Below are positions 1 through 64,000 of a stretch of DNA of 64,000 nt, in pieces (within the stretch, counting starts at the first letter, position 1; every line of letters begins with the position of its first letter). Below the pieces are notes generated by a model. The model made no database searches. It saw only the letters and a list, made by a program, of their open reading frames with translations, and was not told the origin of the DNA. Source of the DNA: Haloflavibacter putidus. GTDB taxonomy: Bacteria; Bacteroidota; Bacteroidia; Flavobacteriales; Flavobacteriaceae. Position numbers and translations under genes: made by a program. The stretch is from positions 124,001 to 188,000 of the forward strand of contig NZ_VIAR01000005.1 in NCBI RefSeq assembly GCF_006546625.1, given 5' to 3'.

Positions 1-621
1 GGCTTCTTCCAAATTAAAATGCGAATGGTGTGGTTTTATGCGCAAAGCATTTACGGTAAGCACTTTTACCCCGCGCAATTTTTCCATTTCTTTTTCCGGT
101 ACTGTTTTAGCGTCTGTTATATAAGCAAAATCGTCTATTCTAAAACCGTAAACTTGTAATTTATTATGCCATACATTTATAGGTATAACCTTTTTTCCGC
201 TAAGGTAAAAACCATTTTCATCTATCTCATTAATAGCTAAAGTTGGCGCGCCCGGATATTTATTTTTGGTTTCAAAAACGTAAGAAAAACGTTGTTTTAG
301 AGCTTCAATAACACGTTGGTGCGCATAAACTTCTATATCTCCTTGTTTAAAATAAAAAGGACGCACATCGTCTAAACCAATTATGTGGTCGTTATGCTCG
401 TGCGTAAATAAAATACCGTCTATTTTTTCTACATTATTAGCCAACATTTGCTGTCTAAAATCTGGTCCGCAGTCTACCACATAGGTATAATTTTCCCACT
501 CTATCATTACAGAAACCCGTAAACGTTTATCTTTTGGATTGTTGCTTAAACAAACCGGATGTTTGCTTCCTATAATAGGAATTCCTTGCGAAGTGCCCGT
601 ACCTAAAAATGTTACTTTCAC
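1..621 (-). CDS. MBL-fold metallo-hydrolase, PhnP-like (3' end cut by window)
   Basis: Reading the minus strand from a GTG at 621 gives an open frame to the window edge (207 codons, C-terminus missing). It begins VKVTFLGTGTSQGIP and carries the metallo-beta-lactamase signature FTHEHNDHIIGLDD (H-x-H-x-D-H metal ligands), preceded by VVDCGPDFRQQ. This pattern is typical of the PhnP / lipoate-protein-ligase-B-adjacent hydrolase group, which cleaves cyclic phosphodiesters or related esters; the substrate here is unknown. No in-frame ATG lies upstream, so GTG is the likely start. It is divergent from the gene at 721. A TAnnTTTG-type box (minus strand, 636-643) lies 15 bp before the start without a clear -33 partner. 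Confidence 0.85.
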   Translation of the reverse strand, partial: MKVTFLGTGTSQGIPIIGSKHPVCLSNNPKDKRLRVSVMIEWENYTYVVDCGPDFRQQMLANNVEKIDGILFTHEHNDHIIGLDDVRPFYFKQGDIEVYAHQRVIEALKQRFSYVFETKNKYPGAPTLAINEIDENGFYLSGKKVIPINVWHNKLQVYGFRIDDFAYITDAKTVPEKEMEKLRGVKVLTVNALRIKPHHSHFNLEEA

Positions 622-654
622 TAATTTTTTTGCTACAAAAGTAATTATATTTTT

Positions 655-683
655 TTGTTTAGGTATGCAAATCCGTACCTTTG
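655..683 (+). promoter_or_regulatory. Bacteroidetes-type promoter for the gene at 721
   Basis: TTG at 655-657 and TACCTTTG at 676-683 are separated by 18 bp. This fits the -33/-7 consensus (TTG-N19-TAnnTTTG) of the Bacteroidetes primary sigma factor. Transcription would start near 690, about 30 bp before the ATG at 721. Confidence 0.6.
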
Positions 684-720
684 AAGGGAATAAAACAAGT
701 TTACTAAATTTCAATAAATT

Positions 721-2205
721 ATGCCAATAACCATAATGGGCGATCGGGAGTTTGAAAACGTTCCCTCCATAAAAAGTAAAACGCTTCGTATAAATTTGAA
801 TAAAAATATATACGGAACTTTTTCTGAAATTGGCGCGGGACAAGAAACCGTGAGAAATTTTTTTAGGGCCGGTGGCGCGTCCGGCACCATTGCTAAAACT
901 ATGAGCGCTTACGATAAAGATTTTAGCGATGCTATTTACGGCGAAGAAGAAGATAAACGCTATGTTACAGAAGCGCGTTTAAAAAAAATGCTCTCGCACG
1001 AAATGCAACTTATAGAAGAGCGCATAGAAAGAAAAAAACACCCTAATAAATTATTTTTTAGCTACGCCAATACCGTAGCAACCATAGATTTTTCTAAGAA
1101 ATATAAAGGCCACGGTTGGGTTGGCATACGCTACCAGGTAAGACCGGAAGAAGAATATAACGATATTATTTTGCATGTGCGTTTTCACGAAAACGATGCA
1201 CGTTTACAACAAAATACTTTAGGTATTTTGGGCGTAAATTTAATTTACGGCGCGTATTATAAATACGATACGCCTAAAAAATTACTACAATATCTTTACG
1301 ACCATATAGATAAAGACCAAATAGAAATAGATACCATAAACTTTAGCGGTCCGCGATTTGAAAATGTAGACAACCGCCTTATGAGTTTACAATTGGTAAA
1401 AAACGGGATGACAGAAGCCGTGATGTTTGCACCGGACGGTAATAATGTTTTACCGGCAAAAGTGCTTTATAAAAAAAATGTTTTAGCTTTACGCGGAAGT
1501 TTTAGACCGGTTACCAAAGTAAATATGGATATTTACAAAAACTCTTTAGAGTTGTTTTTGGAGGAAAACCGGGTAGAAAAAGACAATACTATTAGCGTTT
1601 TTGAAATTACTTTATCTAACCTACGTTCTGAAGGAGAAATAAACGAAAAAGATTTTATGGACCGTGCCAAACTGCTTTGCTCGTTGGGCCAAACGGTAAT
1701 GATTTCTAACTTTCAGCAATATTATAAAGTTGTAGAATATTTCTCTAATTATACCAAACAGCGTATGGGCTTGGCTATGGGTGTAAGCAACTTGATAGAT
1801 ATTTTTGACGAAAAATATTACCGTCATTTAAGCGGCGGGATTTTAGAAGCCTTTGGTAAATTGTTTTTTAAAGATTTAAAGGTTTATTTATATCCGCTAA
1901 AAGACAGAAGATCCGGCGAAATTACTACCAGCGAAAATCTACGCGTACATCCGCGAATGAAGGAGTTGTACAAATTTTTTAAATACAACGGAAAAGTTGT
2001 AGATATTAAAGATTACGACCCGGATATTCTGGATATTTACTCCAGAGAGATTTTAGATAAAATTCATTTAAAAGAAGAAGGTTGGGAAGATGCTTTACCA
2101 GCGCATACTGCTGCTATGATTAAAGAGCAAAACCTTTTTGGCTATGACGAAGATTCGTGTGAGTTAGAAACCCCGGAAGAAGATACCGTAGAAGTAAAGA
2201 ATTAA
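721..2205 (+). CDS. Conserved Bacteroidetes protein of unknown function
   Basis: This is a 494-residue soluble protein with no signal peptide or membrane segment. Residues 22-75 contain a strongly patterned block (NLNKNIYGTFSEIGAGQE, then FFRAGGASGTIAKTMSAYDK and FSDAIYG) that I recognise as recurrent in Bacteroidetes proteomes, often under unreliable product names. I cannot assign a function. The middle region is mixed alpha/beta and the C-terminus is acidic (about the last 25 residues). The start could be the ATG at 721 or the in-frame ATG at 736 (MGDREFENVP). The gene stands alone, with a promoter upstream and a bidirectional terminator between it and murA. Confidence 0.8.
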   Translation: MPITIMGDREFENVPSIKSKTLRINLNKNIYGTFSEIGAGQETVRNFFRAGGASGTIAKTMSAYDKDFSDAIYGEEEDKRYVTEARLKKMLSHEMQLIEERIERKKHPNKLFFSYANTVATIDFSKKYKGHGWVGIRYQVRPEEEYNDIILHVRFHENDARLQQNTLGILGVNLIYGAYYKYDTPKKLLQYLYDHIDKDQIEIDTINFSGPRFENVDNRLMSLQLVKNGMTEAVMFAPDGNNVLPAKVLYKKNVLALRGSFRPVTKVNMDIYKNSLELFLEENRVEKDNTISVFEITLSNLRSEGEINEKDFMDRAKLLCSLGQTVMISNFQQYYKVVEYFSNYTKQRMGLAMGVSNLIDIFDEKYYRHLSGGILEAFGKLFFKDLKVYLYPLKDRRSGEITTSENLRVHPRMKELYKFFKYNGKVVDIKDYDPDILDIYSREILDKIHLKEEGWEDALPAHTAAMIKEQNLFGYDEDSCELETPEEDTVEVKN

Positions 2206-2260
2206 TCTATTTTACCCGGTAAAAAAGCTTTTATCAAGCTATAAACAAGAAGTTATAATA

Positions 2261-2298
2261 TAAAAAAACCGTCTTTTTTAGCTAAAGACGGTTTTTTA
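2261..2298. terminator. Bidirectional intrinsic terminator between the 721-2205 gene and murA
   Basis: AAACCGTCTTT and AAAGACGGTTT form a stem around a short loop, with an A-run on the left and a T-run on the right. It therefore serves both converging genes. Confidence 0.8.
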
Positions 2299-2318
2299 AT
2301 TTTTCCGTAAAGCTACTA

Positions 2319-3632
2319 TTATTCTACGCGTTTTATTTTTGCGCCAATAGCTTGTAAACGTTCTTCAATATTTTCGTAACCACGGTCTATTTGTTCTATA
2401 TTATGAATTACAGAAGTTCCTTTTGCCGAAAGTGCCGCAATTAATAAAGAAACCCCTGCCCTAATATCCGGACTACTCATCGTAGTTGCTTTTAAGGTAG
2501 ATTTAAAATCGTGCCCGATAATAGTAGCACGATGCGGATCGCATAAAATTATTTTTGCGCCCATATCTATAAGTTTATCTACAAAAAACAACCTACTTTC
2601 AAACATTTTTTGATGAATAAGTACACTACCACGGGCTTGAGTAGCTACTACCAAAACTATACTTAGTAAATCTGGCGTAAAGCCCGGCCACGGAGAGTCG
2701 CTAATATTCATAATAGAACCGTCTATAAAACTTTGTACTTCATAGCCGTTGGTGTGTGCAGGAATATAAATATCGTCTCCTTTTCTTTCTAAAGTAATAC
2801 CTAATTTTCTAAAAGTTGTTGGTATTAATCCCAAATTATCCCAACTTACGTTTTTAATGGTAATTTCGCTTTGCGTCATTGCCGCCAAACCAATCCACGA
2901 GCCAATTTCTATCATATCTGGCAAAACCCGGTGTGCACATCCGTAAAGCTCTTTTACTCCATCTATATATAATAAATTAGAGCCAATGCCGCTTATTTTT
3001 GCCCCCATTGCATTAAGCATTTTACATAGTTGCTGAATATAAGGTTCGCAAGCTGCATTATAAATTGTAGTAGTACCTTTTGCTAACACGGCCGCCATAA
3101 TAATATTGGCGGTACCGGTGACAGATGCTTCTTCTAAAAGCATGTATTTTCCGATAAGTCCGTTTGGTGCTTCTACGCCATAAAAGCGTTCTTCTTTATT
3201 GTAGTTAAAAGTTGCGCCTAATTTTATAAATCCTTCAAAATGGGTATCTAATCTTCTTCTGCCAATTTTGTCGCCACCGGGTCTGGGTATATAACCTTTT
3301 CCAAATCTGGCCAACAGAGGTCCAACAATCATAATAGAACCGCGTAAGCCGCTGCCTTCTTGCTTAAACAAATCTGAAGTGAGGTAATCTATGTCTAACT
3401 CGTCACTTTTAAAAGTATAGCTACCTTTTTCTATTTTATTGATTTTTACCCCAAGATTTTTTAGGATTCCCATCAATTTATTTACATCCCTAATATCTGG
3501 AATGTTATCTATTCTCACTTCTTGCGGAGTTAGCAAAACTGCACATAAAACTTGCAGTGCCTCATTTTTTGCACCTTGTGGCGATATTTCCCCTTTTAAG
3601 GAACGGCCACCTTCTATTTGAAAAATTGCCAT
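2319..3632 (-). CDS. murA: UDP-N-acetylglucosamine 1-carboxyvinyltransferase
   Basis: This 437-residue enolpyruvyl transferase catalyses the first committed step of peptidoglycan synthesis, moving enolpyruvate from PEP to UDP-GlcNAc in the cytoplasm. Family marks include QGAKNEALQ (residues 19-27; the Lys-Asn pair binds substrate), RGSIMIVGPLLARFG and RPGGDKIGRRRLDTHF. In the last segment the loop residue that is Cys115 in E. coli is Asp (D121, codon GAC at 3270-3272). This substitution is known from fosfomycin-insensitive MurA enzymes. Length is near the family norm. The gene lies 14 bp downstream of the DUF4290 gene and is probably co-transcribed with it. Confidence 0.97.
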   Translation of the reverse strand: MAIFQIEGGRSLKGEISPQGAKNEALQVLCAVLLTPQEVRIDNIPDIRDVNKLMGILKNLGVKINKIEKGSYTFKSDELDIDYLTSDLFKQEGSGLRGSIMIVGPLLARFGKGYIPRPGGDKIGRRRLDTHFEGFIKLGATFNYNKEERFYGVEAPNGLIGKYMLLEEASVTGTANIIMAAVLAKGTTTIYNAACEPYIQQLCKMLNAMGAKISGIGSNLLYIDGVKELYGCAHRVLPDMIEIGSWIGLAAMTQSEITIKNVSWDNLGLIPTTFRKLGITLERKGDDIYIPAHTNGYEVQSFIDGSIMNISDSPWPGFTPDLLSIVLVVATQARGSVLIHQKMFESRLFFVDKLIDMGAKIILCDPHRATIIGHDFKSTLKATTMSSPDIRAGVSLLIAALSAKGTSVIHNIEQIDRGYENIEERLQAIGAKIKRVE

Positions 3633-3646
3633 TTATTTTGGGTAGA

Positions 3647-4282
3647 TTAATAGCGTTTACGACCACGATTGCGGTGGTTGTTAGTCTTTTTTGTAGGTTT
3701 TCTTTTCTTGGTATTTCGTACCAAGTCTGATGCTTGGGTTAGATCTTCTTCTTTTTTACGCAAGTTAATTGCGCCATCACTCAACTCATACAAATGATCA
3801 AAAATCATTTTATCTTCTACCGTATCTTTGTTCCAATTAAGGTAACACTTTTTCATATGGTTAGCAATGGTAAAGATAAGCGCTTCTTTTAAATCTCCCT
3901 CATCCCATTTCTTTGCTTCATCTATCATCCTTTTAATATTATTTCCGTAAAAACGGTATTTAGGATGGTTTTGTGGGTATTCTAAAGGAGACGGAGATTC
4001 TTGTAATTTCTCTTTGGAAGGTTTAGGGTAAGGTGAATCTACCTCTAATTTAAAATCGCTTATAATAAAAAGTTGGTCCCAAAGCTTATGCTGAAAGTCT
4101 GGTACATCGCGTAAATGCGGATTCAAATTTCCCATTACCGCAATAATAGACTTTGCTACTTCGTTGCGCTCTTTATCGTCTTCAATGCTAACGGCGTGCT
4201 CTACCATTTTTTGAATATGTCTGCCATATTCTGGAATAATGAGTTTACTCCGTTCTGAATTGTATTCTAAATCGTATATCAA
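3647..4282 (-). CDS. DUF4290 domain-containing protein
   Basis: This 211-residue cytoplasmic protein is typical of Bacteroidetes. The N-terminal 170 residues match the pattern I know as DUF4290 (MIYDLEYNSERSKLIIPEYG, then NPHLRDVPDFQHKLWDQLF). The last 35 residues are highly basic (KKRKPTKKTNNHRNRGRKRY) and could contact nucleic acid; that is inference. It precedes murA by 14 bp on the same strand, an arrangement that suggests an operon. No function is established. Confidence 0.85.
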   Translation of the reverse strand: MIYDLEYNSERSKLIIPEYGRHIQKMVEHAVSIEDDKERNEVAKSIIAVMGNLNPHLRDVPDFQHKLWDQLFIISDFKLEVDSPYPKPSKEKLQESPSPLEYPQNHPKYRFYGNNIKRMIDEAKKWDEGDLKEALIFTIANHMKKCYLNWNKDTVEDKMIFDHLYELSDGAINLRKKEEDLTQASDLVRNTKKRKPTKKTNNHRNRGRKRY

Positions 4283-4398
4283 AATTGAAATTTAATAAGG
4301 TAATTATTTGTGTAGCAGTCAAGCTACTGTATAGGCGGCAAATTAATAAATATTTTTTAAGGCAAAACAAATTACTTCTAAAAATTACAAAAAATATA

Positions 4399-4692
4399 CT
4401 ATAAAGAGATTACTCCTTCTACTTTTTGCCCTACTTCTTTATATTTATCTACAACATGTTCTGGGTTTTTCATTTTTACATTAACAGAGACGCTGGTATA
4501 ATTGCCTTTGCTAGATTGCTTTGTTTTAATAACTGCGCCCATATTATTAAAAATATCTTCCAACACTTTTATTCGTTCATCAATAGTTGGTACTATAAAT
4601 TTATATAAATATTCACTCGGCCAACTGCTGGTATCTGCCAATTTTTCTTTTAATTTGTTGTAAAATTCCTCCCGTTTATCAGAATTGCTCAT
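4399..4692 (-). CDS. DUF493 family protein (YbeD-like)
   Basis: This 97-residue protein has the ACT-like ferredoxin fold family pattern of DUF493/YbeD: WPSEYLYKFIVPT, a central helix, then KQSSKGNYTSVSVNVKMKNPEHVVDKYKEV. E. coli YbeD is a small protein of unclear function near lipB; no lip gene is visible here. It is divergent from the ATPase at 4766, and a TATCTTTG box (minus strand, 4715-4722) lies 23 bp before its ATG. Confidence 0.85.
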   Translation of the reverse strand: MSNSDKREEFYNKLKEKLADTSSWPSEYLYKFIVPTIDERIKVLEDIFNNMGAVIKTKQSSKGNYTSVSVNVKMKNPEHVVDKYKEVGQKVEGVISL

Positions 4693-4714
4693 AAAATCGT
4701 ATTTCTTTTGGTTA

Positions 4715-4722
4715 CAAAGATA
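4715..4722 (-). promoter_or_regulatory. -7 element (TATCTTTG) for the DUF493 gene
   Basis: On the minus strand this octamer matches TAnnTTTG exactly. I could not find a well-spaced -33 TTG, so only the -7 box is claimed. Confidence 0.45.
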
Positions 4723-4765
4723 CTGTTATTCAATCATTTTTTTAAATTGCTCTAAAATTAAGAAC

Positions 4766-5317
4766 GTGAAAATCGTGCAAACAGAAAAAATACTCATAAT
4801 TGGTGGTCCCGGCACCGGAAAATCTACCGCTTTAAGTTACTTAAAAGCAAAAGGCTACCTTTGTTTTCCTGAAATTTCTCGGGAAGTTACCAAAGAAGCG
4901 CAACGAAAAGGCGTAAAACAATTGTTTTTAGACAAACCATTATTGTTTAGCGAAAAACTATTGGAAGGCCGAATAAAACAATTTAAAGAAGCTGATGAAT
5001 CTAACCAAAAATTTATTTTTATAGATCGTGGTATTCCGGACGTAACGGCTTATATGGATTATCACCAAGATGATTATCCCAGTTTTTTTACCGAAGCTAA
5101 TAAGGAATATAGATATAGTAAGGTTTTTTTATTCCCCATATGGGAAGAAATATACGCATCTGATAATGAACGTTATGAATCTTTGGAAGAAGCCAAAATT
5201 ATTCAGAATCACTTAATCAAAACTTACGAGAACTTGGACTACAAATTGATAAAAGTGCCAAAAGCAAGTGTAGAAAAACGTGTAAATTTTATTTTAGATA
5301 AACTTAAAAACTCCTAA
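4766..5317 (+). CDS. AAA family ATPase, NadR/AAA_28-like
   Basis: A P-loop protein of 183 residues from the GTG at 4766. The Walker A motif GGPGTGKS is at residues 13-20, followed by a CFPEISREVTKEAQ segment and FIFIDRGIPDVTAYMDY. This resembles the NadR C-terminal kinase-like AAA_28 family; the phosphorylated substrate is unknown. The frame is open further upstream to an ATG at 4685, but that start overlaps the first codons of the divergent DUF493 gene and would add a hydrophobic, non-conserved stretch. A GTG at 4766 or 4775 is more likely. Its stop codon directly abuts the TTG start of recQ, and recQ overlaps fmt, so the three form an operon. Confidence 0.8.
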   Translation: MKIVQTEKILIIGGPGTGKSTALSYLKAKGYLCFPEISREVTKEAQRKGVKQLFLDKPLLFSEKLLEGRIKQFKEADESNQKFIFIDRGIPDVTAYMDYHQDDYPSFFTEANKEYRYSKVFLFPIWEEIYASDNERYESLEEAKIIQNHLIKTYENLDYKLIKVPKASVEKRVNFILDKLKNS

Positions 5318-7216
5318 TTGGAAAGCCCATTAGACATACTGCAAAAATTCTGGGGTTATACCGAGTTTAAACCGGCCCAAGAAGAAATTATCCAAACCTT
5401 ATTGCAAAAGCAAGATGTTATTGGCTTATTACCAACCGGGGGCGGCAAATCTATTACTTTTCAAGTGCCAGCGCTTGCGCAAGAAGGTATCTGCATTGTT
5501 ATCTCTCCTTTAATTGCCTTAATGCAAGACCAAGTAGACAATTTGCAAAAAAAAGGAATAAAAGCAGTAAGAATAAGCGGGAAGTTGCGTTATGACGAAT
5601 TAGATAAATTATTAGATAATTGCATTTACGGAAATTATAAATTTCTCTACCTCTCTCCAGAACGTTTACAACAAGAAATTGTACAACAACGCATTTTGCA
5701 AATGAATGTAAATCTCATTGCTATAGACGAAGCGCATTGTATATCAGAATGGGGCCACGATTTTAGACCGGCTTACCGCAATATTCAAATTTTGAAAGAT
5801 TTGCAACCTGCGGCCAATATAGTTGCCTTAACCGCTACCGCAACCAAAGAAGTTGTAAACGATATTCGGGCAACTTTAGAACTTAGCAACGCCAAGATTG
5901 TACGCTATAGTTTTAAAAGAACAAATATTTCTTTGCTTACCGAATTTTATGAAGATAAAAATTTTGCCCTAAGCAATTTTTTAACTAAAAATTCTGGCGT
6001 AAGCATTATTTATGTGCGTAGCAGAAAAGCTACAGAAGAGATAAAACAAGTTTTGGCTTACGAAAATATTAGTGCCGAAGCATTTCACGGCGGTTTAAAC
6101 ACTTCCGTAAAGAATAAACTTTTACAAGATTGGATTAGCGAAAAATTTAGGGTAATTGTTGCTACTACAGCTTTTGGAATGGGTATAGACAAAGCCAACG
6201 TACGCAACGTGATACATTACCACTTACCCGAAAGTCTAGAAAGTTATTTTCAAGAAGCCGGAAGAGCAGGTAGAGACGGCAAAGCGTCTAAAGTTTTGTT
6301 GCTGTATAACAACGCAGATATTATTCGGGTAGAAAATCAATTTTTAAACGTTTTACCACAACCAAAAAGTGTAAAATACGTTTACAAAAAATTAAACACT
6401 TTTTTACGTATAGCTTATGGCGAAGGTGCGCAAACAGAATTTAACTTTAACTTTTTAAACTTTTGCACCAAATACGACTTACCAACTACGGCAACTTATA
6501 ATATTTTACAACTCTTAGACCGCACCGGGGTAATTACCTTAAAACAAGAATACCACACCGGCTACAGTATTAAGTTTGTGGTAAATGCCAACCAATTAAA
6601 CTATTTTTCCCAAAAAAACACGATTTTTCAAAATCTGTTAGACAACATTTTAAGAACAAAAGGCGGGTTGTTAGATTATCCTATAAAATTAGATGTACAA
6701 AAACTTGCAGCTAAAACAGCTTTAAAAAAAGAGCAAATAGAGCATTTGCTAAAACAATTAGAGCAGCAACAAATATTAGAATTAAACATTACAGACCAAG
6801 ATACCAGCATTATGTTTATGGTGCCACGGGAAGATGAGCGCACTATAAATCCTTTAATTCCGTACATAAAACAACAATATCAAAACAAAAAAAACAAAAT
6901 AAATGCGGTTTTAAGTTTTGTACAAAATAACGAGGTCTGTAAAACCAAACAAATACTCGCTTACTTTGGCGAGACAAAAACAAAAGATTGCAATAACTGC
7001 TCGGTATGTTTTCAGAAAAAAAGCAAAAAACCGGTAGACGATAAAACTATCTACCGTAATATAGTTATGGTATTAGAAAAAGAATCTTTAAACTCTAAAG
7101 AGCTGGTTAAGAAATTAGACTTTCCGGAAGAGGATATAATTCGTATTTTACGCTTAATGCTAGACAAAGGCCTCGTAGAGGTGAGTCCTAATAATTATTT
7201 CACACTTACTTTATGA
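5318..7216 (+). CDS. recQ: RecQ family ATP-dependent DNA helicase
   Basis: This 632-residue superfamily 2 helicase unwinds DNA 3' to 5' in recombination and repair. It has Walker A LLPTGGGKS (K44), the DEAH box (residues 137-140) followed by CISEWGHDFRPAY, TATAT (motif III, near 172) and QEAGRAGRDG (motif VI, near 312-321). The four-Cys zinc cluster lies unusually late (C541, C558, C561, C564), after a winged-helix-like region rather than before it as in E. coli RecQ. No HRDC domain is evident. The start is TTG at 5318, immediately after the upstream stop TAA. The final TGA overlaps the fmt ATG. Confidence 0.93.
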   Translation: MESPLDILQKFWGYTEFKPAQEEIIQTLLQKQDVIGLLPTGGGKSITFQVPALAQEGICIVISPLIALMQDQVDNLQKKGIKAVRISGKLRYDELDKLLDNCIYGNYKFLYLSPERLQQEIVQQRILQMNVNLIAIDEAHCISEWGHDFRPAYRNIQILKDLQPAANIVALTATATKEVVNDIRATLELSNAKIVRYSFKRTNISLLTEFYEDKNFALSNFLTKNSGVSIIYVRSRKATEEIKQVLAYENISAEAFHGGLNTSVKNKLLQDWISEKFRVIVATTAFGMGIDKANVRNVIHYHLPESLESYFQEAGRAGRDGKASKVLLLYNNADIIRVENQFLNVLPQPKSVKYVYKKLNTFLRIAYGEGAQTEFNFNFLNFCTKYDLPTTATYNILQLLDRTGVITLKQEYHTGYSIKFVVNANQLNYFSQKNTIFQNLLDNILRTKGGLLDYPIKLDVQKLAAKTALKKEQIEHLLKQLEQQQILELNITDQDTSIMFMVPREDERTINPLIPYIKQQYQNKKNKINAVLSFVQNNEVCKTKQILAYFGETKTKDCNNCSVCFQKKSKKPVDDKTIYRNIVMVLEKESLNSKELVKKLDFPEEDIIRILRLMLDKGLVEVSPNNYFTLTL

Positions 7217-8163
7217 AAAATTTGCGCATACTTTTTATGGGTACGCCCGCATTTGCGGTACACGCTTTAGAAAAGATTATAGATAAAGGTTTTAACGTGG
7301 TGGGCGTGGTTACTGCGCCAGACAAACCAGCAGGCCGTGGCAGAAAACTACAACAATCTGCTGTAAAAGAGTTTGCGCTTTCGCGGAATTTACCCGTGCT
7401 ACAACCCACTAATTTAAAAGCCGAAGAATTTGAGCAAGAATTAAAAAACTTAAATCCAAACTTACAAGTTGTGGTAGCTTTTAGAATGTTGCCTAAAAAG
7501 GTTTGGCAGTTTCCTAAATATGGTACATTCAATTTGCACGCATCGCTCTTACCGCAATACCGTGGGGCGGCACCAATAAACTGGGTAATAATTCATGGCG
7601 AAGAAAAAACCGGAGTTACTACTTTTTTTATAGATGAGAAAATAGATACTGGACTTATATTGTTGCAAAAAGAAGTAAATATAAGTAAAGAGGACAATGC
7701 CGGTAGTCTGCACGACAAACTTATGCAAGCGGGTGCAAATTTAATTATAGAAACCTTAGAGTTGCTTGCAGAAGAAAAAGAGGTAAAAACCGTACCGCAA
7801 AGCAATTCAGAAAACCTTAAAAGTGCTTATAAGCTAGATAAAAACAACACGAGAATTGACTGGAACAAACCCGGAGAAGAAATTCAAAATCTTATTCGTG
7901 GCCTCTCGCCCTACCCCGTTGCTTGGACAATATTACAAAACGGCGACAAAGAATTAAAATGTAAAATTTATAAAAGTATATTTTTAGAAGAAGAACATTC
8001 TTTTAAATACGCTACGATTATACAAGAAGATAAAACGCTTAAAGTGGCCGTAAAAGAGGGTTTATTACAATTGATAGAAATACAATTACCAGGAAAAAGA
8101 AAATTGCCAGTAAAAGACCTTTTAAATGGTTTTGAAATAAAACCAAATGCAAAAATGTTGTAA
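7213..8163 (+). CDS. fmt: Methionyl-tRNA formyltransferase
   Basis: This 316-residue enzyme formylates initiator Met-tRNA using 10-formyltetrahydrofolate. The catalytic core is intact: N107 and H109 in FNLHASLLPQYRGAAPINW, and D145 in DEKIDTG. The N-terminus has the Rossmann-like FMGTPAFAVHAL segment and the C-terminal OB-like domain is present. It overlaps recQ by 4 bp (ATGA), indicating translational coupling. No peptide deformylase gene is adjacent. Confidence 0.97.
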   Translation: MKNLRILFMGTPAFAVHALEKIIDKGFNVVGVVTAPDKPAGRGRKLQQSAVKEFALSRNLPVLQPTNLKAEEFEQELKNLNPNLQVVVAFRMLPKKVWQFPKYGTFNLHASLLPQYRGAAPINWVIIHGEEKTGVTTFFIDEKIDTGLILLQKEVNISKEDNAGSLHDKLMQAGANLIIETLELLAEEKEVKTVPQSNSENLKSAYKLDKNNTRIDWNKPGEEIQNLIRGLSPYPVAWTILQNGDKELKCKIYKSIFLEEEHSFKYATIIQEDKTLKVAVKEGLLQLIEIQLPGKRKLPVKDLLNGFEIKPNAKML

Positions 8164-8268
8164 ACCCTTATAGACACTGAAAAAGCAACTATTTTGATAA
8201 AAACAAGTATTCTTTATTAACAATTGGTAAAAGTTATTAACAATTTACGGCTTTTCCTTTGCTAAGCC

Positions 8269-8298
8269 TTGCATAGAAAAGAATTCCGTATAAATTTG
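8269..8298 (+). promoter_or_regulatory. Canonical Bacteroidetes promoter of the HU gene
   Basis: TTG (8269-8271), exactly 19 bp, then TAAATTTG (8291-8298) is a full consensus match. Transcription would start near 8305, giving a leader of about 44 nt. Confidence 0.8.
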
Positions 8299-8348
8299 TA
8301 GAGCAAATCAATAAATGTTTAACCAACAAATAGTTTAAATTAAAAATT

Positions 8349-8621
8349 ATGAACAAAACGAATTTAATTGACGCAATGGCAGAAGACGCCGGAATTTCAA
8401 AAGCTGCAGCAAAAAAAGCTTTAGAATCTTTTTTAGAAAACGTAGAAGGTTCGCTTAAAAAAGGAGACAGAGTTTCTTTAGTAGGATTCGGATCTTGGTC
8501 TGTATCTAAAAGAGCTGCTCGCGAAGGTAGAAATCCTCAAACAGGAAAAACTATTAAAATTGCTGCTAAAAATGTAGTGAAGTTTAAAGCAGGTTCTGAT
8601 TTACAGAAGGCTGTAAACTAA
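8349..8621 (+). CDS. HU family DNA-binding protein
   Basis: A 90-residue histone-like protein that bends and compacts DNA as a dimer. It has the N-terminal helices ([25 protein letters not shown]), the GFGSW turn, and the arm sequence [19 protein letters not shown] with the intercalating Pro. Lengths and motifs are standard. The codons are less biased to rare forms than in neighbours, as expected for an abundant protein. It is monocistronic, with a consensus promoter and a strong terminator. Confidence 0.95.
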
Positions 8622-8650
8622 TTTTAGCACATTTTATAATTATCTGAGAG

Positions 8651-8682
8651 GACCTTTCTACTATTTATGAAAGGTCTTTTTT
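8651..8682 (+). terminator. Intrinsic terminator of the HU gene
   Basis: The stem GACCTTTC (8651-8658) / GAAAGGTC (8669-8676) is followed by T6. Confidence 0.85.
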
Positions 8683-8750
8683 GTTTTTTATGTTTTTTTT
8701 TAAGTTATTTATTTAAAAATTGTTAATTTTATATATAAAACAGAAAAAAT

Positions 8751-9311
8751 TTGACTCTACAACGACCCACGAAAGGAAGCTTATTGGTAGCAAAACCCTC
8801 TATTATTGGCGATATGTCTTTTAATAGAGCTGTTATACTTTTAGCAGATTGTAATAAAAACGGTTCTGTAGGATTTATAATGAATAAAGTCTTAGATTTT
8901 AGTTTATCTGATTTTTTGCCCGAGTTAAATAAAGATTTTAAAATTTTTAATGGTGGACCAGTAGAACAAGATAATCTTTACTTTATACATCAAGTGCCAG
9001 ATCTTATTCCGCAAAGCATAGAAATTTCTAACGGTATATTTTGGGGAGGTAATTTTGAAGCTGTAAAAAAGTTAATCGAGCAAGACCTAATAACTTCCGA
9101 AGAAATTAAATTTTTCTTGGGCTATTCTGGCTGGGAGCCAAAGCAATTAGAAGAAGAAGTAAAAGCAGACACCTGGATAATTACAGATAACAGCGACCAA
9201 AAAAATATTTTGAGTAGAGAATTTACCACGTTTTGGAAAGAAAAACTGGAAGAACAAGGCGGCGAGTTTTTAATATGGTCTAATGCCCCAGAAAACCCTA
9301 GTTACAACTAA
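8751..9311 (+). CDS. YqgE/AlgH family protein
   Basis: A 186-residue UPF0301 protein. It begins at TTG 8751 (MTLQRPTKGSLLVAKP) and shows the family block FNRAVILLAD, GSVGFIMNK, NGGPVEQDNLYFIH and FLGYSGWEPKQLEEE. The family is conserved but biochemically undefined; AlgH was named as a regulator in Pseudomonas. It converges with the aminotransferase gene, overlapping by 4 bp at the stops (9308-9311). Confidence 0.92.
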   Translation: MTLQRPTKGSLLVAKPSIIGDMSFNRAVILLADCNKNGSVGFIMNKVLDFSLSDFLPELNKDFKIFNGGPVEQDNLYFIHQVPDLIPQSIEISNGIFWGGNFEAVKKLIEQDLITSEEIKFFLGYSGWEPKQLEEEVKADTWIITDNSDQKNILSREFTTFWKEKLEEQGGEFLIWSNAPENPSYN

Positions 9312-10153
9312 CCTAGCCTAGCCAGCATATTTATCTTTTTTAGTAAATCTGTTGCCAAAGTTGTTGTGTATGCTTTTTTCCTATAATTACTTACCGGTAT
9401 AATTCCTTGAATAGAATTGGTAATTAAAAGCTCATCTGCCTTTTGCAGTTCGAACGGAGAAATGCTTTCTTCAATAATTTCGTAATCTTCACTTTTCTTA
9501 AGTACTTCAATAAGTTTTTTACGAAAGATACCATCTAAACAACCATCGGTTAAAGGGGGCGTTTTGATTTTATTTTCTTTCACTAAAAAAAGATTTCCAT
9601 TTATGGCCTCTACCACCATTTTTTGGTGGTTTAACAATAAGAGATTGTCATATTTATTTTCGGAAGCATAAATTCCCGCCAACACATTAATTGCTTTATT
9701 GGTACTTTTAAGAGTTGATAGCAAACCGTTGTTTAAATAATGGTCTTTAAACAATTCTATCCTACATTTTTTTTCAGACAATTCGTAAAAAGCTTTTTCC
9801 AAATTATCGGTACGTATACAATACCCAATTTCTCTGGTTTGCGGTGTATACAGTCCGCCAGCTTTCCTAAAAACATTTATTTTTACGCGTGCCGGTTTTT
9901 TTTCTAAATTATTGGCAGCGATTAATGCTAAGATTTGGTTTTCTAAAAATTCAGGAGAGAATTCTTTAGGTATTTCCATACGCATAATGCGCATAGATGC
10001 CATTAACCTAAAATAATGATCTTCCCAAAACATGATTTTATTGTGCACTACGCGCAAGCTTTCAAACAAACCGTCGCCATAGTTAAAAGCTCTGTTATCT
10101 AAGCTCAGCGCTTTTTCTGAATTACTTAAAATTTCGCCGTCAAAATTGAACAT
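9308..10153 (-). CDS. Class IV aminotransferase, aminodeoxychorismate-lyase (PabC)-like
   Basis: A 281-residue PLP fold type IV enzyme. The PLP lysine is most likely K149 in GLLSTLKSTNKAINVLA. DNRAFNYGDGLFESLRV at the N-terminus is the usual family opening. Members are either aminodeoxychorismate lyase (folate pathway) or branched-chain / D-amino-acid aminotransferase. Its short length and the lack of the BCAT RxWxGG segment favour a PabC-type role, but this is not certain. An intrinsic terminator hairpin ends directly at the start codon. Confidence 0.85.
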   Translation of the reverse strand: MFNFDGEILSNSEKALSLDNRAFNYGDGLFESLRVVHNKIMFWEDHYFRLMASMRIMRMEIPKEFSPEFLENQILALIAANNLEKKPARVKINVFRKAGGLYTPQTREIGYCIRTDNLEKAFYELSEKKCRIELFKDHYLNNGLLSTLKSTNKAINVLAGIYASENKYDNLLLLNHQKMVVEAINGNLFLVKENKIKTPPLTDGCLDGIFRKKLIEVLKKSEDYEIIEESISPFELQKADELLITNSIQGIIPVSNYRKKAYTTTLATDLLKKINMLARLG

Positions 10154-10185
10154 AAAAAACCCCGATTTTAAAATTTAAACCGGGG
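10154..10185 (-). terminator. Terminator-like hairpin abutting the aminotransferase start codon
   Basis: On the minus strand CCCCG (10185-10181) pairs with CGGGG (10164-10160), with A/T pairs inside. T6 (10159-10154) follows, and the next base is the A of the ATG at 10153. It would end transcription from the START-like gene and may also attenuate the aminotransferase. Confidence 0.7.
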
Positions 10186-10210
10186 CGAATATACTATTTT
10201 TAAAAGTTTT

Positions 10211-10606
10211 TTATGCTGAACCTAAGACTTGTTTTAAATCTGAAATCATGTTTTCCCACAACATTTTCCCTTCGTTTACATCATCATCATCATCTGCAAA
10301 ATCTGTAATCATTAACGACACGTCTTTAGTGATTTCATCTACTTGAATGCGCATTTCAAAATAACTGGAATCGCCTTCTTCTTCGGCTTCCATCCATCGT
10401 AATTTAATACGCTCTCCACTTTTTTTGCTTACTAATTTTGCTTGTTCTTCGCTTCCTTCCCAAATAAAGGTAAAAACCTCTCCACGAGAGTTTACATTAT
10501 CTGCAAACCACTCGCTTAAACCGGACGGAGTAGAAATATATTGGTATAATAAAGATGGAGATGCTTGTATGGGAAACTCCAATTCATATTTTGTTTTTGT
10601 AGTCAT
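10211..10606 (-). CDS. START-like / SRPBCC domain protein
   Basis: A 131-residue single-domain protein with the AHSA1/START-like pattern: MTTKTKYELEFPIQASPSLLYQYISTP, LSEWFADNVN, FIWEGSEEQAKLV and a final amphipathic helix (LWENMISDLKQVLGSA). Such folds bind hydrophobic ligands in a helix-grip cavity; the ligand is unknown. It ends with an acidic run (DFADDDDDVNEG). A terminator lies downstream at 10185-10154. Confidence 0.85.
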   Translation of the reverse strand: MTTKTKYELEFPIQASPSLLYQYISTPSGLSEWFADNVNSRGEVFTFIWEGSEEQAKLVSKKSGERIKLRWMEAEEEGDSSYFEMRIQVDEITKDVSLMITDFADDDDDVNEGKMLWENMISDLKQVLGSA

Positions 10607-10896
10607 AAAAATAGGCTATTTGTTGAAAGGCAATATATATATTCTTTGCTAACATAAAAAGAAAAATGCTCAATTTTATTTTCCACAAAAGTTAAAAATG
10701 CAAAAAGACCTTTTTTTCTAAAAAGCCAACATTTCGGTATTAAAAATGCTTAATTGCGTTTAATTTTCCAATAACTTTACGGAAAGTATTCAGCTTTGAA
10801 AAAATTACAGCATATAATTTTAAATCAATAAAAAAACAAATTGCTAAGCTAGAATCAGCTAAAAATTATTTTACTGGTTTTATTTTGAAAAGTTAT
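10607..10896. other. Non-coding stretch before tRNA-Met
   Basis: AT-rich, with no credible ORF or RNA structure seen. It holds one exact copy of the dispersed 10-mer (CTTTACGGAA at 10775-10784). The promoter of the START-like gene should lie at its left end, but I see no full consensus there. Confidence 0.5.
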
Positions 10897-10926
10897 TTGC
10901 TTAAGCTCAAAATAATTTTATATTTG
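10897..10926 (+). promoter_or_regulatory. Consensus promoter of the tRNA-Met gene
   Basis: TTG (10897-10899), 19 bp, then TATATTTG (10919-10926) is an exact match to the Bacteroidetes consensus. Transcription would start about 6 nt before the mature tRNA. Confidence 0.8.
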
Positions 10927-10938
10927 CACCCGGAAATT

Positions 10939-11012
10939 GGCGAGGTAGCTCAGTTGGTTAGAGCGTCGGATTCATAACCCGGAGGTCCCGAGTTCAAATC
11001 TCGGTCTCGCTA
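10939..11012 (+). tRNA. tRNA-Met (anticodon CAT)
   Basis: The cloverleaf folds by eye: acceptor GGCGAGG with TCTCGCT, D-stem GCTC/GAGC, anticodon loop TTCATAA, and T-arm CCGAG-TTCAAAT-CTCGG. The acceptor stem closes with two G-U pairs (1-72 and 7-66), and positions 31-39 form an A-C mismatch. CCA is not encoded. The anticodon stem lacks the three consecutive G-C pairs of initiators, so this is elongator Met, or possibly Ile-CAT read after lysidine modification. Confidence 0.92.
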
Positions 11013-11013
11013 C

Positions 11014-11048
11014 TAAAAAAAGCTTTCGATTTTTCGAAAGCTTTTTTT
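11014..11048. terminator. Bidirectional terminator after tRNA-Met
   Basis: AGCTTTCGA (11021-11029) pairs with TCGAAAGCT (11034-11042), flanked by A-run and T-run. It serves the tRNA and the converging ferredoxin gene. Confidence 0.85.
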
Positions 11049-11070
11049 GTTTTATATAAAGAAGCCACGC

Positions 11071-12654
11071 TTACTTGCTTTTCTGGTTTACCAAATCCAT
11101 TAAATCTACATCGTTGCCCAACAAAACTTCTTGTGAGTTAATACGGCCGTCTAACGAATCGTTTTCTAATTTTAAAACTCCGCGCGGACAAACGGCAGCG
11201 CATATCCCACAACCAACACAACTAGATCGTATAATATTTTCGCCTTTTTGTGCGTATGCTCTTACGTCTATTCCCATTTCGCAATAGGTAGAGCAATTGC
11301 CACAAGAAATGCATTGCCCGCCATTGGTGGTAATTCTAAATTTTGAAAATAAACGTTGTTGCATTCCTAAAATAGCAGCCATTGGGCAACCAAAACGGCA
11401 CCAAACCCTGTTCCCGAAAATAGGATAAAAGCCTACGCCAATAACCCCAGAAAAGGCTGCGCCAATTAAAAAGCCATACCACTCTCGCAATTTATACCCG
11501 GGGAAAAAGAAAATTTTAGAGTTTCCGCTAAAGTAATTTAATGCTATAATAAAAAGAATTACAACCAAATACCCTATTGCACCATACTTGGCATCTTTGG
11601 ACAATTCTTGGCGTTTAAATAGCATTAAACCAGCAAATAAAAGAGTTAAAAATCCTGCTGACATCCATAAAAACACATCTTTTGTCAACCAGAATTTTTC
11701 AGCATTTTCTCCTAAAAAAGAATAAACTACCGCAATAGTCATTACAGTTGCAAAAACTAAAACCGAATGAATAACCCATCGCTCTACCTTCCAGGCAAAA
11801 AGAGATTTGTCTGATAAATGCCTATATGGATCTCCCGCCGTTTCTGCCATACCACCACAACCACAAACCCAACTACAATACCAACGTTTACCGTATTTGT
11901 AAGTTAATATTGGTGAAATTACAAAAACAGAAAGCACGCCAATTGCAAACATTATAGTACCTATAGTTCCGGCAGAAAAGAAAGAATTTAATTTATACCC
12001 AGCAAAAAAGTCGTAGTTAAGCGGCCAAATATTGGCAGGATTGAAATATGGCTGATTTAAACGAACCAAAATTTCGGGTAAAAGAAAAGCAAACGCCAAT
12101 TGAAAAAACATCACCGAAAAGGTGCGCAAAACTTCGTATTTATTATGCTTGTATTTTAAAATAAACTTATAACCAAATATGAAAATGGCCAAGGTATAAA
12201 GCGTTCCGTAAACAAACCACTGGCTTGCCGGACCACCGCTAATTAGATAGCTTAAAGGATCATAAAGCGCTATAATTCCGGTGTTATCTGTATTAGAACG
12301 TAATCCTAAATATTTCGGATACCAATACAAAATAACATAAAAAAAAGTAAGTCCAATCCCGGTAACCCAAGCCCAAAATCCGCGATTTGTCATCGATTTA
12401 AACCAAACGCCATCGTTTTTTATTCCCGGGGTTTTGTGCGCGTAGGTTTTATAAGCAAATAAAATAGTTCCTAATGTAATTAAACCCAAAGAAAGACTTA
12501 GCCAAAGTGTTTTATGCGGAAAATTGACATTTGCAATTGCCAGCACCAAAATAAACAATCCTATCAACCCTATAGCCGAAGCTAATTTTTGTGCTTTCGT
12601 TAATTTTGCAGGCGGCTCTCCCGCCAGCGACATATTATTTTGCGGTTTACTCAT
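11071..12654 (-). CDS. Polytopic membrane 4Fe-4S ferredoxin (NapH/NosR-like)
   Basis: A 527-residue membrane protein with about ten hydrophobic segments. A cytosolic-type motif CSWVCGCGG lies near residue 260 and CRFGCPM near residue 415. Two classic 4Fe-4S clusters follow near the C-terminus (CISCGNCSTYCEMG and CVGCGICAAVCPRG). This layout matches electron-carrying polyferredoxins such as NapH, NosR and FixG C-terminal modules, which pass electrons across or along the membrane. The adjacent upstream FAD oxidoreductase gene (9 bp away) is its probable redox partner. The terminal acceptor is not in the window. Confidence 0.88.
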   Translation of the reverse strand: MSKPQNNMSLAGEPPAKLTKAQKLASAIGLIGLFILVLAIANVNFPHKTLWLSLSLGLITLGTILFAYKTYAHKTPGIKNDGVWFKSMTNRGFWAWVTGIGLTFFYVILYWYPKYLGLRSNTDNTGIIALYDPLSYLISGGPASQWFVYGTLYTLAIFIFGYKFILKYKHNKYEVLRTFSVMFFQLAFAFLLPEILVRLNQPYFNPANIWPLNYDFFAGYKLNSFFSAGTIGTIMFAIGVLSVFVISPILTYKYGKRWYCSWVCGCGGMAETAGDPYRHLSDKSLFAWKVERWVIHSVLVFATVMTIAVVYSFLGENAEKFWLTKDVFLWMSAGFLTLLFAGLMLFKRQELSKDAKYGAIGYLVVILFIIALNYFSGNSKIFFFPGYKLREWYGFLIGAAFSGVIGVGFYPIFGNRVWCRFGCPMAAILGMQQRLFSKFRITTNGGQCISCGNCSTYCEMGIDVRAYAQKGENIIRSSCVGCGICAAVCPRGVLKLENDSLDGRINSQEVLLGNDVDLMDLVNQKSK

Positions 12655-12663
12655 AGCTTTTGT

Positions 12664-13956
12664 TTAAAAAGTTTTAGCCGTTAAATCCTGCTGAAAACTT
12701 CTAAATATTTCTTTTTCATAGGTTTTATAGAACTCTGGATCAAAGTTGGCACTTTCCAAATTTTGTAAAACTTGTTGCAAACTGGCTTTTTTCGTTAACC
12801 AATTATCTATGACCGCGTGCCGCATACGTATATCAAAAATATTGATGCCTAAAAACTCTTCGGTTTTTGGATTAAAGGCTATGGTGACTGCTTTGGTTTT
12901 ATCGTGATGCTCCCAATGTAACTGTTTTTCGTTAGTATTTTTTGTAGGCGAAACCTTACCGTATGTTTGGTATTCTATATCAAAAAACTTGGCAGAATTA
13001 AACCAATTACCAGGTTTATACGGCATTTTATTACCGGTTAAAGTTTGCGCTAAAGTTTCGCCCATCATTCTGCCTACATACCAAACCGCCTCGATAGGTT
13101 TTCTGTGTGGTAAAGGATTTCTTATTTGTGCGCAATCTCCAATAGCATAAACATCCGGAATGTTGGTAGTTAAAAAATCATCTACCAAAATACCGCGATC
13201 TAATTCTAAAGAAGTCTTTTTTAAAAACGCAATATTTGGTTTTACACCAGCACATAAACCTACCAAATCGCAGCGTATTTCTCTTTCGTCTTTGGTTTCT
13301 ACAGCTTCTACCCTATTATTTTTATTGGCTCTTATTTTATCTAATTCAGTGTTTTCTTGTAAATCTATGCCGTGTGTTTTTATGTGAGCTGAAACGAATT
13401 TTGCATCTTGCAAAGGCAAAATGTTATGCCAAAAAGCTTCTTCCCGAATTAAAAATTTGACCGCTATATTTCTTGTACGCAGCATTTCGGCAAGTTCAAC
13501 GCCTATTAGTCCGCCGCCCACAATTACCGCCTGTTTACAATTTTTTGTGTTTTTTTCTAAAAGTTCTAAATCTTGTTTGCTTACCAAACCTTGCACGCCA
13601 TCTAAATCTTCACCTGGCCAGCCAAATTTATTGTAAACGCTGCCGGTAGCAAGAACCAGTTTATCGTAAAACATAGTTTCTTTAGACGAAAAATGCAGAG
13701 TTTTTTGGTCAAAATCTATGTGTTTTACGTACGCGTTTTTTAGCGCAATTCTGTTTTTTTCCCAAAACCAATCTTCATAGGGTTTCAAATGCCGCCATTG
13801 CATGTGGCCCATATAAACGTACATTAAAGCAGTACGAGAGAAAAAATAATCGCTTTCTGCAGAAATTACGGTAATTTGCTTATCAGAATTTTTTCTGATG
13901 TGTCTGGCACAAGTTATACCAGCAATTCCGTTTCCTATAATGACAATGTGTTCCAA
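12664..13956 (-). CDS. FAD-dependent NAD(P)H oxidoreductase (nitrite/ferredoxin-reductase type)
   Basis: A 430-residue pyridine-nucleotide-disulfide oxidoreductase-like protein. The FAD-binding motif GNGIAGITCARHI lies at residues 8-20, the NAD-binding motif VGGGLIGVELAEML near 170, and the second FAD motif DVYAIGDCAQI near 270. No CxxxxC redox pair is visible, so it is a ferredoxin/rubredoxin-reductase-like or nitrite-reductase-small-domain-like flavoenzyme rather than a disulfide reductase. It is the first gene of a two-gene operon with the membrane ferredoxin. Confidence 0.88.
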   Translation of the reverse strand: MEHIVIIGNGIAGITCARHIRKNSDKQITVISAESDYFFSRTALMYVYMGHMQWRHLKPYEDWFWEKNRIALKNAYVKHIDFDQKTLHFSSKETMFYDKLVLATGSVYNKFGWPGEDLDGVQGLVSKQDLELLEKNTKNCKQAVIVGGGLIGVELAEMLRTRNIAVKFLIREEAFWHNILPLQDAKFVSAHIKTHGIDLQENTELDKIRANKNNRVEAVETKDEREIRCDLVGLCAGVKPNIAFLKKTSLELDRGILVDDFLTTNIPDVYAIGDCAQIRNPLPHRKPIEAVWYVGRMMGETLAQTLTGNKMPYKPGNWFNSAKFFDIEYQTYGKVSPTKNTNEKQLHWEHHDKTKAVTIAFNPKTEEFLGINIFDIRMRHAVIDNWLTKKASLQQVLQNLESANFDPEFYKTYEKEIFRSFQQDLTAKTF

Positions 13957-14270
13957 AATTAAATCCTGTATTTTTAATAAAAAGAAAGGCGGTAAATTTT
14001 CTTTATAAGCTGCCGCTCTTTCAAAAATGCAAAATATTTTGGGTTTAAATTGTTAAGAGAGCTTTTTTAATCTTTAATTAGGTATGGTATACAGGCTAAA
14101 GCTTCTTTTTCCGCGAAGGCGCAACAATTATTATTATAAATGTATCGAATACTTTACGGAATAAAGCCTTAAAATGACTTTAAGAAAGTTTTTTAGTTTT
14201 TGAATGTAAATTTATGTAGATTACTAACTAATTAAGTGATTTTTAAAAAATTGCGATTAAACCATAAATT
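13957..14270. other. Intergenic region between the oxidoreductase and yceI genes
   Basis: This 314-bp divergent gap must hold two promoters, but I see no full TTG-N19-TAnnTTTG match. One exact copy of the dispersed 10-mer lies at 14152-14161 (CTTTACGGAA). Nothing else is recognised. Confidence 0.5.
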
Positions 14271-14858
14271 ATGAAAAAGTTATTAATTGTATTTTTAATT
14301 TTTACAGGAATAAACCTGAACGCGCAAACTGCTACCTCGTGGGAAATTGACAAGCCCCACACGGCGGTAATTTTTGATATTGGACATTTCTTTTCTACCG
14401 TAAACGGAAAATTTACAGATTTTGAAGGCGATTTTAATTTTGATCCCAACAATTTAAAAGAAAGCAAAATCAGCTTTAGCATTCCGGTAAAAAGCATTGA
14501 AACCCAAAACGAAAAACGGAATCAGCACCTTTTGTCTGATGAGTTTTTTGAGGCAGAAACCTATCCTGAAATAAAATTCACCTCTAATAAAATTAGAAAA
14601 GAAGGCGAAAACAAATTTGTTGCCGAGGGCGATTTACGCATCAAAGGTATAAGCAAAAAAGTAGAAGTACCATTTGAGTTGAAAGGAATAATGAACCATC
14701 CAATGCAAAAAAACACTAAACTTATGGGGTTAGAATTTCATAAAGATATAAGCAGAAGCGATTTTAACGTAGGTGTTGGCGATTGGGCATCTGACGCGGT
14801 AATTGGCGATAAAGTTGCCGTTACCATTTATATGGAATTGACACGGCCTAAAGAATAG
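14271..14858 (+). CDS. YceI family periplasmic protein
   Basis: A 195-residue protein with a signal peptide (MKKLLIVFLIFTGINLNAQ, cleaved near residue 19). The lipocalin-like YceI barrel follows: WEIDKPHTAVIFDIGHFFSTVNGKF near the start, FFEAETYPEIKFTS in the middle and VGDKVAVTI-like strand residues at the end. YceI proteins bind polyprenoid or other amphiphilic lipids in the periplasm. It stands alone and is terminated by a bidirectional hairpin. Confidence 0.93.
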   Translation: MKKLLIVFLIFTGINLNAQTATSWEIDKPHTAVIFDIGHFFSTVNGKFTDFEGDFNFDPNNLKESKISFSIPVKSIETQNEKRNQHLLSDEFFEAETYPEIKFTSNKIRKEGENKFVAEGDLRIKGISKKVEVPFELKGIMNHPMQKNTKLMGLEFHKDISRSDFNVGVGDWASDAVIGDKVAVTIYMELTRPKE

Positions 14859-14870
14859 AAATTGGTGATT

Positions 14871-14907
14871 AAAAAAAGACAAAACTATTAGCGTTTTGCC
14901 TTTTTTT
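14871..14907. terminator. Bidirectional terminator between yceI-like gene and hisS
   Basis: GACAAAAC (14878-14885) pairs with GTTTTGCC (14893-14900) with one mismatch, between A7 and T7 runs. Confidence 0.75.
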
Positions 14908-14931
14908 ACTGTTTTTTATAACATAGTTGTA

Positions 14932-16302
14932 TTATTGTAGGACTTTGAGCATTTTTTCGAAACCAAAATTATCCTGCTTACCGGTTTTCATATTTTTTAA
15001 AGTAAATTCCTGGTTTTCCATCTCTTTGCTTCCGGCTAAAACTACGTATGCTATATCGCGTTTATTGGCGTAGTTCATTTGTTTTTTCATTTTAGCACTG
15101 TCTGGGTATAACTCTGCGTTAATACCGTTTTCTCGTAATTTCTGTACAGCTTGCATTGCATATAAAGCTTCTTTTTGACCAAAATTTATAAAAATTACTT
15201 TCGTATTATTCTTTGCCGAATTTGGGAATAAATCCAATTCTTCTAAAACCAAATAAATGCGGTCTAAACCAAAAGAAATTCCTATTCCGCTAATATTATT
15301 TAAGCCAAAAATTCCGGTTAAATCGTCGTAGCGACCGCCGCCGCCAATAGAACCCATTTTGACATCGGGTGGCGCAGCAACTTCAAAAATTGCGCCAGTA
15401 TAATAATTTAATCCACGTGCTAAGGTTACGTCTAAATCTAAATTTGCGGTCTGCAACGGCATTTTTTCTATTGCTTTTTGCACAAATTCTAATTCTTCTA
15501 TTCCTTTTTTACCAATTTCTGAAGAAGCTAAAATTTCTTTTAAACTTGCTATTTTATCAGAAAAATTTCCACCAAGTGAAAAAATAGGACGTATGGTTTT
15601 TATCGCTTCCGCAGAAATGCCTTTTTCTTGCATTTCTTTGGTAACGCCTTCCTCTCCTATTTTGTCTAACTTGTCTAAAGCCACGGTAAAATCTATTAAT
15701 TTATCGCTTTCGCCAATTACTTCGGCAAAACCAGATAAGATTTTACGGTTGTTCATTTTTATGCTTACGCCTGCTAATTTTAATTGCGTAAAAACGACGT
15801 CATACAATTGTACAAATTCTACTTCTTGCCATAAACTATTGCTGCCCACTACATCTGCATCGCACTGAAAAAACTCTCTAAATCTACCTTTTTGCGGCCT
15901 GTCTGCACGCCAAACCGGCTGAATTTGATAACGCTTAAACGGGAAATCTATTTCGTTTTGGTGTTGCACTACATAGCGCGCAAATGGCACGGTAAGATCG
16001 TAACGCAAAGCTTTTTCTGAAATTTTAGGAGTAAGTTTTAAGCTATCTTTTTCGGTATATAAATCATTTTTTACCTTCCGAAGAAAATCGCCACTATTTA
16101 AAATTTTAAAAATTAAACGGTCGCCTTCTTCCCCATATTTCCCCATAAGGGTATCAGAATTTTCAAAACTTGGCGTTTCTATAGGTTGAAAGCCAAAATG
16201 CTGAAATTGCTTTTTTATGGTTTGAACAATATACTCGCGTTTGCTAACTTCTTCTGGAGAAAAATCGCGCGTGCCTTTAGGTATTGAAGGTTTTTGTGCC
16301 AT
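14932..16302 (-). CDS. hisS: Histidine--tRNA ligase
   Basis: A 456-residue class II synthetase that charges tRNA-His. Motif 1 and 2 regions are present ([15 protein letters not shown] at the start; [19 protein letters not shown]), together with the histidine-A signature [13 protein letters not shown] and the motif 3 stretch [18 protein letters not shown]. The C-terminal anticodon-binding domain (residues about 360-456) is complete. A TATATTTG box lies at 16319-16326 on the minus strand, 16 bp before the ATG. Confidence 0.96.
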
Positions 16303-16398
16303 AGTTTATTTTAAAGTGCAAATATATGCAAACAAAATACATTTTTTGAGTAACTTTTGCCCCGCGTAATCGTTGAATGCTTAGAACTCTGTTTATTT

Positions 16399-17640
16399 AT
16401 GTTTTCATTATTTGGAGAAAATATCAAAATTGCCTTAGATAGTATTAAAGGTCAATTACTTAGAACAATCTTAACGGTTTTAATTATTGCCATTGGTATT
16501 TCTGCCTTGGTAGGGATTTTAAGCGCTGTAAATGCTTTAGAAAATACTATCTCTTCTAACTTTGCCTCTATGGGTGCCAATACTTTTAATTTGCAGCGGT
16601 ATGATTTTACGGTGCAAACACGTGGCCGTGGAGAAAAAGAGGTAATTAATCCTATAATTAGCTATCGCGAAGCAAAAAGGTTTAAAGAAAATTTTGTCTT
16701 CCCCAACACGCATACTTCTATTGCTTTTACCGGAACTAATGGTGCCGAAGTAAAATACCAAAAAGAAAAAACAGATCCCGAGGTAAATGTTTTGGGAGTA
16801 AACGAGAACTATTTAGAAAACTCAGGATTAGAGCTTACAGCCGGCAGAAATTTTTCTGTATTTGATATAAAAAATAATGCAAATGTGTGCATTGTTGGAG
16901 CAGATTTTAAGAAAGGTTTATTTAAAGGTCTAGACCCTATAAATAAAACCATAAGTGTACGTGGTGCCAAATTTAAAGTAATTGGTGTTTTAGAAGGTCA
17001 AGGTTCTACATTTGGTAATAACAAAGATTTGCGTGTTTTATTACCCATACAAGTAGCGCGCTCTATGTTTACGCTACCTAAAATTAATTACTCTATAAGT
17101 GTGCGCGTAGACGAAAAAGAAATGATGGAAGGCGCTCAAGACGAAGCTATAATCACTTTTAGAAATATAAGAAAGTTACAACCAAAAGAAGAAAATAACT
17201 TTGGTATTGCACGTAGCGACAGTCTTCTAAACCAAATTGCAGATTTAATGGGTTATTTAGATGCTGCTGCTTGGATAATTTCTATTATTACCATTTTAGG
17301 ATCTTCTATTGCCCTTATGAATATTATGTTGGTTTCCGTAACCGAAAGAACGCGCGAAATTGGTATAAGAAAAGCAATGGGCGCCAAAAAGAATACAATA
17401 GCCTTTCAGTTTTTTATAGAAACACTTATAATTGGCCAGTTTGGCGGAATATTAGGAATTTTAATAGGGATGCTTTTTGGCTATATTGTTGCTTCTATTG
17501 CAGATTTTGAGTTTGCTATACCTTGGTTAGCCATAATTTGGGCAACAGTAATCAGTTTTATTATTGCTGTAATTTCTGGTAGCTATCCGGCTACAAAAGC
17601 TGCTAAACAAGACCCTATAGAATCTTTGCGGTACGAATAG
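16399..17640 (+). CDS. ABC transporter permease, MacB/FtsX family
   Basis: A 413-residue permease from the ATG at 16399; a TTG at 16357 is in frame but adds a non-family N-terminus. The first membrane helix lies at about residues 20-45 (LLRTILTVLIIAIGISALVG), followed by a large periplasmic MacB_PCD domain. Three C-terminal helices are separated by the FtsX-family motif ERTREIGIRKAMGAKK. Such permeases act as mechanotransducers for export of peptides, lipoproteins or antibiotics with a separate ATPase. No ATP-binding partner gene is next to it, so the partner must be elsewhere. Confidence 0.9.
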   Translation: MFSLFGENIKIALDSIKGQLLRTILTVLIIAIGISALVGILSAVNALENTISSNFASMGANTFNLQRYDFTVQTRGRGEKEVINPIISYREAKRFKENFVFPNTHTSIAFTGTNGAEVKYQKEKTDPEVNVLGVNENYLENSGLELTAGRNFSVFDIKNNANVCIVGADFKKGLFKGLDPINKTISVRGAKFKVIGVLEGQGSTFGNNKDLRVLLPIQVARSMFTLPKINYSISVRVDEKEMMEGAQDEAIITFRNIRKLQPKEENNFGIARSDSLLNQIADLMGYLDAAAWIISIITILGSSIALMNIMLVSVTERTREIGIRKAMGAKKNTIAFQFFIETLIIGQFGGILGILIGMLFGYIVASIADFEFAIPWLAIIWATVISFIIAVISGSYPATKAAKQDPIESLRYE

Positions 17641-17653
17641 AGCACAAAATAAA

Positions 17654-18127
17654 TTAAACTTCTATCAACTTTTGAAAATAAGCAAACAGCTCGCCTTTTG
17701 TAATATTGGCTCCTTGTTGTATAAGAATAAAAATATCTTTATTCCTCTCTTCTGAAATGGCTTTTGTAGAAGTGTAAATAGTAACTTGGTCGCTTAACAA
17801 ATTATCTTGCAACCACCGGTAACCCTCTTTGGTTCTAAGATCTATAGCATCGTTTTCAACTTTTAAACCAATAAGGTGCATTTTTTCTTCTTCAACTTTA
17901 AAAAGAAAAAGCTGTTTTTTAGAAAGGTGCTCTAAAAACTTGGCTTGGTTTAAAACGCCTTCCCAAATTAAATCACTAAAAACATCTAATTCTTCTTCGG
18001 CCACTTCTGGCTTTTCTTTTTTTATTTGCTGCCATTCTTCTGCCGTTATAGATTGACTAGCTAAAAAATTGATGAATTCTTGGTGCAATTCTTCTAATTG
18101 TTCTTTGGTTAACCGGGCATATTTCAT
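17654..18127 (-). CDS. DUF6495-like conserved protein
   Basis: A 157-residue soluble acidic protein opening MKYARLTKEQLEELHQEF and containing EVAEEELDVFSDLIWEGVL. I recognise this as a Bacteroidetes family (DUF6495, from memory). It follows the ribosomal genes on the same strand, separated from rplI by a terminator. No function is known. Confidence 0.75.
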   Translation of the reverse strand: MKYARLTKEQLEELHQEFINFLASQSITAEEWQQIKKEKPEVAEEELDVFSDLIWEGVLNQAKFLEHLSKKQLFLFKVEEEKMHLIGLKVENDAIDLRTKEGYRWLQDNLLSDQVTIYTSTKAISEERNKDIFILIQQGANITKGELFAYFQKLIEV

Positions 18128-18152
18128 AACAATATATTTTAAAAAACTACAT

Positions 18153-18182
18153 AAAAAAGCCCACCCAATTGGGCAGGCTTTT
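18153..18182 (-). terminator. Terminator of the rpsF-rpsR-rplI operon
   Basis: AAAAGCC and GGCTTTT arms enclose an inner CCCAA/TTGGG stem with a small internal loop. On the minus strand the hairpin is followed by a T-run. Confidence 0.75.
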
Positions 18183-18200
18183 ATTTTATTCTAAGCTTGT

Positions 18201-18653
18201 TTAAGCTTCTTCTTTTACTACATCAAAAGTAAGGGTTTCGATAACCTCTCTATGAAAACGCAATTTAGCATCATATTGACCTAAACGCTTAATGTTTCCA
18301 CCAAAAATTGAGATGTACTTTTTATCTATATCTACACCTTCTTTACTCAAAACCTCACTTAAATTTGCCGCGGTAATACTTCCAAAAAGTTTATCGCCAG
18401 CACCAGCTTTGGCAGACATGGTTAAACTCAAGCCTTTTAATTTATCTGCTTGGGTTCTTGCCTCGTCTATATGTTTTTTCTCTTTATAGGCGCGTTGTTT
18501 TAACGTCTCTTCCAACATTTTCTTTGCGGAAGGCGTTGCTAACTCTGCAAACCCTTGTGGGATTAAATAATTTCTACCATAACCATTTTTTACCGTTACG
18601 ATATCATCTGCAAAGCCTAAATTATCTACGTCTTGTTTTAAAATCAATTCCAT
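18201..18653 (-). CDS. rplI: 50S ribosomal protein L9
   Basis: A 150-residue bL9. It opens MELILKQDVDNLGFADDIVTVKNGYGRNYLIPQG-like, the conserved N-terminal rRNA-binding domain. A long connecting helix and the C-terminal domain (KLFGSITAANLSEVL, then GGNIKRLGQYDAKLRFH) follow. It is the last gene of the conserved S6-S18-L9 cluster, 14 bp after rpsR. Confidence 0.97.
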   Translation of the reverse strand: MELILKQDVDNLGFADDIVTVKNGYGRNYLIPQGFAELATPSAKKMLEETLKQRAYKEKKHIDEARTQADKLKGLSLTMSAKAGAGDKLFGSITAANLSEVLSKEGVDIDKKYISIFGGNIKRLGQYDAKLRFHREVIETLTFDVVKEEA

Positions 18654-18667
18654 AATATCGTTTCGTT

Positions 18668-18970
18668 TTATTTTAGTAAATCACCAACGTAAGGCATTAA
18701 TGCTAAATGGCGTGCTCTTTTTACAGCAACGGCTACTTTTCTTTGGTATTTTAAAGAAGTACCGGTTAAACGGCGCGGTAAAATTTTTCCTTGCTCGTTT
18801 ACAAAAGCCATTAAAAAATCTGGATCTTTATAATCTATATACTTAATCCCCGATCTTTTAAAACGGCAATATCTTTTCTTCTTGCTAGTTTCTATATTTA
18901 ACGGAGTTAAATATCTAATTTCTCCGTCTTTTTTTCCTTTTGCTTGTTGTTCAATAGATGTTGTTGACAT
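18668..18970 (-). CDS. rpsR: 30S ribosomal protein S18
   Basis: A 100-residue bS18 with the core [26 protein letters not shown] and [30 protein letters not shown]. It carries an N-terminal extension of about 25 residues relative to E. coli. In Bacteroidetes ribosomes bS18, bS6 and bS21 are known to hide the anti-Shine-Dalgarno sequence, in line with the lack of SD sequences in this window. It starts 3 bp after the rpsF stop. Confidence 0.97.
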
Positions 18971-18973
18971 GTC

Positions 18974-19312
18974 TTAGGCTTTTTCTTTGTTACGTTGCAC
19001 TCTTTTTTCTGCCCAAGCTACAGCGTGCTTGTCCAGTTTAACCGTCAAATAGCGCATTATACGCTCGTCACGTCTAAACATTAACTCTAAAGGATCGATA
19101 ACCTCACCGTCTACTTGGAACTCCATTAAATGGTAAAAACCACTTTTTTTACTTTGAACAGGGTATGCTAATTTTTTTAGCCCCCAGTTTTCTTTGTTGA
19201 TCATCTTGGCTCCTTTAGAAGAGAGGTAATCCTCATATTTCTTCACTGTTTCCTTTACCTGGTCTTCAGATAAAACGGGATTCAAGATGAAAACAGTTTC
19301 ATAATGATTCAT
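18974..19312 (-). CDS. rpsF: 30S ribosomal protein S6
   Basis: A 112-residue bS6 with MNHYETVFILNPVLSEDQV, KLAYPVQSKKSGFYHLMEFQ and RDERIMRYLTVKLDKHA. It is the first gene of the S6-S18-L9 operon and pairs with S18 on the 30S platform. No ssb gene is inserted between S6 and S18, unlike in Firmicutes. Confidence 0.97.
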   Translation of the reverse strand: MNHYETVFILNPVLSEDQVKETVKKYEDYLSSKGAKMINKENWGLKKLAYPVQSKKSGFYHLMEFQVDGEVIDPLELMFRRDERIMRYLTVKLDKHAVAWAEKRVQRNKEKA

Positions 19313-19344
19313 AATTACTAATTTATTTGTTTAAAAATCGGTTG

Positions 19345-19375
19345 CAAAAGTATACTTTTTTTTGGTTTATTACAA
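19345..19375 (-). promoter_or_regulatory. Promoter of the rpsF operon
   Basis: On the minus strand TTG (19375-19373), 20 bp, then TACTTTTG (19352-19345) fits the Bacteroidetes consensus. The leader would be about 25-30 nt. Confidence 0.65.
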
Positions 19376-19841
19376 CGTATGCCCTATTTTATTAGGCATT
19401 TTTCTTCTATTGTTTAAAGATAGTTCAATTTGCTGTTAAAAATTAGTAACAGCTATTTTATAAGTTAATGTTTTAAAAGAATGATTTTTTTGATTTCGGT
19501 TAATTCTTTTCCCTAAAGCAATTACTAAAATCTGAACCAAATTAAATAATAAAATTTATTAGAACCTTAAATCTTAGAATTGGAAAATTACCCATTTTAA
19601 TTCCTTTAAAAAGCAACTTTTATTCTTTATCAACAAGTTAATTATAATCGTCATAAATAACTGTACAACAATTATTTAAGACTTCTTTTTATGTTGAAAA
19701 ATTAGCGAATAGCAACTACAAAAAGCTGTTATTTGTTATAAATAATCGGCAAAGCGTAATAAGAATGTCTATTTTATGTTAATTTTTTTTTGATTTTAGC
19801 GAAAAAAGCAGTACTATTGAAGTAACCAAATACTATTTATC
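19376..19841. other. Intergenic region before the LytTR regulator
   Basis: About 465 bp, very AT-rich, with many short A and T runs. I find no ORF of note, no terminator and no consensus promoter. It contains no copy of the dispersed 10-mer. An undetected small RNA cannot be excluded. Confidence 0.4.
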
Positions 19842-20558
19842 GTGAAGGAAGTGAAATTAACGTGCATGGTGGTGGACGATTCTAGTTTACAAAGATTATC
19901 TATAATAAAATTAGTTAAAGACCATCCCAACTTAGAACTTATTGGAGAGTTTAATAATGCTTTAAAAACCAAAAATGCTCTTCAGAAAACAAAAACAGAC
20001 TTACTGTTTTTAGATATTGAAATGCCTATTTTATCTGGTTTTGATCTTTTGGATAGTTTAGAGCATAAGCCACAAATTATTTTTATAACCGGAAAAACAC
20101 AATACGCTTTTCAAGCTTTTGACTATCAAGCTGTAGATTATTTACAAAAACCTGTAGACAAGAAACGTTTTTCGCTTGCTGTAGATAAAGCCATCGAGCT
20201 GCATACGCTTAAAAACGAGCAAATGTATAGCGAAGATGACAATTTTATCTTTATAAAAAGTAACCTTAAAAAACATAAATTGTTTTTAAATTCGGTTAAT
20301 TATGTTGAAGCTTTTGGCGATTATGTTAAAGTACATACCGAAAATAAAATGTATACGGTCTTATCTACTATGAAAGGTTTTGACCAGCGTTTACCTTCAG
20401 AACAGTTTTTACGTGTACATAAATCCTATATCGTAAATTTACAGAAAGTAGAACATTATACTAGTAAACTAATTACTTTAGGCGATCAAAAAATACCTAT
20501 TAGCAGAAATAGGAAAAAAGATTTAGATGCGGCAGTTATGCAAACCAGCTCGGTTTAA
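19842..20558 (+). CDS. LytTR-family response regulator
   Basis: A 238-residue two-domain regulator. The receiver domain (residues 8-120) has the acidic pair D12/D13, phospho-acceptor D58 in LLFLDIEMP, and K103 in LQKPVD. The LytTR DNA-binding domain covers about 135-232 (FIFIKSNLKKHKLFLN, then FLRVHKSYIVNLQKVE). The start is GTG at 19842, or possibly the ATG at 19866. No histidine kinase gene is adjacent, so it is an orphan. Such Bacteroidetes regulators usually pair with an unlinked or membrane LytS-like kinase. Confidence 0.92.
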   Translation: MKEVKLTCMVVDDSSLQRLSIIKLVKDHPNLELIGEFNNALKTKNALQKTKTDLLFLDIEMPILSGFDLLDSLEHKPQIIFITGKTQYAFQAFDYQAVDYLQKPVDKKRFSLAVDKAIELHTLKNEQMYSEDDNFIFIKSNLKKHKLFLNSVNYVEAFGDYVKVHTENKMYTVLSTMKGFDQRLPSEQFLRVHKSYIVNLQKVEHYTSKLITLGDQKIPISRNRKKDLDAAVMQTSSV

Positions 20559-20561
20559 GGT

Positions 20562-23012
20562 TTAGTAAGGATCTACATTAATAATTACCCGAATTTTACG
20601 GAATTGTGCAACCGCATCGTACGAAGACAAAATCTTTTGTACAAATTGTTTCGTTTTAGCTAAAGATTGCTTCTGCGGTATTTTTAGAATTACATTTTTA
20701 TAATATTCATTTCTTATTCTTGCCACCGGCGGAAATTCTGGTCCCAAAACCATTTCCTTAAAAACATTCCGTAAAGCTTTAGAAAACCAAGCTGAAGCCT
20801 CATTTAACGTATTATAATCTCTTCCTTTAAAAGTAAATTTAATCAATCTGTAAAAAGGTGGATATTTAAAGTTAAGACGCTCCTGCAACTGCTCTTCAAA
20901 CATCTCCTCGTATTTTTGCATAGAAACTTGCTGCAAAATTTGGTGATACGGATTGTAGGTTTGAATTAAAACTTTGCCTTGTTTTTTTGTTCTTCCTGCC
21001 CTACCCGCAACCTGCAATAGTAATTGAAAACTTCTTTCGTGTGCTCTAAAATCTGGAAAGTTGAGCAAGCTATCTGCATTCATTACTCCTACTAAATCTA
21101 CATTTCTAAAATCGAGACCTTTGGTTAGCATTTGAGTGCCCACCAAAATATCTATGCTTTGCTGCTCAAACGCCGTAATTATTTTTTCAAAACCATATTT
21201 ACCGCGTGTAGAATCTAAATCCATTCTTCCGGTTTTTTTCTCCGGAAAAATAGCATTTACCTCTGTTTCTATCTGTTCTGTACCAAAACCTTTTGTAGAA
21301 ACTTCTTTACTGCCGCAAGCCATGCATTTTAATTGCATGGCAATATGGTAACCACAATAATGACAGCGTAAAGAATTATTGTGCTTATGATAGTTCAAAC
21401 TAACGTCACAATTAGGACACTGCGGTGCGTGACCGCAGGTGTGACATTCTAAAATTGGCGAAAATCCACGACGATTTTGAAATAAAATTACCTGTTTACC
21501 GTCTTCCAAGGTTTCTTGCATAGCTTTTATTAACGTATCCGAAAAATGACCGGTCATTCGTTTTTTTCTATACTTTTCCTTAATATCTACCAATTCCATT
21601 TTTGGTGGCAGTACATTACCAAAACGTTTTTTTATAGTGGTTTTTCCATATTTATGCTGTTTGGCGTTATAATAGCTCTCAATACTTGGGGTAGCAGAAC
21701 CCAACACAATTTTGGCGCCAAAATTTTTGGCCAAGACAACGGCGGCATCACGCGCTTGGTATCTTGGTGCAGGATCAAATTGCTTAAAAGTAGTTTCGTG
21801 CGATTCGTCTACAATAATTAAACCTAAATTTTGAAAAGGCAAGAAAATAGATGATCGTGCACCAATTACAATTTTACCTTCACTTTGGTGTAAAACATGG
21901 CGGTAAACCTCTACTCTTTCGTTTACCGAATATTTACTGTGATACACCAATACTTGTTTGCCAAAATGCTTCTGCAAACGCTGAATTAATTGTGTGGTTA
22001 AAGCAATCTCGGGTAATAAATATAAAACTTGTTGGTTTTGTGCAATTGCCTCTTCAATAAGTTTAATATAAATTTCGGTTTTACCGGAAGAAGTAACTCC
22101 GTGCAATAGCGCAACCTTTTGTTCTTGGAAAGTAGATTTTATTTCTTCAAACGCATTTTCCTGCTCCTTATTTAATTCTAGGTTTAAACCTTTGGTTTTT
22201 TCTACAGAAGCAACCCTATCTTTTTTTAAAACATATTTTTTTAAAACACCTTTATCTATTAAACTTTTTACACTAGAATCTGAGGCTTTACTTTCTTTTT
22301 TTAGTTGTTTTACACTTACTGGTTTTTTAAACTTAGCTTGTAACGAAAACAGTGTTAAGACAATTTCCCGTTGCTTGGGCGCATTGTTTAATTCGTCTAA
22401 AAGTTTATTTAAATTCTTTTCGGAAGTGTAATTCTCGTGTAATTTTATGTAATTAATTAACTTGGGCTTGTACTGTTTGTACATTTCCTGGTTTACCACA
22501 ATTACATTTTTGGCAACCAATTTGTTTAAGACCGGTAAAACTGTCTTTTTTTCCAAAATTTGCATTACTTCCTGAATTTTCAGTAAAGACTGGTTTTGTA
22601 ATGCTTCATAAATTAGTATCTCTTCATCATCTAATTGGTCTTGGTCTATGTTGGTGTTTTTATTTAACTCTATTACGGTTTCACTTTGTAATAAAAATGC
22701 ACTTGGTAAAGCGGCTTTTAAAACCTCGCCTTCTGCACATAAATAATAACTGGCAAGCCATTGCCAAAAATCTAATTGTTGGCTGGTAACCAAAGCTTCA
22801 TTATCTAAAATATCTTCTACCAATTTAGCTTCGTAAAGCTGCGGTTCTTGTTGGTGTATTTTACTAACAATACCGGTATACACCTTAGATTTACCAAAAG
22901 GAACAGCCACCCGCATACCAATTTCAATTTTGGCAGCTTGTTCTTCTGTAAGACGATAAGTAAAATGTTTTTCTAACGGAAGTGGTAAAATTACATTTAC
23001 AAACTGTATCAT
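20562..23012 (-). CDS. priA: Primosomal protein N' (replication restart helicase)
   Basis: An 816-residue PriA that reloads the replisome at stalled forks. The N-terminal 3'-BD begins FVNVILPLPLEKHFTYRL. Walker A is HGVTSSGKTEIY, the box is DESHE, and the zinc-binding insert has paired cysteines (CHTCGHAPQCPNC, then CHYCGYH and CMACGS). Motifs V-VI (VGTQMLTKGLDF and LLQVAGRAGR) are intact. It converges with the LytTR gene (3 bp gap). One dispersed 10-mer copy lies inside it at 20767-20776. Confidence 0.96.
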   Translation of the reverse strand: MIQFVNVILPLPLEKHFTYRLTEEQAAKIEIGMRVAVPFGKSKVYTGIVSKIHQQEPQLYEAKLVEDILDNEALVTSQQLDFWQWLASYYLCAEGEVLKAALPSAFLLQSETVIELNKNTNIDQDQLDDEEILIYEALQNQSLLKIQEVMQILEKKTVLPVLNKLVAKNVIVVNQEMYKQYKPKLINYIKLHENYTSEKNLNKLLDELNNAPKQREIVLTLFSLQAKFKKPVSVKQLKKESKASDSSVKSLIDKGVLKKYVLKKDRVASVEKTKGLNLELNKEQENAFEEIKSTFQEQKVALLHGVTSSGKTEIYIKLIEEAIAQNQQVLYLLPEIALTTQLIQRLQKHFGKQVLVYHSKYSVNERVEVYRHVLHQSEGKIVIGARSSIFLPFQNLGLIIVDESHETTFKQFDPAPRYQARDAAVVLAKNFGAKIVLGSATPSIESYYNAKQHKYGKTTIKKRFGNVLPPKMELVDIKEKYRKKRMTGHFSDTLIKAMQETLEDGKQVILFQNRRGFSPILECHTCGHAPQCPNCDVSLNYHKHNNSLRCHYCGYHIAMQLKCMACGSKEVSTKGFGTEQIETEVNAIFPEKKTGRMDLDSTRGKYGFEKIITAFEQQSIDILVGTQMLTKGLDFRNVDLVGVMNADSLLNFPDFRAHERSFQLLLQVAGRAGRTKKQGKVLIQTYNPYHQILQQVSMQKYEEMFEEQLQERLNFKYPPFYRLIKFTFKGRDYNTLNEASAWFSKALRNVFKEMVLGPEFPPVARIRNEYYKNVILKIPQKQSLAKTKQFVQKILSSYDAVAQFRKIRVIINVDPY

Positions 23013-23028
23013 ATATACCTATAAATTT

Positions 23029-23052
23029 AAAGCCTAACATTGCTAGGCTTTA
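23029..23052 (-). terminator. Hairpin after the chalcone-isomerase-like gene
   Basis: AAAGCCTA and TAGGCTTT pair around a 7-nt loop. The following T-run is weak on either strand, so termination is plausible but not certain. Confidence 0.5.
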
Positions 23053-23102
23053 TACTAATTTTATTGGAAAGATAAAATGAAATAAAATGTTACTGCAAGA
23101 GC

Positions 23103-23663
23103 TTATTTTCCTAACATTCCTTCTTTTAAATCGTCGTCTGCGGGACGATTGGAAAGCCAGATACCAAATAAAGCCTCTTTAAAGTCTTTACCTTTTACCG
23201 TACCTTTTTCCTCACCGTTTTTATAAGAAACTACGCCTTTTCCCGGTTGGTAGGTAATATCGTAAATATCTCCTTTTTTAATTTCTTCCTTAAAGAAAGC
23301 AATAAATTGGTTTATTTTTGCTCGATATGGACCTACATTTCCGTTGGTAGAGTTTTCAAAACCATCCTCTATGGCGGAAATCATTTTTTTACTGTTTATT
23401 AACGAAGATACTATATGTAGTTTTACAGACATTGGTTTGTCTGCTTTTATTATAGCCTCTGCATTAGAAGATTTTTCTTGTAAATATAAACCGGCTGCGT
23501 AAAGATCTATCCAGAGTTTTTCTCTAACGCCTGCGCCGTTAAGCACCAGTTCATAATCGCCAAAATTTTCAACATCTGGCAAGGTTACATTACCAACTTT
23601 GGTTTGGGCTTGCGTAAAACCAACCATTACCAATCCTATAATAATTGTAAAGAGTTTTTTCAT
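23103..23663 (-). CDS. Secreted chalcone-isomerase-like protein
   Basis: A 186-residue protein with a signal peptide ending TQAQ (about residue 20). The chalcone isomerase-like fold pattern follows: LNGAGVREKLWIDLYAAGLYL, then KPMSVKLHIVSSLINSKKMISAIEDGF. Bacterial members lack flavonoid pathways and are thought to bind fatty acids or related ligands in the periplasm; that role is inference. It lies 29 bp downstream of the YihY gene and is probably in the nadC operon. A dispersed 10-mer (23664-23673) touches its start codon. Confidence 0.85.
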   Translation of the reverse strand: MKKLFTIIIGLVMVGFTQAQTKVGNVTLPDVENFGDYELVLNGAGVREKLWIDLYAAGLYLQEKSSNAEAIIKADKPMSVKLHIVSSLINSKKMISAIEDGFENSTNGNVGPYRAKINQFIAFFKEEIKKGDIYDITYQPGKGVVSYKNGEEKGTVKGKDFKEALFGIWLSNRPADDDLKEGMLGK

Positions 23664-23692
23664 TTCCGTAAAGTTTATTTGGGGTTAATTTA

Positions 23693-24610
23693 TTACTTTT
23701 TTTTCTTTAAACGGTTAATAGTCGCATTTAATTCGAACCCCAAGAGCAAAATGTTACTATTTAACCAAATATACAACATCAAAATTAACAGTGCGCCAAT
23801 AGATCCGTAAAGCTCGTTATAAGCACTAAATTTTTCTATATAAATTGCAAAGAGAAAGGTTGTTAGCAAAATTAAAAGAGTTGTAAATAAAGCACCAATC
23901 GAGAAAAATTTTGAGTTTCTGCCTTCTTTTGTTCCAAAAAAATAAAGGGTTGCAGTTATGCTATAAACCATTAAAATAAAAACCAAATATCTACCTATTT
24001 GCGCCCAGATAATATTATCTGTAAAAACGCCAATGGCTTCTAAATCTTCTATAATATAGGTAAGATAAACAAAAACAATTACAGAGATTAGCATAAGCAC
24101 TGCAACGATTATAGCCACGCCCATAGCCACAAAATACTGCCGAATAATTGTGCGGTTTATAGTGGTGTGATAAGAAAATTCAAAACCGGTAAAAATTGCA
24201 TTAATACCATTGGAGGTTAAAAATATAGAAAGTAAAAAAGCGAAAGACAGCAAACCTCCGCGTGGGGTACTGGCAATATCTGCAAACACGTCGCTAAAAA
24301 AAGCAGTTTGTGGCGGCAATAAAGTGTCTATAAAAGCTAAGAGTTTTAGTTGAAAGTCGTCTATAAACCAAACGAAGGGAATCAAATTTAATATAAAAAG
24401 TAAAAAAGGAAAAATAGCCATAAAAAAGCTAAATGCAATAGAACTGGCTCTCGTAGAAAATGTACCTTGTATGATACCAAAAATATAAATCTCTAGTAAA
24501 TCGTACAAACTCAAGCCTTCTAAACCTGGCAAAATAACCTTTTGGGCTTTTTTGGCTAAAAAACCAATTACGGGAATACCTTCTACTTGTTTTTCTACTT
24601 TTTTAAGCAT
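23693..24610 (-). CDS. YihY/virulence factor BrkB family membrane protein
   Basis: A 305-residue inner-membrane protein with six or more hydrophobic helices. It shows the family pattern RASSIAFSFFMAIFPFLLFIL near residues 55-76 and ELYGSIGALLILMLYIWLNSNILLLGFELNATI at the C-terminus. Once called RNase BN, the family is now regarded as a transporter-like membrane protein of unknown substrate. It starts 6 bp after nadC. Confidence 0.92.
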   Translation of the reverse strand: MLKKVEKQVEGIPVIGFLAKKAQKVILPGLEGLSLYDLLEIYIFGIIQGTFSTRASSIAFSFFMAIFPFLLFILNLIPFVWFIDDFQLKLLAFIDTLLPPQTAFFSDVFADIASTPRGGLLSFAFLLSIFLTSNGINAIFTGFEFSYHTTINRTIIRQYFVAMGVAIIVAVLMLISVIVFVYLTYIIEDLEAIGVFTDNIIWAQIGRYLVFILMVYSITATLYFFGTKEGRNSKFFSIGALFTTLLILLTTFLFAIYIEKFSAYNELYGSIGALLILMLYIWLNSNILLLGFELNATINRLKKKK

Positions 24611-24616
24611 ATAAAA

Positions 24617-25483
24617 TTATACCGCTTTCAAACTAAGGTCTAAATTATAAACCGAGTGTGTTAACGCGCCACTGGAAATAAAATCTACGCCACACTCTGC
24701 ATATTTTCTGGCAGTTTCTAAAGTTATACCGCCGCTAGACTCTGTTTGACATTGCTTACCAATTAAAGATACAGCTTTTTTAGTATCTTCATAATTAAAA
24801 TTATCAATCAAAATACGATGAATACCTTGGTGCTGTAAAATTTCTTTAATTTCTTCTAAGTTTCTAGCTTCGACTATAATTTTTAAATTTAAATTATTCT
24901 CTTTTAAATAAGTTTTGGTTTTATTGATAGCCTTGCTAATTCCGCCGGCAAAATCTATATGATTATCTTTTAGCATAATCATATCGTATAAAGCAAACCT
25001 ATGGTTTTCTCCGCCACCAATTTTTACAGCCCATTTTTCTAATGCTCTAATACCTGGTGTGGTTTTTCTAGTATCTAAAATCTTGGTAGAAGTACCAGAC
25101 AACAAACTGGCAAACTTATGTGTTTTGGTTGCAATTGCACTCATACGCTGCATTGCATTAAGTACAAAACGCTCTGCTTTTAAAATAGATTGGCTGCTAC
25201 CGGAAACATAAAAAGCAATATCGCCTTTTTTAATTGTATCGGCATCGTTTAATAGAGTTTCTATTTTTAAATTAGCATCTACATAAGCAAATACTTTTTC
25301 GGCGAAAGCCACACCTGCTAAAATACCGTTGTCTTTTACCAATAATTGCGCTTTGCCTTCTGCACTTTTAGGAATACATGCCAAAGCACTGTGATCTCCG
25401 TCTCCAACGTCTTCTCTAATGGCGTTGGCAATGATGAGATTTATTTCTTTTTCAAATTGTTCTTGACTAATCATTTTATCCAC
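24617..25483 (-). CDS. nadC: Nicotinate-nucleotide pyrophosphorylase (carboxylating)
   Basis: A 288-residue quinolinate phosphoribosyltransferase that converts quinolinate and PRPP to nicotinate mononucleotide in NAD synthesis. The marks are EDVGDGDHSALACI, the TRKTTPGIRALEKWAVKIGGG loop, HRFALYDMIMLKDNH and SSGGITLETARKYAECGVDFISSGALTHS. It heads an apparent operon with yihY-like and chalcone-isomerase-like genes and is divergent from rlmH. Confidence 0.96.
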   Translation of the reverse strand: MDKMISQEQFEKEINLIIANAIREDVGDGDHSALACIPKSAEGKAQLLVKDNGILAGVAFAEKVFAYVDANLKIETLLNDADTIKKGDIAFYVSGSSQSILKAERFVLNAMQRMSAIATKTHKFASLLSGTSTKILDTRKTTPGIRALEKWAVKIGGGENHRFALYDMIMLKDNHIDFAGGISKAINKTKTYLKENNLNLKIIVEARNLEEIKEILQHQGIHRILIDNFNYEDTKKAVSLIGKQCQTESSGGITLETARKYAECGVDFISSGALTHSVYNLDLSLKAV

Positions 25484-25492
25484 TTATTTTTG
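25463..25492 (+). promoter_or_regulatory. Consensus promoter of rlmH-rdgB
   Basis: TTG (25463-25465), 19 bp, then TATTTTTG (25485-25492) is a full consensus match overlapping the nadC start region. Transcription would start near 25499. Confidence 0.75.
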
Positions 25493-25524
25493 CTAAAGTA
25501 ACAAAGTAATTCTTAACAATAAAG

Positions 25525-25998
25525 ATGACCATAAAATTACTTAGCGTAGGAAAAACAGACAGCAAGCATTTAAAAAGCTTAACAGATGAGTATACCAAGC
25601 GTTTAGGCCATTTTTGCAAGTTTACAACAACGGTTATACCCGACATAAAAAACAGCAAAAAACTTGAGCAAAACATTCAGAAAATAAAAGAAGGAGAGCT
25701 AATACTTAAACGCTTGAAAAGCTCTGATATAGTAATTTTATTAGACGAAAACGGTAAACATTTTACTTCTAAAGGATTTGCAAAATTTATTCAGAAGCAA
25801 TTAAACACCGGTAAAAAACAACTTGTTTTTATAATTGGCGGCCCGTATGGCTTTTCGGAAGAGGTTTACCAACGCGCCAATTACAAAGTTGCCTTATCGC
25901 AAATGACGTTTTCGCACCAAATGGTACGTTTATTTTTTACCGAACAACTTTACCGTGCTTTTAGTATCTTGCATAACCAACCCTATCACCACGATTAA
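25525..25998 (+). CDS. rlmH: 23S rRNA (pseudouridine1915-N3)-methyltransferase
   Basis: A 157-residue SPOUT enzyme that methylates pseudouridine 1915 in helix 69. The SAM-binding knot segment FIIGGPYGFSEEVYQRAN and the C-terminal LSQMTFSHQMVRLFFTEQLYRAFSI stretch are diagnostic. The ending NQPYHHD is the usual one. It is followed after 16 bp by rdgB. Confidence 0.97.
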   Translation: MTIKLLSVGKTDSKHLKSLTDEYTKRLGHFCKFTTTVIPDIKNSKKLEQNIQKIKEGELILKRLKSSDIVILLDENGKHFTSKGFAKFIQKQLNTGKKQLVFIIGGPYGFSEEVYQRANYKVALSQMTFSHQMVRLFFTEQLYRAFSILHNQPYHHD

Positions 25999-26014
25999 TC
26001 TTTATTTAAAAAGT

Positions 26015-26587
26015 ATGAAATTAGTTTTTGCTACACACAATCAAAACAAATTAAAAGAAATAAAAGTAATGCTGCCAGAGCATATAGAATTACTGTCTTT
26101 AAACGATATTGGTTGTACCGAAGAAATTGAAGAAACCGGAGAAACCATCGAGCAAAATGCGGCTTTAAAAGCCCAGTATGTAAAAGACACTTATGGTTAC
26201 AATTGTTTTGCAGACGATACCGGTCTTGAGGTAGAAAGTCTTAACAACGCTCCAGGCGTATATTCTGCCCGTTATGCCGGAGCGGAAAAAAACGATGAAA
26301 AAAACCTGCAAAAATTACTAGAAGAATTAAAAGATAAAAGTAACCGTAACGCGAGATTTAAAACCGTAATAGCATTAACTATTAACGAGCAAAATAATCT
26401 TTTTACCGGCATTTGCGCAGGACAAATTACCAAACAAAAAAGCGGCTCCAGCGGTTTTGGGTACGACCCCGTTTTTAAACCCAAAGGTTACACCAAAACT
26501 TTTGCCGAAATGTCTTTGACAGAAAAAGCTACAATAAGCCATCGCGGCAAGGCTGTAAAACAATTAGTAGACTATTTAAAGCAGTAA
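26015..26587 (+). CDS. rdgB: Non-canonical purine NTP pyrophosphatase (RdgB/HAM1)
   Basis: A 190-residue house-cleaning enzyme that hydrolyses ITP, dITP and XTP. It has ATHNQNKLKEI at the start, then CFADDTGLEVESLNNAPGVYSARYAG, GSSGFGYDPVF and SHRGKAV. An ATG at 25955 is in frame but lies inside rlmH and adds a non-family extension. The ATG at 26015 gives the standard MKLVFATHN start. Confidence 0.95.
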   Translation: MKLVFATHNQNKLKEIKVMLPEHIELLSLNDIGCTEEIEETGETIEQNAALKAQYVKDTYGYNCFADDTGLEVESLNNAPGVYSARYAGAEKNDEKNLQKLLEELKDKSNRNARFKTVIALTINEQNNLFTGICAGQITKQKSGSSGFGYDPVFKPKGYTKTFAEMSLTEKATISHRGKAVKQLVDYLKQ

Positions 26588-26689
26588 AAACCACCCTAAT
26601 TTAGCATTTTACAAATAAAATACTGAGGATTAAATACTTATATTTAAAAACTTTGTAAGAATTAAGTCTGTTTGCGTTTAAAGTTTATG

Positions 26690-26697
26690 TACTTTTG
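26690..26697 (+). promoter_or_regulatory. -7 element (TACTTTTG) upstream of the DEAD-box helicase gene
   Basis: It matches TAnnTTTG and lies 17 bp before the ATG. A CTG, one base from TTG, lies exactly 19 bp upstream (26668-26670). Confidence 0.5.
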
Positions 26698-26714
26698 CAA
26701 CTTATTTATTTTAT

Positions 26715-28472
26715 ATGAAAAAATTTGAAGATTTAGGGCTTAATGCCGAAATTATTAGTGCCGTTAGGGATATGGGCTTTGAGAGTCCGAGCGAAGTTCA
26801 GGAAAAAGCAATTCCAATTTTATTGCAAAACGAAACCGATTTAGTTGCGCTAGCACAAACCGGTACCGGAAAAACCGCTGCTTTTGGATTTCCTTTAATT
26901 CAGAAATTAAATCCGAACAGCAAACAAACCCAAGGGTTAATTTTATCGCCAACACGAGAATTGTGTTTGCAAATTACCAACGAGTTAAAAAATTACGCTA
27001 AGTATATTCCGCAACTATCTACTGTTGCCGTTTATGGCGGAGCCAGTATTTCTGACCAAGAGCGTCAGGTAAAACGCGGAGCACAAATTATCGTTGCCAC
27101 TCCCGGAAGGATGAAAGATATGGTTGGCCGCAAAATGATAGACATTTCTAATATTGGCTATTGCGTGCTAGATGAAGCAGACGAAATGCTAAATATGGGT
27201 TTTTATGAAGATATTACCGATATTTTATCGCATACGCCAAATACCAAAAAAACTTGGTTATTTAGTGCTACTATGCCAAAAGAAGTAGCAAAAATAGCCA
27301 AAAAGTTTATGAAGTCGCCACAGGAAGTTACCGTTGGCACCAAAAATGAATCTACCAAAAATGTATCGCACGAATATTATACTGTCTCGGGTAGAGACCG
27401 TTATTCGGCTTTAAAACGCTTGGCAGATGCAAATCCGGATATATTTTCGGTGATTTTTTGTAGAACAAAAAGAGACACCCAAAGAGTTGCAGAAAAACTT
27501 ATTGAAGACGGTTACAATGCCGGCGCACTTCACGGAGATTTAAGTCAAAATCAACGTGATTTGGTTATGAAGAGTTTTCGTAACAAGCAAATACAAATGT
27601 TGGTGGCCACAGATGTCGCTGCCCGCGGAATTGATGTAGACGATATTACCCACGTTATACATTACCAACTTCCCGATGAAATTGAAACTTACACCCACCG
27701 TAGCGGACGTACAGGACGCGCAGGTAAAAGTGGTGTTTCTATGGTGATTATTACCAAAAGCGAAAGACGAAAAATCAAAAGCATTGAGAAAATAATCAAC
27801 CAAAAATTTGAAGAAAACCAAATACCAAGTGGCGAAGAAATTTGCCAAGTACAGTTATTTCACTTGGCCAATTCGATTAAAAAAACAGAAATAAACCAGG
27901 AAATTAATCAGTTTTTACCGCAACTGGAAGAAATTCTAGAAGATTTCAGTAAGGAAGAATTAATTAAAAAATTCTTTTCTGTAGAGTTTACACGTTTTTA
28001 TAATTACTATAAAGGTGCCACAGACCTCAACAAAAAAGCAGACAGAGATTACCGCGAAGGAGAAGATAGCGGAGAAAGCATACGTTACTTTATAAACGTT
28101 GGTAGCAAAGATGGTTTTGATTGGATGTCTTTAAAAGACTTTCTAAAAGAACAATTAGATTTAGGAAGAGATGGCGTTTCGCGCGTAGACGTAAAAGATG
28201 CGTTTTCGTTTTTTAATACCGATGCAGATCAAAAAGATAAAGTTTTTAAGGTATTTGAAAACTTTGAGCACCAAGGCCGTTCTATTAACGTAGAAATGAC
28301 CAATAATAAAAGTGCCGGCAAAAGTAGAAGAAAGCCTAAGTCTAGAAATAGAAAACCTGATAATTTTTCTAAGCAAAATTCTAAACGTTCTCCACGAAGG
28401 TCACAACCTAAAAAGACAGATAGACAAGCCAATATTAAAAGCTCTATAAATCGTAGAAAGAAAAAACGCTAA
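26715..28472 (+). CDS. DEAD-box RNA helicase with DbpA-like RNA-binding domain
   Basis: A 585-residue helicase. The Q motif, Walker A AQTGTGKTAAF (residues about 49-59), PTRELCLQI, DEAD (near 155), SAT and the HRSGRTGRAGKSG motif VI are all present. A DbpA-type RNA-binding domain follows (about 460-535; RYFINVGSKDGFDWMSLKDFL). A basic tail rich in K, R and S comes last. The layout resembles DeaD/CsdA, which acts in ribosome assembly and RNA decay, often under cold. It is monocistronic. Confidence 0.95.
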   Translation: MKKFEDLGLNAEIISAVRDMGFESPSEVQEKAIPILLQNETDLVALAQTGTGKTAAFGFPLIQKLNPNSKQTQGLILSPTRELCLQITNELKNYAKYIPQLSTVAVYGGASISDQERQVKRGAQIIVATPGRMKDMVGRKMIDISNIGYCVLDEADEMLNMGFYEDITDILSHTPNTKKTWLFSATMPKEVAKIAKKFMKSPQEVTVGTKNESTKNVSHEYYTVSGRDRYSALKRLADANPDIFSVIFCRTKRDTQRVAEKLIEDGYNAGALHGDLSQNQRDLVMKSFRNKQIQMLVATDVAARGIDVDDITHVIHYQLPDEIETYTHRSGRTGRAGKSGVSMVIITKSERRKIKSIEKIINQKFEENQIPSGEEICQVQLFHLANSIKKTEINQEINQFLPQLEEILEDFSKEELIKKFFSVEFTRFYNYYKGATDLNKKADRDYREGEDSGESIRYFINVGSKDGFDWMSLKDFLKEQLDLGRDGVSRVDVKDAFSFFNTDADQKDKVFKVFENFEHQGRSINVEMTNNKSAGKSRRKPKSRNRKPDNFSKQNSKRSPRRSQPKKTDRQANIKSSINRRKKKR

Positions 28473-28559
28473 TATCTAAATTGGTTTAGTTTTTGAAGAA
28501 AAATATGCGAGATTTAAGATAAAAAATTTTAATTTCACGCCTATTCCACTTTATTGATT

Positions 28560-29339
28560 ATGAGATTTTTTTTAAGCTTTTTTTTAATAACTTTTTTTAG
28601 TTTTACGGCTATTGCCCAAGAAAGCGATAGCCTTAAAACTGAAATCATAAAAGGGCGTGTTCTTAATGCGGCCAATGATTTAGCCTTAGAAGATGTAAAC
28701 ATTATAAACCTTAATACGGTAAAAGGCACTACTTCTGACGTAAAAGGAGAGTTTGAAATAAAAGCATCTGTAAACGACACCCTTTATTTTTCGTATTTAG
28801 GTTTTAAATCTATAGAAGTTCGTGTAACCAACGACTGGACAAAATATGGCGATGTTAAAGTTAAAATGACCGAGATTGGTATTGCTTTGGAAGAAGTAAC
28901 TTTAAAACCCTTAAAACTTACGGGATATTTAGAAATTGATGCCAAAAACATTCCTATTTACGAAAACTACCGTTATAGCATTTCTGGTTTAAGCTCTGGT
29001 TATGAAGCTGGCGACCAACAACCCGGCGCATTTTCTAAAACGCTGGAATCTATTTTTAATCCGGCAGATTTTCTCTATAACATTTTCGGCGATAAGCCTA
29101 AACAAATGCGCAAATTGCGCAAAATGAAAGAGGACGATGAGATTAGGAATTTGCTGCAACAAAAATTTAATAGAGAAACCTTAATGGCATTATTGCAAGT
29201 TACCCGCGTAGATATAGATCAAATTTTGCAACGTTGTAATTACTCTAAAAGTTTTATAAAAAACGCCAACGATTTGCAAATTTTAGACGCCATTAGCGGG
29301 TGTTATGAAGAATATCGTGTTTTAAAAGAAAAAAAATAG
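28560..29339 (+). CDS. Secreted carboxypeptidase-regulatory-like domain protein
   Basis: A 259-residue protein with a signal peptide ending IAQ (about residue 20). A CarboxypepD_reg-like beta-sandwich follows (IKGRVLNAANDLALEDVNIINLNTVKGTTSDVKGEFEI-like, residues about 28-95). The C-terminal half is helical with no known domain. Such single-domain proteins often lie in the cell envelope of Bacteroidetes. The ATG at 28560 is preferred over the in-frame TTG at 28554. It converges with the TrmH gene with no gap. Confidence 0.8.
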   Translation: MRFFLSFFLITFFSFTAIAQESDSLKTEIIKGRVLNAANDLALEDVNIINLNTVKGTTSDVKGEFEIKASVNDTLYFSYLGFKSIEVRVTNDWTKYGDVKVKMTEIGIALEEVTLKPLKLTGYLEIDAKNIPIYENYRYSISGLSSGYEAGDQQPGAFSKTLESIFNPADFLYNIFGDKPKQMRKLRKMKEDDEIRNLLQQKFNRETLMALLQVTRVDIDQILQRCNYSKSFIKNANDLQILDAISGCYEEYRVLKEKK

Positions 29340-29999
29340 TTAGTCTACTTTCTCCTTAAATCTTTTTATAATTTTTTCACTACTCTGAATGCTGTTTTTT
29401 GCCCAGAAATATCTGGTGGCTAATTCGTCTTTTTTAGAGAGCTGCCAAGCAATATTACTTTGTTTTAGTTTATGCGTAAGCGCTTGCAAAATAATTGCAG
29501 CAGATACAGAAATATTTAAACTTTCTGTAAAACCAACCATTGGTATCTTTAAAAAACCATCGGCGTTTTCTAAAACTTCTTGAGAAAGACCTTCTTTTTC
29601 TGTACCAAAAAATAAAGCTGCTGGTTTGCTTATGTCAAAATCGTTAAGCATACAAGCGTTGTTATGCGGCGTGGTGGCAATAATTTGATAGCCTTTTGTG
29701 CGCAAATTTTCTATACTTTCATTTACATGGTTATAACGGTTTACGTTAACCCATTTTTGGGCTCCCATAGCAATTTCCCGGTCTATACGTTTGCGGTTTC
29801 GCTCTTCTATAATATGAATGTTTTGAATGCCGAAAACGTCACAACTTCTTATTACGGCACTGGTATTGTGCAACTGGTAGACATCTTCCGTGGCAACGGT
29901 AAAATGATTGGTACGATTGACCAAAACTTCTTGAAAACGTTGTTTTCTATTTTCGGTAAGAAAAGTTTCTAAATGGGTTAGTAAATTTAAATCTGTCAT
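29340..29999 (-). CDS. TrmH (SpoU)-family RNA 2'-O-methyltransferase
   Basis: A 219-residue SPOUT enzyme from the ATG at 29999. Motif 1 is RTNHFTVATEDVYQLHNTSAVIRSCDVFG. Motifs 2 and 3 are ALFFGTEKEGLSQEVL and IPMVGFTESLNISVSAAIILQAL. The most likely target is Gm18 of tRNA, as for TrmH, but other RNAs are possible. An upstream ATG at 30089 would overlap the divergent sigma gene and adds an unrelated extension, so it is rejected. Confidence 0.9.
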   Translation of the reverse strand: MTDLNLLTHLETFLTENRKQRFQEVLVNRTNHFTVATEDVYQLHNTSAVIRSCDVFGIQNIHIIEERNRKRIDREIAMGAQKWVNVNRYNHVNESIENLRTKGYQIIATTPHNNACMLNDFDISKPAALFFGTEKEGLSQEVLENADGFLKIPMVGFTESLNISVSAAIILQALTHKLKQSNIAWQLSKKDELATRYFWAKNSIQSSEKIIKRFKEKVD

Positions 30000-30028
30000 T
30001 AATTTTTTAAAAATAAAGTAGGAAATAT

Positions 30029-30057
30029 CAAATTTAATGCAATTTTTGTATTGGCAA
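30029..30057 (-). promoter_or_regulatory. Promoter of the TrmH-family gene
   Basis: On the minus strand TTG (30057-30055), 18 bp, then TAAATTTG (30036-30029) matches the consensus. It supports the ATG at 29999 as start. Confidence 0.65.
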
Positions 30058-30074
30058 GACCAATACTTACTTTT

Positions 30075-30608
30075 ATGCATCAAGACCAACTTTTAGAACT
30101 TATTGAAAAAAAAGACGAAAAATCTTTTGACTACCTCTACGATATGTATGCGCAGAGTCTTTTTGGTGTGATACACGCCGTTGTAAAAAATAAAGCCCAA
30201 GCAGAAGATGTTTTGCAAGAAGTAATGGTAAAAATTTGGGAAAATTTAGATTCCTACAAAAAAGATAAAGGTCGTTTTTATACCTGGATTGTAAATATAG
30301 CCCGCAATGCAGCGGTAGATAAGTATAGATCTAAAGCCTATAAAAAACAAAGACAAAACCTAAGTACAGATAATTTCGTAAGTATATTAGAAGGCTCGTA
30401 TAATTTAGGAAGATTAACCAATGCCATAGGAATTGAAGCTTTTGTAAAAAAATTAAAACCCAAGTGCATTAAAATAATAGATCTATTGTTTTATAAAGGC
30501 TTTACGCAAAAAGAAGCTGCCGAAGATTTAAGCATTCCGTTAGGTACTTTAAAAACTAGAAACCGAGCTTGCATAAATGATTTAAGAACTTTATTGAACG
30601 TAAAATGA
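30075..30608 (+). CDS. Sigma-70 family RNA polymerase sigma factor (ECF type)
   Basis: A 177-residue two-domain sigma factor. Region 2 holds DYLYDMYAQSLFGVIHAVV, AEDVLQEVMVKIWENL and GRFYTWIVNIARNAAVDKYRSK. Region 4 has a helix-turn-helix FTQKEAAEDLSIPLGTLKTR. The ATG at 30075 is chosen over the TTG at 30051. It overlaps the downstream anti-sigma gene by 4 bp, so the two are translationally coupled. Confidence 0.93.
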   Translation: MHQDQLLELIEKKDEKSFDYLYDMYAQSLFGVIHAVVKNKAQAEDVLQEVMVKIWENLDSYKKDKGRFYTWIVNIARNAAVDKYRSKAYKKQRQNLSTDNFVSILEGSYNLGRLTNAIGIEAFVKKLKPKCIKIIDLLFYKGFTQKEAAEDLSIPLGTLKTRNRACINDLRTLLNVK

Positions 30609-31387
30609 GTACACAAGAATACATAGATTCCGGTATTTTAGAACTGTATGTTTACGGCTCTTTATCTGAAGAGGAAACGAGCGAAGTACAAGAAATGATA
30701 GCTAAACATCCGGAAGTAAAAAAGGAAGTAGAAGCTATAGAAGAAGCAGTAATAAGATTGTCTGGCAGCGTATCGCCCTATTTGCCGGCTGTAAATTACC
30801 AACGTATAAAAAAGAATATTTTTAATAAAAAAACCAAGGTTAAAACTTTACGGAAAACTTCTTGGGCTGCTTATGCTGGTTGGGCTGCTACCCTGCTCTT
30901 ACTAATTGCTTCGGCTGTTTTTTACCAGCAGTACCAAAGCAGTAAAGAAACTCTGCAAGTAGTTACTACAGAAAAAGTAGCCTTGCAAGAAGATAATAAT
31001 CAATTGGAAAACCAACAAGAAGCTTATGCTGCTAACCTACGTATTATTCGAGATAAGAATACTAAAGTTGTACCCTTAGAAGGACAAAAAAATTATAGCG
31101 AAGCATACGCGCAAGCCTATTATAACAAAGAATCTAAAGAAGTAATAATTGACGCCCAAGGTTTACCAGAACCACCTGAGGGAATGGTTTACCAAGTTTG
31201 GTCTTTAAGATTAGACCCATTAACGCCAACCAGCGTTGGACTTTTAGAAGCGTTTGAAACCAATGACTCTAAGTTATTTCGTGTAGCAGAAGCACCATCT
31301 GCAGAAGCTTTTGGAATTACCTTAGAGCCTGCCGGCGGAAGCAAAACTCCAACAATGGATAAATTATATACATTAGGTAAAGTGTAA
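30605..31387 (+). CDS. Anti-sigma factor, RskA C-terminal domain type
   Basis: A 260-residue membrane protein. The N-terminal cytoplasmic part (about residues 1-85) has a zinc-less anti-sigma pattern (YIDSGILELYVYGSLSEEE). One membrane helix is near 97-117 (AGWAATLLLLIASAVFY), then a coiled-coil stretch, then an RskA-like extracytoplasmic beta domain (PEPPEGMVYQVWSLRLD, then FGITLEPAGGSKTPT). It is predicted to hold the adjacent sigma factor at the membrane. One dispersed 10-mer copy lies at 30846-30855. Confidence 0.9.
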   Translation: MSTQEYIDSGILELYVYGSLSEEETSEVQEMIAKHPEVKKEVEAIEEAVIRLSGSVSPYLPAVNYQRIKKNIFNKKTKVKTLRKTSWAAYAGWAATLLLLIASAVFYQQYQSSKETLQVVTTEKVALQEDNNQLENQQEAYAANLRIIRDKNTKVVPLEGQKNYSEAYAQAYYNKESKEVIIDAQGLPEPPEGMVYQVWSLRLDPLTPTSVGLLEAFETNDSKLFRVAEAPSAEAFGITLEPAGGSKTPTMDKLYTLGKV

Positions 31388-31439
31388 AAACTAATTAACG
31401 CTAAGTAGATACCATGTTTCTTTACGGAAGAATTTGTTA

Positions 31440-32120
31440 TTATTTTTCCAGTAATTCGGTAACCAGTTGTGGTACGCCAACAGCTGCTTTTTGCGCCCGT
31501 ACTTCTAAATTTTTTCCAGACTTTACTGCCGGTTTTGGATCTATAAAATAAATAGGAACGCCATTTGGAGCAAAATCTATTAAGCCGGCCGCGGGATAAA
31601 CCTGCATAGATGTGCCAATAATTATAAGAATATCTGCTTTACTAACTTTATCTGCGGCAATCTCTAGCATTGGGACAGCTTCACCAAACCAAACAATATG
31701 CGGCCGCAATTGATGGTTATGCTCGCAGAAATCGCCCACATTCAAATCTTCTTTCCAGTCCATTATCAAGTTTTCGTCAAATGTACTTCGTACTTTAAAG
31801 AGTTCGCCGTGTAAATGGGTCACATTTGTGCTACCGGCGCGTTCGTGCAAATCGTCTACATTTTGCGTGATTATTTCTACGTTGAAAGCACTTTCTAATT
31901 CTGCTAAAGCTTTATGCGCATTGTTAGGATGTACGCTTTTTAACTGTTGGCGGCGTTTATTATAGAAATCTAATACCAATTCTCTATTAGCTTCCCAGCC
32001 TTGTGGCGAGGCAACTTGCATAACATCGTAGCCTTCCCATAAGCCGTCAGCATCTCTAAAGGTTTTTATTCCGCTTTCTGCACTTACTCCGGCGCCGGTT
32101 AAAACCACTATATTTTTCAT
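31440..32120 (-). CDS. cobB: NAD-dependent deacylase, sirtuin class III (CobB-like)
   Basis: A 226-residue Sir2 protein. GAGVSAESGIKTFRDADGLW, TQNVDDLHERAG and catalytic H104 in HLHGELFKV are intact. Y53 and R56 in FYNKRRQQL match the Tyr-x-x-Arg pair that selects succinyl and malonyl lysine in SIRT5 and CobB. The four zinc cysteines usual in sirtuins are reduced to one (C132), so the zinc module seems lost. It converges with the anti-sigma gene and is flanked by inverted copies of the dispersed 10-mer (31420 and 32172). Confidence 0.93.
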   Translation of the reverse strand: MKNIVVLTGAGVSAESGIKTFRDADGLWEGYDVMQVASPQGWEANRELVLDFYNKRRQQLKSVHPNNAHKALAELESAFNVEIITQNVDDLHERAGSTNVTHLHGELFKVRSTFDENLIMDWKEDLNVGDFCEHNHQLRPHIVWFGEAVPMLEIAADKVSKADILIIIGTSMQVYPAAGLIDFAPNGVPIYFIDPKPAVKSGKNLEVRAQKAAVGVPQLVTELLEK

Positions 32121-32446
32121 AAGACTTGTTTAGTTTTAAAAATTAGAATTGTTTTTGCACAGGCTAATACATTCCGTAAAGTAAAAGACAAACTGTAAAT
32201 TTCTAATTTAGTAAAAGCCGAGTCAATTCCGTAAAGAAATACAAAAAGAAATTACTTCCAGACAATTTCTAACTCGAAAAAGCAGAAAAAATATAAAAAA
32301 ACTATTTAGCTAAAACATTGAAAATCAGTAAAAAATATAATTTTTCAAAAAAAAATTTAAAAAAATCGGGTTTTTAAAAAACCGCACTCCTTTTAATCTC
32401 GTAAGTAAAGTAGAAAGCAAAATTGTTTAACCAAAAAAAAGAAATC
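32121..32446. other. Intergenic region upstream of the CHRD lipoprotein
   Basis: This 326-bp divergent gap is strongly A-rich near 32280-32380. It holds two exact copies of the dispersed 10-mer in the same orientation (32172-32181 and 32227-32236). A small hairpin (CGGGTTTTT...AAAAAACCG) lies near 32367-32385. No consensus promoter was found. Confidence 0.5.
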
Positions 32447-34006
32447 ATGAAAACAAGAATTTTAGCTTCTTTATTATTAACCTTTTTAATATTTACGAGT
32501 TGTAGCAACGACGACGATGCGGTTACGCCTCCCACAATGGGAGACAGTAAATCGTACTCGTTAATGTCTGTTTCTAACCCGGCAATATCTGGAATGGTTA
32601 CTTTTATTGAAAACGACAACAACACTACTACGGTAGAAATTGACCTCAACGGAACTACTTCCGGAATGCACCCGGCACATATTCATATGAATACGGCTGC
32701 AGAAAGTGGCGATATTGCCATTAGCTTAGAACCCGTAGATGGTTCTACAGGAATGAGCTCTACCACTTTTAGTACCAAGGACGATGGTACGCCAATTTCT
32801 TATGACGAGCTTTTAAATTTTGACGGCTACGTAAATGTACATAAAAGTGCAGACGATTTAGGGACTTTAATTGCACAAGGCGATATTGGTCAAAACGAAT
32901 TGACCAACAATTCTAAAACCTATATGTTAGGTAGTAAAGCTAACCCAAATATTATGGGAGATGCCGTGTTTACCGAACGTGTAAACGGAACAACTTTAAT
33001 AGAAATTATGTTAGAGGGAACTCCGGCAAACGGCGAGCACCCAGGACATATACATATGAATACCGCTGCAGAAGGTGGCGAAATTAAAGTAACTTTCACA
33101 CCGGTAAACGGTGCAACCGGAATGAGCGCAACCCAAGTGGGAATGTTAGACGATGGTACGCCAATTACCTACGATGAGCTTTTAGAGTTTGATGGTTACA
33201 TCAACATTCATAAAAGTGCAGATGATTTAGGAACTTTAATTGCCCAAGGCGACATTGGTCAAAACGAATTGACTAACAATTCTAAAACCTATATGTTAGA
33301 TAGCAAAGCTGACCCAAATATTATGGGAGATGCCGTGTTTACCGAACGTGTAAACGGAACAACTTTAATAGAAATTATGTTAGAGGGAACTCCGGCAAAC
33401 GGCGAGCACCCAGGACATATACATATGAATACCGCTGCAGAAGGTGGCGATATTAAAGTGACTTTTACGCCAGTAAACGGTGCAACCGGAATGAGCGCAA
33501 CACAAGTTGCAATGTTAGACGATGGTACACCAATTACCTACGACGAGCTTTTAGAGTTTGATGGTTACATCAATATTCATAAAAGTGCAGACGATTTAGC
33601 GACTTTGGTTGCACAAGGCGATATTGGCCAAAATGAGTTAACAGGAGAGTCTATGGCATACACTTTAGCCACTGTAGATAATTCTGGCGTAAGCGGCGAA
33701 GCTGTTTTTTATCAAAGAGTAAATGGCGAAGCCTTGTTAGTACTTGATGTTATGGGAACAATGGCAGGAGATAGCCACCCATCACACATTCATATGGGAG
33801 ATGTAAATAATCCTGGTGCAATTGTAGTTAGCTTAGATCCTGTAAACGGAGAAAGCGGAATGTCTATGACCAATATTGCAATGCAAGATGACGGCAGCCC
33901 ATTTGGTTATGACGATGCCTTAAACTACAATGGTTATATAAATGTGCATAAAAGCGAAGACGAATTAAATATTTTACTAGCACAAGGTAATATTGGTTCT
34001 AACTAA
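32447..34006 (+). CDS. Lipoprotein with four CHRD-domain repeats
   Basis: A 519-residue surface or periplasmic lipoprotein; the lipobox cysteine follows LLTFLIFTS (residues about 8-17). It has four CHRD domains in tandem, starting near residues 28, 146, 269 and 392. Each carries the HPxHIHM motif, a GATGMS-type turn, DDGTPITYDELLEFDGYINIHKS and TLIAQGDIG. Repeats 2 and 3 are nearly identical, in DNA as well as protein (369-bp period). CHRD domains occur in chordin and in bacterial surface proteins of unclear role. A TTG at 32423 is in frame but the ATG at 32447 gives a clean signal peptide. Confidence 0.9.
   Translation: MKTRILASLLLTFLIFTSCSNDDDAVTPPTMGDSKSYSLMSVSNPAISGMVTFIENDNNTTTVEIDLNGTTSGMHPAHIHMNTAAESGDIAISLEPVDGSTGMSSTTFSTKDDGTPISYDELLNFDGYVNVHKSADDLGTLIAQGDIGQNELTNNSKTYMLGSKANPNIMGDAVFTERVNGTTLIEIMLEGTPANGEHPGHIHMNTAAEGGEIKVTFTPVNGATGMSATQVGMLDDGTPITYDELLEFDGYINIHKSADDLGTLIAQGDIGQNELTNNSKTYMLDSKADPNIMGDAVFTERVNGTTLIEIMLEGTPANGEHPGHIHMNTAAEGGDIKVTFTPVNGATGMSATQVAMLDDGTPITYDELLEFDGYINIHKSADDLATLVAQGDIGQNELTGESMAYTLATVDNSGVSGEAVFYQRVNGEALLVLDVMGTMAGDSHPSHIHMGDVNNPGAIVVSLDPVNGESGMSMTNIAMQDDGSPFGYDDALNYNGYINVHKSEDELNILLAQGNIGSN
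32882..33619 (+). repeat. Near-identical 369-bp tandem repeat inside the CHRD gene
   Basis: Two units, 32882-33250 and 33251-33619, differ at few bases by eye and encode CHRD repeats 2 and 3. The outer repeats are diverged. This implies a recent in-frame duplication or gene conversion. Confidence 0.85.
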
Positions 34007-34031
34007 GTTTTGGTTCGTTTTGTTTGTCGAA

Positions 34032-34063
34032 AAGGCTGTCTTTTAAAGGCAGTCTTTTTTTTT
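34032..34063 (+). terminator. Terminator of the CHRD gene
   Basis: AAGGCTGTC and GGCAGTCTT arms pair with one wobble, followed by a long T-run. Confidence 0.7.
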
Positions 34064-34123
34064 GCTTAAATATGAGATTATTTAATTTAAACCCGCAAAA
34101 TTTTAGCAAGCTAAAAAAGACGT

Positions 34124-34131
34124 TATCTTTG
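34124..34131 (+). promoter_or_regulatory. -7 element (TATCTTTG) of purB
   Basis: Exact TAnnTTTG match 31 bp before the ATG; TTT in place of TTG lies 19 bp upstream. Confidence 0.5.
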
Positions 34132-34162
34132 TTTTTTTTAACATTCACACACAACAACATTT

Positions 34163-35497
34163 ATGAATGCATTGCAAGCCATTAGCCCAATAGACGGAAG
34201 ATACGCTTCTAAAACAAAAGATTTAATTGCTTTTTTTAGCGAAGAAGCGCTTATTAAATACCGCGTAAAAATAGAAGTAGAATATTTTATCGCTTTATGC
34301 GAAATTCCGTTGCCGCAACTGCAAGAAGTTTCGTCTTCCATTTTTCCTAAGTTGCGTGCTATCTATCAAAATTTTTCCGGCATAGACGCGCAAGCAGTAA
34401 AAGAAATAGAAAAAACTACCAACCACGATGTAAAAGCGGTAGAATATTTTTTAAAAGAAAAATTTGAAGCTTTAGGCTTAGACACTACCAAAGAGTTTAT
34501 TCATTTTGGTTTAACCTCGCAAGACATTAATAATACAGCAGTTCCGTTAAGTTTAAAAGATGCCTTAGACCAAGTATATTTACCCGAAATAGATAATCTT
34601 TTAGAAAAACTAAACAGTCTGGCCAACAATTGGAAAGACATTCCGTTACTTGCCAGAACGCACGGACAACCGGCTTCCCCTACCCGATTAGGTAAAGAAA
34701 TTGCCGTTTTTGTTACCAGAATAGAAGAGCAATTAGAAAATTTAAAAAGCACCCCAACTGCAGCAAAATTTGGTGGCGCCACCGGAAATTTTAATGCCCA
34801 TCATGTGGCTTACCCGCAAATAGATTGGAAAGATTTTGGGACACAATTTGTAGAAAGTTTAGGAATGAAACATTCTTTTCCTACCACGCAAATTGAGCAT
34901 TACGATTATATGGCAGCCACTTTTGATGCCTTAAAAAGAATAAATACCATTTTAATAGATTTAGATAGAGATATATGGACGTATATTTCTATGGATTACT
35001 TTAAGCAGAAAATAAAAAAAGGTGAAGTAGGTTCTTCAGCTATGCCGCATAAAGTAAACCCGATAGATTTTGAAAACAGCGAAGGAAATTTGGGCGTTGC
35101 CAATGCGCTTTTTGAGCATTTAGCAGCAAAACTTCCCATAAGCAGATTGCAACGCGATCTAACCGATAGCACGGTTTTACGAACCATAGGAATGCCATTG
35201 GGGCACACAATTATTGCCTTTAAATCTACTTTAAAAGGTTTAAACAAACTTTTATTAAACGAAAGCAAACTACAAGAAGATTTAGAAAATAATTGGGCGG
35301 TCGTGGCCGAAGCTATCCAGACCATTTTACGTAGGGAAAATTATAAAAACCCTTACGAAGCATTAAAAGGTTTAACCCGCACCAACGAAAAAATCAATGC
35401 CAAAAGCATCGCAGATTTTATTGAAACCTTAAATGTTTCTGAAGAAGTTAAAACCGAATTAAAAGCCATTACCCCACAAAATTATACGGGTATTTAG
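34163..35497 (+). CDS. purB: Adenylosuccinate lyase
   Basis: A 444-residue fumarase-superfamily enzyme acting twice in purine synthesis (SAICAR and adenylosuccinate cleavage). It has SPIDGRYASKTKDL at the start, TNHDVKAVEYFL, HFGLTSQDINNTA, RTHGQPASPTRLGKE and the signature GSSAMPHKVNPIDFENSEGN. It is of the E. coli-like PurB type. It stands alone with its own promoter box and a strong terminator. Confidence 0.97.
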   Translation: MNALQAISPIDGRYASKTKDLIAFFSEEALIKYRVKIEVEYFIALCEIPLPQLQEVSSSIFPKLRAIYQNFSGIDAQAVKEIEKTTNHDVKAVEYFLKEKFEALGLDTTKEFIHFGLTSQDINNTAVPLSLKDALDQVYLPEIDNLLEKLNSLANNWKDIPLLARTHGQPASPTRLGKEIAVFVTRIEEQLENLKSTPTAAKFGGATGNFNAHHVAYPQIDWKDFGTQFVESLGMKHSFPTTQIEHYDYMAATFDALKRINTILIDLDRDIWTYISMDYFKQKIKKGEVGSSAMPHKVNPIDFENSEGNLGVANALFEHLAAKLPISRLQRDLTDSTVLRTIGMPLGHTIIAFKSTLKGLNKLLLNESKLQEDLENNWAVVAEAIQTILRRENYKNPYEALKGLTRTNEKINAKSIADFIETLNVSEEVKTELKAITPQNYTGI

Positions 35498-35531
35498 AAG
35501 CTGTTTTTTAAACGGTCATTAAAATAGAAAA

Positions 35532-35585
35532 GATGGAATGGTGTTGAAAAATCAAAATGATAATCAACATCATTTCATCTTTTTT
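35532..35585 (+). terminator. Strong terminator of purB
   Basis: A 16-bp stem (35532-35547 with 35564-35579, two G-U pairs) is followed by T6. Confidence 0.85.
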
Positions 35586-35635
35586 ATCGTATTAAGAAAC
35601 ACAAATATTGCTTATAAAGTAAAGCTGAATTAACT

Positions 35636-36141
35636 TTATTCTATTAAATGTAAACCTCTTTTATAAAAAGCATTTCGTTGGTCTTCGGGTACTAAGTCGC
35701 CTCCGGTTGCCCAAGCTATATGTGTTGCGTTTTCCATATTTAGCTTGTTTTCCTGTGCATAATTGGTGACTGCAATTCTTTGCAGACCAATTAATCCAGC
35801 TGTGGCGAAAGGCTCTAAAAAGATATTTTCGGTGTCTAATAATTTTGTTAGTAAACCGTATACTTTCTCGTCTTCTAAAGTATAAATACCGCTAATTAAA
35901 TGCTCGCTAATTGCAGTAGCAAATTTAGACGGACGCCCAACGGCCAAACCATCTGCTTCTGTTTTATTGTCTATTCCTAAATCGTGAACGCTAATGTTGC
36001 TCATTTTTTGGTAGCCAATCCGGTTAAGACGACGGGAGAATGTGTTGGCTCTACAAAAAAGCAATGTACCGCATCGCCATAAATTTGTTTTAAACCAAAG
36101 GCAATGCCGCCCGGTGAGCCGCTAAAACTATCCTGACGCAT
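35636..36141 (-). pseudogene. dsdA: dsdA (D-serine ammonia-lyase) remnant, 5' truncated and frameshifted
   Basis: Two minus-strand frames together match the C-terminal part of DsdA. Frame one (36141-36001) reads [20 protein letters not shown] and then [19 protein letters not shown], then a stop. Frame two continues [20 protein letters not shown] to NATHIAWATGGDLVPEDQ. Adding one A to the A6 run at 36005-36010 would fuse them. The first 250 or so residues of the enzyme, including the PLP lysine region, are missing, and a TAA directly precedes 36141. DsdA is a PLP enzyme of about 440 residues that deaminates D-serine. The gene is dead. Confidence 0.85.
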
Positions 36142-36602
36142 TTACTTTATTGAATAGCGATGAAAATAGTTAGGTTGTGCTTCGCTTCGGCTTCAAAAAT
36201 CAAGGTTAAGCTGTTTATATTTAGGGCAATAGATCAAAAATACAGTTTTGCCTAACAGCAAGCTAAGAAATTTAGACGTATTGTCTTTTCTAGTAACTTT
36301 TATAGACATATCTATTATTTTTTAAAAAATGAGATAGGATATTTCTAAAATCATTTATAAATACACAAAATTAAAAGTGAAAGTAAAAAAGTTCAAATTA
36401 TACTTATGGGGGAAGATTTTAGGTAAAATCACTAGCTAACAACAAGTTGCAAGTGATAAAATGAAAAAATAGCCGGCTGTGTCTGGTTTTATAAAAAAAT
36501 GATTTTATAAAATTAATATTGCTAGAAAATTTGTTTACCAATTATTGCTTGTAAACTTTAGGGAAAAATAAAAGATTGGATAAAACTGAAATTAAAAATA
36601 CC
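36142..36602. other. Non-coding stretch upstream of the dsdA remnant
   Basis: About 460 bp with no credible ORF on either strand and no further dsdA homology visible. An imperfect hairpin lies at 36430-36455 (CACTAGC ... GCAAGTG, with AAC/GTT inside). It may be decayed gene or the scar of the deletion that removed the 5' end of dsdA. Confidence 0.4.
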
Positions 36603-37775
36603 TTATTTTCTTCTGTATTTCTGCGTTTGTTCAAAAACTGCTTCTAAAATAGACTTATCTTCTTCCGTAAAGTCAATATTACGGCGTTGCATTACTTTTT
36701 CGGCAACTTCAAAGGCCTTGTTGGTTTTATAGGTTGTGGTTCCACTACTCCCGCCCCAGCTAAAACTCGGTATAAAATTTCTGGGAAATCCTGCTCCAAA
36801 AATATTGGCACTTATGCCAACTACCGTTCCGGTGTTAAACATGGTGTTAATACCACATTTAGAATGATCTCCCATCATTAGACCACAAAACTGCAAACCA
36901 GTTCTGGCAAAACCTTCTGTTTCGTAATCCCAAAGACGTACTTCTGCGTAATTATTTTTTAAATTCGAGTTGTTAGAATCTGCTCCAATATTACACCATT
37001 CTCCCAAGACAGAATTGCCTAAAAACCCATCGTGACCTTTGTTGGAGTAACCGCTTATAACAGAATTATTTACTTCTCCCCCAACCTTAGAATGCGGTCC
37101 AACAGTGGTTGGGCCATAGATTTTTGCTCCCATTTTTAAAGTTGCATTATCGCATAAAGCAAAAGGACCGCGCACGGAACAATATTCCATTATCTCTGTA
37201 TCTTTTCCAATATAAATCGGACCGTTGCTGGCATTTAAACTACCATTGGTCAACTTTGCGCCATCTTCTATAAAAATTTGTTCTTTACGGATACAGAAAA
37301 CGCTTTCCGGTATTTTTGCAGAAACCCGATCTTTGGTCAACAAGTCAAAATCTGCTTGTATAGCGGCAGCATTTTTAGCAAAAAGATCCCAGCTGTGCTC
37401 TATAAATAATGGTTTGGTATCTAACTCTACAGTTTTAAAATCTTCTAAATCTATTTCTTCGTTTTTATTGGTTTTAAAAGCTACATAATATTCTTGATGT
37501 ACTAAAACCTCTTGATTTTGCAAATTATTTATTTGCTCTAGTAAAGCTTCAGACGGACAAAAAGCGGCGTTAAGCATGGTGTTTTCTTCCATTTCTACCA
37601 TTGGCCATTTTTCTGTCAAATAATCTTCGGTTACGGTTGTTGTGGTACTTTGCAAGAACTTTTCCCATTTCTCTCGAATGGTTAAAATTCCAAAACGTAA
37701 ATCTGCTACGGGTTTGGTAAAAGTAAAAGGCAGCAGTTGGTTTCTAACAGAACCGTCGAATAAGATATAATTCAT
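36603..37775 (-). CDS. GlmU-family protein (sugar nucleotidyltransferase-like with left-handed beta-helix)
   Basis: A 390-residue protein. The N-terminal half (MNYILFDGSVRNQLLPFTFT, RFGILTIREKW) is a divergent nucleotidyltransferase-like domain. The C-terminal part (about 190-360) is a hexapeptide-repeat beta-helix (GPIYIGKDTEIMEYCSVRGP, then GAKIYGPTTVGPHSKVGGEV). Bacteroidetes carry this type in place of or beside canonical GlmU; whether it makes UDP-GlcNAc is unproven. The classical GxGTRM-type loop is missing. A dispersed 10-mer copy lies at 36663-36672. Confidence 0.85.
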   Translation of the reverse strand: MNYILFDGSVRNQLLPFTFTKPVADLRFGILTIREKWEKFLQSTTTTVTEDYLTEKWPMVEMEENTMLNAAFCPSEALLEQINNLQNQEVLVHQEYYVAFKTNKNEEIDLEDFKTVELDTKPLFIEHSWDLFAKNAAAIQADFDLLTKDRVSAKIPESVFCIRKEQIFIEDGAKLTNGSLNASNGPIYIGKDTEIMEYCSVRGPFALCDNATLKMGAKIYGPTTVGPHSKVGGEVNNSVISGYSNKGHDGFLGNSVLGEWCNIGADSNNSNLKNNYAEVRLWDYETEGFARTGLQFCGLMMGDHSKCGINTMFNTGTVVGISANIFGAGFPRNFIPSFSWGGSSGTTTYKTNKAFEVAEKVMQRRNIDFTEEDKSILEAVFEQTQKYRRK

Positions 37776-37809
37776 CTGAATTGGTTTTAAAAAACGAAGG
37801 TAAAAAAAA

Positions 37810-38256
37810 TTATCTATTGCAGTTTTTAATTTGACGGGTATCGGTAAAATGAATAATTTTCCATTTCTTTTCTACTTGCATTAATGTAAATAAATTTATG
37901 CCGCAATGCCTAAATTCGGTATCTAAATAAAATTCATAAGGTACCCAAACCGCAGCCATTTTATCATCTTTTTGAACCACAGGTTTACCTAATTCTTCTT
38001 TAAAATACATTTGCTTAGGAATACTGCTTAGACTGTTTAAAAAATCTAACCGATTTTCTATATGCAAAACACTATTGCCTTTCTCATCTTTAGAAATAGA
38101 TTGAAATTTAACTTCAGGAATAAGCAGCTTTTTTAATTTCACAGTATCTTGCTCATGAAATGCTATAAAAAATTGTTCTACACACGCTTTTGGTGTTTTT
38201 TGGGCATTTACAAAACTACCCACACAAAATAATAGAATAAAAAACGAGTACTTCAT
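37810..38256 (-). CDS. Secreted NTF2-like (SnoaL-type) protein
   Basis: A 148-residue protein from the ATG at 38256, with a signal peptide ending VNAQ. An NTF2-like cone fold pattern follows (CVEQFFIAFHEQDTVKLKKLL, then WVPYEFYLDTEFRHCGINLFTLMQVEKKWKIIHFTDTR-like ending). No catalytic residues stand out. An ATG at 38268 is also in frame. It lies between the GlmU-like gene (same strand) and panB (divergent). Confidence 0.75.
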   Translation of the reverse strand: MKYSFFILLFCVGSFVNAQKTPKACVEQFFIAFHEQDTVKLKKLLIPEVKFQSISKDEKGNSVLHIENRLDFLNSLSSIPKQMYFKEELGKPVVQKDDKMAAVWVPYEFYLDTEFRHCGINLFTLMQVEKKWKIIHFTDTRQIKNCNR

Positions 38257-38269
38257 TCTTAAAACCAAA

Positions 38270-38300
38270 TTGTTATTGACGCGGTAAATTACTACTTTTA
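38270..38300 (+). promoter_or_regulatory. Likely panB promoter
   Basis: TTG (38270-38272), 20 bp, then TACTTTTA (38293-38300) matches the consensus except for the last base. Confidence 0.45.
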
Positions 38301-38326
38301 CAGAAACAAAACAATAAAAATTAGCT

Positions 38327-39145
38327 ATGTCAACCGCAAAAAAACAATATAAACGCGTTACTGTAAAATCTTTAGTAGATATGAAAAAACGCGGCGAAAG
38401 AATATCTATGCTAACTTCCTATGATTATACAATGGCCCAAATTGTAGACGGCGCCGGCATAGATGTCATTTTAGTGGGAGACTCTGCCTCTAATGTTATG
38501 GCCGGGCACGAAACCACTTTGCCCATAACTTTAGACCAAATGATTTACCACGCTTCTTCTGTGGTACGTGCGATAGACAGGTCTTTGGTGGTGGTAGATT
38601 TACCTTTTGGCAGTTACCAAAGCGACCCAAAAGAAGCTTTGCGCTCTTCTATTAGAATAATGAAAGAAAGCGGCGGACACGCAGTAAAATTAGAAGGCGG
38701 TAAAGAAGTAAAAGAGTCTATAAAACGTATTTTAAAAGCCGGCATTCCCGTAATGGGCCATTTGGGCTTAACTCCGCAATCTATTTATAAATTTGGCACT
38801 TATACCGTAAGGGCAAAAGAAGAAGAAGAAGCAGCAAAATTAAAAGAAGACGCTAAAATGCTGGAAAAAATTGGTTGTTTTGCAATTGTTTTAGAAAAAG
38901 TACCGGCAAAGTTAGCCCAAGAAGTAGCAGAAAGCATTTCTATACCGGTTATTGGCATTGGCGCCGGCAATGGCGTAGACGGACAAGTTTTGGTGGTACA
39001 CGATATGCTGGGAATGACACACGAATTTAATCCGCGGTTTTTGCGCCGTTATTTAGATATGCACGCAGAAATGACCAAAGCTTTTAAAAATTATAACGAT
39101 GATGTAAAGTCCGGTGATTTTCCTAATGACCAAGAACAATATTAA
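38327..39145 (+). CDS. panB: 3-methyl-2-oxobutanoate hydroxymethyltransferase
   Basis: A 272-residue ketopantoate hydroxymethyltransferase, the first step of pantothenate and CoA synthesis. It has MLTSYDYTMAQIVDGAGIDVILVGDSASNV-type opening, GGHAVKLEGG, MGHLGLTPQSI and IPVIGIGAGNGVDGQVLVVHDMLG. All metal- and substrate-binding motifs are intact. panC and panD are not adjacent. Confidence 0.97.
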   Translation: MSTAKKQYKRVTVKSLVDMKKRGERISMLTSYDYTMAQIVDGAGIDVILVGDSASNVMAGHETTLPITLDQMIYHASSVVRAIDRSLVVVDLPFGSYQSDPKEALRSSIRIMKESGGHAVKLEGGKEVKESIKRILKAGIPVMGHLGLTPQSIYKFGTYTVRAKEEEEAAKLKEDAKMLEKIGCFAIVLEKVPAKLAQEVAESISIPVIGIGAGNGVDGQVLVVHDMLGMTHEFNPRFLRRYLDMHAEMTKAFKNYNDDVKSGDFPNDQEQY

Positions 39146-39228
39146 ACCTATAAAGTAATTATTTTTACGAAAATTCCTGTATTTTCTTTTTTGCTTGTTT
39201 GCATTTAAAGCAATACATTAATTTTTAG

Positions 39229-39252
39229 AATTCTTCAATTCTTCAATTCTTC
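39229..39252 (+). repeat. Three tandem copies of AATTCTTC
   Basis: An 8-bp unit repeated three times without change in the panB-rluA-like gap. Confidence 0.85.
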
Positions 39253-39347
39253 GTAGCGTTAAAGAGTAATTTGATAATAGATTTGGCATAGAGTTCTACT
39301 TTGATAGTTTTAGTATTTTTGAAGTAAAAGCAAACAATTTGAAAACA

Positions 39348-40043
39348 ATGCATTCTAATTCGCAAAACCTGCAAGTTATTTACGAAGACAATCATTTAAT
39401 TGTGATAAACAAACGTGCAGGAGATTTGGTACAAGGCGACAAAACCGGTGATGCGCCTTTAAGCGAAATTGTAAAAGCTTATTTAAAAGAAAAACACAAC
39501 AAACCCGGCAATGTGTATTTAGGTGTGGTTCACCGTTTAGATAGACCCACAAGCGGTGTTGTTTTATTTGCAAAAACTTCTAAAGCTTTACCGCGTTTAA
39601 ACAAATTATTTGCAGATAAGAAAAACAAAAAAACCTATTGGGCAATGGTACAAAATACGCCAAACCCAGAAAACGGAACTTTGGTGCATTATCTAAAACG
39701 CAATCAAAAGCAGAACAAATCCTATTCGCATAAAAACGAAGTTCCCAACAGCAAAAAAGGGGTTTTGCATTATAAAACATTAAAAAAATTAGACCGTTAC
39801 ACGCTTTTAGAAATAGATCTAGAAACCGGAAGACATCATCAAATCAGGAGTCAGTTATCGGCGATTGGCAGCCCAATAAAAGGCGATTTAAAATATGGTT
39901 TTAACCGAAGTAATCCCGATGGCCGCATACATTTACACGCAAGAAGTTTAAGTCTTGTGCATCCGGTTAAAAAAGAAAAAATGACTTTTACAACGCCCGT
40001 CCCTGACGATAATTTATGGCAAGCGGCGGCGAAGAATATTTAA
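39348..40043 (+). CDS. RluA-family pseudouridine synthase
   Basis: A 231-residue synthase without an S4 domain. The core is VIYEDNHLIVINKRAGDLVQ, then catalytic Asp in VVHRLDRPTSGVVLFAKTS, TYWAMVQ and LETGRHHQIRSQLSAIGSPI. Without an S4 domain it is closest to RluA/RluC-like short forms; the rRNA or tRNA target cannot be fixed. The ATG at 39348 is taken; a TTG at 39339 is also in frame. Confidence 0.93.
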   Translation: MHSNSQNLQVIYEDNHLIVINKRAGDLVQGDKTGDAPLSEIVKAYLKEKHNKPGNVYLGVVHRLDRPTSGVVLFAKTSKALPRLNKLFADKKNKKTYWAMVQNTPNPENGTLVHYLKRNQKQNKSYSHKNEVPNSKKGVLHYKTLKKLDRYTLLEIDLETGRHHQIRSQLSAIGSPIKGDLKYGFNRSNPDGRIHLHARSLSLVHPVKKEKMTFTTPVPDDNLWQAAAKNI

Positions 40044-40123
40044 AATCTACGTTAAAAAGCTGCGTTTTTGTTTATATTTCGCTGGTTTTCACTTTCTTAG
40101 TAGCAACTCCTTAAATAAACCCT

Positions 40124-41503
40124 ATGCCAGCCACGATACAACAGCTTTACCAATTACAACAAGAAAACCGCAGAGCTCAAGCTACAAGTTCCGTAAAGCA
40201 TAGAATTTCATTACTGAAAAAATTAAAACAAGAAATTCAAAAGCAAGAAACTGCAATTACCGAAGCTTTACAAGCAGATTTTCAAAAACCCGCTTTTGAA
40301 ACCATTCTTTCCGAAGTTATCGTGGTTTACAAAGAATTGAATTTATTTATTAAGAACCTAGAAAAATGGTGGAAACCGGAAAAGGTAAAATCCGGCTTTC
40401 TAAACTTTCCTTCTTCCAGTTATATTTATCATCGGGCGTATGGTAATGTCTTGGTAATCGCCCCGTGGAATTATCCGTTTCAATTAGCTATAAATCCGGT
40501 TATAGCTGCTTTTGCCACCGGCAATACCGTTGTTTTAAAACCTTCGGAATTAACCCCGAATACTTCGCAAATTTTGGTAAAAATAATACAAAACGTTTTT
40601 AAAGAAGAACAAATTGCGGTTGTCGAAGGCGACAAAGACACAGCTCAAGAACTTTTGGATTTAAAATGGAATATTATCTTTTTTACCGGCAGCGTTCCCG
40701 TAGGAAAAATTGTACACCAAGCTGCGGCAAAACACTTAACGCCGGTAACTTTAGAATTGGGTGGTAAAAATCCTTGTGTTGTAGATAAATCGGCAAAAAT
40801 TGCATTGAGTGCCAAGCGTATAGTTTGGGGAAAATTTTTAAACGCCGGACAAACCTGCATTGCTCCAGATTATGTTTTGGTAGAAAAAAGTATTAAGCCA
40901 CAATTTGTAAAAGCTTTAAAACAGGAAATAATCGCCGCATACGGCAAAAACACCGAAGCTTCTACAGATTATGCACGAATTATAAATGGCAAAAATTTTG
41001 AGCGTTTAACCGCCATGATAAATGAAAAAAAAGTAGTTTTTGGCGGACAAACAGATGCTGCTACCAATTTTATCGCGCCTACCATAATTGACGAACCCAA
41101 TTTGGAAAGCGAAATAATGCAAGGAGAAATTTTTGGCCCGTTGTTACCCATAATTTCCTACGAAAAAGAAGCGGAGATACTTTCTATTATAAATTCTTAT
41201 CCCGCACCATTGGCAGCTTTTATTTTTACCGAAAATAAAAACTTTGCCAAAAACCTATTTAAGAAATTTCCTTTTGGTGGTGGCGTAATTAATGACGTTG
41301 TAGTACATTTTGTAAACGACAAACTGCCTTTTGGTGGCGTAGGCAATAGCGGAATTGGCGCCTACCATGGCAAACATAGTTTTTATTGTTTTACGCACCA
41401 ACAAAGTATCGTAAACCGTAAAACTTGGATAGACGTACCGTTTAGGTATGCACCGTTTGGTAATAAATTAAAGTGGTTAGAAAAATTAAAAAAGCTTATT
41501 TGA
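40124..41503 (+). CDS. Aldehyde dehydrogenase (short, ALDH3-like)
   Basis: A 459-residue NAD(P)-dependent dehydrogenase. APWNYPFQLAINPVIAAFATGN, FTGSVPVGKIVHQAAAKHL, LELGGKNPCVV with the general-base Glu, and the catalytic Cys in NAGQTCIAPDYVLVE are present. The size and motif spacing match the ALDH3 class that oxidises medium- and long-chain aldehydes. Its end overlaps the converging pxpC by 8 bp. A dispersed 10-mer copy lies at 40189-40198. Confidence 0.95.
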   Translation: MPATIQQLYQLQQENRRAQATSSVKHRISLLKKLKQEIQKQETAITEALQADFQKPAFETILSEVIVVYKELNLFIKNLEKWWKPEKVKSGFLNFPSSSYIYHRAYGNVLVIAPWNYPFQLAINPVIAAFATGNTVVLKPSELTPNTSQILVKIIQNVFKEEQIAVVEGDKDTAQELLDLKWNIIFFTGSVPVGKIVHQAAAKHLTPVTLELGGKNPCVVDKSAKIALSAKRIVWGKFLNAGQTCIAPDYVLVEKSIKPQFVKALKQEIIAAYGKNTEASTDYARIINGKNFERLTAMINEKKVVFGGQTDAATNFIAPTIIDEPNLESEIMQGEIFGPLLPIISYEKEAEILSIINSYPAPLAAFIFTENKNFAKNLFKKFPFGGGVINDVVVHFVNDKLPFGGVGNSGIGAYHGKHSFYCFTHQQSIVNRKTWIDVPFRYAPFGNKLKWLEKLKKLI

Positions 41504-42368
41504 TTATTAGCTTTCTTTTCTTCAACATTTTAAAACATACCATATCTCCTTGTTTCTTTTGTGCCAATGTGTTGATGCTCTCCGGTGCAAGTTGTAAAAC
41601 GCGCGGATAGCCGCCGGTGGTTTGGGCATCGCGCATAAGAATAATTAAATTGCCATCTGGCGTGAGTTGTACTGTTCCCGGTAAAACGGGTTGCGACAGC
41701 ATTCCGCTAAGTTTATTTGGGAATTTTTCTTCTATTTGATAAGCCATCCTGCTGGTATTTTTGGAAATGCTTACTTTATCTTTCAAAATTTGCTCTTGCA
41801 ATTTTTTAGGCAATAAATGCCACTCAGGACCTTTATAGACCTTTATTTTATTAGTGGTTAGCAAAACTTGGTTATAATTTATCTTTGCGTAATTTCTCTT
41901 CTTTTTTTCCGTAAAGCTGTTAAACGGTATAACATCGTTCTTCTCCAGCTTTTCTTTTTTGGTTACGGAAGTATAATAACTTCTGCTATTCAAAACCTCT
42001 TCGGTTTGGAAACCTTCGTTTATTGCCAAATAAAGCCGGGTTCCTTGGGTTATTTGTTTTATATGGAGTTCATCTCCTATATTAACTTTAAACGGTCGTA
42101 AAAGTTCTATTTTTTGATTGTTTAGGCTAACCTCCGCTGCCAATCCCGCCAAAGCTACCAAGGCCTTGTTTTGAAAAAGTAAGTTTGGACCTATTAGCGT
42201 ACATTCCATCACGGCCTCAAAATCTTCATTACCAACCAACATATTGGCAATTTTAGCCGAATAACGATCCATTGCACCACTTTGCGGAACGCCAATTCCT
42301 GCATAACCAAATCTGCCACGGTCCTGAATACTGGTAAAAATTCCTTCGTTACTAATTTTTACGCCCAT
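41496..42368 (-). CDS. pxpC: 5-oxoprolinase subunit C (biotin-dependent carboxyltransferase family)
   Basis: A 290-residue AHS2-domain protein: SIQDRGRFGYAGIGVPQSGAMDRYS at the start, then GMLSQPVLPGTVQLTPDGNLIILMRDAQTTGGYPRVLQL-type end. With PxpA and PxpB it forms the ATP-dependent 5-oxoprolinase, which opens pyroglutamate to glutamate. Its start overlaps pxpB by 10 bp. A dispersed 10-mer copy lies at 41907-41916. Confidence 0.93.
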   Translation of the reverse strand: MGVKISNEGIFTSIQDRGRFGYAGIGVPQSGAMDRYSAKIANMLVGNEDFEAVMECTLIGPNLLFQNKALVALAGLAAEVSLNNQKIELLRPFKVNIGDELHIKQITQGTRLYLAINEGFQTEEVLNSRSYYTSVTKKEKLEKNDVIPFNSFTEKKKRNYAKINYNQVLLTTNKIKVYKGPEWHLLPKKLQEQILKDKVSISKNTSRMAYQIEEKFPNKLSGMLSQPVLPGTVQLTPDGNLIILMRDAQTTGGYPRVLQLAPESINTLAQKKQGDMVCFKMLKKRKLIIK

Positions 42369-43093
42369 TGGTTTACCCTTTCTAATTTAAACTTGTTTTC
42401 TTTTATTTTTTGCTGAATTGTCTCGTGCTCTTCTACAGAAATTGCTTTGAATTTTATCTCGTCTCCCGCAGAAAATGGCGCCGGATTTTCTTTGTTGGCG
42501 TCAAAAAGTCGGATTGGGGAGTTACCGATAATTTGCCAACCGCCGGCAGATTTTTGCGGATACATTCCGGTTTGTTTTCCGCCAATGCCAACTGCTCCTT
42601 TTTCTACCTCCAAACGCGGTGTTTTTTTACGCGGAATTTCAAGCGATTTATCCAAGCCACCCAAGTATAAAAACCCGGGTAAAAAACCTATAAAATAAAG
42701 CGTATAAATTGGCGCTGTATGCAGCTCTATAATTTTATCTGTAGCTATATTTTTTTGTCGATTAATTTCTTCTAAATCCAACGCAAATTTCTTGTCATAA
42801 CACACCGGAATAATAAATTTTTTAGAATTGATTTTATTCTCTATTTTAGTCTCCGAAAGAAGGTTTTTTAACACTTTTAATTCTCCATAGATATTTTCTA
42901 TTGAATAAAGATAATTTACTAATAATGAATTAAATGTATTAATTACCTCAACCTTTACTTTAGGTTGGTTTTTGTAAATTAAGTTTTTAACAGAAAGTAT
43001 TTCGGCAAGAGTGTTTTTACTGATTTCTTCCGGCCACGAAATCAAAATAGCTTGTTGCCCGAGTGCTTCAAATTTTAAGTTATCTAGTTTCAT
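42359..43093 (-). CDS. pxpB: 5-oxoprolinase subunit B (KipI-like)
   Basis: A 244-residue AHS1/KipI-family protein with IPVCYDKKFALDLEEI, FIGFLPGFLYLGGLDKSL, PRKKTPRLEVEKGAVGIGGKQTGMYP and SAGGWQIIGNSPI. It phosphorylates or assists carboxylate activation within the PxpABC complex. It lies 5 bp after pxpA. Confidence 0.93.
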   Translation of the reverse strand: MKLDNLKFEALGQQAILISWPEEISKNTLAEILSVKNLIYKNQPKVKVEVINTFNSLLVNYLYSIENIYGELKVLKNLLSETKIENKINSKKFIIPVCYDKKFALDLEEINRQKNIATDKIIELHTAPIYTLYFIGFLPGFLYLGGLDKSLEIPRKKTPRLEVEKGAVGIGGKQTGMYPQKSAGGWQIIGNSPIRLFDANKENPAPFSAGDEIKFKAISVEEHETIQQKIKENKFKLERVNQWA

Positions 43094-43098
43094 TTTCC

Positions 43099-43833
43099 CT
43101 ACTCTATTTTGATGTTTTCTATTTTTAACTGCTGGTGTAAATAACGCAAAATTTCCACCGAATTTGGCGTATCGCTATGCACGCAAATCGTATCGAAATT
43201 TGCGTATATTTTACTTCCGTTTTCCAGTAGAATTTTCTGGTTTTTTACCATTGCTAAAACTTGTTTGAAAATGGCATTTTTATCGTGCAAAACGGCGCCG
43301 GTTTTAGCTCTAGAAACCAAACTTAAATCGGTTTTATACGCCCGGTCTGCAAAACCTTCCGTAAAGGTTTTTAGGTTATTTTTAATAGCGGTTTCTTTTA
43401 TAATAGACTTTGGAGGTACAAATAAAACCAATTCCTTACCCATTTCTAAAATAAGTTTTACCACTGCTTCTGCTATTTCTTTATCGTGCTTTAATTGATT
43501 ATACAAAGCGCCGTGCGGTTTGATATGATGCAATTTTCCGCCTAAATTTTCAACAGTTTGCTTTACCAATGAAATTTGCTCTTTTAACGTTTCTTCTAAT
43601 GTATTGCTATCTATTTTGATAGGCTTCCTACCAAAATTCACTTTGTCCGGATAAGAAGGATGTGCGCCTATTTTAACATTGTTTTGCAAGGCTAACTTTA
43701 CAGCCTCTTTTACTGAGCTGGCATTGCCATAATGGCCGCCACACGCAATGTTACAAGACGAAATGAGAGGCATAAGCCTCTCATCGTTTTTACCTCCTTC
43801 TGCCAAATCGCAATTAAGGTTTACGCTAAGCAT
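43099..43833 (-). CDS. pxpA: 5-oxoprolinase subunit A (LamB/YcsF family)
   Basis: A 244-residue LamB/YcsF protein: VNLNCDLAEGGKNDERLMP, SCNIACGGHYGN, KIGAHPSYPD, HIKPHGALYN and a final VHSDTP motif. These histidines and acidic residues form the metal/active-site cleft. It is the first of the three pxp genes and begins 2 bp after the DUF2891 stop. A dispersed 10-mer copy lies at 43357-43366. Confidence 0.94.
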   Translation of the reverse strand: MLSVNLNCDLAEGGKNDERLMPLISSCNIACGGHYGNASSVKEAVKLALQNNVKIGAHPSYPDKVNFGRKPIKIDSNTLEETLKEQISLVKQTVENLGGKLHHIKPHGALYNQLKHDKEIAEAVVKLILEMGKELVLFVPPKSIIKETAIKNNLKTFTEGFADRAYKTDLSLVSRAKTGAVLHDKNAIFKQVLAMVKNQKILLENGSKIYANFDTICVHSDTPNSVEILRYLHQQLKIENIKIE

Positions 43834-43835
43834 AA

Positions 43836-44999
43836 TTAGTTTTTATTTACACGTTGATTTAAAGCATATAAAGCAAAAGTTCCTAACCAGTGGCCGCCTT
43901 CGTAAGAATCGTTTAAAACATTTTCGTAAGAGGCTGCCAAATGTTTTTCGGCTATGGATTCTAAATATTTGAAGTCTTTATATTTTCCGCTTAAAGCGAA
44001 TAAAACCGCAGCTCTGCTAAAATTTAGCCCGTCTAGATGAACCAGTTTTCCATCACTTCTATCGGTTACTTCTACTGGCTCTAATTGAAAATCTTTTTTT
44101 ATAATACTAGGCATAAATTCTTTTAACCACATTTTAAAAGTACTTTCTTCCAAGATTTTTTGCATTAAGTTGATTTCCATTAGACAAGGAGAAAAAAAGT
44201 CATAGCCATTAGGCTCGTAGGCAATTGGACAATTTTTATCGGTCAGATAAAACTCTCTTGCTTTTGCTTCTATTAATTTTTTAAGTTCTTCATTTTTGGT
44301 AGTTTTAGCATAGTCGTATGCTAGGCTAAGAGCAAAAGCAGTATTTTGATGTTCGCCTACTCGAATGGGATAACTTAAATTAGGTAAAAATTTCTGAAAA
44401 TTATCAACAATTTTATTGGTTAACGGTTGTAAATTTTTGTTTAAATCTACCGCTAAAGTGTCGTCCCAAGTCTGTAATTCTTCGCTTAACTTTAAAAGCC
44501 AAGCCCAACCATACGTACGCTCATAAGTTTTGTTGTGCTCCTTTTTAAAATATTTTAACTCCTTGTTAATGTTATCTTTAGTGATGTTTTCTTGAAGTAA
44601 AGCTTTAATTTTTTTAGCCTGCTTTAATTGCGGATATTGCTTTAGCAATTTTACCATTGTCCAATAGCCGTGCACGGAAGAATGCCAGTCAAAACAACCG
44701 TAAAAAACCGGATGTAAACTCTTAGGGTTTTGAAGTTCATCTTTATTTGCCAAAACTTGGTTTAGCTTGTTTGGATATTCTTTTTCTATACAAGCCAAGG
44801 GCAATTTCGCCAAATTTGAAGCTTGGCTTTTATCTAAAACCACTTGATTGGACATATCAAAAGTGTTGCTAATTTCTTCTACAATACTACTGTCTTGCTC
44901 TTCTACAGCTTTAGATTGCTGATTTTCTGTTTCTGTTTTCTGTTTTTCTTTACAAGCAAAAAAGCTTAAAACAGCTAAGATTAATATACTCTTTTTCAT
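43836..44999 (-). CDS. DUF2891 lipoprotein
   Basis: A 387-residue lipoprotein from the ATG at 44999; the lipobox is LSFFAC (Cys near residue 16). DUF2891 follows: HPVFYGCFDWHSSVHGYWTMVKLLKQYP, then TYGWAWLLKLSEEL, FFSPCLMEINLMQKIL and EGGHWLGTFALYAL. The helical, His/Trp/Glu-rich pattern recalls alpha/alpha-barrel glycosidase-like folds, but no activity is known. It sits tightly between yifB (5 bp) and pxpA (2 bp), so it may be part of the 5-oxoproline operon. Confidence 0.87.
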   Translation of the reverse strand: MKKSILILAVLSFFACKEKQKTETENQQSKAVEEQDSSIVEEISNTFDMSNQVVLDKSQASNLAKLPLACIEKEYPNKLNQVLANKDELQNPKSLHPVFYGCFDWHSSVHGYWTMVKLLKQYPQLKQAKKIKALLQENITKDNINKELKYFKKEHNKTYERTYGWAWLLKLSEELQTWDDTLAVDLNKNLQPLTNKIVDNFQKFLPNLSYPIRVGEHQNTAFALSLAYDYAKTTKNEELKKLIEAKAREFYLTDKNCPIAYEPNGYDFFSPCLMEINLMQKILEESTFKMWLKEFMPSIIKKDFQLEPVEVTDRSDGKLVHLDGLNFSRAAVLFALSGKYKDFKYLESIAEKHLAASYENVLNDSYEGGHWLGTFALYALNQRVNKN

Positions 45000-45004
45000 A
45001 ATTT

Positions 45005-46543
45005 TTATCCTAACCAACCGTCGCGATCTAAACTTCTATACTGAATCGCTTCGCTGATGTGTTCTCCTTTTATTTGTGGTTCTGCAGCTAAATCTGCAAT
45101 GGTTCGGGCTACTTTTAAAATACGATCGTACGCCCTAGCCGATAAATTTAAGCGTTCCATCGCAGTTTTCAATAATTCTTTTGAACTTTCTTCTAATTTA
45201 CAAAACTCCCTAATTTGTTTTACACCCATTTGCGCATTATAATGTATATTTTCATACTTTTTAAAACGCTGTGTTTGCCTTTCGCGAGCGGCAGTAACCC
45301 GTTGCCTAATGGTTACGCTTTCTTCACCTCTGCGCTCATCACTCAGTTTTTCAAAAGGAACCGGCGTTACTTCTATATGAATATCAATTCTGTCTAATAA
45401 CGGACCGCTAATTTTACTTAAATAACGCTGCATTTCTGCAGGAGAAGAAGTTACCGGCGCGTCAGGATCGTTAAAATAACCACCCGGACTAGGATTCATA
45501 CTGGCAACCAACATAAAACTGGAAGGATAAGTAACCGTAAAGCGAGCGCGAGAAATTGTAACCTCTCTATCTTCTAAAGGTTGCCGCATAACTTCCAAAA
45601 CTGTACGTTTAAACTCTGGTAACTCGTCTAAAAATAAAACCCCGTTATGCGAAAGCGAAATTTCCCCCGGTTGCGGATAACTGCCGCCGCCAACAAGGGC
45701 AACGTCTGAAATTGTATGATGAGGACTTCTAAAAGGTCTTTGCGCCATTAAACCAACACTATTTTTAGTCTTTCCCACCACCGAATGGATTTTGGTGGTT
45801 TCTAAAGCTTCGTGCAAAGTCATTGGTGGTAAAATACTTGGTAAGCGCTTGGCCAACATTGTTTTTCCGGAACCCGGCGGACCTATTAATATAATGTTAT
45901 GACCGCCGGCTGCTGCAATTTCCATACAACGCTTAATAGATTCTTGTCCTTTAACATCGGCAAAATCAAACTCTGGATGTTCTAAATTTTCGTAGAATTG
46001 TTTTCTGGTGTCTACCACAGTTTTCTCTAGAGTTTCTCCTTTATCAAAAAACTGGATAACCTCTGTAATATTTTCTACTCCGTAAACATCTAATCCGTCA
46101 ACAATAGCGGCTTCGGCGGCATTTTGTTTCGGTAAAATGAAACCTTTAAAACCTTCTTCTTTAGCTTTTATAGCAATAGGCAAAGCTCCTTTTATGGGTT
46201 GCAAACTGCCGTCTAAAGACAACTCGCCCATAATGAGGTAATCTTCTATATTTTCTGCTATTATTTGCGAAGAAGCAGCCAGAATTCCCAAAGCTAACGT
46301 TAAATCATAAGCAGAACCTTCTTTGCGTAAATCTGCCGGCGCCATATTTATGGTTATTTTTTTCCCCGGAAGGTTATAAGCATTGTTCTGTAAAGCCGCA
46401 GCAATACGAAAACTGCTTTCGCGGATCGCATTATCCGGCAAACCTACTAAATGATAACCAATCCCGTTTACCACATTTACCTCTACCACTACCGTTGTTG
46501 CCTCTACCCCGAAAACGGCGCTGCCAAAAACTTTTACTAACAT
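45005..46543 (-). CDS. YifB family Mg-chelatase-like AAA ATPase
   Basis: A 512-residue ComM/YifB-type protein. The N-terminal S5-like/ChlI domain covers 1-170. Walker A (GPPGSGKTML) is near residue 220, and the chelatase signature SLSHNGVLFLDELPEF lies near 300. The C-terminal helical domain is LNLSARAYDRILKVARTIADLA. In Vibrio and Haemophilus ComM helps branch migration during natural transformation; that role here is inferred from the family only. Confidence 0.93.
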   Translation of the reverse strand: MLVKVFGSAVFGVEATTVVVEVNVVNGIGYHLVGLPDNAIRESSFRIAAALQNNAYNLPGKKITINMAPADLRKEGSAYDLTLALGILAASSQIIAENIEDYLIMGELSLDGSLQPIKGALPIAIKAKEEGFKGFILPKQNAAEAAIVDGLDVYGVENITEVIQFFDKGETLEKTVVDTRKQFYENLEHPEFDFADVKGQESIKRCMEIAAAGGHNIILIGPPGSGKTMLAKRLPSILPPMTLHEALETTKIHSVVGKTKNSVGLMAQRPFRSPHHTISDVALVGGGSYPQPGEISLSHNGVLFLDELPEFKRTVLEVMRQPLEDREVTISRARFTVTYPSSFMLVASMNPSPGGYFNDPDAPVTSSPAEMQRYLSKISGPLLDRIDIHIEVTPVPFEKLSDERRGEESVTIRQRVTAARERQTQRFKKYENIHYNAQMGVKQIREFCKLEESSKELLKTAMERLNLSARAYDRILKVARTIADLAAEPQIKGEHISEAIQYRSLDRDGWLG

Positions 46544-46609
46544 GAAATGAATTTTGTTTAAAAATAGGATTTTTTATGAATATTAATCCTATTCCTGTAA
46601 AAATTTAGA

Positions 46610-46648
46610 CTTTACGGAATGAAAATCTGAATTAAATATTCCGTAAAG
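46610..46648. repeat. Inverted pair of the dispersed 10-mer
   Basis: CTTTACGGAAT (46610-46620) and ATTCCGTAAAG (46638-46648) form a perfect 11-bp inverted repeat with a 17-bp spacer, upstream of yifB. Confidence 0.9.
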
Positions 46649-46720
46649 CAAATGTCTTTTATCTTCTTATCTTTTTGTAGCGATTAATTTTTTTGGCAGA
46701 CATAAAATCTTAAAAATAAA

Positions 46721-46748
46721 AAAACCGACCATTTAAGAGTCGGTTTTA
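46721..46748 (-). terminator. Terminator of the ECF sigma / DUF4252 operon
   Basis: AAAACCGAC (46721-46729) pairs with GTCGGTTTT (46739-46747). On the minus strand it is followed by a T-run. Confidence 0.75.
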
Positions 46749-46778
46749 TGTGTTTTAAAGCAAGTTTTGATTGATAGC

Positions 46779-47360
46779 TTATAAAGTATCGTTTTTGGTT
46801 TTAATGGAATCTTTTTCTTTTTCAAAAACTTTTTCTAATTGACCAAGACTTTCTATATTGATGTCTAAATTACCTTCTCCGGCAGATTTCATTAGCTTTA
46901 AAATTGCTTTTGGCTGCATTTCATCGCCTAAAATGCGCGCAATAATAAAGCCTTTTTCATCATCTAAACCAAAAGCCACCAATTCGTCTATTTTATCTTC
47001 TTCGCCCAGATAAGAGATTTTAACCTGACGGTTGGCAGAACCCATCCGAAGCAAAAGTTTATAACGATCATTTTTTAATATTTTGGTAATTGCAGCTTTT
47101 TCTTGCGGATAATTTTTCTGGGTTTCCTCAGTAAGCGGGTACGCCAAAACATTTGCTTTTTTTATAGATTTTAAAGTCTTTTTACTTTCTGAAGAAAGTT
47201 CTGGCCCCGCCGAAAGAAACATACTTGCCGGCACATCTATAGCCAAAAAGTGCGCGTTATCTTGATTGTCTACAAAATATTCTTGCAAAGTGGGTTCTGA
47301 ACTACAAGAAAAACTTAATGCAGCCAAAAACACAAGTATTACAGTTTGAATTGCTCTCAT
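46779..47360 (-). CDS. DUF4252 lipoprotein
   Basis: A 193-residue lipoprotein (lipobox LAALSFSC, Cys near residue 19). A DUF4252-like domain follows, with YKLLLRMGSANRQVKISYLGE and a terminal KEKDSIKTKNDTL tail. It is the last gene of the sigma operon, 7 bp after a second DUF4252 gene. Function is unknown. Confidence 0.82.
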   Translation of the reverse strand: MRAIQTVILVFLAALSFSCSSEPTLQEYFVDNQDNAHFLAIDVPASMFLSAGPELSSESKKTLKSIKKANVLAYPLTEETQKNYPQEKAAITKILKNDRYKLLLRMGSANRQVKISYLGEEDKIDELVAFGLDDEKGFIIARILGDEMQPKAILKLMKSAGEGNLDINIESLGQLEKVFEKEKDSIKTKNDTL

Positions 47361-47367
47361 CTCTTTC

Positions 47368-47892
47368 TTATTTATTTTCTACTTTTTTAAGTTGCTCTGC
47401 GCCCGGTACATCCAGATCTTTTGCTAAACGCGAAACTTCTTTAATGTCTATATCTCCCGTAATAGATAAAGCTACCGTTATGGGTTTACCCTCTTCTTGC
47501 CCAGAAAGCAACATTACTAATTGCCTAACGTAATTCTTTTTGCTCCCGGGTTTGGAATAAAATTTTACGTTTTTGCCATCTTCTTTAAGCATCATTAACT
47601 TTTCTAAAGCATTATTGGCAATATATTTATTCATATCGGTAAGCATTTCTTCGCCTATTTGTTGATTGGAAGTAGAAATTACCCGTATATTTTCTAAGTT
47701 TTCTATTAGTTGCATATAGCGTTTTACCTCGGGATCGTCACTATCTACATCTATTTCTGCCAAGAGCTTAAACATATTGCTGGTAACTACCATAGCATCT
47801 ACTTCCCGCATATTTTCGTACTTCGAAAAATCTTGCGCTTGCATAGTTATTGCAACTAAAACAAGACTTAAACTAACTATTAACTTTCTCAT
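47368..47892 (-). CDS. DUF4252 secreted protein
   Basis: A 174-residue protein with a signal peptide ending MQAQ (about residue 20). The DUF4252 pattern is VVTSNMFKLLAEIDVDSDDPEVKRYMQLIENLENIRVIST-like, then KKNYVRQLVMLLSG and GDIDIKEVSRLAKDLDVPG. It is paralogous in layout to the next gene and lies 5 bp from the anti-sigma-like gene. Confidence 0.85.
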   Translation of the reverse strand: MRKLIVSLSLVLVAITMQAQDFSKYENMREVDAMVVTSNMFKLLAEIDVDSDDPEVKRYMQLIENLENIRVISTSNQQIGEEMLTDMNKYIANNALEKLMMLKEDGKNVKFYSKPGSKKNYVRQLVMLLSGQEEGKPITVALSITGDIDIKEVSRLAKDLDVPGAEQLKKVENK

Positions 47893-47897
47893 TGCTT

Positions 47898-48338
47898 TTA
47901 TTTTAAAATTTTATTTTTTGTTTTACTGAATTCATTTAGGTAATCTATTTGCTGTTGCCCGGTACTTATAGCATCGGTAAGCATATATAACAAATCTTGG
48001 GTTTGCTGTACAGCCAAATCGTGGTTTGCAATTTTCTCTTGCTCAACACCGGTGGTATTGGTTTTAAAAACTCCGTAACCCGCCAAAATTATAAGTACGG
48101 TAGCAATTGCCGTCCATTTATAAGCGTGTTTTTTAGACACTTTTTTTTCTGCAGGTATTTCTACAGATGTAGATTTTTTGCTTTCGTTTTCATAAAAAGC
48201 AAACATTGCTTTATAAGGCTCTAACTCCGGCGTAACTTTTTCTGAATTAAAATACGTGCGCAGGCGTTTTTCTTCTTGTAAACTGGTTTCTCCTTCAAAG
48301 TACCGGTCTATTATTTTATTTATTTCAACTCGCTCCAT
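47898..48338 (-). CDS. Anti-sigma-like single-pass membrane protein
   Basis: A 146-residue protein. The cytoplasmic N-terminus has the anti-sigma-like segment IDRYFEGETSLQEEKRLRTYF (a pattern seen in Bacteroidetes anti-sigma N-termini). One membrane helix lies near 77-93 (TAIATVLIILAGYGVF), followed by a short periplasmic tail. It overlaps the sigma gene by 14 bp, so it is probably the cognate inhibitor; there is no FecR domain. Confidence 0.8.
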   Translation of the reverse strand: MERVEINKIIDRYFEGETSLQEEKRLRTYFNSEKVTPELEPYKAMFAFYENESKKSTSVEIPAEKKVSKKHAYKWTAIATVLIILAGYGVFKTNTTGVEQEKIANHDLAVQQTQDLLYMLTDAISTGQQQIDYLNEFSKTKNKILK

Positions 48339-48834
48339 AGCTATGTTTTTTTAATATTTCTTCTCTTATTTTTTTACGTGCCCGAGAAAGTGCCACGCGT
48401 ATTGCCGTATTTTTCATTTTGGTTATTTCGGCAATTTCTTGATAATCCAGTTGCTCTATATCTCGCAAATGAATGAGCAACTTTTCATTTTCGCTCAAAC
48501 CTTCAATAATCTTACCTACAATTTCCAGCTCGTTTTTAGCTTCTAGCTGTTTTTGTAAAGAAGGGTTACCATCGTCAAAATTGTTATGAACTATTCTTAG
48601 GTTGTTATTTGTTTTCAACTTTAACTGGTCTAAACAATAATTTTTTGTTATCGTCATTGCAAAAGCTTCCGGATTATTATAACCGGAGAGCTTGTCTTTT
48701 AATTTCCAAAGCTTTAGCAACACTTCTTGTGTTGCATCTTGCGCGGCTTCTTTAGATACCAAATACCGTAAAGACAATCTGTAAATTTTGTCTTTTAATG
48801 GATTTATATATTCTAAAAATGCCTTTTGGTTCAT
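48325..48834 (-). CDS. ECF RNA polymerase sigma factor
   Basis: A 169-residue sigma factor. Region 2 is LRYLVSKEAAQDATQEVLLKLWKLKDKL and AFAMTITKNYCLDQLK. Region 4 is LIHLRDIEQLDYQEIAEITKMKNTAIRVALSRARKKI-like, a standard helix-turn-helix. It heads a four-gene operon with the anti-sigma-like gene and two DUF4252 genes. Confidence 0.94.
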   Translation of the reverse strand: MNQKAFLEYINPLKDKIYRLSLRYLVSKEAAQDATQEVLLKLWKLKDKLSGYNNPEAFAMTITKNYCLDQLKLKTNNNLRIVHNNFDDGNPSLQKQLEAKNELEIVGKIIEGLSENEKLLIHLRDIEQLDYQEIAEITKMKNTAIRVALSRARKKIREEILKKHSYGAS

Positions 48835-49006
48835 TCTCTTAAAATATTCCTATTCAAATCAATTTTCTAAAACCTATTATCTTATATGCTTGAAAAAACA
48901 ACTTCCTTTGCTTCTTATCTATACGACGTGTAAGAGATTATTTTGTTACATTAGTTATCAAAAACAATTCATGCGTTACGTTTAAACGCATTTTGCAATT
49001 CGTATT

Positions 49007-50377
49007 ATGAAAAAAATCATACTTCTAGTTTTAGTATTTAGCTTAGTTAGCTGCTTTGAAGACAACGACGATGTTATTATTAAAGCTTCTACCAAAAGCA
49101 TACAAGATTTTATTTACACAGGCTTACAAACCTATTATTTATATAAAGATAATCAACCAGATCTTGCCAACAACCGTTTTGAAAGCGAACAAGCGTACAG
49201 CGATTTTCTAAATTCTTACGAAAGTCCAGCTAGTTTATTCAATCACTTACAGGTAAGCCAAGATAGGTTTAGTTTTTTGGTAGGCGACTATCGCGTTTTG
49301 GAAAATGCTTTAAATGGTACAAACCAAACTAGCGGAATGGAATTTGGCTTACGCCGAACTACTAACAACGAGGTTTTTGGCTATGTGCGTTATGTTTTAC
49401 CCAACACACCCGCCGCCGAAAAAGGTATAGAACGCGGCATGCTTTTTAATCGGGTAAACGAAACCTATTTGACACAAGATAATTATAGATCTTTATTAGA
49501 TCAAATCAATTATACCATTGGTTTAGCAACTTTTGAAAATGGTAATTTAAGCGATTTATCTACCAGTATTTCACTCAACCAAATACAATATACAGAAAAT
49601 CCGGTTTTTATTTCTGATGTGTTTTCGGTGGAAAACCAAAAAATAGGTTATTTAATGTACAACGCTTTTACCAGTCGCTTTGACGCGGAATTAAACAATG
49701 CATTTGGAAACTTTAAAGCTGCAAACTTAGACGAATTAATTATTGATTTACGCTACAACAGCGGTGGTAGCGTAGAAACCTGTAACGATTTATGCAGTAT
49801 GATTACCGGGCAATTTGAAGGCGAAGTTTTTACCAATCAAGTTTACAACAATAATTTTGAAAACCAACAACGGTTTTTTAATGCTGAAATTAGGAACGGC
49901 GCCGCCATAAACAGTTTAAATTTAAACAAAGTTTATGTGCTAACAACAGAAGCCACGGCCTCTGCCAGCGAGTTGTTACTTAGTTCCTTACGACCTTATA
50001 TAGATGTGATACAAATTGGCGCGACTACCACCGGAAAATTTCAAGCTTCTGTTACTTTATACGACTCACCCGACTATTCCCGCACAGACAGGAATTTGGG
50101 TCATCGCTACGCAATGCAGCCTTTGGTTTTAAAAACGGTCAACGCCAATGGTTTTACAGATTATTTTGAAGGAATCACACCAACTTACCAACAACCGGAA
50201 GATTATACCAACCTTGGCGAATTAGGCTCTTTAGACGAACCTTTATTAAATAAAGCAATTTCTATAATTACAGGAAGCGGAAAATCTTTTTCTCCTGCAA
50301 AAAGCTTAGAATTTATAGGAGAATCGAAAATGCAATCGACGGTTTATCAAGAAATGTACTTAACGGATTTAGAATAA
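49007..50377 (+). CDS. S41 family peptidase (C-terminal processing protease type), lipoprotein
   Basis: A 456-residue lipoprotein (lipobox Cys16 in FSLVSC). A PDZ-like segment covers about 105-175 (MEFGLRRTTNNEVFGYVRYVLPNTPA-like). The protease core has the oxyanion region DLRYNSGGSVE (248-258) and the nucleophile Ser in ATASASELL (317-324), probably S319. It likely trims or degrades envelope proteins. It stands alone between the sigma operon and the palindrome-bounded gene. Confidence 0.92.
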   Translation: MKKIILLVLVFSLVSCFEDNDDVIIKASTKSIQDFIYTGLQTYYLYKDNQPDLANNRFESEQAYSDFLNSYESPASLFNHLQVSQDRFSFLVGDYRVLENALNGTNQTSGMEFGLRRTTNNEVFGYVRYVLPNTPAAEKGIERGMLFNRVNETYLTQDNYRSLLDQINYTIGLATFENGNLSDLSTSISLNQIQYTENPVFISDVFSVENQKIGYLMYNAFTSRFDAELNNAFGNFKAANLDELIIDLRYNSGGSVETCNDLCSMITGQFEGEVFTNQVYNNNFENQQRFFNAEIRNGAAINSLNLNKVYVLTTEATASASELLLSSLRPYIDVIQIGATTTGKFQASVTLYDSPDYSRTDRNLGHRYAMQPLVLKTVNANGFTDYFEGITPTYQQPEDYTNLGELGSLDEPLLNKAISIITGSGKSFSPAKSLEFIGESKMQSTVYQEMYLTDLE

Positions 50378-50407
50378 AAGACTTTTATTACTAAAAAAAA
50401 TAATCTT

Positions 50408-50433
50408 CCTGTGAGGTTTCTAAACCTCGTAGG
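50408..50433. repeat. REP-like palindrome, left
   Basis: GAGGTTT and AAACCTC form a perfect inner stem with a 2-nt loop; the outer CCT and AGG also pair. A related palindrome lies at 51214-51244. Confidence 0.75.
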
Positions 50434-50475
50434 TACGAGAACATAACCGTGAAACTTATAAAAGTGAATTTTTAA

Positions 50476-50607
50476 CAAGAACGTGTTTGTGTATGGTTAG
50501 TTGCGTGTTTAAGCAACTAATTTAGCAAATAAAAACTGAATAGAATATTCCGCAGGAATATTCGTAAGTAGGCGAGTACTAGCAATTAATTATACACGTT
50601 GTTACCT
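50476..50607. other. Structured non-coding region left of the cassette-like gene
   Basis: Within 130 bp there are two perfect hairpins: TTAGTTGC/GCAACTAA (50497-50504 with 50513-50520), and GAATATTCC/GGAATATTC (50543-50551 with 50555-50563). An outer pairing of AACGTGT (near 50480) with ACACGTT (near 50594) may enclose them. The whole could be one branched structure. No ORF is present. Confidence 0.6.
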
Positions 50608-51184
50608 GTAGTTATTTTTTTCGATACACTTTTAAATTATACTTAAGTTCAGTTCCATCACTTTCTAAAAATTCAAATACTTTCAATTCCGTTTGAGTAA
50701 TTTCCGCTATTTCTATTTCGTTTTTCGTAAACTCAATTAAAGAACCAGATTTTTTTAATTGTTCCAAAAGTCCAGGCGCTATTCTGTCAATCGGCACTTT
50801 GTATTTTGGTTTGTCAAAAGTCATTCTGAAAATCTTTGCTTTTGAGTCATATTCCCAAGCTCCGATTTCACAGTTTTCCGCATTTTCACAACCAAATATT
50901 TCATAAGTTTTGTCTTTTTCAATTCGCATATTCGGTCGAGAAACATATTCAGTCGCTGTAATTGTGTCATTCACGAAATGTTTCACTTCCGCAATAGTTT
51001 TTCCGTTCTTATCAGTCAATTTTTGAAATTCCCACGTCCCAATAATCAACTTTTCAATTTGTTCCGCATTTTTCTTCGTTTTTGCGTCATCAACTAATTC
51101 CAAATAAGTTTTAGATGACTGGCAATAAGTCAAAAGTGGCAATAATATTATGGCAAGCAGGATGTTTTTCATTATTACAGGTAA
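50602..51184. mobile_element. Cassette-like unit bounded by TTACCTGTA / TACAGGTAA inverted repeats
   Basis: TTACCTGTA (50602-50610) lies 1 bp beyond the stop codon and TACAGGTAA (51176-51184) lies 3 bp before the start codon of the single gene between them. Codon use inside differs from the neighbours. No transposase is present. This is inference from structure, not a match to a known element. Confidence 0.45.
50612..51172 (-). CDS. Lipocalin-like hypothetical protein, probably acquired
   Basis: A 186-residue secreted protein with a signal peptide or lipobox (LLPLLTYC, Cys near 17). The segment IGTWEFQKLTDKNGKTIAEV and the following strands resemble lipocalin-like 'WxxxK' barrels of Bacteroidetes. 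Leu codons are mostly TTG and CTT and Asp mostly GAC, unlike the TTA- and GAT-rich neighbours. That points to foreign origin. It is tightly bounded by inverted repeats and flanked by REP-like palindromes. Function is unknown. Confidence 0.75.
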   Translation of the reverse strand: MKNILLAIILLPLLTYCQSSKTYLELVDDAKTKKNAEQIEKLIIGTWEFQKLTDKNGKTIAEVKHFVNDTITATEYVSRPNMRIEKDKTYEIFGCENAENCEIGAWEYDSKAKIFRMTFDKPKYKVPIDRIAPGLLEQLKKSGSLIEFTKNEIEIAEITQTELKVFEFLESDGTELKYNLKVYRKK

Positions 51185-51213
51185 CTTGCTACTAAAAACT
51201 ACAAGATTAAAAA

Positions 51214-51244
51214 AACCTACAGGGTTTAGGAAACCCTGCAGGTT
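51214..51244. repeat. REP-like palindrome, right; also btuB operon terminator
   Basis: AACCTACAGGGTTT and AAACCCTGCAGGTT pair with one mismatch around AGG. On the minus strand a T-run follows, so it would terminate the operon ending at 51269. Confidence 0.8.
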
Positions 51245-51268
51245 GGTAAGGTAAAAAATCTTTAAATT

Positions 51269-52360
51269 TTAATCGTTAAAATAAAAATTGTTTGCGCCAA
51301 TTCCGGTGGTTAGTGTTTTTTCTAAATTTCCTTCTAAATCGTAAACATAAACCTCAGAATTTGCAGTAAAACCGTTTACATTAGAATAGAAAATTTTGTC
51401 GTTTTCTACGGCAAAACCGTAACCTAAAAACCAAGATTCGTCGTTTACTTGCGTATCCATCAATGGCGTGTCGGTTAATTCGGTTGCAGAAATTGCGTAA
51501 TTATAGATTTTAGAACCAGAAATAAAATAAATTTCATTGTTCTCTATATCCAATTTTGTGCCGCCGGTAAATCCTTCCGTAAAGTTTATAGTACCGGTCA
51601 AATTATTACTAGTCGTGCTTATAGTTGCAATTCCTTCCGCGCTAAGCGCATATAAAACACCATTTTCCACGTCTATTGAATTTAGTCCGTCGCCTACCGT
51701 TAGTGTTGTTTCTACTTGATTATTGCTTAAATTGATAACCGTAATTTCGTTACCAGTGTTAAACGCAGCATTTTGCACGTATAAATAACCGTTATCAATT
51801 TCTAGTTGCTCTACAGGTTTATCCAGGACGATTGCACTTTCAAAAGAAAAATTATTGGTATTGTAAATTGCAATCGACTGGCTTGCGCTGTTAGAAATGT
51901 ACAACTTACCATTTTCTGCGCCAGCAAACCTAGGCATATCAATATCTTGCGTTAGCGTTGCTTCCAACTCAAAAGTGTAGCGGTTTACTACCAAAACTTT
52001 GTTGCTGTTGTTTACCACCAAGAAAGCATAATCGTCATCAAAAGCAATGCTGTTTAAAACATCGCCCACATTTTCGCCGGTGTTTGCGGTGTTAAAGATA
52101 TTATTTTCTAGGTTTTCCAAATCGGCACTAATATATGAAACCGAAGCATTTGGGCTTCCAAAATTACCTTCGTTGGCTACAATAAAACCTAAATCGTAAA
52201 TGCCTTGCGAGTTCTCGTCATCATTATTATCGTTGTTATCGTCATCTTCGTTAGTTGGCGGATTTTCAGATGCGATAAAGTCGTCGTCACTGCTACAAGA
52301 AGCAAGCACCAAACTTAAGCTTAACGCTAAAAATAAAGGTTTAAAAATAAATTGTTTCAT
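51269..52360 (-). CDS. Surface beta-propeller lipoprotein, BtuG-like (DUF5074-type)
   Basis: A 363-residue lipoprotein (lipobox LVLASC, then SSDDD) with an Asp/Asn-rich linker (about 30-52; NEDDDNNDNNDDEN). It carries a seven-bladed YVTN/YncE-like propeller (VLVVNRYTFELEATL, then GKLYISNSASQSIAIYNTNN). It is co-transcribed with the BtuB-like receptor (10 bp apart) behind a cobalamin riboswitch. In Bacteroides, BtuG is a surface propeller that captures vitamin B12 and hands it to BtuB; the context supports the same role here. A dispersed 10-mer copy lies at 51575-51584. Confidence 0.82.
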   Translation of the reverse strand: MKQFIFKPLFLALSLSLVLASCSSDDDFIASENPPTNEDDDNNDNNDDENSQGIYDLGFIVANEGNFGSPNASVSYISADLENLENNIFNTANTGENVGDVLNSIAFDDDYAFLVVNNSNKVLVVNRYTFELEATLTQDIDMPRFAGAENGKLYISNSASQSIAIYNTNNFSFESAIVLDKPVEQLEIDNGYLYVQNAAFNTGNEITVINLSNNQVETTLTVGDGLNSIDVENGVLYALSAEGIATISTTSNNLTGTINFTEGFTGGTKLDIENNEIYFISGSKIYNYAISATELTDTPLMDTQVNDESWFLGYGFAVENDKIFYSNVNGFTANSEVYVYDLEGNLEKTLTTGIGANNFYFND

Positions 52361-52370
52361 AAGAATAATA

Positions 52371-54200
52371 TTAAAGGTTTATAGTTAAAAAAAGTTCATA
52401 ATTAATGCCGGGCATTGGCTTATATTCTTTGTTAAAATATTCTTTATCGCCCAAATTTCTAATTCGGCCACCAAAAGTATAAGTTGCGTTTTCCCCAAAA
52501 CTATAGCGCAATGCAAGATTGCTTAGCCAATAATTTTCAATTGCAGTTTCCGGATTGTTATCAGACTGCGTATATACTTCACCATTAAACATATTTGCTA
52601 ATTGTACTTCAAAACTTTTGTAATTGTAAACTACGCGAGCTGTTGCTTTATGGAATGGCACATAAATTAATTGCTTATTGCTTTTTTTATTTTCTGAATT
52701 GGTATAGGCGTAAATTCCGCTAAGTTTAAAGTGGTTTTCACCGAAAGAGAAACGATAATTTAAAGTAGTCTCCAAGCCTTTAGAAGTTACTTTGTCTGTA
52801 TTTACCGGCTTCCAAACGCTTCCGCCGGAAGGCAACCAACGAATCATATCTTTTAAATTAATTTGGTATAAACTAACTTCGGCTTGAAAGGCTTTATGAC
52901 TAAATAAGTAACTAACTTCTATCTGGTGCGAAGTTTCGGGCTTTAAATCTAAATTTCCGGCGCCCGGCCAATACAAATCATTAAAAGTGGGAATTCTATA
53001 ATTTTTAGAAAAACTACCCCTAATTTCGTGCTTTTCAGAAAAAGTATAATTGGTGCCAAAGTGGTATAACAACGGATTTTCAAAATCTTTGCTGTATTGG
53101 GTGTTGAGGTTAATTTGATACACCCAATTTTTGGTTAATTGGTGTTTGGCAAAAAGCCTAAAAATGCTCAAATTCCGTTTGGAATTTTGAATACTGCTGC
53201 CGGTTGCCCATGTATATTTATGGTCTAAACTGGCTTCTAAAAAAAGGTTTTTTTGAGGTTTATAGCCCAAATTATATTTTGCAATTAGAGATTGCGCCCG
53301 ACCATAGTTAGTTTCTTGGCTTTTAGAAAGTTTTGGAAAGTAGGTAAACTTTTCGTTTAAATAGGCTAATCTAGCTGTTGTCGTAAATTTTTTAAAATTA
53401 GAGTTCCAAACCAATTGCGTTTTAAGGTTATCGTCTTGGTATTTGGTTTTGGTTTGTGTGGCTTCTAAAATAGAGAAATGCCGTTCGCCGGAAAACCATT
53501 CCGTAAAGAGTGTTAATTTGTTTTTGGTATCGATTTTATAAGCAGCATTAAAAGTGGCGCTTAAATTATTAAACTGACCGTTTTCGTTTTCTCTTCCGCT
53601 GGTAAAGTGTTTGTAATCGTTGTCTGATTCGTAATAGGTTAAACCAGCATTTAGCACAAAATTCTTTTTAGAAAGTACCATCTTACCAGCAGCAGTATGT
53701 GTGTCGTAACTGCCCTTGTTTCCGTAAAGGGAATAACTATCACCACGGTTAAAATCTAATTTATTTTGCAATAAAACCGTGCCGCCAATTGCGCCGCTTC
53801 CAAACTGACTGCTTCCGCCACCAGATCTAATTTGTATGGAAGAATAGTTATAAGTGGGTAACGTATTAAAATCTGCTTGCCCTAAGAACTGCGAGTTTAT
53901 ATTAATGCCATTCCATAAAACAGCGGTTTGTTGCGCGGTAGTTCCTCTAAAACTCGCCGAAGATTCCATTCCCAATCCGTTTTCTTTAAAATAGATGGGC
54001 GATTCAAAATTTAAAACATCGGTAAGTTGCGGGCGATAAGTTTTTACGGTTTCTTGTGAAATCTCCAAAACTTTTTGTCCCACAGATTTTTCCTTTAGGC
54101 GCAAAGGTTTTAAAACAATGGTGTCCAATTGCTCTACGGCGCTATCTTGCGCGTACAAAGCATTACCAACCAATACCAAGAAAATAAATAGAAACCGCAT
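52371..54200 (-). CDS. btuB: TonB-dependent cobalamin receptor
   Basis: A 609-residue outer-membrane receptor. A signal peptide ends YAQ, a TonB-box-like stretch (EQLDTIVLKP) follows, then the plug (LTDVLNFESPIYFKENGLGMESSASFRG to GGSSQFGSGAIGGTVLL) and the barrel, ending in GINYELFLTINL. The size is like E. coli BtuB. A cobalamin riboswitch directly upstream fixes the substrate class. Two dispersed 10-mer copies lie inside (53499-53508 and 53720-53729). Confidence 0.93.
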   Translation of the reverse strand: MRFLFIFLVLVGNALYAQDSAVEQLDTIVLKPLRLKEKSVGQKVLEISQETVKTYRPQLTDVLNFESPIYFKENGLGMESSASFRGTTAQQTAVLWNGININSQFLGQADFNTLPTYNYSSIQIRSGGGSSQFGSGAIGGTVLLQNKLDFNRGDSYSLYGNKGSYDTHTAAGKMVLSKKNFVLNAGLTYYESDNDYKHFTSGRENENGQFNNLSATFNAAYKIDTKNKLTLFTEWFSGERHFSILEATQTKTKYQDDNLKTQLVWNSNFKKFTTTARLAYLNEKFTYFPKLSKSQETNYGRAQSLIAKYNLGYKPQKNLFLEASLDHKYTWATGSSIQNSKRNLSIFRLFAKHQLTKNWVYQINLNTQYSKDFENPLLYHFGTNYTFSEKHEIRGSFSKNYRIPTFNDLYWPGAGNLDLKPETSHQIEVSYLFSHKAFQAEVSLYQINLKDMIRWLPSGGSVWKPVNTDKVTSKGLETTLNYRFSFGENHFKLSGIYAYTNSENKKSNKQLIYVPFHKATARVVYNYKSFEVQLANMFNGEVYTQSDNNPETAIENYWLSNLALRYSFGENATYTFGGRIRNLGDKEYFNKEYKPMPGINYELFLTINL

Positions 54201-54247
54201 AGTTTTTATCTTTGTTTATCCCGAACAAATCAATTTATAGTTAAAAA

Positions 54248-54420
54248 CTGGCAGGTCTCCTGGCTTGCGTCTTGTTTTGGTCCTTCCCATCTTAAAAAAA
54301 GACAGTGGAATGAAGTTTAAAACAAGCATCCAAATAAATGGACAAAGCTTACAGTTGCGGGAACAGCTTCCGAATTTAACGGAATTCCCATTTTAATTGT
54401 TGCTATCATGCAACAAACCA
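54248..54420 (-). promoter_or_regulatory. Cobalamin riboswitch
   Basis: On the minus strand the B12 box AGCCAGGAGACCTGCC occupies 54265-54250. The upstream core includes GGAAGCTGTTCCCGCAACTG-like sequence and GGGAAGGA. A closing hairpin TTGTTGC/GCAACAA lies near 54398-54416. It sits 48 nt before btuB and should repress btuB and the propeller gene when adenosylcobalamin is plentiful. No terminator is seen between it and btuB, so control is probably translational. Confidence 0.93.
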
Positions 54421-54429
54421 ATTTGCGGA

Positions 54430-54437
54430 CAAAAGTA
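54430..54437 (-). promoter_or_regulatory. -7 element (TACTTTTG) of the riboswitch-btuB transcript
   Basis: Exact TAnnTTTG match on the minus strand, just upstream of the riboswitch; no clear -33 element. Confidence 0.5.
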
Positions 54438-54478
54438 AACATTTTTATTGATTACGGCTTTAAATTTTGAAATAATCC

Positions 54479-54486
54479 TACTTTTG
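54479..54486 (+). promoter_or_regulatory. -7 element (TACTTTTG) of the btuF-like operon
   Basis: Exact match 17 bp before the GTG at 54503; no well-placed -33 TTG. The plus-strand transcript would not contain the riboswitch. Confidence 0.5.
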
Positions 54487-54502
54487 TTAAAAATTAAACA
54501 GC

Positions 54503-55633
54503 GTGAAAAACTTTAGCATACTTTTTTGTTTTTTGATTTTATGGGGGTGCAAAAACCAATCAGAAAAAACCACGATTAACTCGGAAGGAACTCCACTGGA
54601 GATAAAATATGCAAGCGGTTTTAGCATTACCGCTTACGATGGTTTTAAGATTATTGAAGTAAACACGCCGTGGCCAAAGGCAGAAAAAAGTTTTACTTAT
54701 CTCCTGGTAGAAGACAAAAATAAAGTGCCAGAAAACCTAGAATACGATGAAAAAGTTGCCATACCTATAAAAAATATTGTGGTTACCTCTACCACGCACA
54801 TCCCATCTTTAGAGACTTTGGAAGAAGAAAACAGTCTGCTTGGTTTTCCTAACCTAGATTATATTTCCTCTAAAAAAACTAGAAAATTAATCAACCAAAA
54901 TAAAATACGAGAGTTAGGAGAAAACGAAGATATAAATACCGAAGTTTTACTAGAATTAAACCCTGAAGTAGTTATTGGTTTTGCCGTTAAAAGCGGAAAT
55001 AAAACCTTTAACACCATTCAAAAAAGCGGAATTCCTGTTTTGTACAATGCAGACTGGACGGAAGAAAACCCTTTAGGAAAAGCAGAATGGATTAAATTTT
55101 TTGGTGCTCTTTACGGAAAAGATAAATTGGCTAAACAAACTTTTGATCGTATTGAAACCGAATATAACAAGGCTAAAAAAATTGCAAAAAAAGCACAAAA
55201 TAAACCTACTATTTTAAGCGGAGCGATGTATAAAGATGTTTGGTATTTACCGGGCGGTAATTCTTGGCAGGCAAAACTATTGGAAGAAGCCAACACCAAT
55301 TATTTATATAGTGATAATAAAGAAAAAGGAAGCTTGTCTTTAAGTTTTGAAAGTGTGTTAGAAAAAGCCAAAAACGCCAATTTTTGGATGGCTCCGGGTT
55401 CTTTCACAACCTATCAACAATTGGGAGACGCCAGCGCACATTATAAAAGATTTGAGGCTTTTAAAAATAAAAAAATGTTTACCTATGCCGGCGTAAAAGG
55501 CGAAACCGGCGGGGTTTTATTTTATGAACTAGCCCCCAACCGCCCCGATTTGGTTTTAAAAGATTTGGTGAAAATCTTTCATCCGGAATTATTGCAAGAT
55601 TATGAAACTGTATTTCTAAAACCCTTAAAATAA
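54503..55633 (+). CDS. btuF: Cobalamin ABC transporter substrate-binding lipoprotein (BtuF-like)
   Basis: A 376-residue class III periplasmic binding protein with a lipobox (ILWGC, Cys near residue 16) and a GTG start. It has VVTSTTHIPSLETL, GFPNLDYISSKKTRKL, LNPEVVIGFAV and a C-terminal lobe ending in YELAPNRPDLVLKDLVKIFHPE. Length slightly exceeds E. coli BtuF. It is followed directly by the permease and ATPase genes. B12 specificity is inferred from the neighbouring riboswitch; heme or siderophore uptake is the alternative. Confidence 0.87.
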   Translation: MKNFSILFCFLILWGCKNQSEKTTINSEGTPLEIKYASGFSITAYDGFKIIEVNTPWPKAEKSFTYLLVEDKNKVPENLEYDEKVAIPIKNIVVTSTTHIPSLETLEEENSLLGFPNLDYISSKKTRKLINQNKIRELGENEDINTEVLLELNPEVVIGFAVKSGNKTFNTIQKSGIPVLYNADWTEENPLGKAEWIKFFGALYGKDKLAKQTFDRIETEYNKAKKIAKKAQNKPTILSGAMYKDVWYLPGGNSWQAKLLEEANTNYLYSDNKEKGSLSLSFESVLEKAKNANFWMAPGSFTTYQQLGDASAHYKRFEAFKNKKMFTYAGVKGETGGVLFYELAPNRPDLVLKDLVKIFHPELLQDYETVFLKPLK

Positions 55634-55634
55634 T

Positions 55635-56657
55635 TTGAAACCTAACAAAACATACTTAATTTTTGGCATTATTCTGCTACTTGCGGTTTTTTTTGTCAAT
55701 ATAAATTTAGGTTCGGTTAGTATTCCTTTTAAAGAGGTTTTAAACGCATTATTGCAACAACCCACCGCAAAAGAAAGTTGGCAAGTTATTATTTTAGAAT
55801 ACCGCTTACCAAAAGCATTTACAGCTATATTGGTAGGTAGCGGTTTAGCGCTTAGCGGACTTTTAATGCAGACTTTATTCAGAAATCCGTTGGCGGGACC
55901 TTATGTTTTGGGTTTAAGCAGTGGCGCTAGCTTGGGCGTTGCTTTGGTAATTATGGGAAGTGCTTTTTTTGGCGGTATTTTCTCTAGCCTATTACTTTCT
56001 AAATATGCACTAATTATCGCATCCAGCATTGGCAGTTTTCTGGTTTTACTAGCTATTTTGGCTACTTCTTACAGAATAAAAGACACGATGGCTTTGCTTA
56101 TAATTGGGCTTATGTTTGCAAATCTTACCGCTGCTGTGGTAAGCGTACTTTCATATTTTAGTCCTTCAGAAAAATTACAACAATATATTTTTTGGGGTTT
56201 TGGCAGCTTAGGAGATTTAGCTTGGCAAGAAGTTGGTTTATTAAGTTTATTTTGGCTTGGCGGATTGCTTTTAAGCGTTTTTAGTTTAAAAAATATGGAT
56301 GCTTTATTATTGGGAGAACAGTATGCAAAAAGTTTAGGCACCAACATAAAACAAAATAGATTGTTGGTAATTTTGGCAACCAGTTTGCTTGCCGGAAGTA
56401 TTACCGCTTTTGCCGGACCCATTGCTTTTATTGGTTTGGCAGTACCGCATTTAGTTAGACAAGTAATACCCAATAGCAATCATTTGGTTTTGGCGCCGGC
56501 CGTTATAATTGGCGGGGCAATTTTGATGTTAATTTGCGATAGTATTGCGCAGCTTCCGGGTAGCGAATTTACTTTACCCATCAACGCTATAACTTCTATA
56601 ATTGGCGCTCCAGTAGTAATTTGGCTCTTGGTACGAAAGAAAAAATTAGTCTTTTAA
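55635..56657 (+). CDS. btuC: FecCD-family ABC permease (BtuC-like)
   Basis: A 340-residue inner-membrane permease with about nine or ten helices. It shows RLPKAFTAILVGSGLALSGLLMQTLFRNPLAGPYVLGLSSGA and GPIAFIGLAVPHLVRQ, the family hallmarks. It starts at TTG 55635, 1 bp after the btuF stop, and is followed after 1 bp by the ATPase gene. Confidence 0.93.
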   Translation: MKPNKTYLIFGIILLLAVFFVNINLGSVSIPFKEVLNALLQQPTAKESWQVIILEYRLPKAFTAILVGSGLALSGLLMQTLFRNPLAGPYVLGLSSGASLGVALVIMGSAFFGGIFSSLLLSKYALIIASSIGSFLVLLAILATSYRIKDTMALLIIGLMFANLTAAVVSVLSYFSPSEKLQQYIFWGFGSLGDLAWQEVGLLSLFWLGGLLLSVFSLKNMDALLLGEQYAKSLGTNIKQNRLLVILATSLLAGSITAFAGPIAFIGLAVPHLVRQVIPNSNHLVLAPAVIIGGAILMLICDSIAQLPGSEFTLPINAITSIIGAPVVIWLLVRKKKLVF

Positions 56658-56658
56658 T

Positions 56659-57438
56659 ATGGAAGCAAAACAAATTCCTTTACTAGAAACCAAAAACCTG
56701 GAAATTGGTTATGCGCAAAAAAGTATTGCCAAGGCTATTCATTTAAATATTCCTAAAGGAAAATTAATTGCTACAATTGGTATAAACGGTTCTGGTAAAT
56801 CTACGCTACTCAAGACTTTAATTGGGCAATTACAGCCAAAAAATGGTGCAATCTTTTTAGAAAATAAAAATATTAAAGAGCTTTCGGCCAAACAAATAGC
56901 CGAACAAATTAGTATTGTACTTACGCACACGCATTTTTCTAAAAATTTAAGTATTCAAGAATTTGTCGCCTTAGGAAGGCATCCGTACACTAATTGGCTG
57001 GGTGTTTTATCTGCAAAAGACAAACAAGCTATTACAAAAGCTTTAGAGTTAATTGATTTAAACGATAAAGCAGAAAGAAAATGCAGTAATTTAAGTGACG
57101 GGCAATTACAAAAAGTAATGCTGGCCAGAGCTTTGGCACAAGATACACCGCTTATAGTTTTGGACGAACCAACAACACATTTAGACATGTACCACAAGGT
57201 ATTTGTTTTAAAAATGCTAAAAGACCTTACCCAAAAAACCGGAAAAACTATTGTGTTTGCTTCGCACGAAATCAATTTGGCTTTGCAGCTTTGTGATGAA
57301 ATTATCTTGATAAATAAAGGCCGCGTAATTCAAGATACACCCAAGCAGCTTATAGAAGACAAGCATTTAGAACGCTTATTTCCTAAAAACTTAATTCGGT
57401 TTGATGCGCAGAGCAGCACGTTTAAAATTGTAGAGTAA
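56659..57438 (+). CDS. btuD: ABC transporter ATP-binding protein (BtuD-like)
   Basis: A 259-residue ATPase: Walker A GINGSGKST, Q-loop region, signature LSDGQLQ (D for the usual second G), Walker B LIVLDEPTTHLD and the switch His in ASHEINLA. It energises the BtuC-type permease. It closes the three-gene operon. Confidence 0.93.
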   Translation: MEAKQIPLLETKNLEIGYAQKSIAKAIHLNIPKGKLIATIGINGSGKSTLLKTLIGQLQPKNGAIFLENKNIKELSAKQIAEQISIVLTHTHFSKNLSIQEFVALGRHPYTNWLGVLSAKDKQAITKALELIDLNDKAERKCSNLSDGQLQKVMLARALAQDTPLIVLDEPTTHLDMYHKVFVLKMLKDLTQKTGKTIVFASHEINLALQLCDEIILINKGRVIQDTPKQLIEDKHLERLFPKNLIRFDAQSSTFKIVE

Positions 57439-57516
57439 ACAATTATAAAGTTTTTTCTGATTACTGAATATTACCAAAGCCTTTCTTTTCAAAATATAAT
57501 GAGCCGGAATTTTATG

Positions 57517-57524
57517 TACATTTG
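57517..57524 (+). promoter_or_regulatory. -7 element (TACATTTG) of rmuC
   Basis: Exact TAnnTTTG match 15 bp before the ATG; no -33 element recognised. Confidence 0.4.
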
Positions 57525-57538
57525 AGAAAATTAAGTTT

Positions 57539-58942
57539 ATGAACCAATATCTTGTTTTTGCTTTAGTAGCGTTAGGTATATTATTAATTGGTTTTTTTAT
57601 AGGAAAGATTTGGTCTAGGCTACAAGCCGAGAAAGTTTTAAAGCATAAAGAAACCAATATTTCTATGTTGCAAACCCAATTAGACAACGCAAAAGAAAAC
57701 GCTATAAATCAAAAAGCAGATTTGCAGAAACAATTGGAAAATACAGATGCAAGGTTGTTTGCTCAACTTACCGAAGTGCAAACCGAGCGCGATAAAATCC
57801 GTAAAGAAAAAGATAATTATAAAAACGAATTAACCCAAATTACGGTAGAGTTTAAAAACCTTCAGCAAAAAAATAAAGAACAAAAAGCCGAAGTCGAAGA
57901 ACTACAAAAGAAATTTAGTACAGAGTTTGAAAATCTTGCCAATAAGATTTTAGAGCAGAAATCGGAGAAATTTACCTTGCAAAACAAACAGAATATTGAG
58001 AATATTTTAAATCCGCTACAAGAAAAAATCAAGCTTTTTGAGAGCAAGGTAGATAAAAATAGTGACGAGTCTATAAAGCGACACGCTAGGTTAGACAAGC
58101 AATTGGAAGAGTTGAACAAGCAAAATTTAAAAATTAGCGAAGAAGCCACCAATTTGACCAAAGCTTTAAAAGGTGATACAAAAATGCAAGGCAATTGGGG
58201 CGAAATGTTACTAGAAAGTGTTTTGGAACGTAGCGGTTTGCAAAAAAACCAAGAATATTTTGTGCAAAAAAGCTTTTATACTTCAGACGGAAAACGTTTA
58301 ATGCCCGATGTAATAATTAGTTTACCTGGCGATAAAAAGATGATTATAGATGCCAAAGTTTCGCTAAATGCCTACGAACGCTATGCCAATCAAACAGATG
58401 AAATTGAAAAAGAAAAAGATTTAAAAAAACATTTGATAGCGGTAAAAAACCGGGTAGAAGAATTGCACAAAAAAAATTACCACCAATTATATGAAATGGA
58501 AAGTCCGGATTTTGTCTTGCTTTTTATTCCTATAGAAGCTGCTTTTGCAGTTGCTTCTAATGCTTACCCGCAATTATATAATGATGCTTTTGAAAAAAAT
58601 ATTATTTTAGTAACACCTACCACACTTCTGGCTGTTTTAAAAACAATAGACAGTATGTGGCAAAATGAAAAACAAAAGCAAAACGCTTTAGAAATTGCCA
58701 CGCAAGCTGGCGCATTATACGATAGTTTTACAAATTTAACCAACGAATTGCTAAAAGTGGGCAAACAAATACAAACTGTACAAAGTACTTACGATGGTGC
58801 GATGAAAAAACTAACCGGTCGTGGTAATCTGGTAAAAAGAGTAGAAAAATTAAAAAAATTAGGCGCAAAAGCCAGCAAACAAATAGATAATAAAGCTATT
58901 GAAAAAACGGTTTTTGACTCTGAAAAACAGCAGCAAGCATGA
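57539..58942 (+). CDS. rmuC: DNA recombination protein RmuC
   Basis: A 467-residue protein with one N-terminal membrane helix (about 5-22), a long coiled coil (about 30-200) and the RmuC nuclease-like domain (GNWGEMLLESVLERSGL, then RLMPDVIISLPGDKKMIIDAKVSLNAYERY, with Asp and Lys residues of a PD-(D/E)xK-like core). It is linked to limiting inversions and to RecBCD-independent recombination. The next gene overlaps its end by 4 bp. Confidence 0.93.
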   Translation: MNQYLVFALVALGILLIGFFIGKIWSRLQAEKVLKHKETNISMLQTQLDNAKENAINQKADLQKQLENTDARLFAQLTEVQTERDKIRKEKDNYKNELTQITVEFKNLQQKNKEQKAEVEELQKKFSTEFENLANKILEQKSEKFTLQNKQNIENILNPLQEKIKLFESKVDKNSDESIKRHARLDKQLEELNKQNLKISEEATNLTKALKGDTKMQGNWGEMLLESVLERSGLQKNQEYFVQKSFYTSDGKRLMPDVIISLPGDKKMIIDAKVSLNAYERYANQTDEIEKEKDLKKHLIAVKNRVEELHKKNYHQLYEMESPDFVLLFIPIEAAFAVASNAYPQLYNDAFEKNIILVTPTTLLAVLKTIDSMWQNEKQKQNALEIATQAGALYDSFTNLTNELLKVGKQIQTVQSTYDGAMKKLTGRGNLVKRVEKLKKLGAKASKQIDNKAIEKTVFDSEKQQQA

Positions 58943-59304
58943 AAAAAATTTTAATTTATATCTTAGTCGGTATTACCTTATTGGCCATTGGCTTTTACAG
59001 CTTTTTATATTTTGTACCTTATAGCGAAGGTACACGCGCCGGCGAGTTGATAAAATTTAGCAATAAAGGCGTAATGATAAAAACTTGGGAAGGAGAAATA
59101 AGTCAAGGTATAAGCGGAGCGCAAATATTTAGCTTTTCTGTCTTAGACAAACACGACGAGGTCATAAAAATGTTGCGCGAACACCAAGGCGAGTATGTAG
59201 AATTAACCTATATTGAACGTTTTGGAACCTTTGTGTTTTGGGGTGATACCAAATATTTTGTCACCAAAGTAGAACTCTCGCAATCGCCACATTTTAGAAG
59301 ATAA
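58939..59304 (+). CDS. Small single-pass membrane protein of unknown function
   Basis: A 121-residue protein. A hydrophobic helix (about 3-27) is followed by a compact beta-rich domain: YSEGTRAGELIKFSNKGVMIKTWEGE, then FSFSVLDKHDEVIKML and VELTYIERFGTFVFWGDTKYFVTKV. The pattern is conserved in Bacteroidetes and sometimes mislabelled. It is translationally coupled to rmuC and followed by an acyl-CoA thioesterase gene after 3 bp. Confidence 0.8.
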   Translation: MKKILIYILVGITLLAIGFYSFLYFVPYSEGTRAGELIKFSNKGVMIKTWEGEISQGISGAQIFSFSVLDKHDEVIKMLREHQGEYVELTYIERFGTFVFWGDTKYFVTKVELSQSPHFRR

Positions 59305-59307
59305 TTT

Positions 59308-59856
59308 ATGAAAGAAAACGACTTTAAGTACGTAAAAGAATCGCAAGTAACCATATCAGAATTAATGCTTCCCTCCCACTCTAACTTTAACGGAAAAATA
59401 CACGGGGGTTACATTTTATCTTTATTAGATCAAATTGCTTTTGCTTGCGCTTCTAAACATTGTAGAGAATATTGCGTAACGGCCAGCGTAGATACAGTAG
59501 ATTTTTTAAAACCCATAGAAATTGGCGAGTTGGTTACCATGAAAGCTTCGGTAAATTATGTAGGTAACACCTCTATGGTAATAGGAATACGCGTTGAAGC
59601 AGAAGATATTCATACCGGCAAAAAGAAGCATTGCAACTCTTCTTATATTACTATGGTTGCCAAAACCAAAGAAGGCAAATCTTTACAAGTACCCGGTTTA
59701 CATCTTAGTAATGAGCAAGAAATAAGACGCTTTTTAAAAAGTATGAAGCGTATTGAAATGAAGCGTAACCGACATAAAGAGTTTAAAGAAACAGATTTTT
59801 CTGCTGATAAATATATGCACGAAATAAAAAAACATCGCGTGCGTATAGACCTTTAA
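59308..59856 (+). CDS. Acyl-CoA thioesterase (hotdog fold)
   Basis: A 182-residue YciA/ACOT-like enzyme. The hotdog core is HSNFNGKIHGGYILSLLDQIAFACASKH, then VTASVDTVDFLKPIEIGELVTM and GNTSMVIGIRVEAEDIHTGKKKHC. The GKIHGG segment with the LLDQ acidic residue forms the usual active site. A basic C-terminal helical tail of about 50 residues is extra. It hydrolyses acyl-CoAs; the chain length is unknown. Confidence 0.9.
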   Translation: MKENDFKYVKESQVTISELMLPSHSNFNGKIHGGYILSLLDQIAFACASKHCREYCVTASVDTVDFLKPIEIGELVTMKASVNYVGNTSMVIGIRVEAEDIHTGKKKHCNSSYITMVAKTKEGKSLQVPGLHLSNEQEIRRFLKSMKRIEMKRNRHKEFKETDFSADKYMHEIKKHRVRIDL

Positions 59857-59961
59857 AATTATATTAATGGCTGTTAAATGCATGATAAAAATAGTCGTTA
59901 AGCTTCCGCGGAAATTGACTATAACAAAAAATTGTTTTATACTGTTGCAAAAATAAATCTT

Positions 59962-60360
59962 ATGAAAACCAAATTACTATTAATAGTCCTTATCAGTTTT
60001 GTAGTTAGCTGCTCACCAAAAATAGTAGATACGTGGAATGTAGATAGCTACGAAGTATTACAAGAAAACGGTCAAAATATGACTTCGCAAAACATTGGTA
60101 GTATTACCTTTAAAAAGAACGGAAAAGGCTATAAAAACCTTAATTACAATTTCTTTCAAAACAATTATACCCATACAGAAGAGTTTTCTTGGAAACTCAA
60201 TAAAGACGATTATATAATTATAAAAGAAAGCGGAAAATCTAATAAAAATAAATCTAACCTAAACAAAACCTGGATTATTGTAGAAAACAAAGCAAAAACA
60301 CAGGTTTGGAAATCTACAGATGGTAAGAATAGTGTACAGATTTTGAAATTGAGTAAATAA
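59962..60360 (+). CDS. Lipocalin-like lipoprotein
   Basis: A 132-residue lipoprotein from the ATG at 59962 (lipobox VVSC, Cys near residue 17). The sequence IVDTWNVDSYEVLQENGQNM, then FKKNGKGYKN and FSWKLNKDDYIII resembles the lipocalin-like domain common in Bacteroidetes. An earlier ATG at 59932 is in frame but spoils the signal peptide. Ligand unknown. Confidence 0.8.
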   Translation: MKTKLLLIVLISFVVSCSPKIVDTWNVDSYEVLQENGQNMTSQNIGSITFKKNGKGYKNLNYNFFQNNYTHTEEFSWKLNKDDYIIIKESGKSNKNKSNLNKTWIIVENKAKTQVWKSTDGKNSVQILKLSK

Positions 60361-60413
60361 GAGAAATTTATTTTTTAGTCCTTTACGGAAAAAAATTACA
60401 CCAACTCACAAGT

Positions 60414-60456
60414 TAACCGCAATTAAATTATTATAGATGATTGCGGTTATTTTTTT
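60414..60456. terminator. Terminator between the lipocalin-like and DoxX genes
   Basis: TAACCGCAAT (60414-60423) pairs with ATTGCGGTTA (60440-60449), then T7. Both converging genes can use it, though the T-run favours the plus strand. Confidence 0.75.
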
Positions 60457-61169
60457 GCTTTACTTTTTTCAAAAGCTTCTAAACAGGTGTTTAACGATTT
60501 TCCCTTATTATGAATACAATCACAAAAATTGAATCCGATAGTTTTATCAGTAGTATTTTTAAATTGTTCCCTACAGTCTGAAATAGAATTTCTTGGCATA
60601 ACTTCATAACCAAATTGCGCGAGAATAATAGTCAATGCAACGCAACTCACCACTCCACTAAAAAATAAAACCGGAAATTTGGTAGTATAAGATTTTGGTT
60701 TTACAAATAATTTGGTCTGCTCAAAGTTTTTGAAGGGTAAAATATATTTTAATCGGTCATAATTCCAAACCAAAAGATAGAGATTGGCAAAAACCATTAG
60801 TGGCGCGGTTACAAAAGAACCTTCAAAACGCAAAGCAAAAGACAGTATCCAAATATTTAAAATAACAGGAAAATATAATACCGCGCCTAAAGTTACCGTA
60901 CGCGGAATTATTAGCAAGACAGCAGCTAAAATTTGAACAATGCCTATAAATGTATAATAGAAACCTGTTTGATGCAAAGCTTCTAAATAAGCTCCCATAG
61001 GATGTTTTACAGATAAACCACTGGCAAATTTTTCATCTATAATTTTTACATATCCTGCAAAAATAAAAGCTAAAGCCAAGCCAAACCTACAAAATAGAGA
61101 GAATAACCAGTACCATCTATTCCTTTTGATTTTGTAGTAAAATTTTTCAAACTTAGATAAAGTATTCAC
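60447..61169 (-). CDS. DoxX/MauE-family membrane protein
   Basis: A 240-residue protein with four to five helices. It has FCRFGLALAFIFAGYVKIIDEKF, YTFIGIVQILAAVLLIIPR and YFPVILNIWILSFALRF, typical of DoxX-like membrane proteins. A C-terminal Cys-containing tail (ISDCREQF, then FNFCDCIHNKGKSLNTCLEAF) is predicted periplasmic and could hold a metal or disulfides. It lies 20 bp after the DUF423 gene. Confidence 0.82.
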   Translation of the reverse strand: MNTLSKFEKFYYKIKRNRWYWLFSLFCRFGLALAFIFAGYVKIIDEKFASGLSVKHPMGAYLEALHQTGFYYTFIGIVQILAAVLLIIPRTVTLGAVLYFPVILNIWILSFALRFEGSFVTAPLMVFANLYLLVWNYDRLKYILPFKNFEQTKLFVKPKSYTTKFPVLFFSGVVSCVALTIILAQFGYEVMPRNSISDCREQFKNTTDKTIGFNFCDCIHNKGKSLNTCLEAFEKSKAKK

Positions 61170-61189
61170 GCGATTTTAAGTAAGTAAGT

Positions 61190-61573
61190 TTAAGCAAAAT
61201 TCATAAAACTAATTAATAAAAGTAACCATCCTATCACAAGTAACAAACCACCAATTGGCGTAACAGGTCCCAAAAACCGAACGTTTTTTCCTTTACTTCC
61301 AAAAAACGTTAACCCGTAAATGCTAAAAGAAAAAAAGCAAACCCCAATAATTATTAGTCCGCCGGCCCATTGGTGCAAATTATTGATAAAGGATAGATTA
61401 AAGCCCATTATTAATAACAATAAAGCGTGATACATTTGGTACTTTACGCCGGTTTCAAAACTATTTAATTGGTCTGTAGTAAAACTTTTCTTTAAGGCGT
61501 GCGCACCAAAAGCACCTAAAATAATGGCAAACATTCCTAAAAAACAACCTGCTATTAAAACTAAGTTTTGCAT
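61190..61573 (-). CDS. DUF423 membrane protein
   Basis: A 127-residue protein with four hydrophobic helices and the family pattern FAIILGAFGAHALKKSF, FETGVKYQMYHALLLLIMG and FFGSKGKNVRFLGPVTPIGGLLLVIGW. Function unknown (YgdD-like). It is divergent from satD across the operator array and probably co-transcribed with the DoxX gene. Confidence 0.92.
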   Translation of the reverse strand: MQNLVLIAGCFLGMFAIILGAFGAHALKKSFTTDQLNSFETGVKYQMYHALLLLIMGFNLSFINNLHQWAGGLIIIGVCFFSFSIYGLTFFGSKGKNVRFLGPVTPIGGLLLVIGWLLLLISFMNFA

Positions 61574-61641
61574 TTTTTTCAGTAAAAATAAGATTTTCTA
61601 CACCACTTATATAAAATTTTGAAAATAATAAAAAACCATTC

Positions 61642-61747
61642 TATCGTGCGTCAACACGACAATAACCATATATCGTACAATAACACGATAACCACTATAT
61701 ATCGTATATTTAAACGATATTTTGAAATATCGTATTTTATCACGATA
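61642..61747. promoter_or_regulatory. Array of four 20-bp operator-like inverted repeats before satD
   Basis: TATCGTR-N6-YACGATA occurs at 61642-61661, 61671-61690, 61700-61719 and 61728-61747 (site 1 ends CACGACA; site 3 starts its right half with AACGATA). Starts are 29, 29 and 28 bp apart. The array fills the DUF423-satD gap and ends 7 bp before the satD ATG. Confidence 0.9.
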
Positions 61748-61754
61748 TTTGATT

Positions 61755-62375
61755 ATGCTTGCAGTTTTAACCGGCGATATTATTTTTTCGAAGCAAGTGG
61801 CAGACGCCACCACTTATTTACATACATTAGAAAAAGTTTTAAAACACTTACGTACGGAATCAAAATACCGCGAGATCTACCGCGGCGATAGTTTTCAAAT
61901 AGAAATAGAAAATCCGGCTTTAGCTTTTTATAGCGCAATGTGCATTAAAGCTGCTCTAAAACAAATTAAACCTTTAGACGTTCGTATTGCCATAGGTTTT
62001 GGAGAAAAAACCCATACAGCCAAAAAAGTAAGCCAATCTAACGGCAGCGCATTTATACGCTCAGGAGAGTTGTTTGAAACTCTAGAAAATAGTTTAAAAC
62101 AAAACTTAGCCATAAAAAGCGACAATACTATTCTAGATACAGAAATTAACACCTATATTAATTTGGCTTTAATAGCCATGAATGCGTGGACGCCCGGCGC
62201 CGCAGAAATTGTATATTTAAGTTTACTTCATCCTACCAAAAGCCAAAGTGAATTGGGTAGACTAATTAACATAAAGCAAAACACGGTAAGCGAGCGTTTA
62301 AAACGCGCTTATTTTGAAGAATTACAACAATTTGATAAGATTTTTCGTCAAAAAATAACCAACGAAATGCTTTAA
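61755..62375 (+). CDS. satD: SatD family protein with C-terminal helix-turn-helix
   Basis: A 206-residue protein. The N-terminal domain opens MLAVLTGDIIFSKQVAD, the known SatD start, and continues with YRGDSFQIEIENP and VRIAIGFGEK, reminiscent of a cyclase-like alpha/beta fold. The C-terminal 50 residues (KSQSELGRLINIKQNTVSERLKRAYFEEL) form a clear helix-turn-helix. An ATG at 61722 is in frame but lies inside the operator array, so 61755 is chosen. It overlaps no gene and is followed after 3 bp by DUF3307. It may bind the four operators itself; that is inference. Confidence 0.88.
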   Translation: MLAVLTGDIIFSKQVADATTYLHTLEKVLKHLRTESKYREIYRGDSFQIEIENPALAFYSAMCIKAALKQIKPLDVRIAIGFGEKTHTAKKVSQSNGSAFIRSGELFETLENSLKQNLAIKSDNTILDTEINTYINLALIAMNAWTPGAAEIVYLSLLHPTKSQSELGRLINIKQNTVSERLKRAYFEELQQFDKIFRQKITNEML

Positions 62376-62378
62376 TTT

Positions 62379-63086
62379 ATGCTCTTGTTTCTTAAACTTT
62401 TATTGGCACATTTACTAGGCGATTTTCTTTTGCAACCGTTTAGTTGGGTAAAAGATAAAGACCAAAAAAAAGTAGCTTCCGGCAAACTTTACTTGCATAT
62501 TTTAATTCATTTCTTGCTCGCATTTCTATTTTTATGGGATTTAAGTTTATGGTATATTCCGTTAATTATTGCCCTATCGCATTATGCAATAGATCTCGCC
62601 AAACTCTATTTACAAACCCAAAAAACCAAGCGTTTATGGTTTTTTACTGACCAGTTTTTCCATATTCTGATAATTCTAATCATAAGTATTGCCTCTCTAG
62701 GCTGGAAAAACCTACCCGTTTTACCAGATAGCATTTGGGTATATTTAACCGGCCTATTTTTGGTTACTTTTCCGGCTTCTATTTCTATAAAAACACTTAT
62801 TTCTGTCTATTCTCCAAAAACCGAATTAAAAAAGGACGAAAGTTTAGATAAAGCCGGTAGTTATATTGGAATTTTAGAACGTGTTTTGGTGTTTGTTTTT
62901 ATAGTTACCAACCATTGGGAAGGCGTCGGTTTTTTAATCGCTGCCAAATCTATTTTCCGCTTTAGCGACCTAACGCAATCTAAAGACCGCAAACTAACAG
63001 AATATATTTTAATTGGAACTTTGGTAAGTTTTAGTTATGCTATTTTCTCTGCCTTGGCGTGTATTTTTATTCTTACTTATATTTAG
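62379..63086 (+). CDS. DUF3307 membrane protein
   Basis: A 235-residue protein with about seven hydrophobic segments. It opens LLLAHLLGDFLLQPFSWVKDKDQKK, the DUF3307 signature, then ALSHYAIDLAKLYL and FFTDQFFHILII, which keep conserved His and Asp residues in membrane helices. DUF3307 genes commonly follow satD. Function unknown; the pair looks like a regulator plus membrane effector. Confidence 0.9.
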   Translation: MLLFLKLLLAHLLGDFLLQPFSWVKDKDQKKVASGKLYLHILIHFLLAFLFLWDLSLWYIPLIIALSHYAIDLAKLYLQTQKTKRLWFFTDQFFHILIILIISIASLGWKNLPVLPDSIWVYLTGLFLVTFPASISIKTLISVYSPKTELKKDESLDKAGSYIGILERVLVFVFIVTNHWEGVGFLIAAKSIFRFSDLTQSKDRKLTEYILIGTLVSFSYAIFSALACIFILTYI

Positions 63087-63176
63087 TTGGGTAAACCCTG
63101 CGGGCCGGGCTGTACGCTATATCTTTTTTTGCCACTTATAAAAGCAAAAAAAGGATGCCGCTACCATCCCTTTTAC
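63087..63176 (+). other. GC-rich structured non-coding element
   Basis: Directly after the DUF3307 stop a GC-rich stretch (CCCTGCGGGCCGGGCTG, 63097-63113) leads into a long hairpin: ATCTTTTTTTGC (63121-63132) pairs with GCAAAAAAAGGAT (63144-63156) with one bulged base. GGATG/CATCC pairs follow. It may act as terminator for satD-DUF3307. I have the impression that similar GC-rich/hairpin units recur in Flavobacteriaceae, but cannot verify it here. Confidence 0.5.
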
Positions 63177-63212
63177 AAAAAAAAGAGGAATCTAACGCGT
63201 AGATTCCTCTTT
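63174..63212 (-). terminator. Terminator of carB
   Basis: A 13-bp perfect stem (63182-63194 with 63200-63212, loop ACGCG) is followed on the minus strand by T8. Confidence 0.85.
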
Positions 63213-63252
63213 ACTATTTTACTATTCAACTATTTTTCAATAATTATAAAAA

Positions 63253-64000
63253 TTAACGCGTTAGATACATTCTTCTTCTTGCGTATAAATCGTAAAAATT
63301 ATCGTCTTTTAAATCTTTGATAAACAAGATACTTTCTCCGGTACTTTTCATCTCCGGACCTAATTGTTTGTTTACCTTCGGAAATTTATCAAAAGAAAAA
63401 ACCGGTTGTTTAATAGCATAACCTTCTAAATGTGGCTCAAAAGTAAAATCTTTTAGCTTATTATGCCCCAACATTATTTTGGTAGCATAATTTACATAAG
63501 GTTCGCCATAAGCTTTAGCTATAAAAGGAACCGTTCTAGATGCACGCGGATTGGCTTCTATAATAAAAACCTCGTCGTCTTTAATAGCAAATTGCACGTT
63601 AATAAGTCCAACCGTATCTAAGGCCAAAGCAATTTTACGCGTGTGGTCTTTAATTTTTTGTAAAACCAAGTTACCTAAATTAAAAGCCGGTAAAAGTGCA
63701 TTAGAATCTCCGGAGTGTACACCGCAAGGTTCAATATGCTCCATAATACCAATAATGTAAACATCTTCGCCATCGCAAATTGCATCTGCTTCTGCTTCTA
63801 TTGCGCCATCTAAATAATGGTCTAATAGTAACTTATTGTTCGGAATTTTTTGCAATAAATCTACTACGTGTTCTTCTAATTCCTCTTTGTTGATAACGAT
63901 TTTCATTCCCTGACCACCCAATACATAAGAAGGTCTCACCAAAATAGGAAAATCTAATTCGTCTGCCAGTTCTAAAGCTTCATCAGCGGTTTCTGCGGTT
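63253..64000 (-). CDS. carB: Carbamoyl-phosphate synthase large subunit (3' part; 5' end outside window)
   Basis: The open frame enters from the window edge and covers the second ATP-grasp domain: ILVRPSYVLGGQGMKI, MEHIEPCGVHSGDS, NVQFAIKDDEVFIIEANPRASRTVPFIAKA and a short tail ending DLYARRRMYLTR. The stop follows soon after GPEMKSTGES, so the roughly 130-residue MGS allosteric domain of E. coli CarB is missing. CarB makes carbamoyl phosphate from bicarbonate, ammonia and ATP for arginine and pyrimidines. The upstream part cannot be seen. Confidence 0.95.
   Translation of the reverse strand, partial: TAETADEALELADELDFPILVRPSYVLGGQGMKIVINKEELEEHVVDLLQKIPNNKLLLDHYLDGAIEAEADAICDGEDVYIIGIMEHIEPCGVHSGDSNALLPAFNLGNLVLQKIKDHTRKIALALDTVGLINVQFAIKDDEVFIIEANPRASRTVPFIAKAYGEPYVNYATKIMLGHNKLKDFTFEPHLEGYAIKQPVFSFDKFPKVNKQLGPEMKSTGESILFIKDLKDDNFYDLYARRRMYLTR

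Follow-up and report, generated by a model that had tools for sequence, protein, structure and literature searches.

Genes and palindromes at the satD locus

The window, by which we mean the whole 64,000-nucleotide stretch of the Haloflavibacter putidus genome that was analysed, carries four palindromes of the form TATCGT-N8-ACGATA at 61642-61747, directly 5' of satD. The sequence-only reading of the window had described them as four identical operators with the consensus TATCGTR-N6-YACGATA. The features of the locus are as follows.

61190-61573, minus strand: DUF423 gene, divergent from satD and probably not the conserved target
61642-61661, no strand: predicted operator palindrome 1, TATCGTG CGTCAA CACGACA, right arm with one mismatch
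61671-61690, no strand: predicted operator palindrome 2, TATCGTA CAATAA CACGATA, equal to the consensus
61700-61719, no strand: predicted operator palindrome 3, TATCGTA TATTTA AACGATA, perfect 6-bp arms, inner base A and not Y
61728-61747, no strand: predicted operator palindrome 4, TATCGTA TTTTAT CACGATA, equal to the consensus
61755-62375, plus strand: satD, 206 aa, with an N-terminal cyclase/palm-like domain and a C-terminal helix-turn-helix (HTH), predicted recognition helix at residues 175-184
62379-63086, plus strand: DUF3307 gene, second in the presumed operon, for a probable membrane protein of 235 aa that is predicted to be all-helical

The palindromes start 29, 29 and 28 bp apart, a gap of 7 bp separates the fourth from the satD ATG (61755), and one of 68 bp separates the first from the DUF423 start. 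The number and positions given by the sequence-only reading are correct, as are its near-29-bp register and the reach of the array to 7 bp before satD. The identity is not: sites 2 and 4 match the consensus exactly, whereas sites 1 and 3 carry one mismatch each, and the inner base is unpaired in three of the four palindromes. The spacers and inter-site stretches had been called unrelated, and they do differ from one another while the half-sites are kept.

Perfect copies of TATCGT-N8-ACGATA occur exactly three times in the assembly (2,923,547 bases in 53 contigs), all of them within the array. Sites with one mismatch number eight; one is the remaining array site and the other seven are scattered. 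At one mismatch or fewer the pattern is found 11 times assembly-wide and a reversed control 15 times, so the genome-wide number of near matches is not unusual. What is unusual about the array is the perfection and clustering of its sites. In the window alone, allowing up to three mismatches gave 8 matches against 5.7 expected, which is not significant (21 of 100 shuffles reach 8). We do not claim a SatD regulon, because the pattern is at most as frequent as its reversed control and its one-mismatch sites outside the array show no clustering.

The window SatD scores 31.7 bits against the Pfam SatD family (PF16264), above the cut-off of 29, and all 30 members of our SatD alignment match that family at E ≤ 0.1. 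An NCBIfam sigma70-ECF model also matches the window protein (E 8.8e-6), but its 25.4 bits are below the cut-off of 42.9. An AlphaFold model from 30 SatD sequences (mean pLDDT 97) has an alpha/beta N-domain and a helical C-terminus, and the C-terminal HTH that had been noticed from the letters is present in it at residues 164-184. Its matches to sigma-70 region 4 and to further families of HTH are weak; Sigma70_r4 is matched at E ≤ 0.1 by 21 of the 30 members. A PDB sequence search with the SatD profile returned mostly HTH or other DNA-binding proteins (best E 0.035).

By fold, the N-domain resembles class III nucleotidyl cyclases, GGDEF domains, Cas10 palm domains and GTP cyclohydrolase III. 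The 50 VIA rows shown span Z 8.4-9.6 over 110-140 aligned residues, and the best Foldseek match, adenylyl cyclase Ma1120, has E 1.4e-3, with no match at E ≤ 0.001. Unlike these cyclase and palm proteins, SatD is fused to an HTH, and its sequence identity to them is only about 9-20% in the rows listed. D8 is present in 221 and D45 in 222 of 223 SatD sequences; these may correspond to the pair of aspartates that bind metal in class III cyclases.

The DUF3307 gene begins 3 bp after the satD stop codon. The model of its product (mean pLDDT 93.7) contains helices only by DSSP, and fold searches gave no Foldseek match under E 3.3 and a best VIA Z of 6.7, none of them convincing. PHROG 2470, a membrane protein in the category 'moron, auxiliary metabolic gene and host takeover', matches the window DUF3307 at E 6e-12. 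The C-terminal half of DUF3307 is highly conserved, with 13 invariant columns in 40 sequences, all between G160 and S217.

Palindrome arrays before satD in other Bacteroidota

SatD relatives were matched in 43 of 149 genomes of the family, 139 of 395 of the order and 100 of 395 of the phylum, in sets that overlap. From a scan of named genomes the best 80 of at least 550 loci were used, and 80 further stretches, taken by coordinates, were hand-picked for diversity. The 235 SatD loci reduced to 223 distinct upstream regions when those with an identical last 150 bp, or with less than 120 bp upstream, were dropped.

Many Bacteroidota carry 20-bp palindromes 28 or 29 bp apart upstream of satD, usually three or four of them, with a word that differs by lineage and an architecture that stays the same. 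A search for the same half-sites before satD in other members of the phylum had been proposed in the sequence-only reading; the architecture recurs there, and the word varies. satD therefore has palindromic sites before its own gene that are conserved among its relatives, as a self-operator would.

In an unanchored scan, 97 of 132 distinct upstreams and none of 132 dinucleotide shuffles reached a palindrome-array score of at least 20. In a scan with the arms anchored on TAT, where bases 1-3 are fixed and so are no independent evidence, a score of at least 21 was reached by 119 of 223 upstreams and by none of 223 mononucleotide shuffles, and a score of at least 12 by 187 upstreams and 10 shuffles. 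Native control segments (n = 4478) scored at least 12 in 73 cases and at least 21 in three; two of these three lie in a 54-bp-periodic repeat of locus L213 and the other is the satD-DUF3307 array of L194. The repeat of L213 occupies the first 850 bases of the satD-sense strand, upstream of satD.

The 119 upstreams scoring at least 21, which we call strong arrays, mostly hold three sites (75) or four (35), with two in 5 and five in 4. The commonest cores (bases 4-6) among them are TAC (28), AAG (21), TCC (14) and CGT (11), followed by CGG (9), TAG (7), CAC (7) and CTG (5). A DUF3307-like ORF follows satD in 118 of the 119 strong-array loci and in 215 of all 223. By a longest-ORF estimate, the neighbour upstream of the strong arrays is co-directional in 71, divergent in 45 and uncalled in 3. 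The closest named locus, among the best 80 of at least 550, is from an uncultured Mesonia (L065), whose SatD is 92% identical to that of the window; it keeps four sites with altered spacers.

The spacing is almost invariant. Within the strong arrays, 210 of the 276 intervals are 28 bp and 57 are 29 bp, together 267. Within a single palindrome, 11 bp separate the two specificity cores, which by arithmetic is about one turn, as expected for an ordinary HTH dimer. At 10.5 bp per turn, the 28-29 bp from one palindrome to the next amount to 2.67-2.76 turns, which puts neighbours on different faces: successive sites are about 90-120 degrees apart, and three 28-bp steps make eight turns. The regular phasing had been thought to place the sites on one DNA face for cooperative binding; the spacing contradicts this, and we reject same-face cooperativity.

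Upstreams with an anchored score below 12 number 36; 13 of these score at least 17 in an unanchored scan with other words, a setting for which the null is uncalibrated. In L192 and L194 the satD upstream is without an array, and two palindromes 29 bp apart lie in the gap between satD and DUF3307 instead (at about 1872-1920 in L194). In L120 and L140 the array is 230-300 bp before satD. This TATTAC-type array stands farther from satD than in related Flavobacterium, as if sequence had been inserted. L181 has a TATAAGC-type array at 680-865 of the satD-sense strand, beyond the 320 bases set aside before satD. After all scans a clear array was absent from 19 of the 223 upstreams; five of these are above 45% G+C, and seven come from close relatives that score more than 230 bits with the SatD profile.

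Covariation between the SatD recognition helix and the half-site

For the 119 strong-array sequences (effective number 69), redundancy-weighted mutual information was calculated for every pairing of a SatD column, of which there are 206, with a half-site base. Residue 180 has the highest value for all three core bases: 1.17 bits for base 4, 1.25 for base 5 and 1.05 for base 6, with A18 (0.72), V28 (0.81) and N176 (0.80) as the respective runners-up. Ranked by permutation z, residue 180 leads at bases 4 and 5 and comes narrowly after residue 176 at base 6; residues 176 and 177 also stand out at bases 4 and 5. All three residues belong to helix 175-184, the predicted recognition helix. The top columns listed for base 7, which is not part of the core, include none from that helix.

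The pairings are specific. E or D at residue 180 occurs with C at base 4 in 23 of 23 cases, and R180 with T at base 4 in 29 of 29; D or E at 176 goes with C at base 6 (12 of 12) and T177 with G at base 5 (9 of 10). At residue 180, the classes K, Q, T, G, H and A each occur with more than one base at position 4. The window SatD fits this code, having N176, T177 and E180 together with C, G and T at bases 4-6.

The helix residues also predict the core among distant relatives. For pairs of proteins at 20-50% N-domain identity, the three-base core is the same in 36 of 45 pairs with identical residues 176/177/180, in 122 of 351 with one residue differing, in 71 of 2234 with two and in 35 of 2326 with three. 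When the core was predicted from the nearest neighbour by residues 176/177/180 or from the nearest neighbour by N-domain, the results at four identity cuts were 0.32 against 0.10, 0.37 against 0.09 (the cut below 50% identity), 0.66 against 0.36, and 0.67 against 0.56. For comparison, 300 random triples of N-domain columns used as predictors gave a mean of 0.06 and a maximum of 0.22. By computation, then, the recognition helix is predicted to specify the site, another mark of a self-operator.

SatD itself very probably reads the array, because the operator bases covary with recognition-helix residues 176, 177 and 180. The binding of SatD to its own upstream array, put forward from the window alone, thus gains strong computational support. 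It could be supposed that another regulator binds the array and that the correlation with SatD stems from shared ancestry only. Joint inheritance of SatD and the array would by itself produce some correlation; there is signal in N-domain columns as well (A18 for base 4, V28 for base 5), and at the strictest cut, with 13-17 representatives below 45% identity, residue 180 was top in only 10 of 30 draws, with a median rank of 3. Against this stand the first rank of residue 180 among all columns, its top position in 25 of 30 draws of 20-24 representatives below 50% identity, and the advantage of the helix-residue neighbour over the N-domain neighbour at every one of the four cuts. Shared ancestry is an unlikely cause of the covariation, and a different regulator at these sites is very improbable. 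That the palindromes are hairpins of a leader RNA, forming a riboregulator or attenuator and not DNA operators, is scarcely credible. RNA can form hairpins at inverted repeats, and where lineages differ in one arm the other arm has changed to match, yet each array uses one word at a spacing fixed at 28 or 29 bp, the word tracks the SatD recognition helix, and the inner base fails to pair in most of the window sites. An Rfam search of 61400-62000 returned one match, far under its gathering score, and together with the covariation this led us to reject the RNA-element reading.

Autoregulated HTH repressors with operators beside their own genes are a general class. Like them, SatD has palindromes before its own operon and recognition-helix residues that covary with half-site bases; unlike them, it has arrays that keep a 28/29-bp register while the word changes, most of them with three or four sites. 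An autoregulatory operator system is thus of an already known kind. What would be new is an operator for a family without one described in the open-licence literature searched, and a geometry that stays fixed while the word is rewired. Covariation between factor and site is reported for the GntR, IclR and MerR families (PMC4494728, PMC8222616, PMC5045206). SatD differs from these in being a separate family with a cyclase/palm-like partner domain.

Pfam PF16264 takes its name from a Streptococcus mutans secretion and acid tolerance gene. Excerpts of the satD literature deal with acid tolerance, essentiality, abundance, regulation as an sRNA target and the lysozyme response. A table labels satD of Streptococcus suis 'DNA-binding protein', without a test in that passage (PMC12005413). 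In a pangenome study using transposon data, satD of Streptococcus pyogenes is reported to be essential although it is an accessory gene (178 of 249 genomes; PMC11323703). The excerpts found in open-licence literature hold no description of a SatD operator or of SatD DNA binding, a weak absence that agrees with the sequence-only reading, which knew of no published operator for SatD/DUF3307.

Probable direction of regulation and setting of satD-DUF3307

The motif TAnnTTTG, which we take to be the Bacteroidota -7 box, occurs in 77 of the 119 strong-array upstreams and in 15 of 119 shuffled ones. Its commonest start is 2 bases before an operator end (49 occurrences). Taking offsets of two or four bases, a box stands at the operator end in 24 of 119 last sites, 23 of 119 next-to-last sites, 12 of 114 third sites and 2 of 39 fourth sites. 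In the window the corresponding feature is as follows.

61744-61751, plus strand: candidate -7 box, GATATTTG, one mismatch to the assumed consensus TAnnTTTG, overlapping the end of palindrome 4

Other matches with one mismatch are at 61614, 61705 (inside palindrome 3) and 61754. The window holds no exact TAnnTTTG box, and since its matches all have one mismatch, its own promoter is not fixed by them.

Across the relatives, the overlap of -7 boxes with operator ends points to promoter occlusion and so to negative autoregulation, which is the likely mechanism for satD-DUF3307. The likely direction, repression, rests on this overlap and on the box consensus as we presume it to be. The sequence-only reading had suggested that SatD may repress itself. 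Its first half, binding of SatD to its own array, is the part that covariation predicts; repression is likely, from the promoter boxes. The position of the array before DUF3307 in L192 and L194 suggests that DUF3307 is the target that matters.

The binding evidence is itself neutral on direction, and SatD might act at the array as an activator, or as a ligand-dependent switch between activation and repression. Sensor-like N-domains joined to an HTH are known in activators and repressors alike, and the outer sites of the arrays are well upstream of the -7 boxes. The boxes nevertheless overlap operator ends most often at the last and next-to-last sites, which favours occlusion, and we regard an activator or switch as rather improbable. 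The array might also control the divergent DUF423 gene, as the sequence-only reading had raised, and this would be compatible with self-repression. The distance from the DUF423 start to the first site, 68 bp in the window, speaks for it. Among the strong-array loci, however, the upstream neighbour is more often co-directional, the next gene is almost always a DUF3307-like ORF, and the array accompanies satD, or DUF3307 in two loci. Control of DUF423 as the point of the array is unsupported, and we give it very little credence, though in this one genome the array may act on DUF423 too.

The explanation that we prefer, and hold as a whole to be probable with good confidence, is that the array is a SatD self-operator that represses satD-DUF3307 and is tuned by a nucleotide. 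The array, its wide occurrence, its fixed geometry, the covariation of its word with the helix and the adjacency of DUF3307 are established by computation. A SatD dimer would put the recognition helices of its two C-terminal HTHs into the half-sites of one 20-bp palindrome. The next dimers would sit 28 or 29 bp on, at a rotation of roughly one quarter to one third of a turn, which would make the occupied sites wind around the DNA. Bound SatD would cover the -7 region of the satD-DUF3307 promoter and repress the operon, whose two genes are presumably co-transcribed, and this negative autoregulation would keep the level of SatD and DUF3307 low. The cyclase/palm-like N-domain, with its two near-invariant aspartates, would bind, and perhaps make, a nucleotide; judging from the modelled fold, that nucleotide may set the strength of SatD repression.

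If the self-operator reading is right, a family without a known molecular role becomes a testable sequence-specific regulator and gives a way into the role of satD-DUF3307, a widespread pair. Control of DNA binding by a cyclase-like domain also becomes directly testable. The arrays would amount to a table, supplied by nature in one conserved geometry, of which recognition-helix residues go with which DNA words, and this would help to decode HTH specificity. Because the geometry is constant while the word drifts, the family would offer a clean natural experiment in the coevolution of repressor and operator.

A broader reading, which we put forward tentatively and think unlikely, is that SatD-DUF3307 is a partly mobile conflict or stress module in which a nucleotide signal for DUF3307, made or sensed by the palm domain, and repression by the HTH through a freely rewiring self-operator array doubly restrain a harmful DUF3307. 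Loss of SatD or of its nucleotide would then release DUF3307. Hints in this direction come from the near-invariance of D8 and D45, the tight pairing of satD with DUF3307, the displaced array before the DUF3307 gene in two loci, the essential yet accessory status of satD in S. pyogenes, the cargo of plasmid pEC34A and a neighbour from the Pycsar effector family in Sphingomonas, the last two described below. Panoptes pairs mCpol/OptS with the membrane effector OptE, which has two TM helices and a beta-barrel domain (PMC12657218, PMC12657230); its synthase holds a membrane toxin in check by means of a cyclic nucleotide. satD-DUF3307 shares the two-gene layout, with a small palm-fold protein first and a membrane protein second. 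Unlike Panoptes, SatD has an HTH, and DUF3307 is unlike OptE, since its model is all helical without the OptE beta-barrel and has no convincing solved relative. The comparisons leave room for a Panoptes-like logic, with the first protein holding a harmful membrane partner in check, but do not demonstrate it. In PADLOC, SatD had a single weak match, to Csa3 (E 0.017), and DUF3307 had none; we make no claim of membership in a defence system.

A peptide-pattern scan of viral contigs found no relative of the window DUF3307, an alignment search of viral contigs with SatD matched three, and a phage collection held no SatD at E 0.01; a Ralstonia jumbo phage is reported to carry a DUF3307 ORF. On proteobacterial plasmids of Salinivibrio, Sphingomonas, E. 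coli and Pseudomonas, SatD-like and DUF3307 genes are annotated side by side, some with weak SatD matches (54% of the query at E 2e-3 in E. coli; E 3e-3 in Pseudomonas). Of the seven plasmid loci searched, three (L243, L245 and L246) have pairs of 28-bp direct repeats in the upstream sequence. On a Sphingomonas insulae plasmid (L247), SatD-like and DUF3307 genes at 1854-3943 are followed by an opposite-strand gene whose annotation is Pycsar system effector family protein. In the 3.77-kb E. coli plasmid pEC34A (L248, NC_019077.1) a weak SatD-like gene and DUF3307, at 1792-3481, are the main cargo, beside Rop and MobA, and four Klebsiella plasmids of the same length as pEC34A are listed with the same SatD match.
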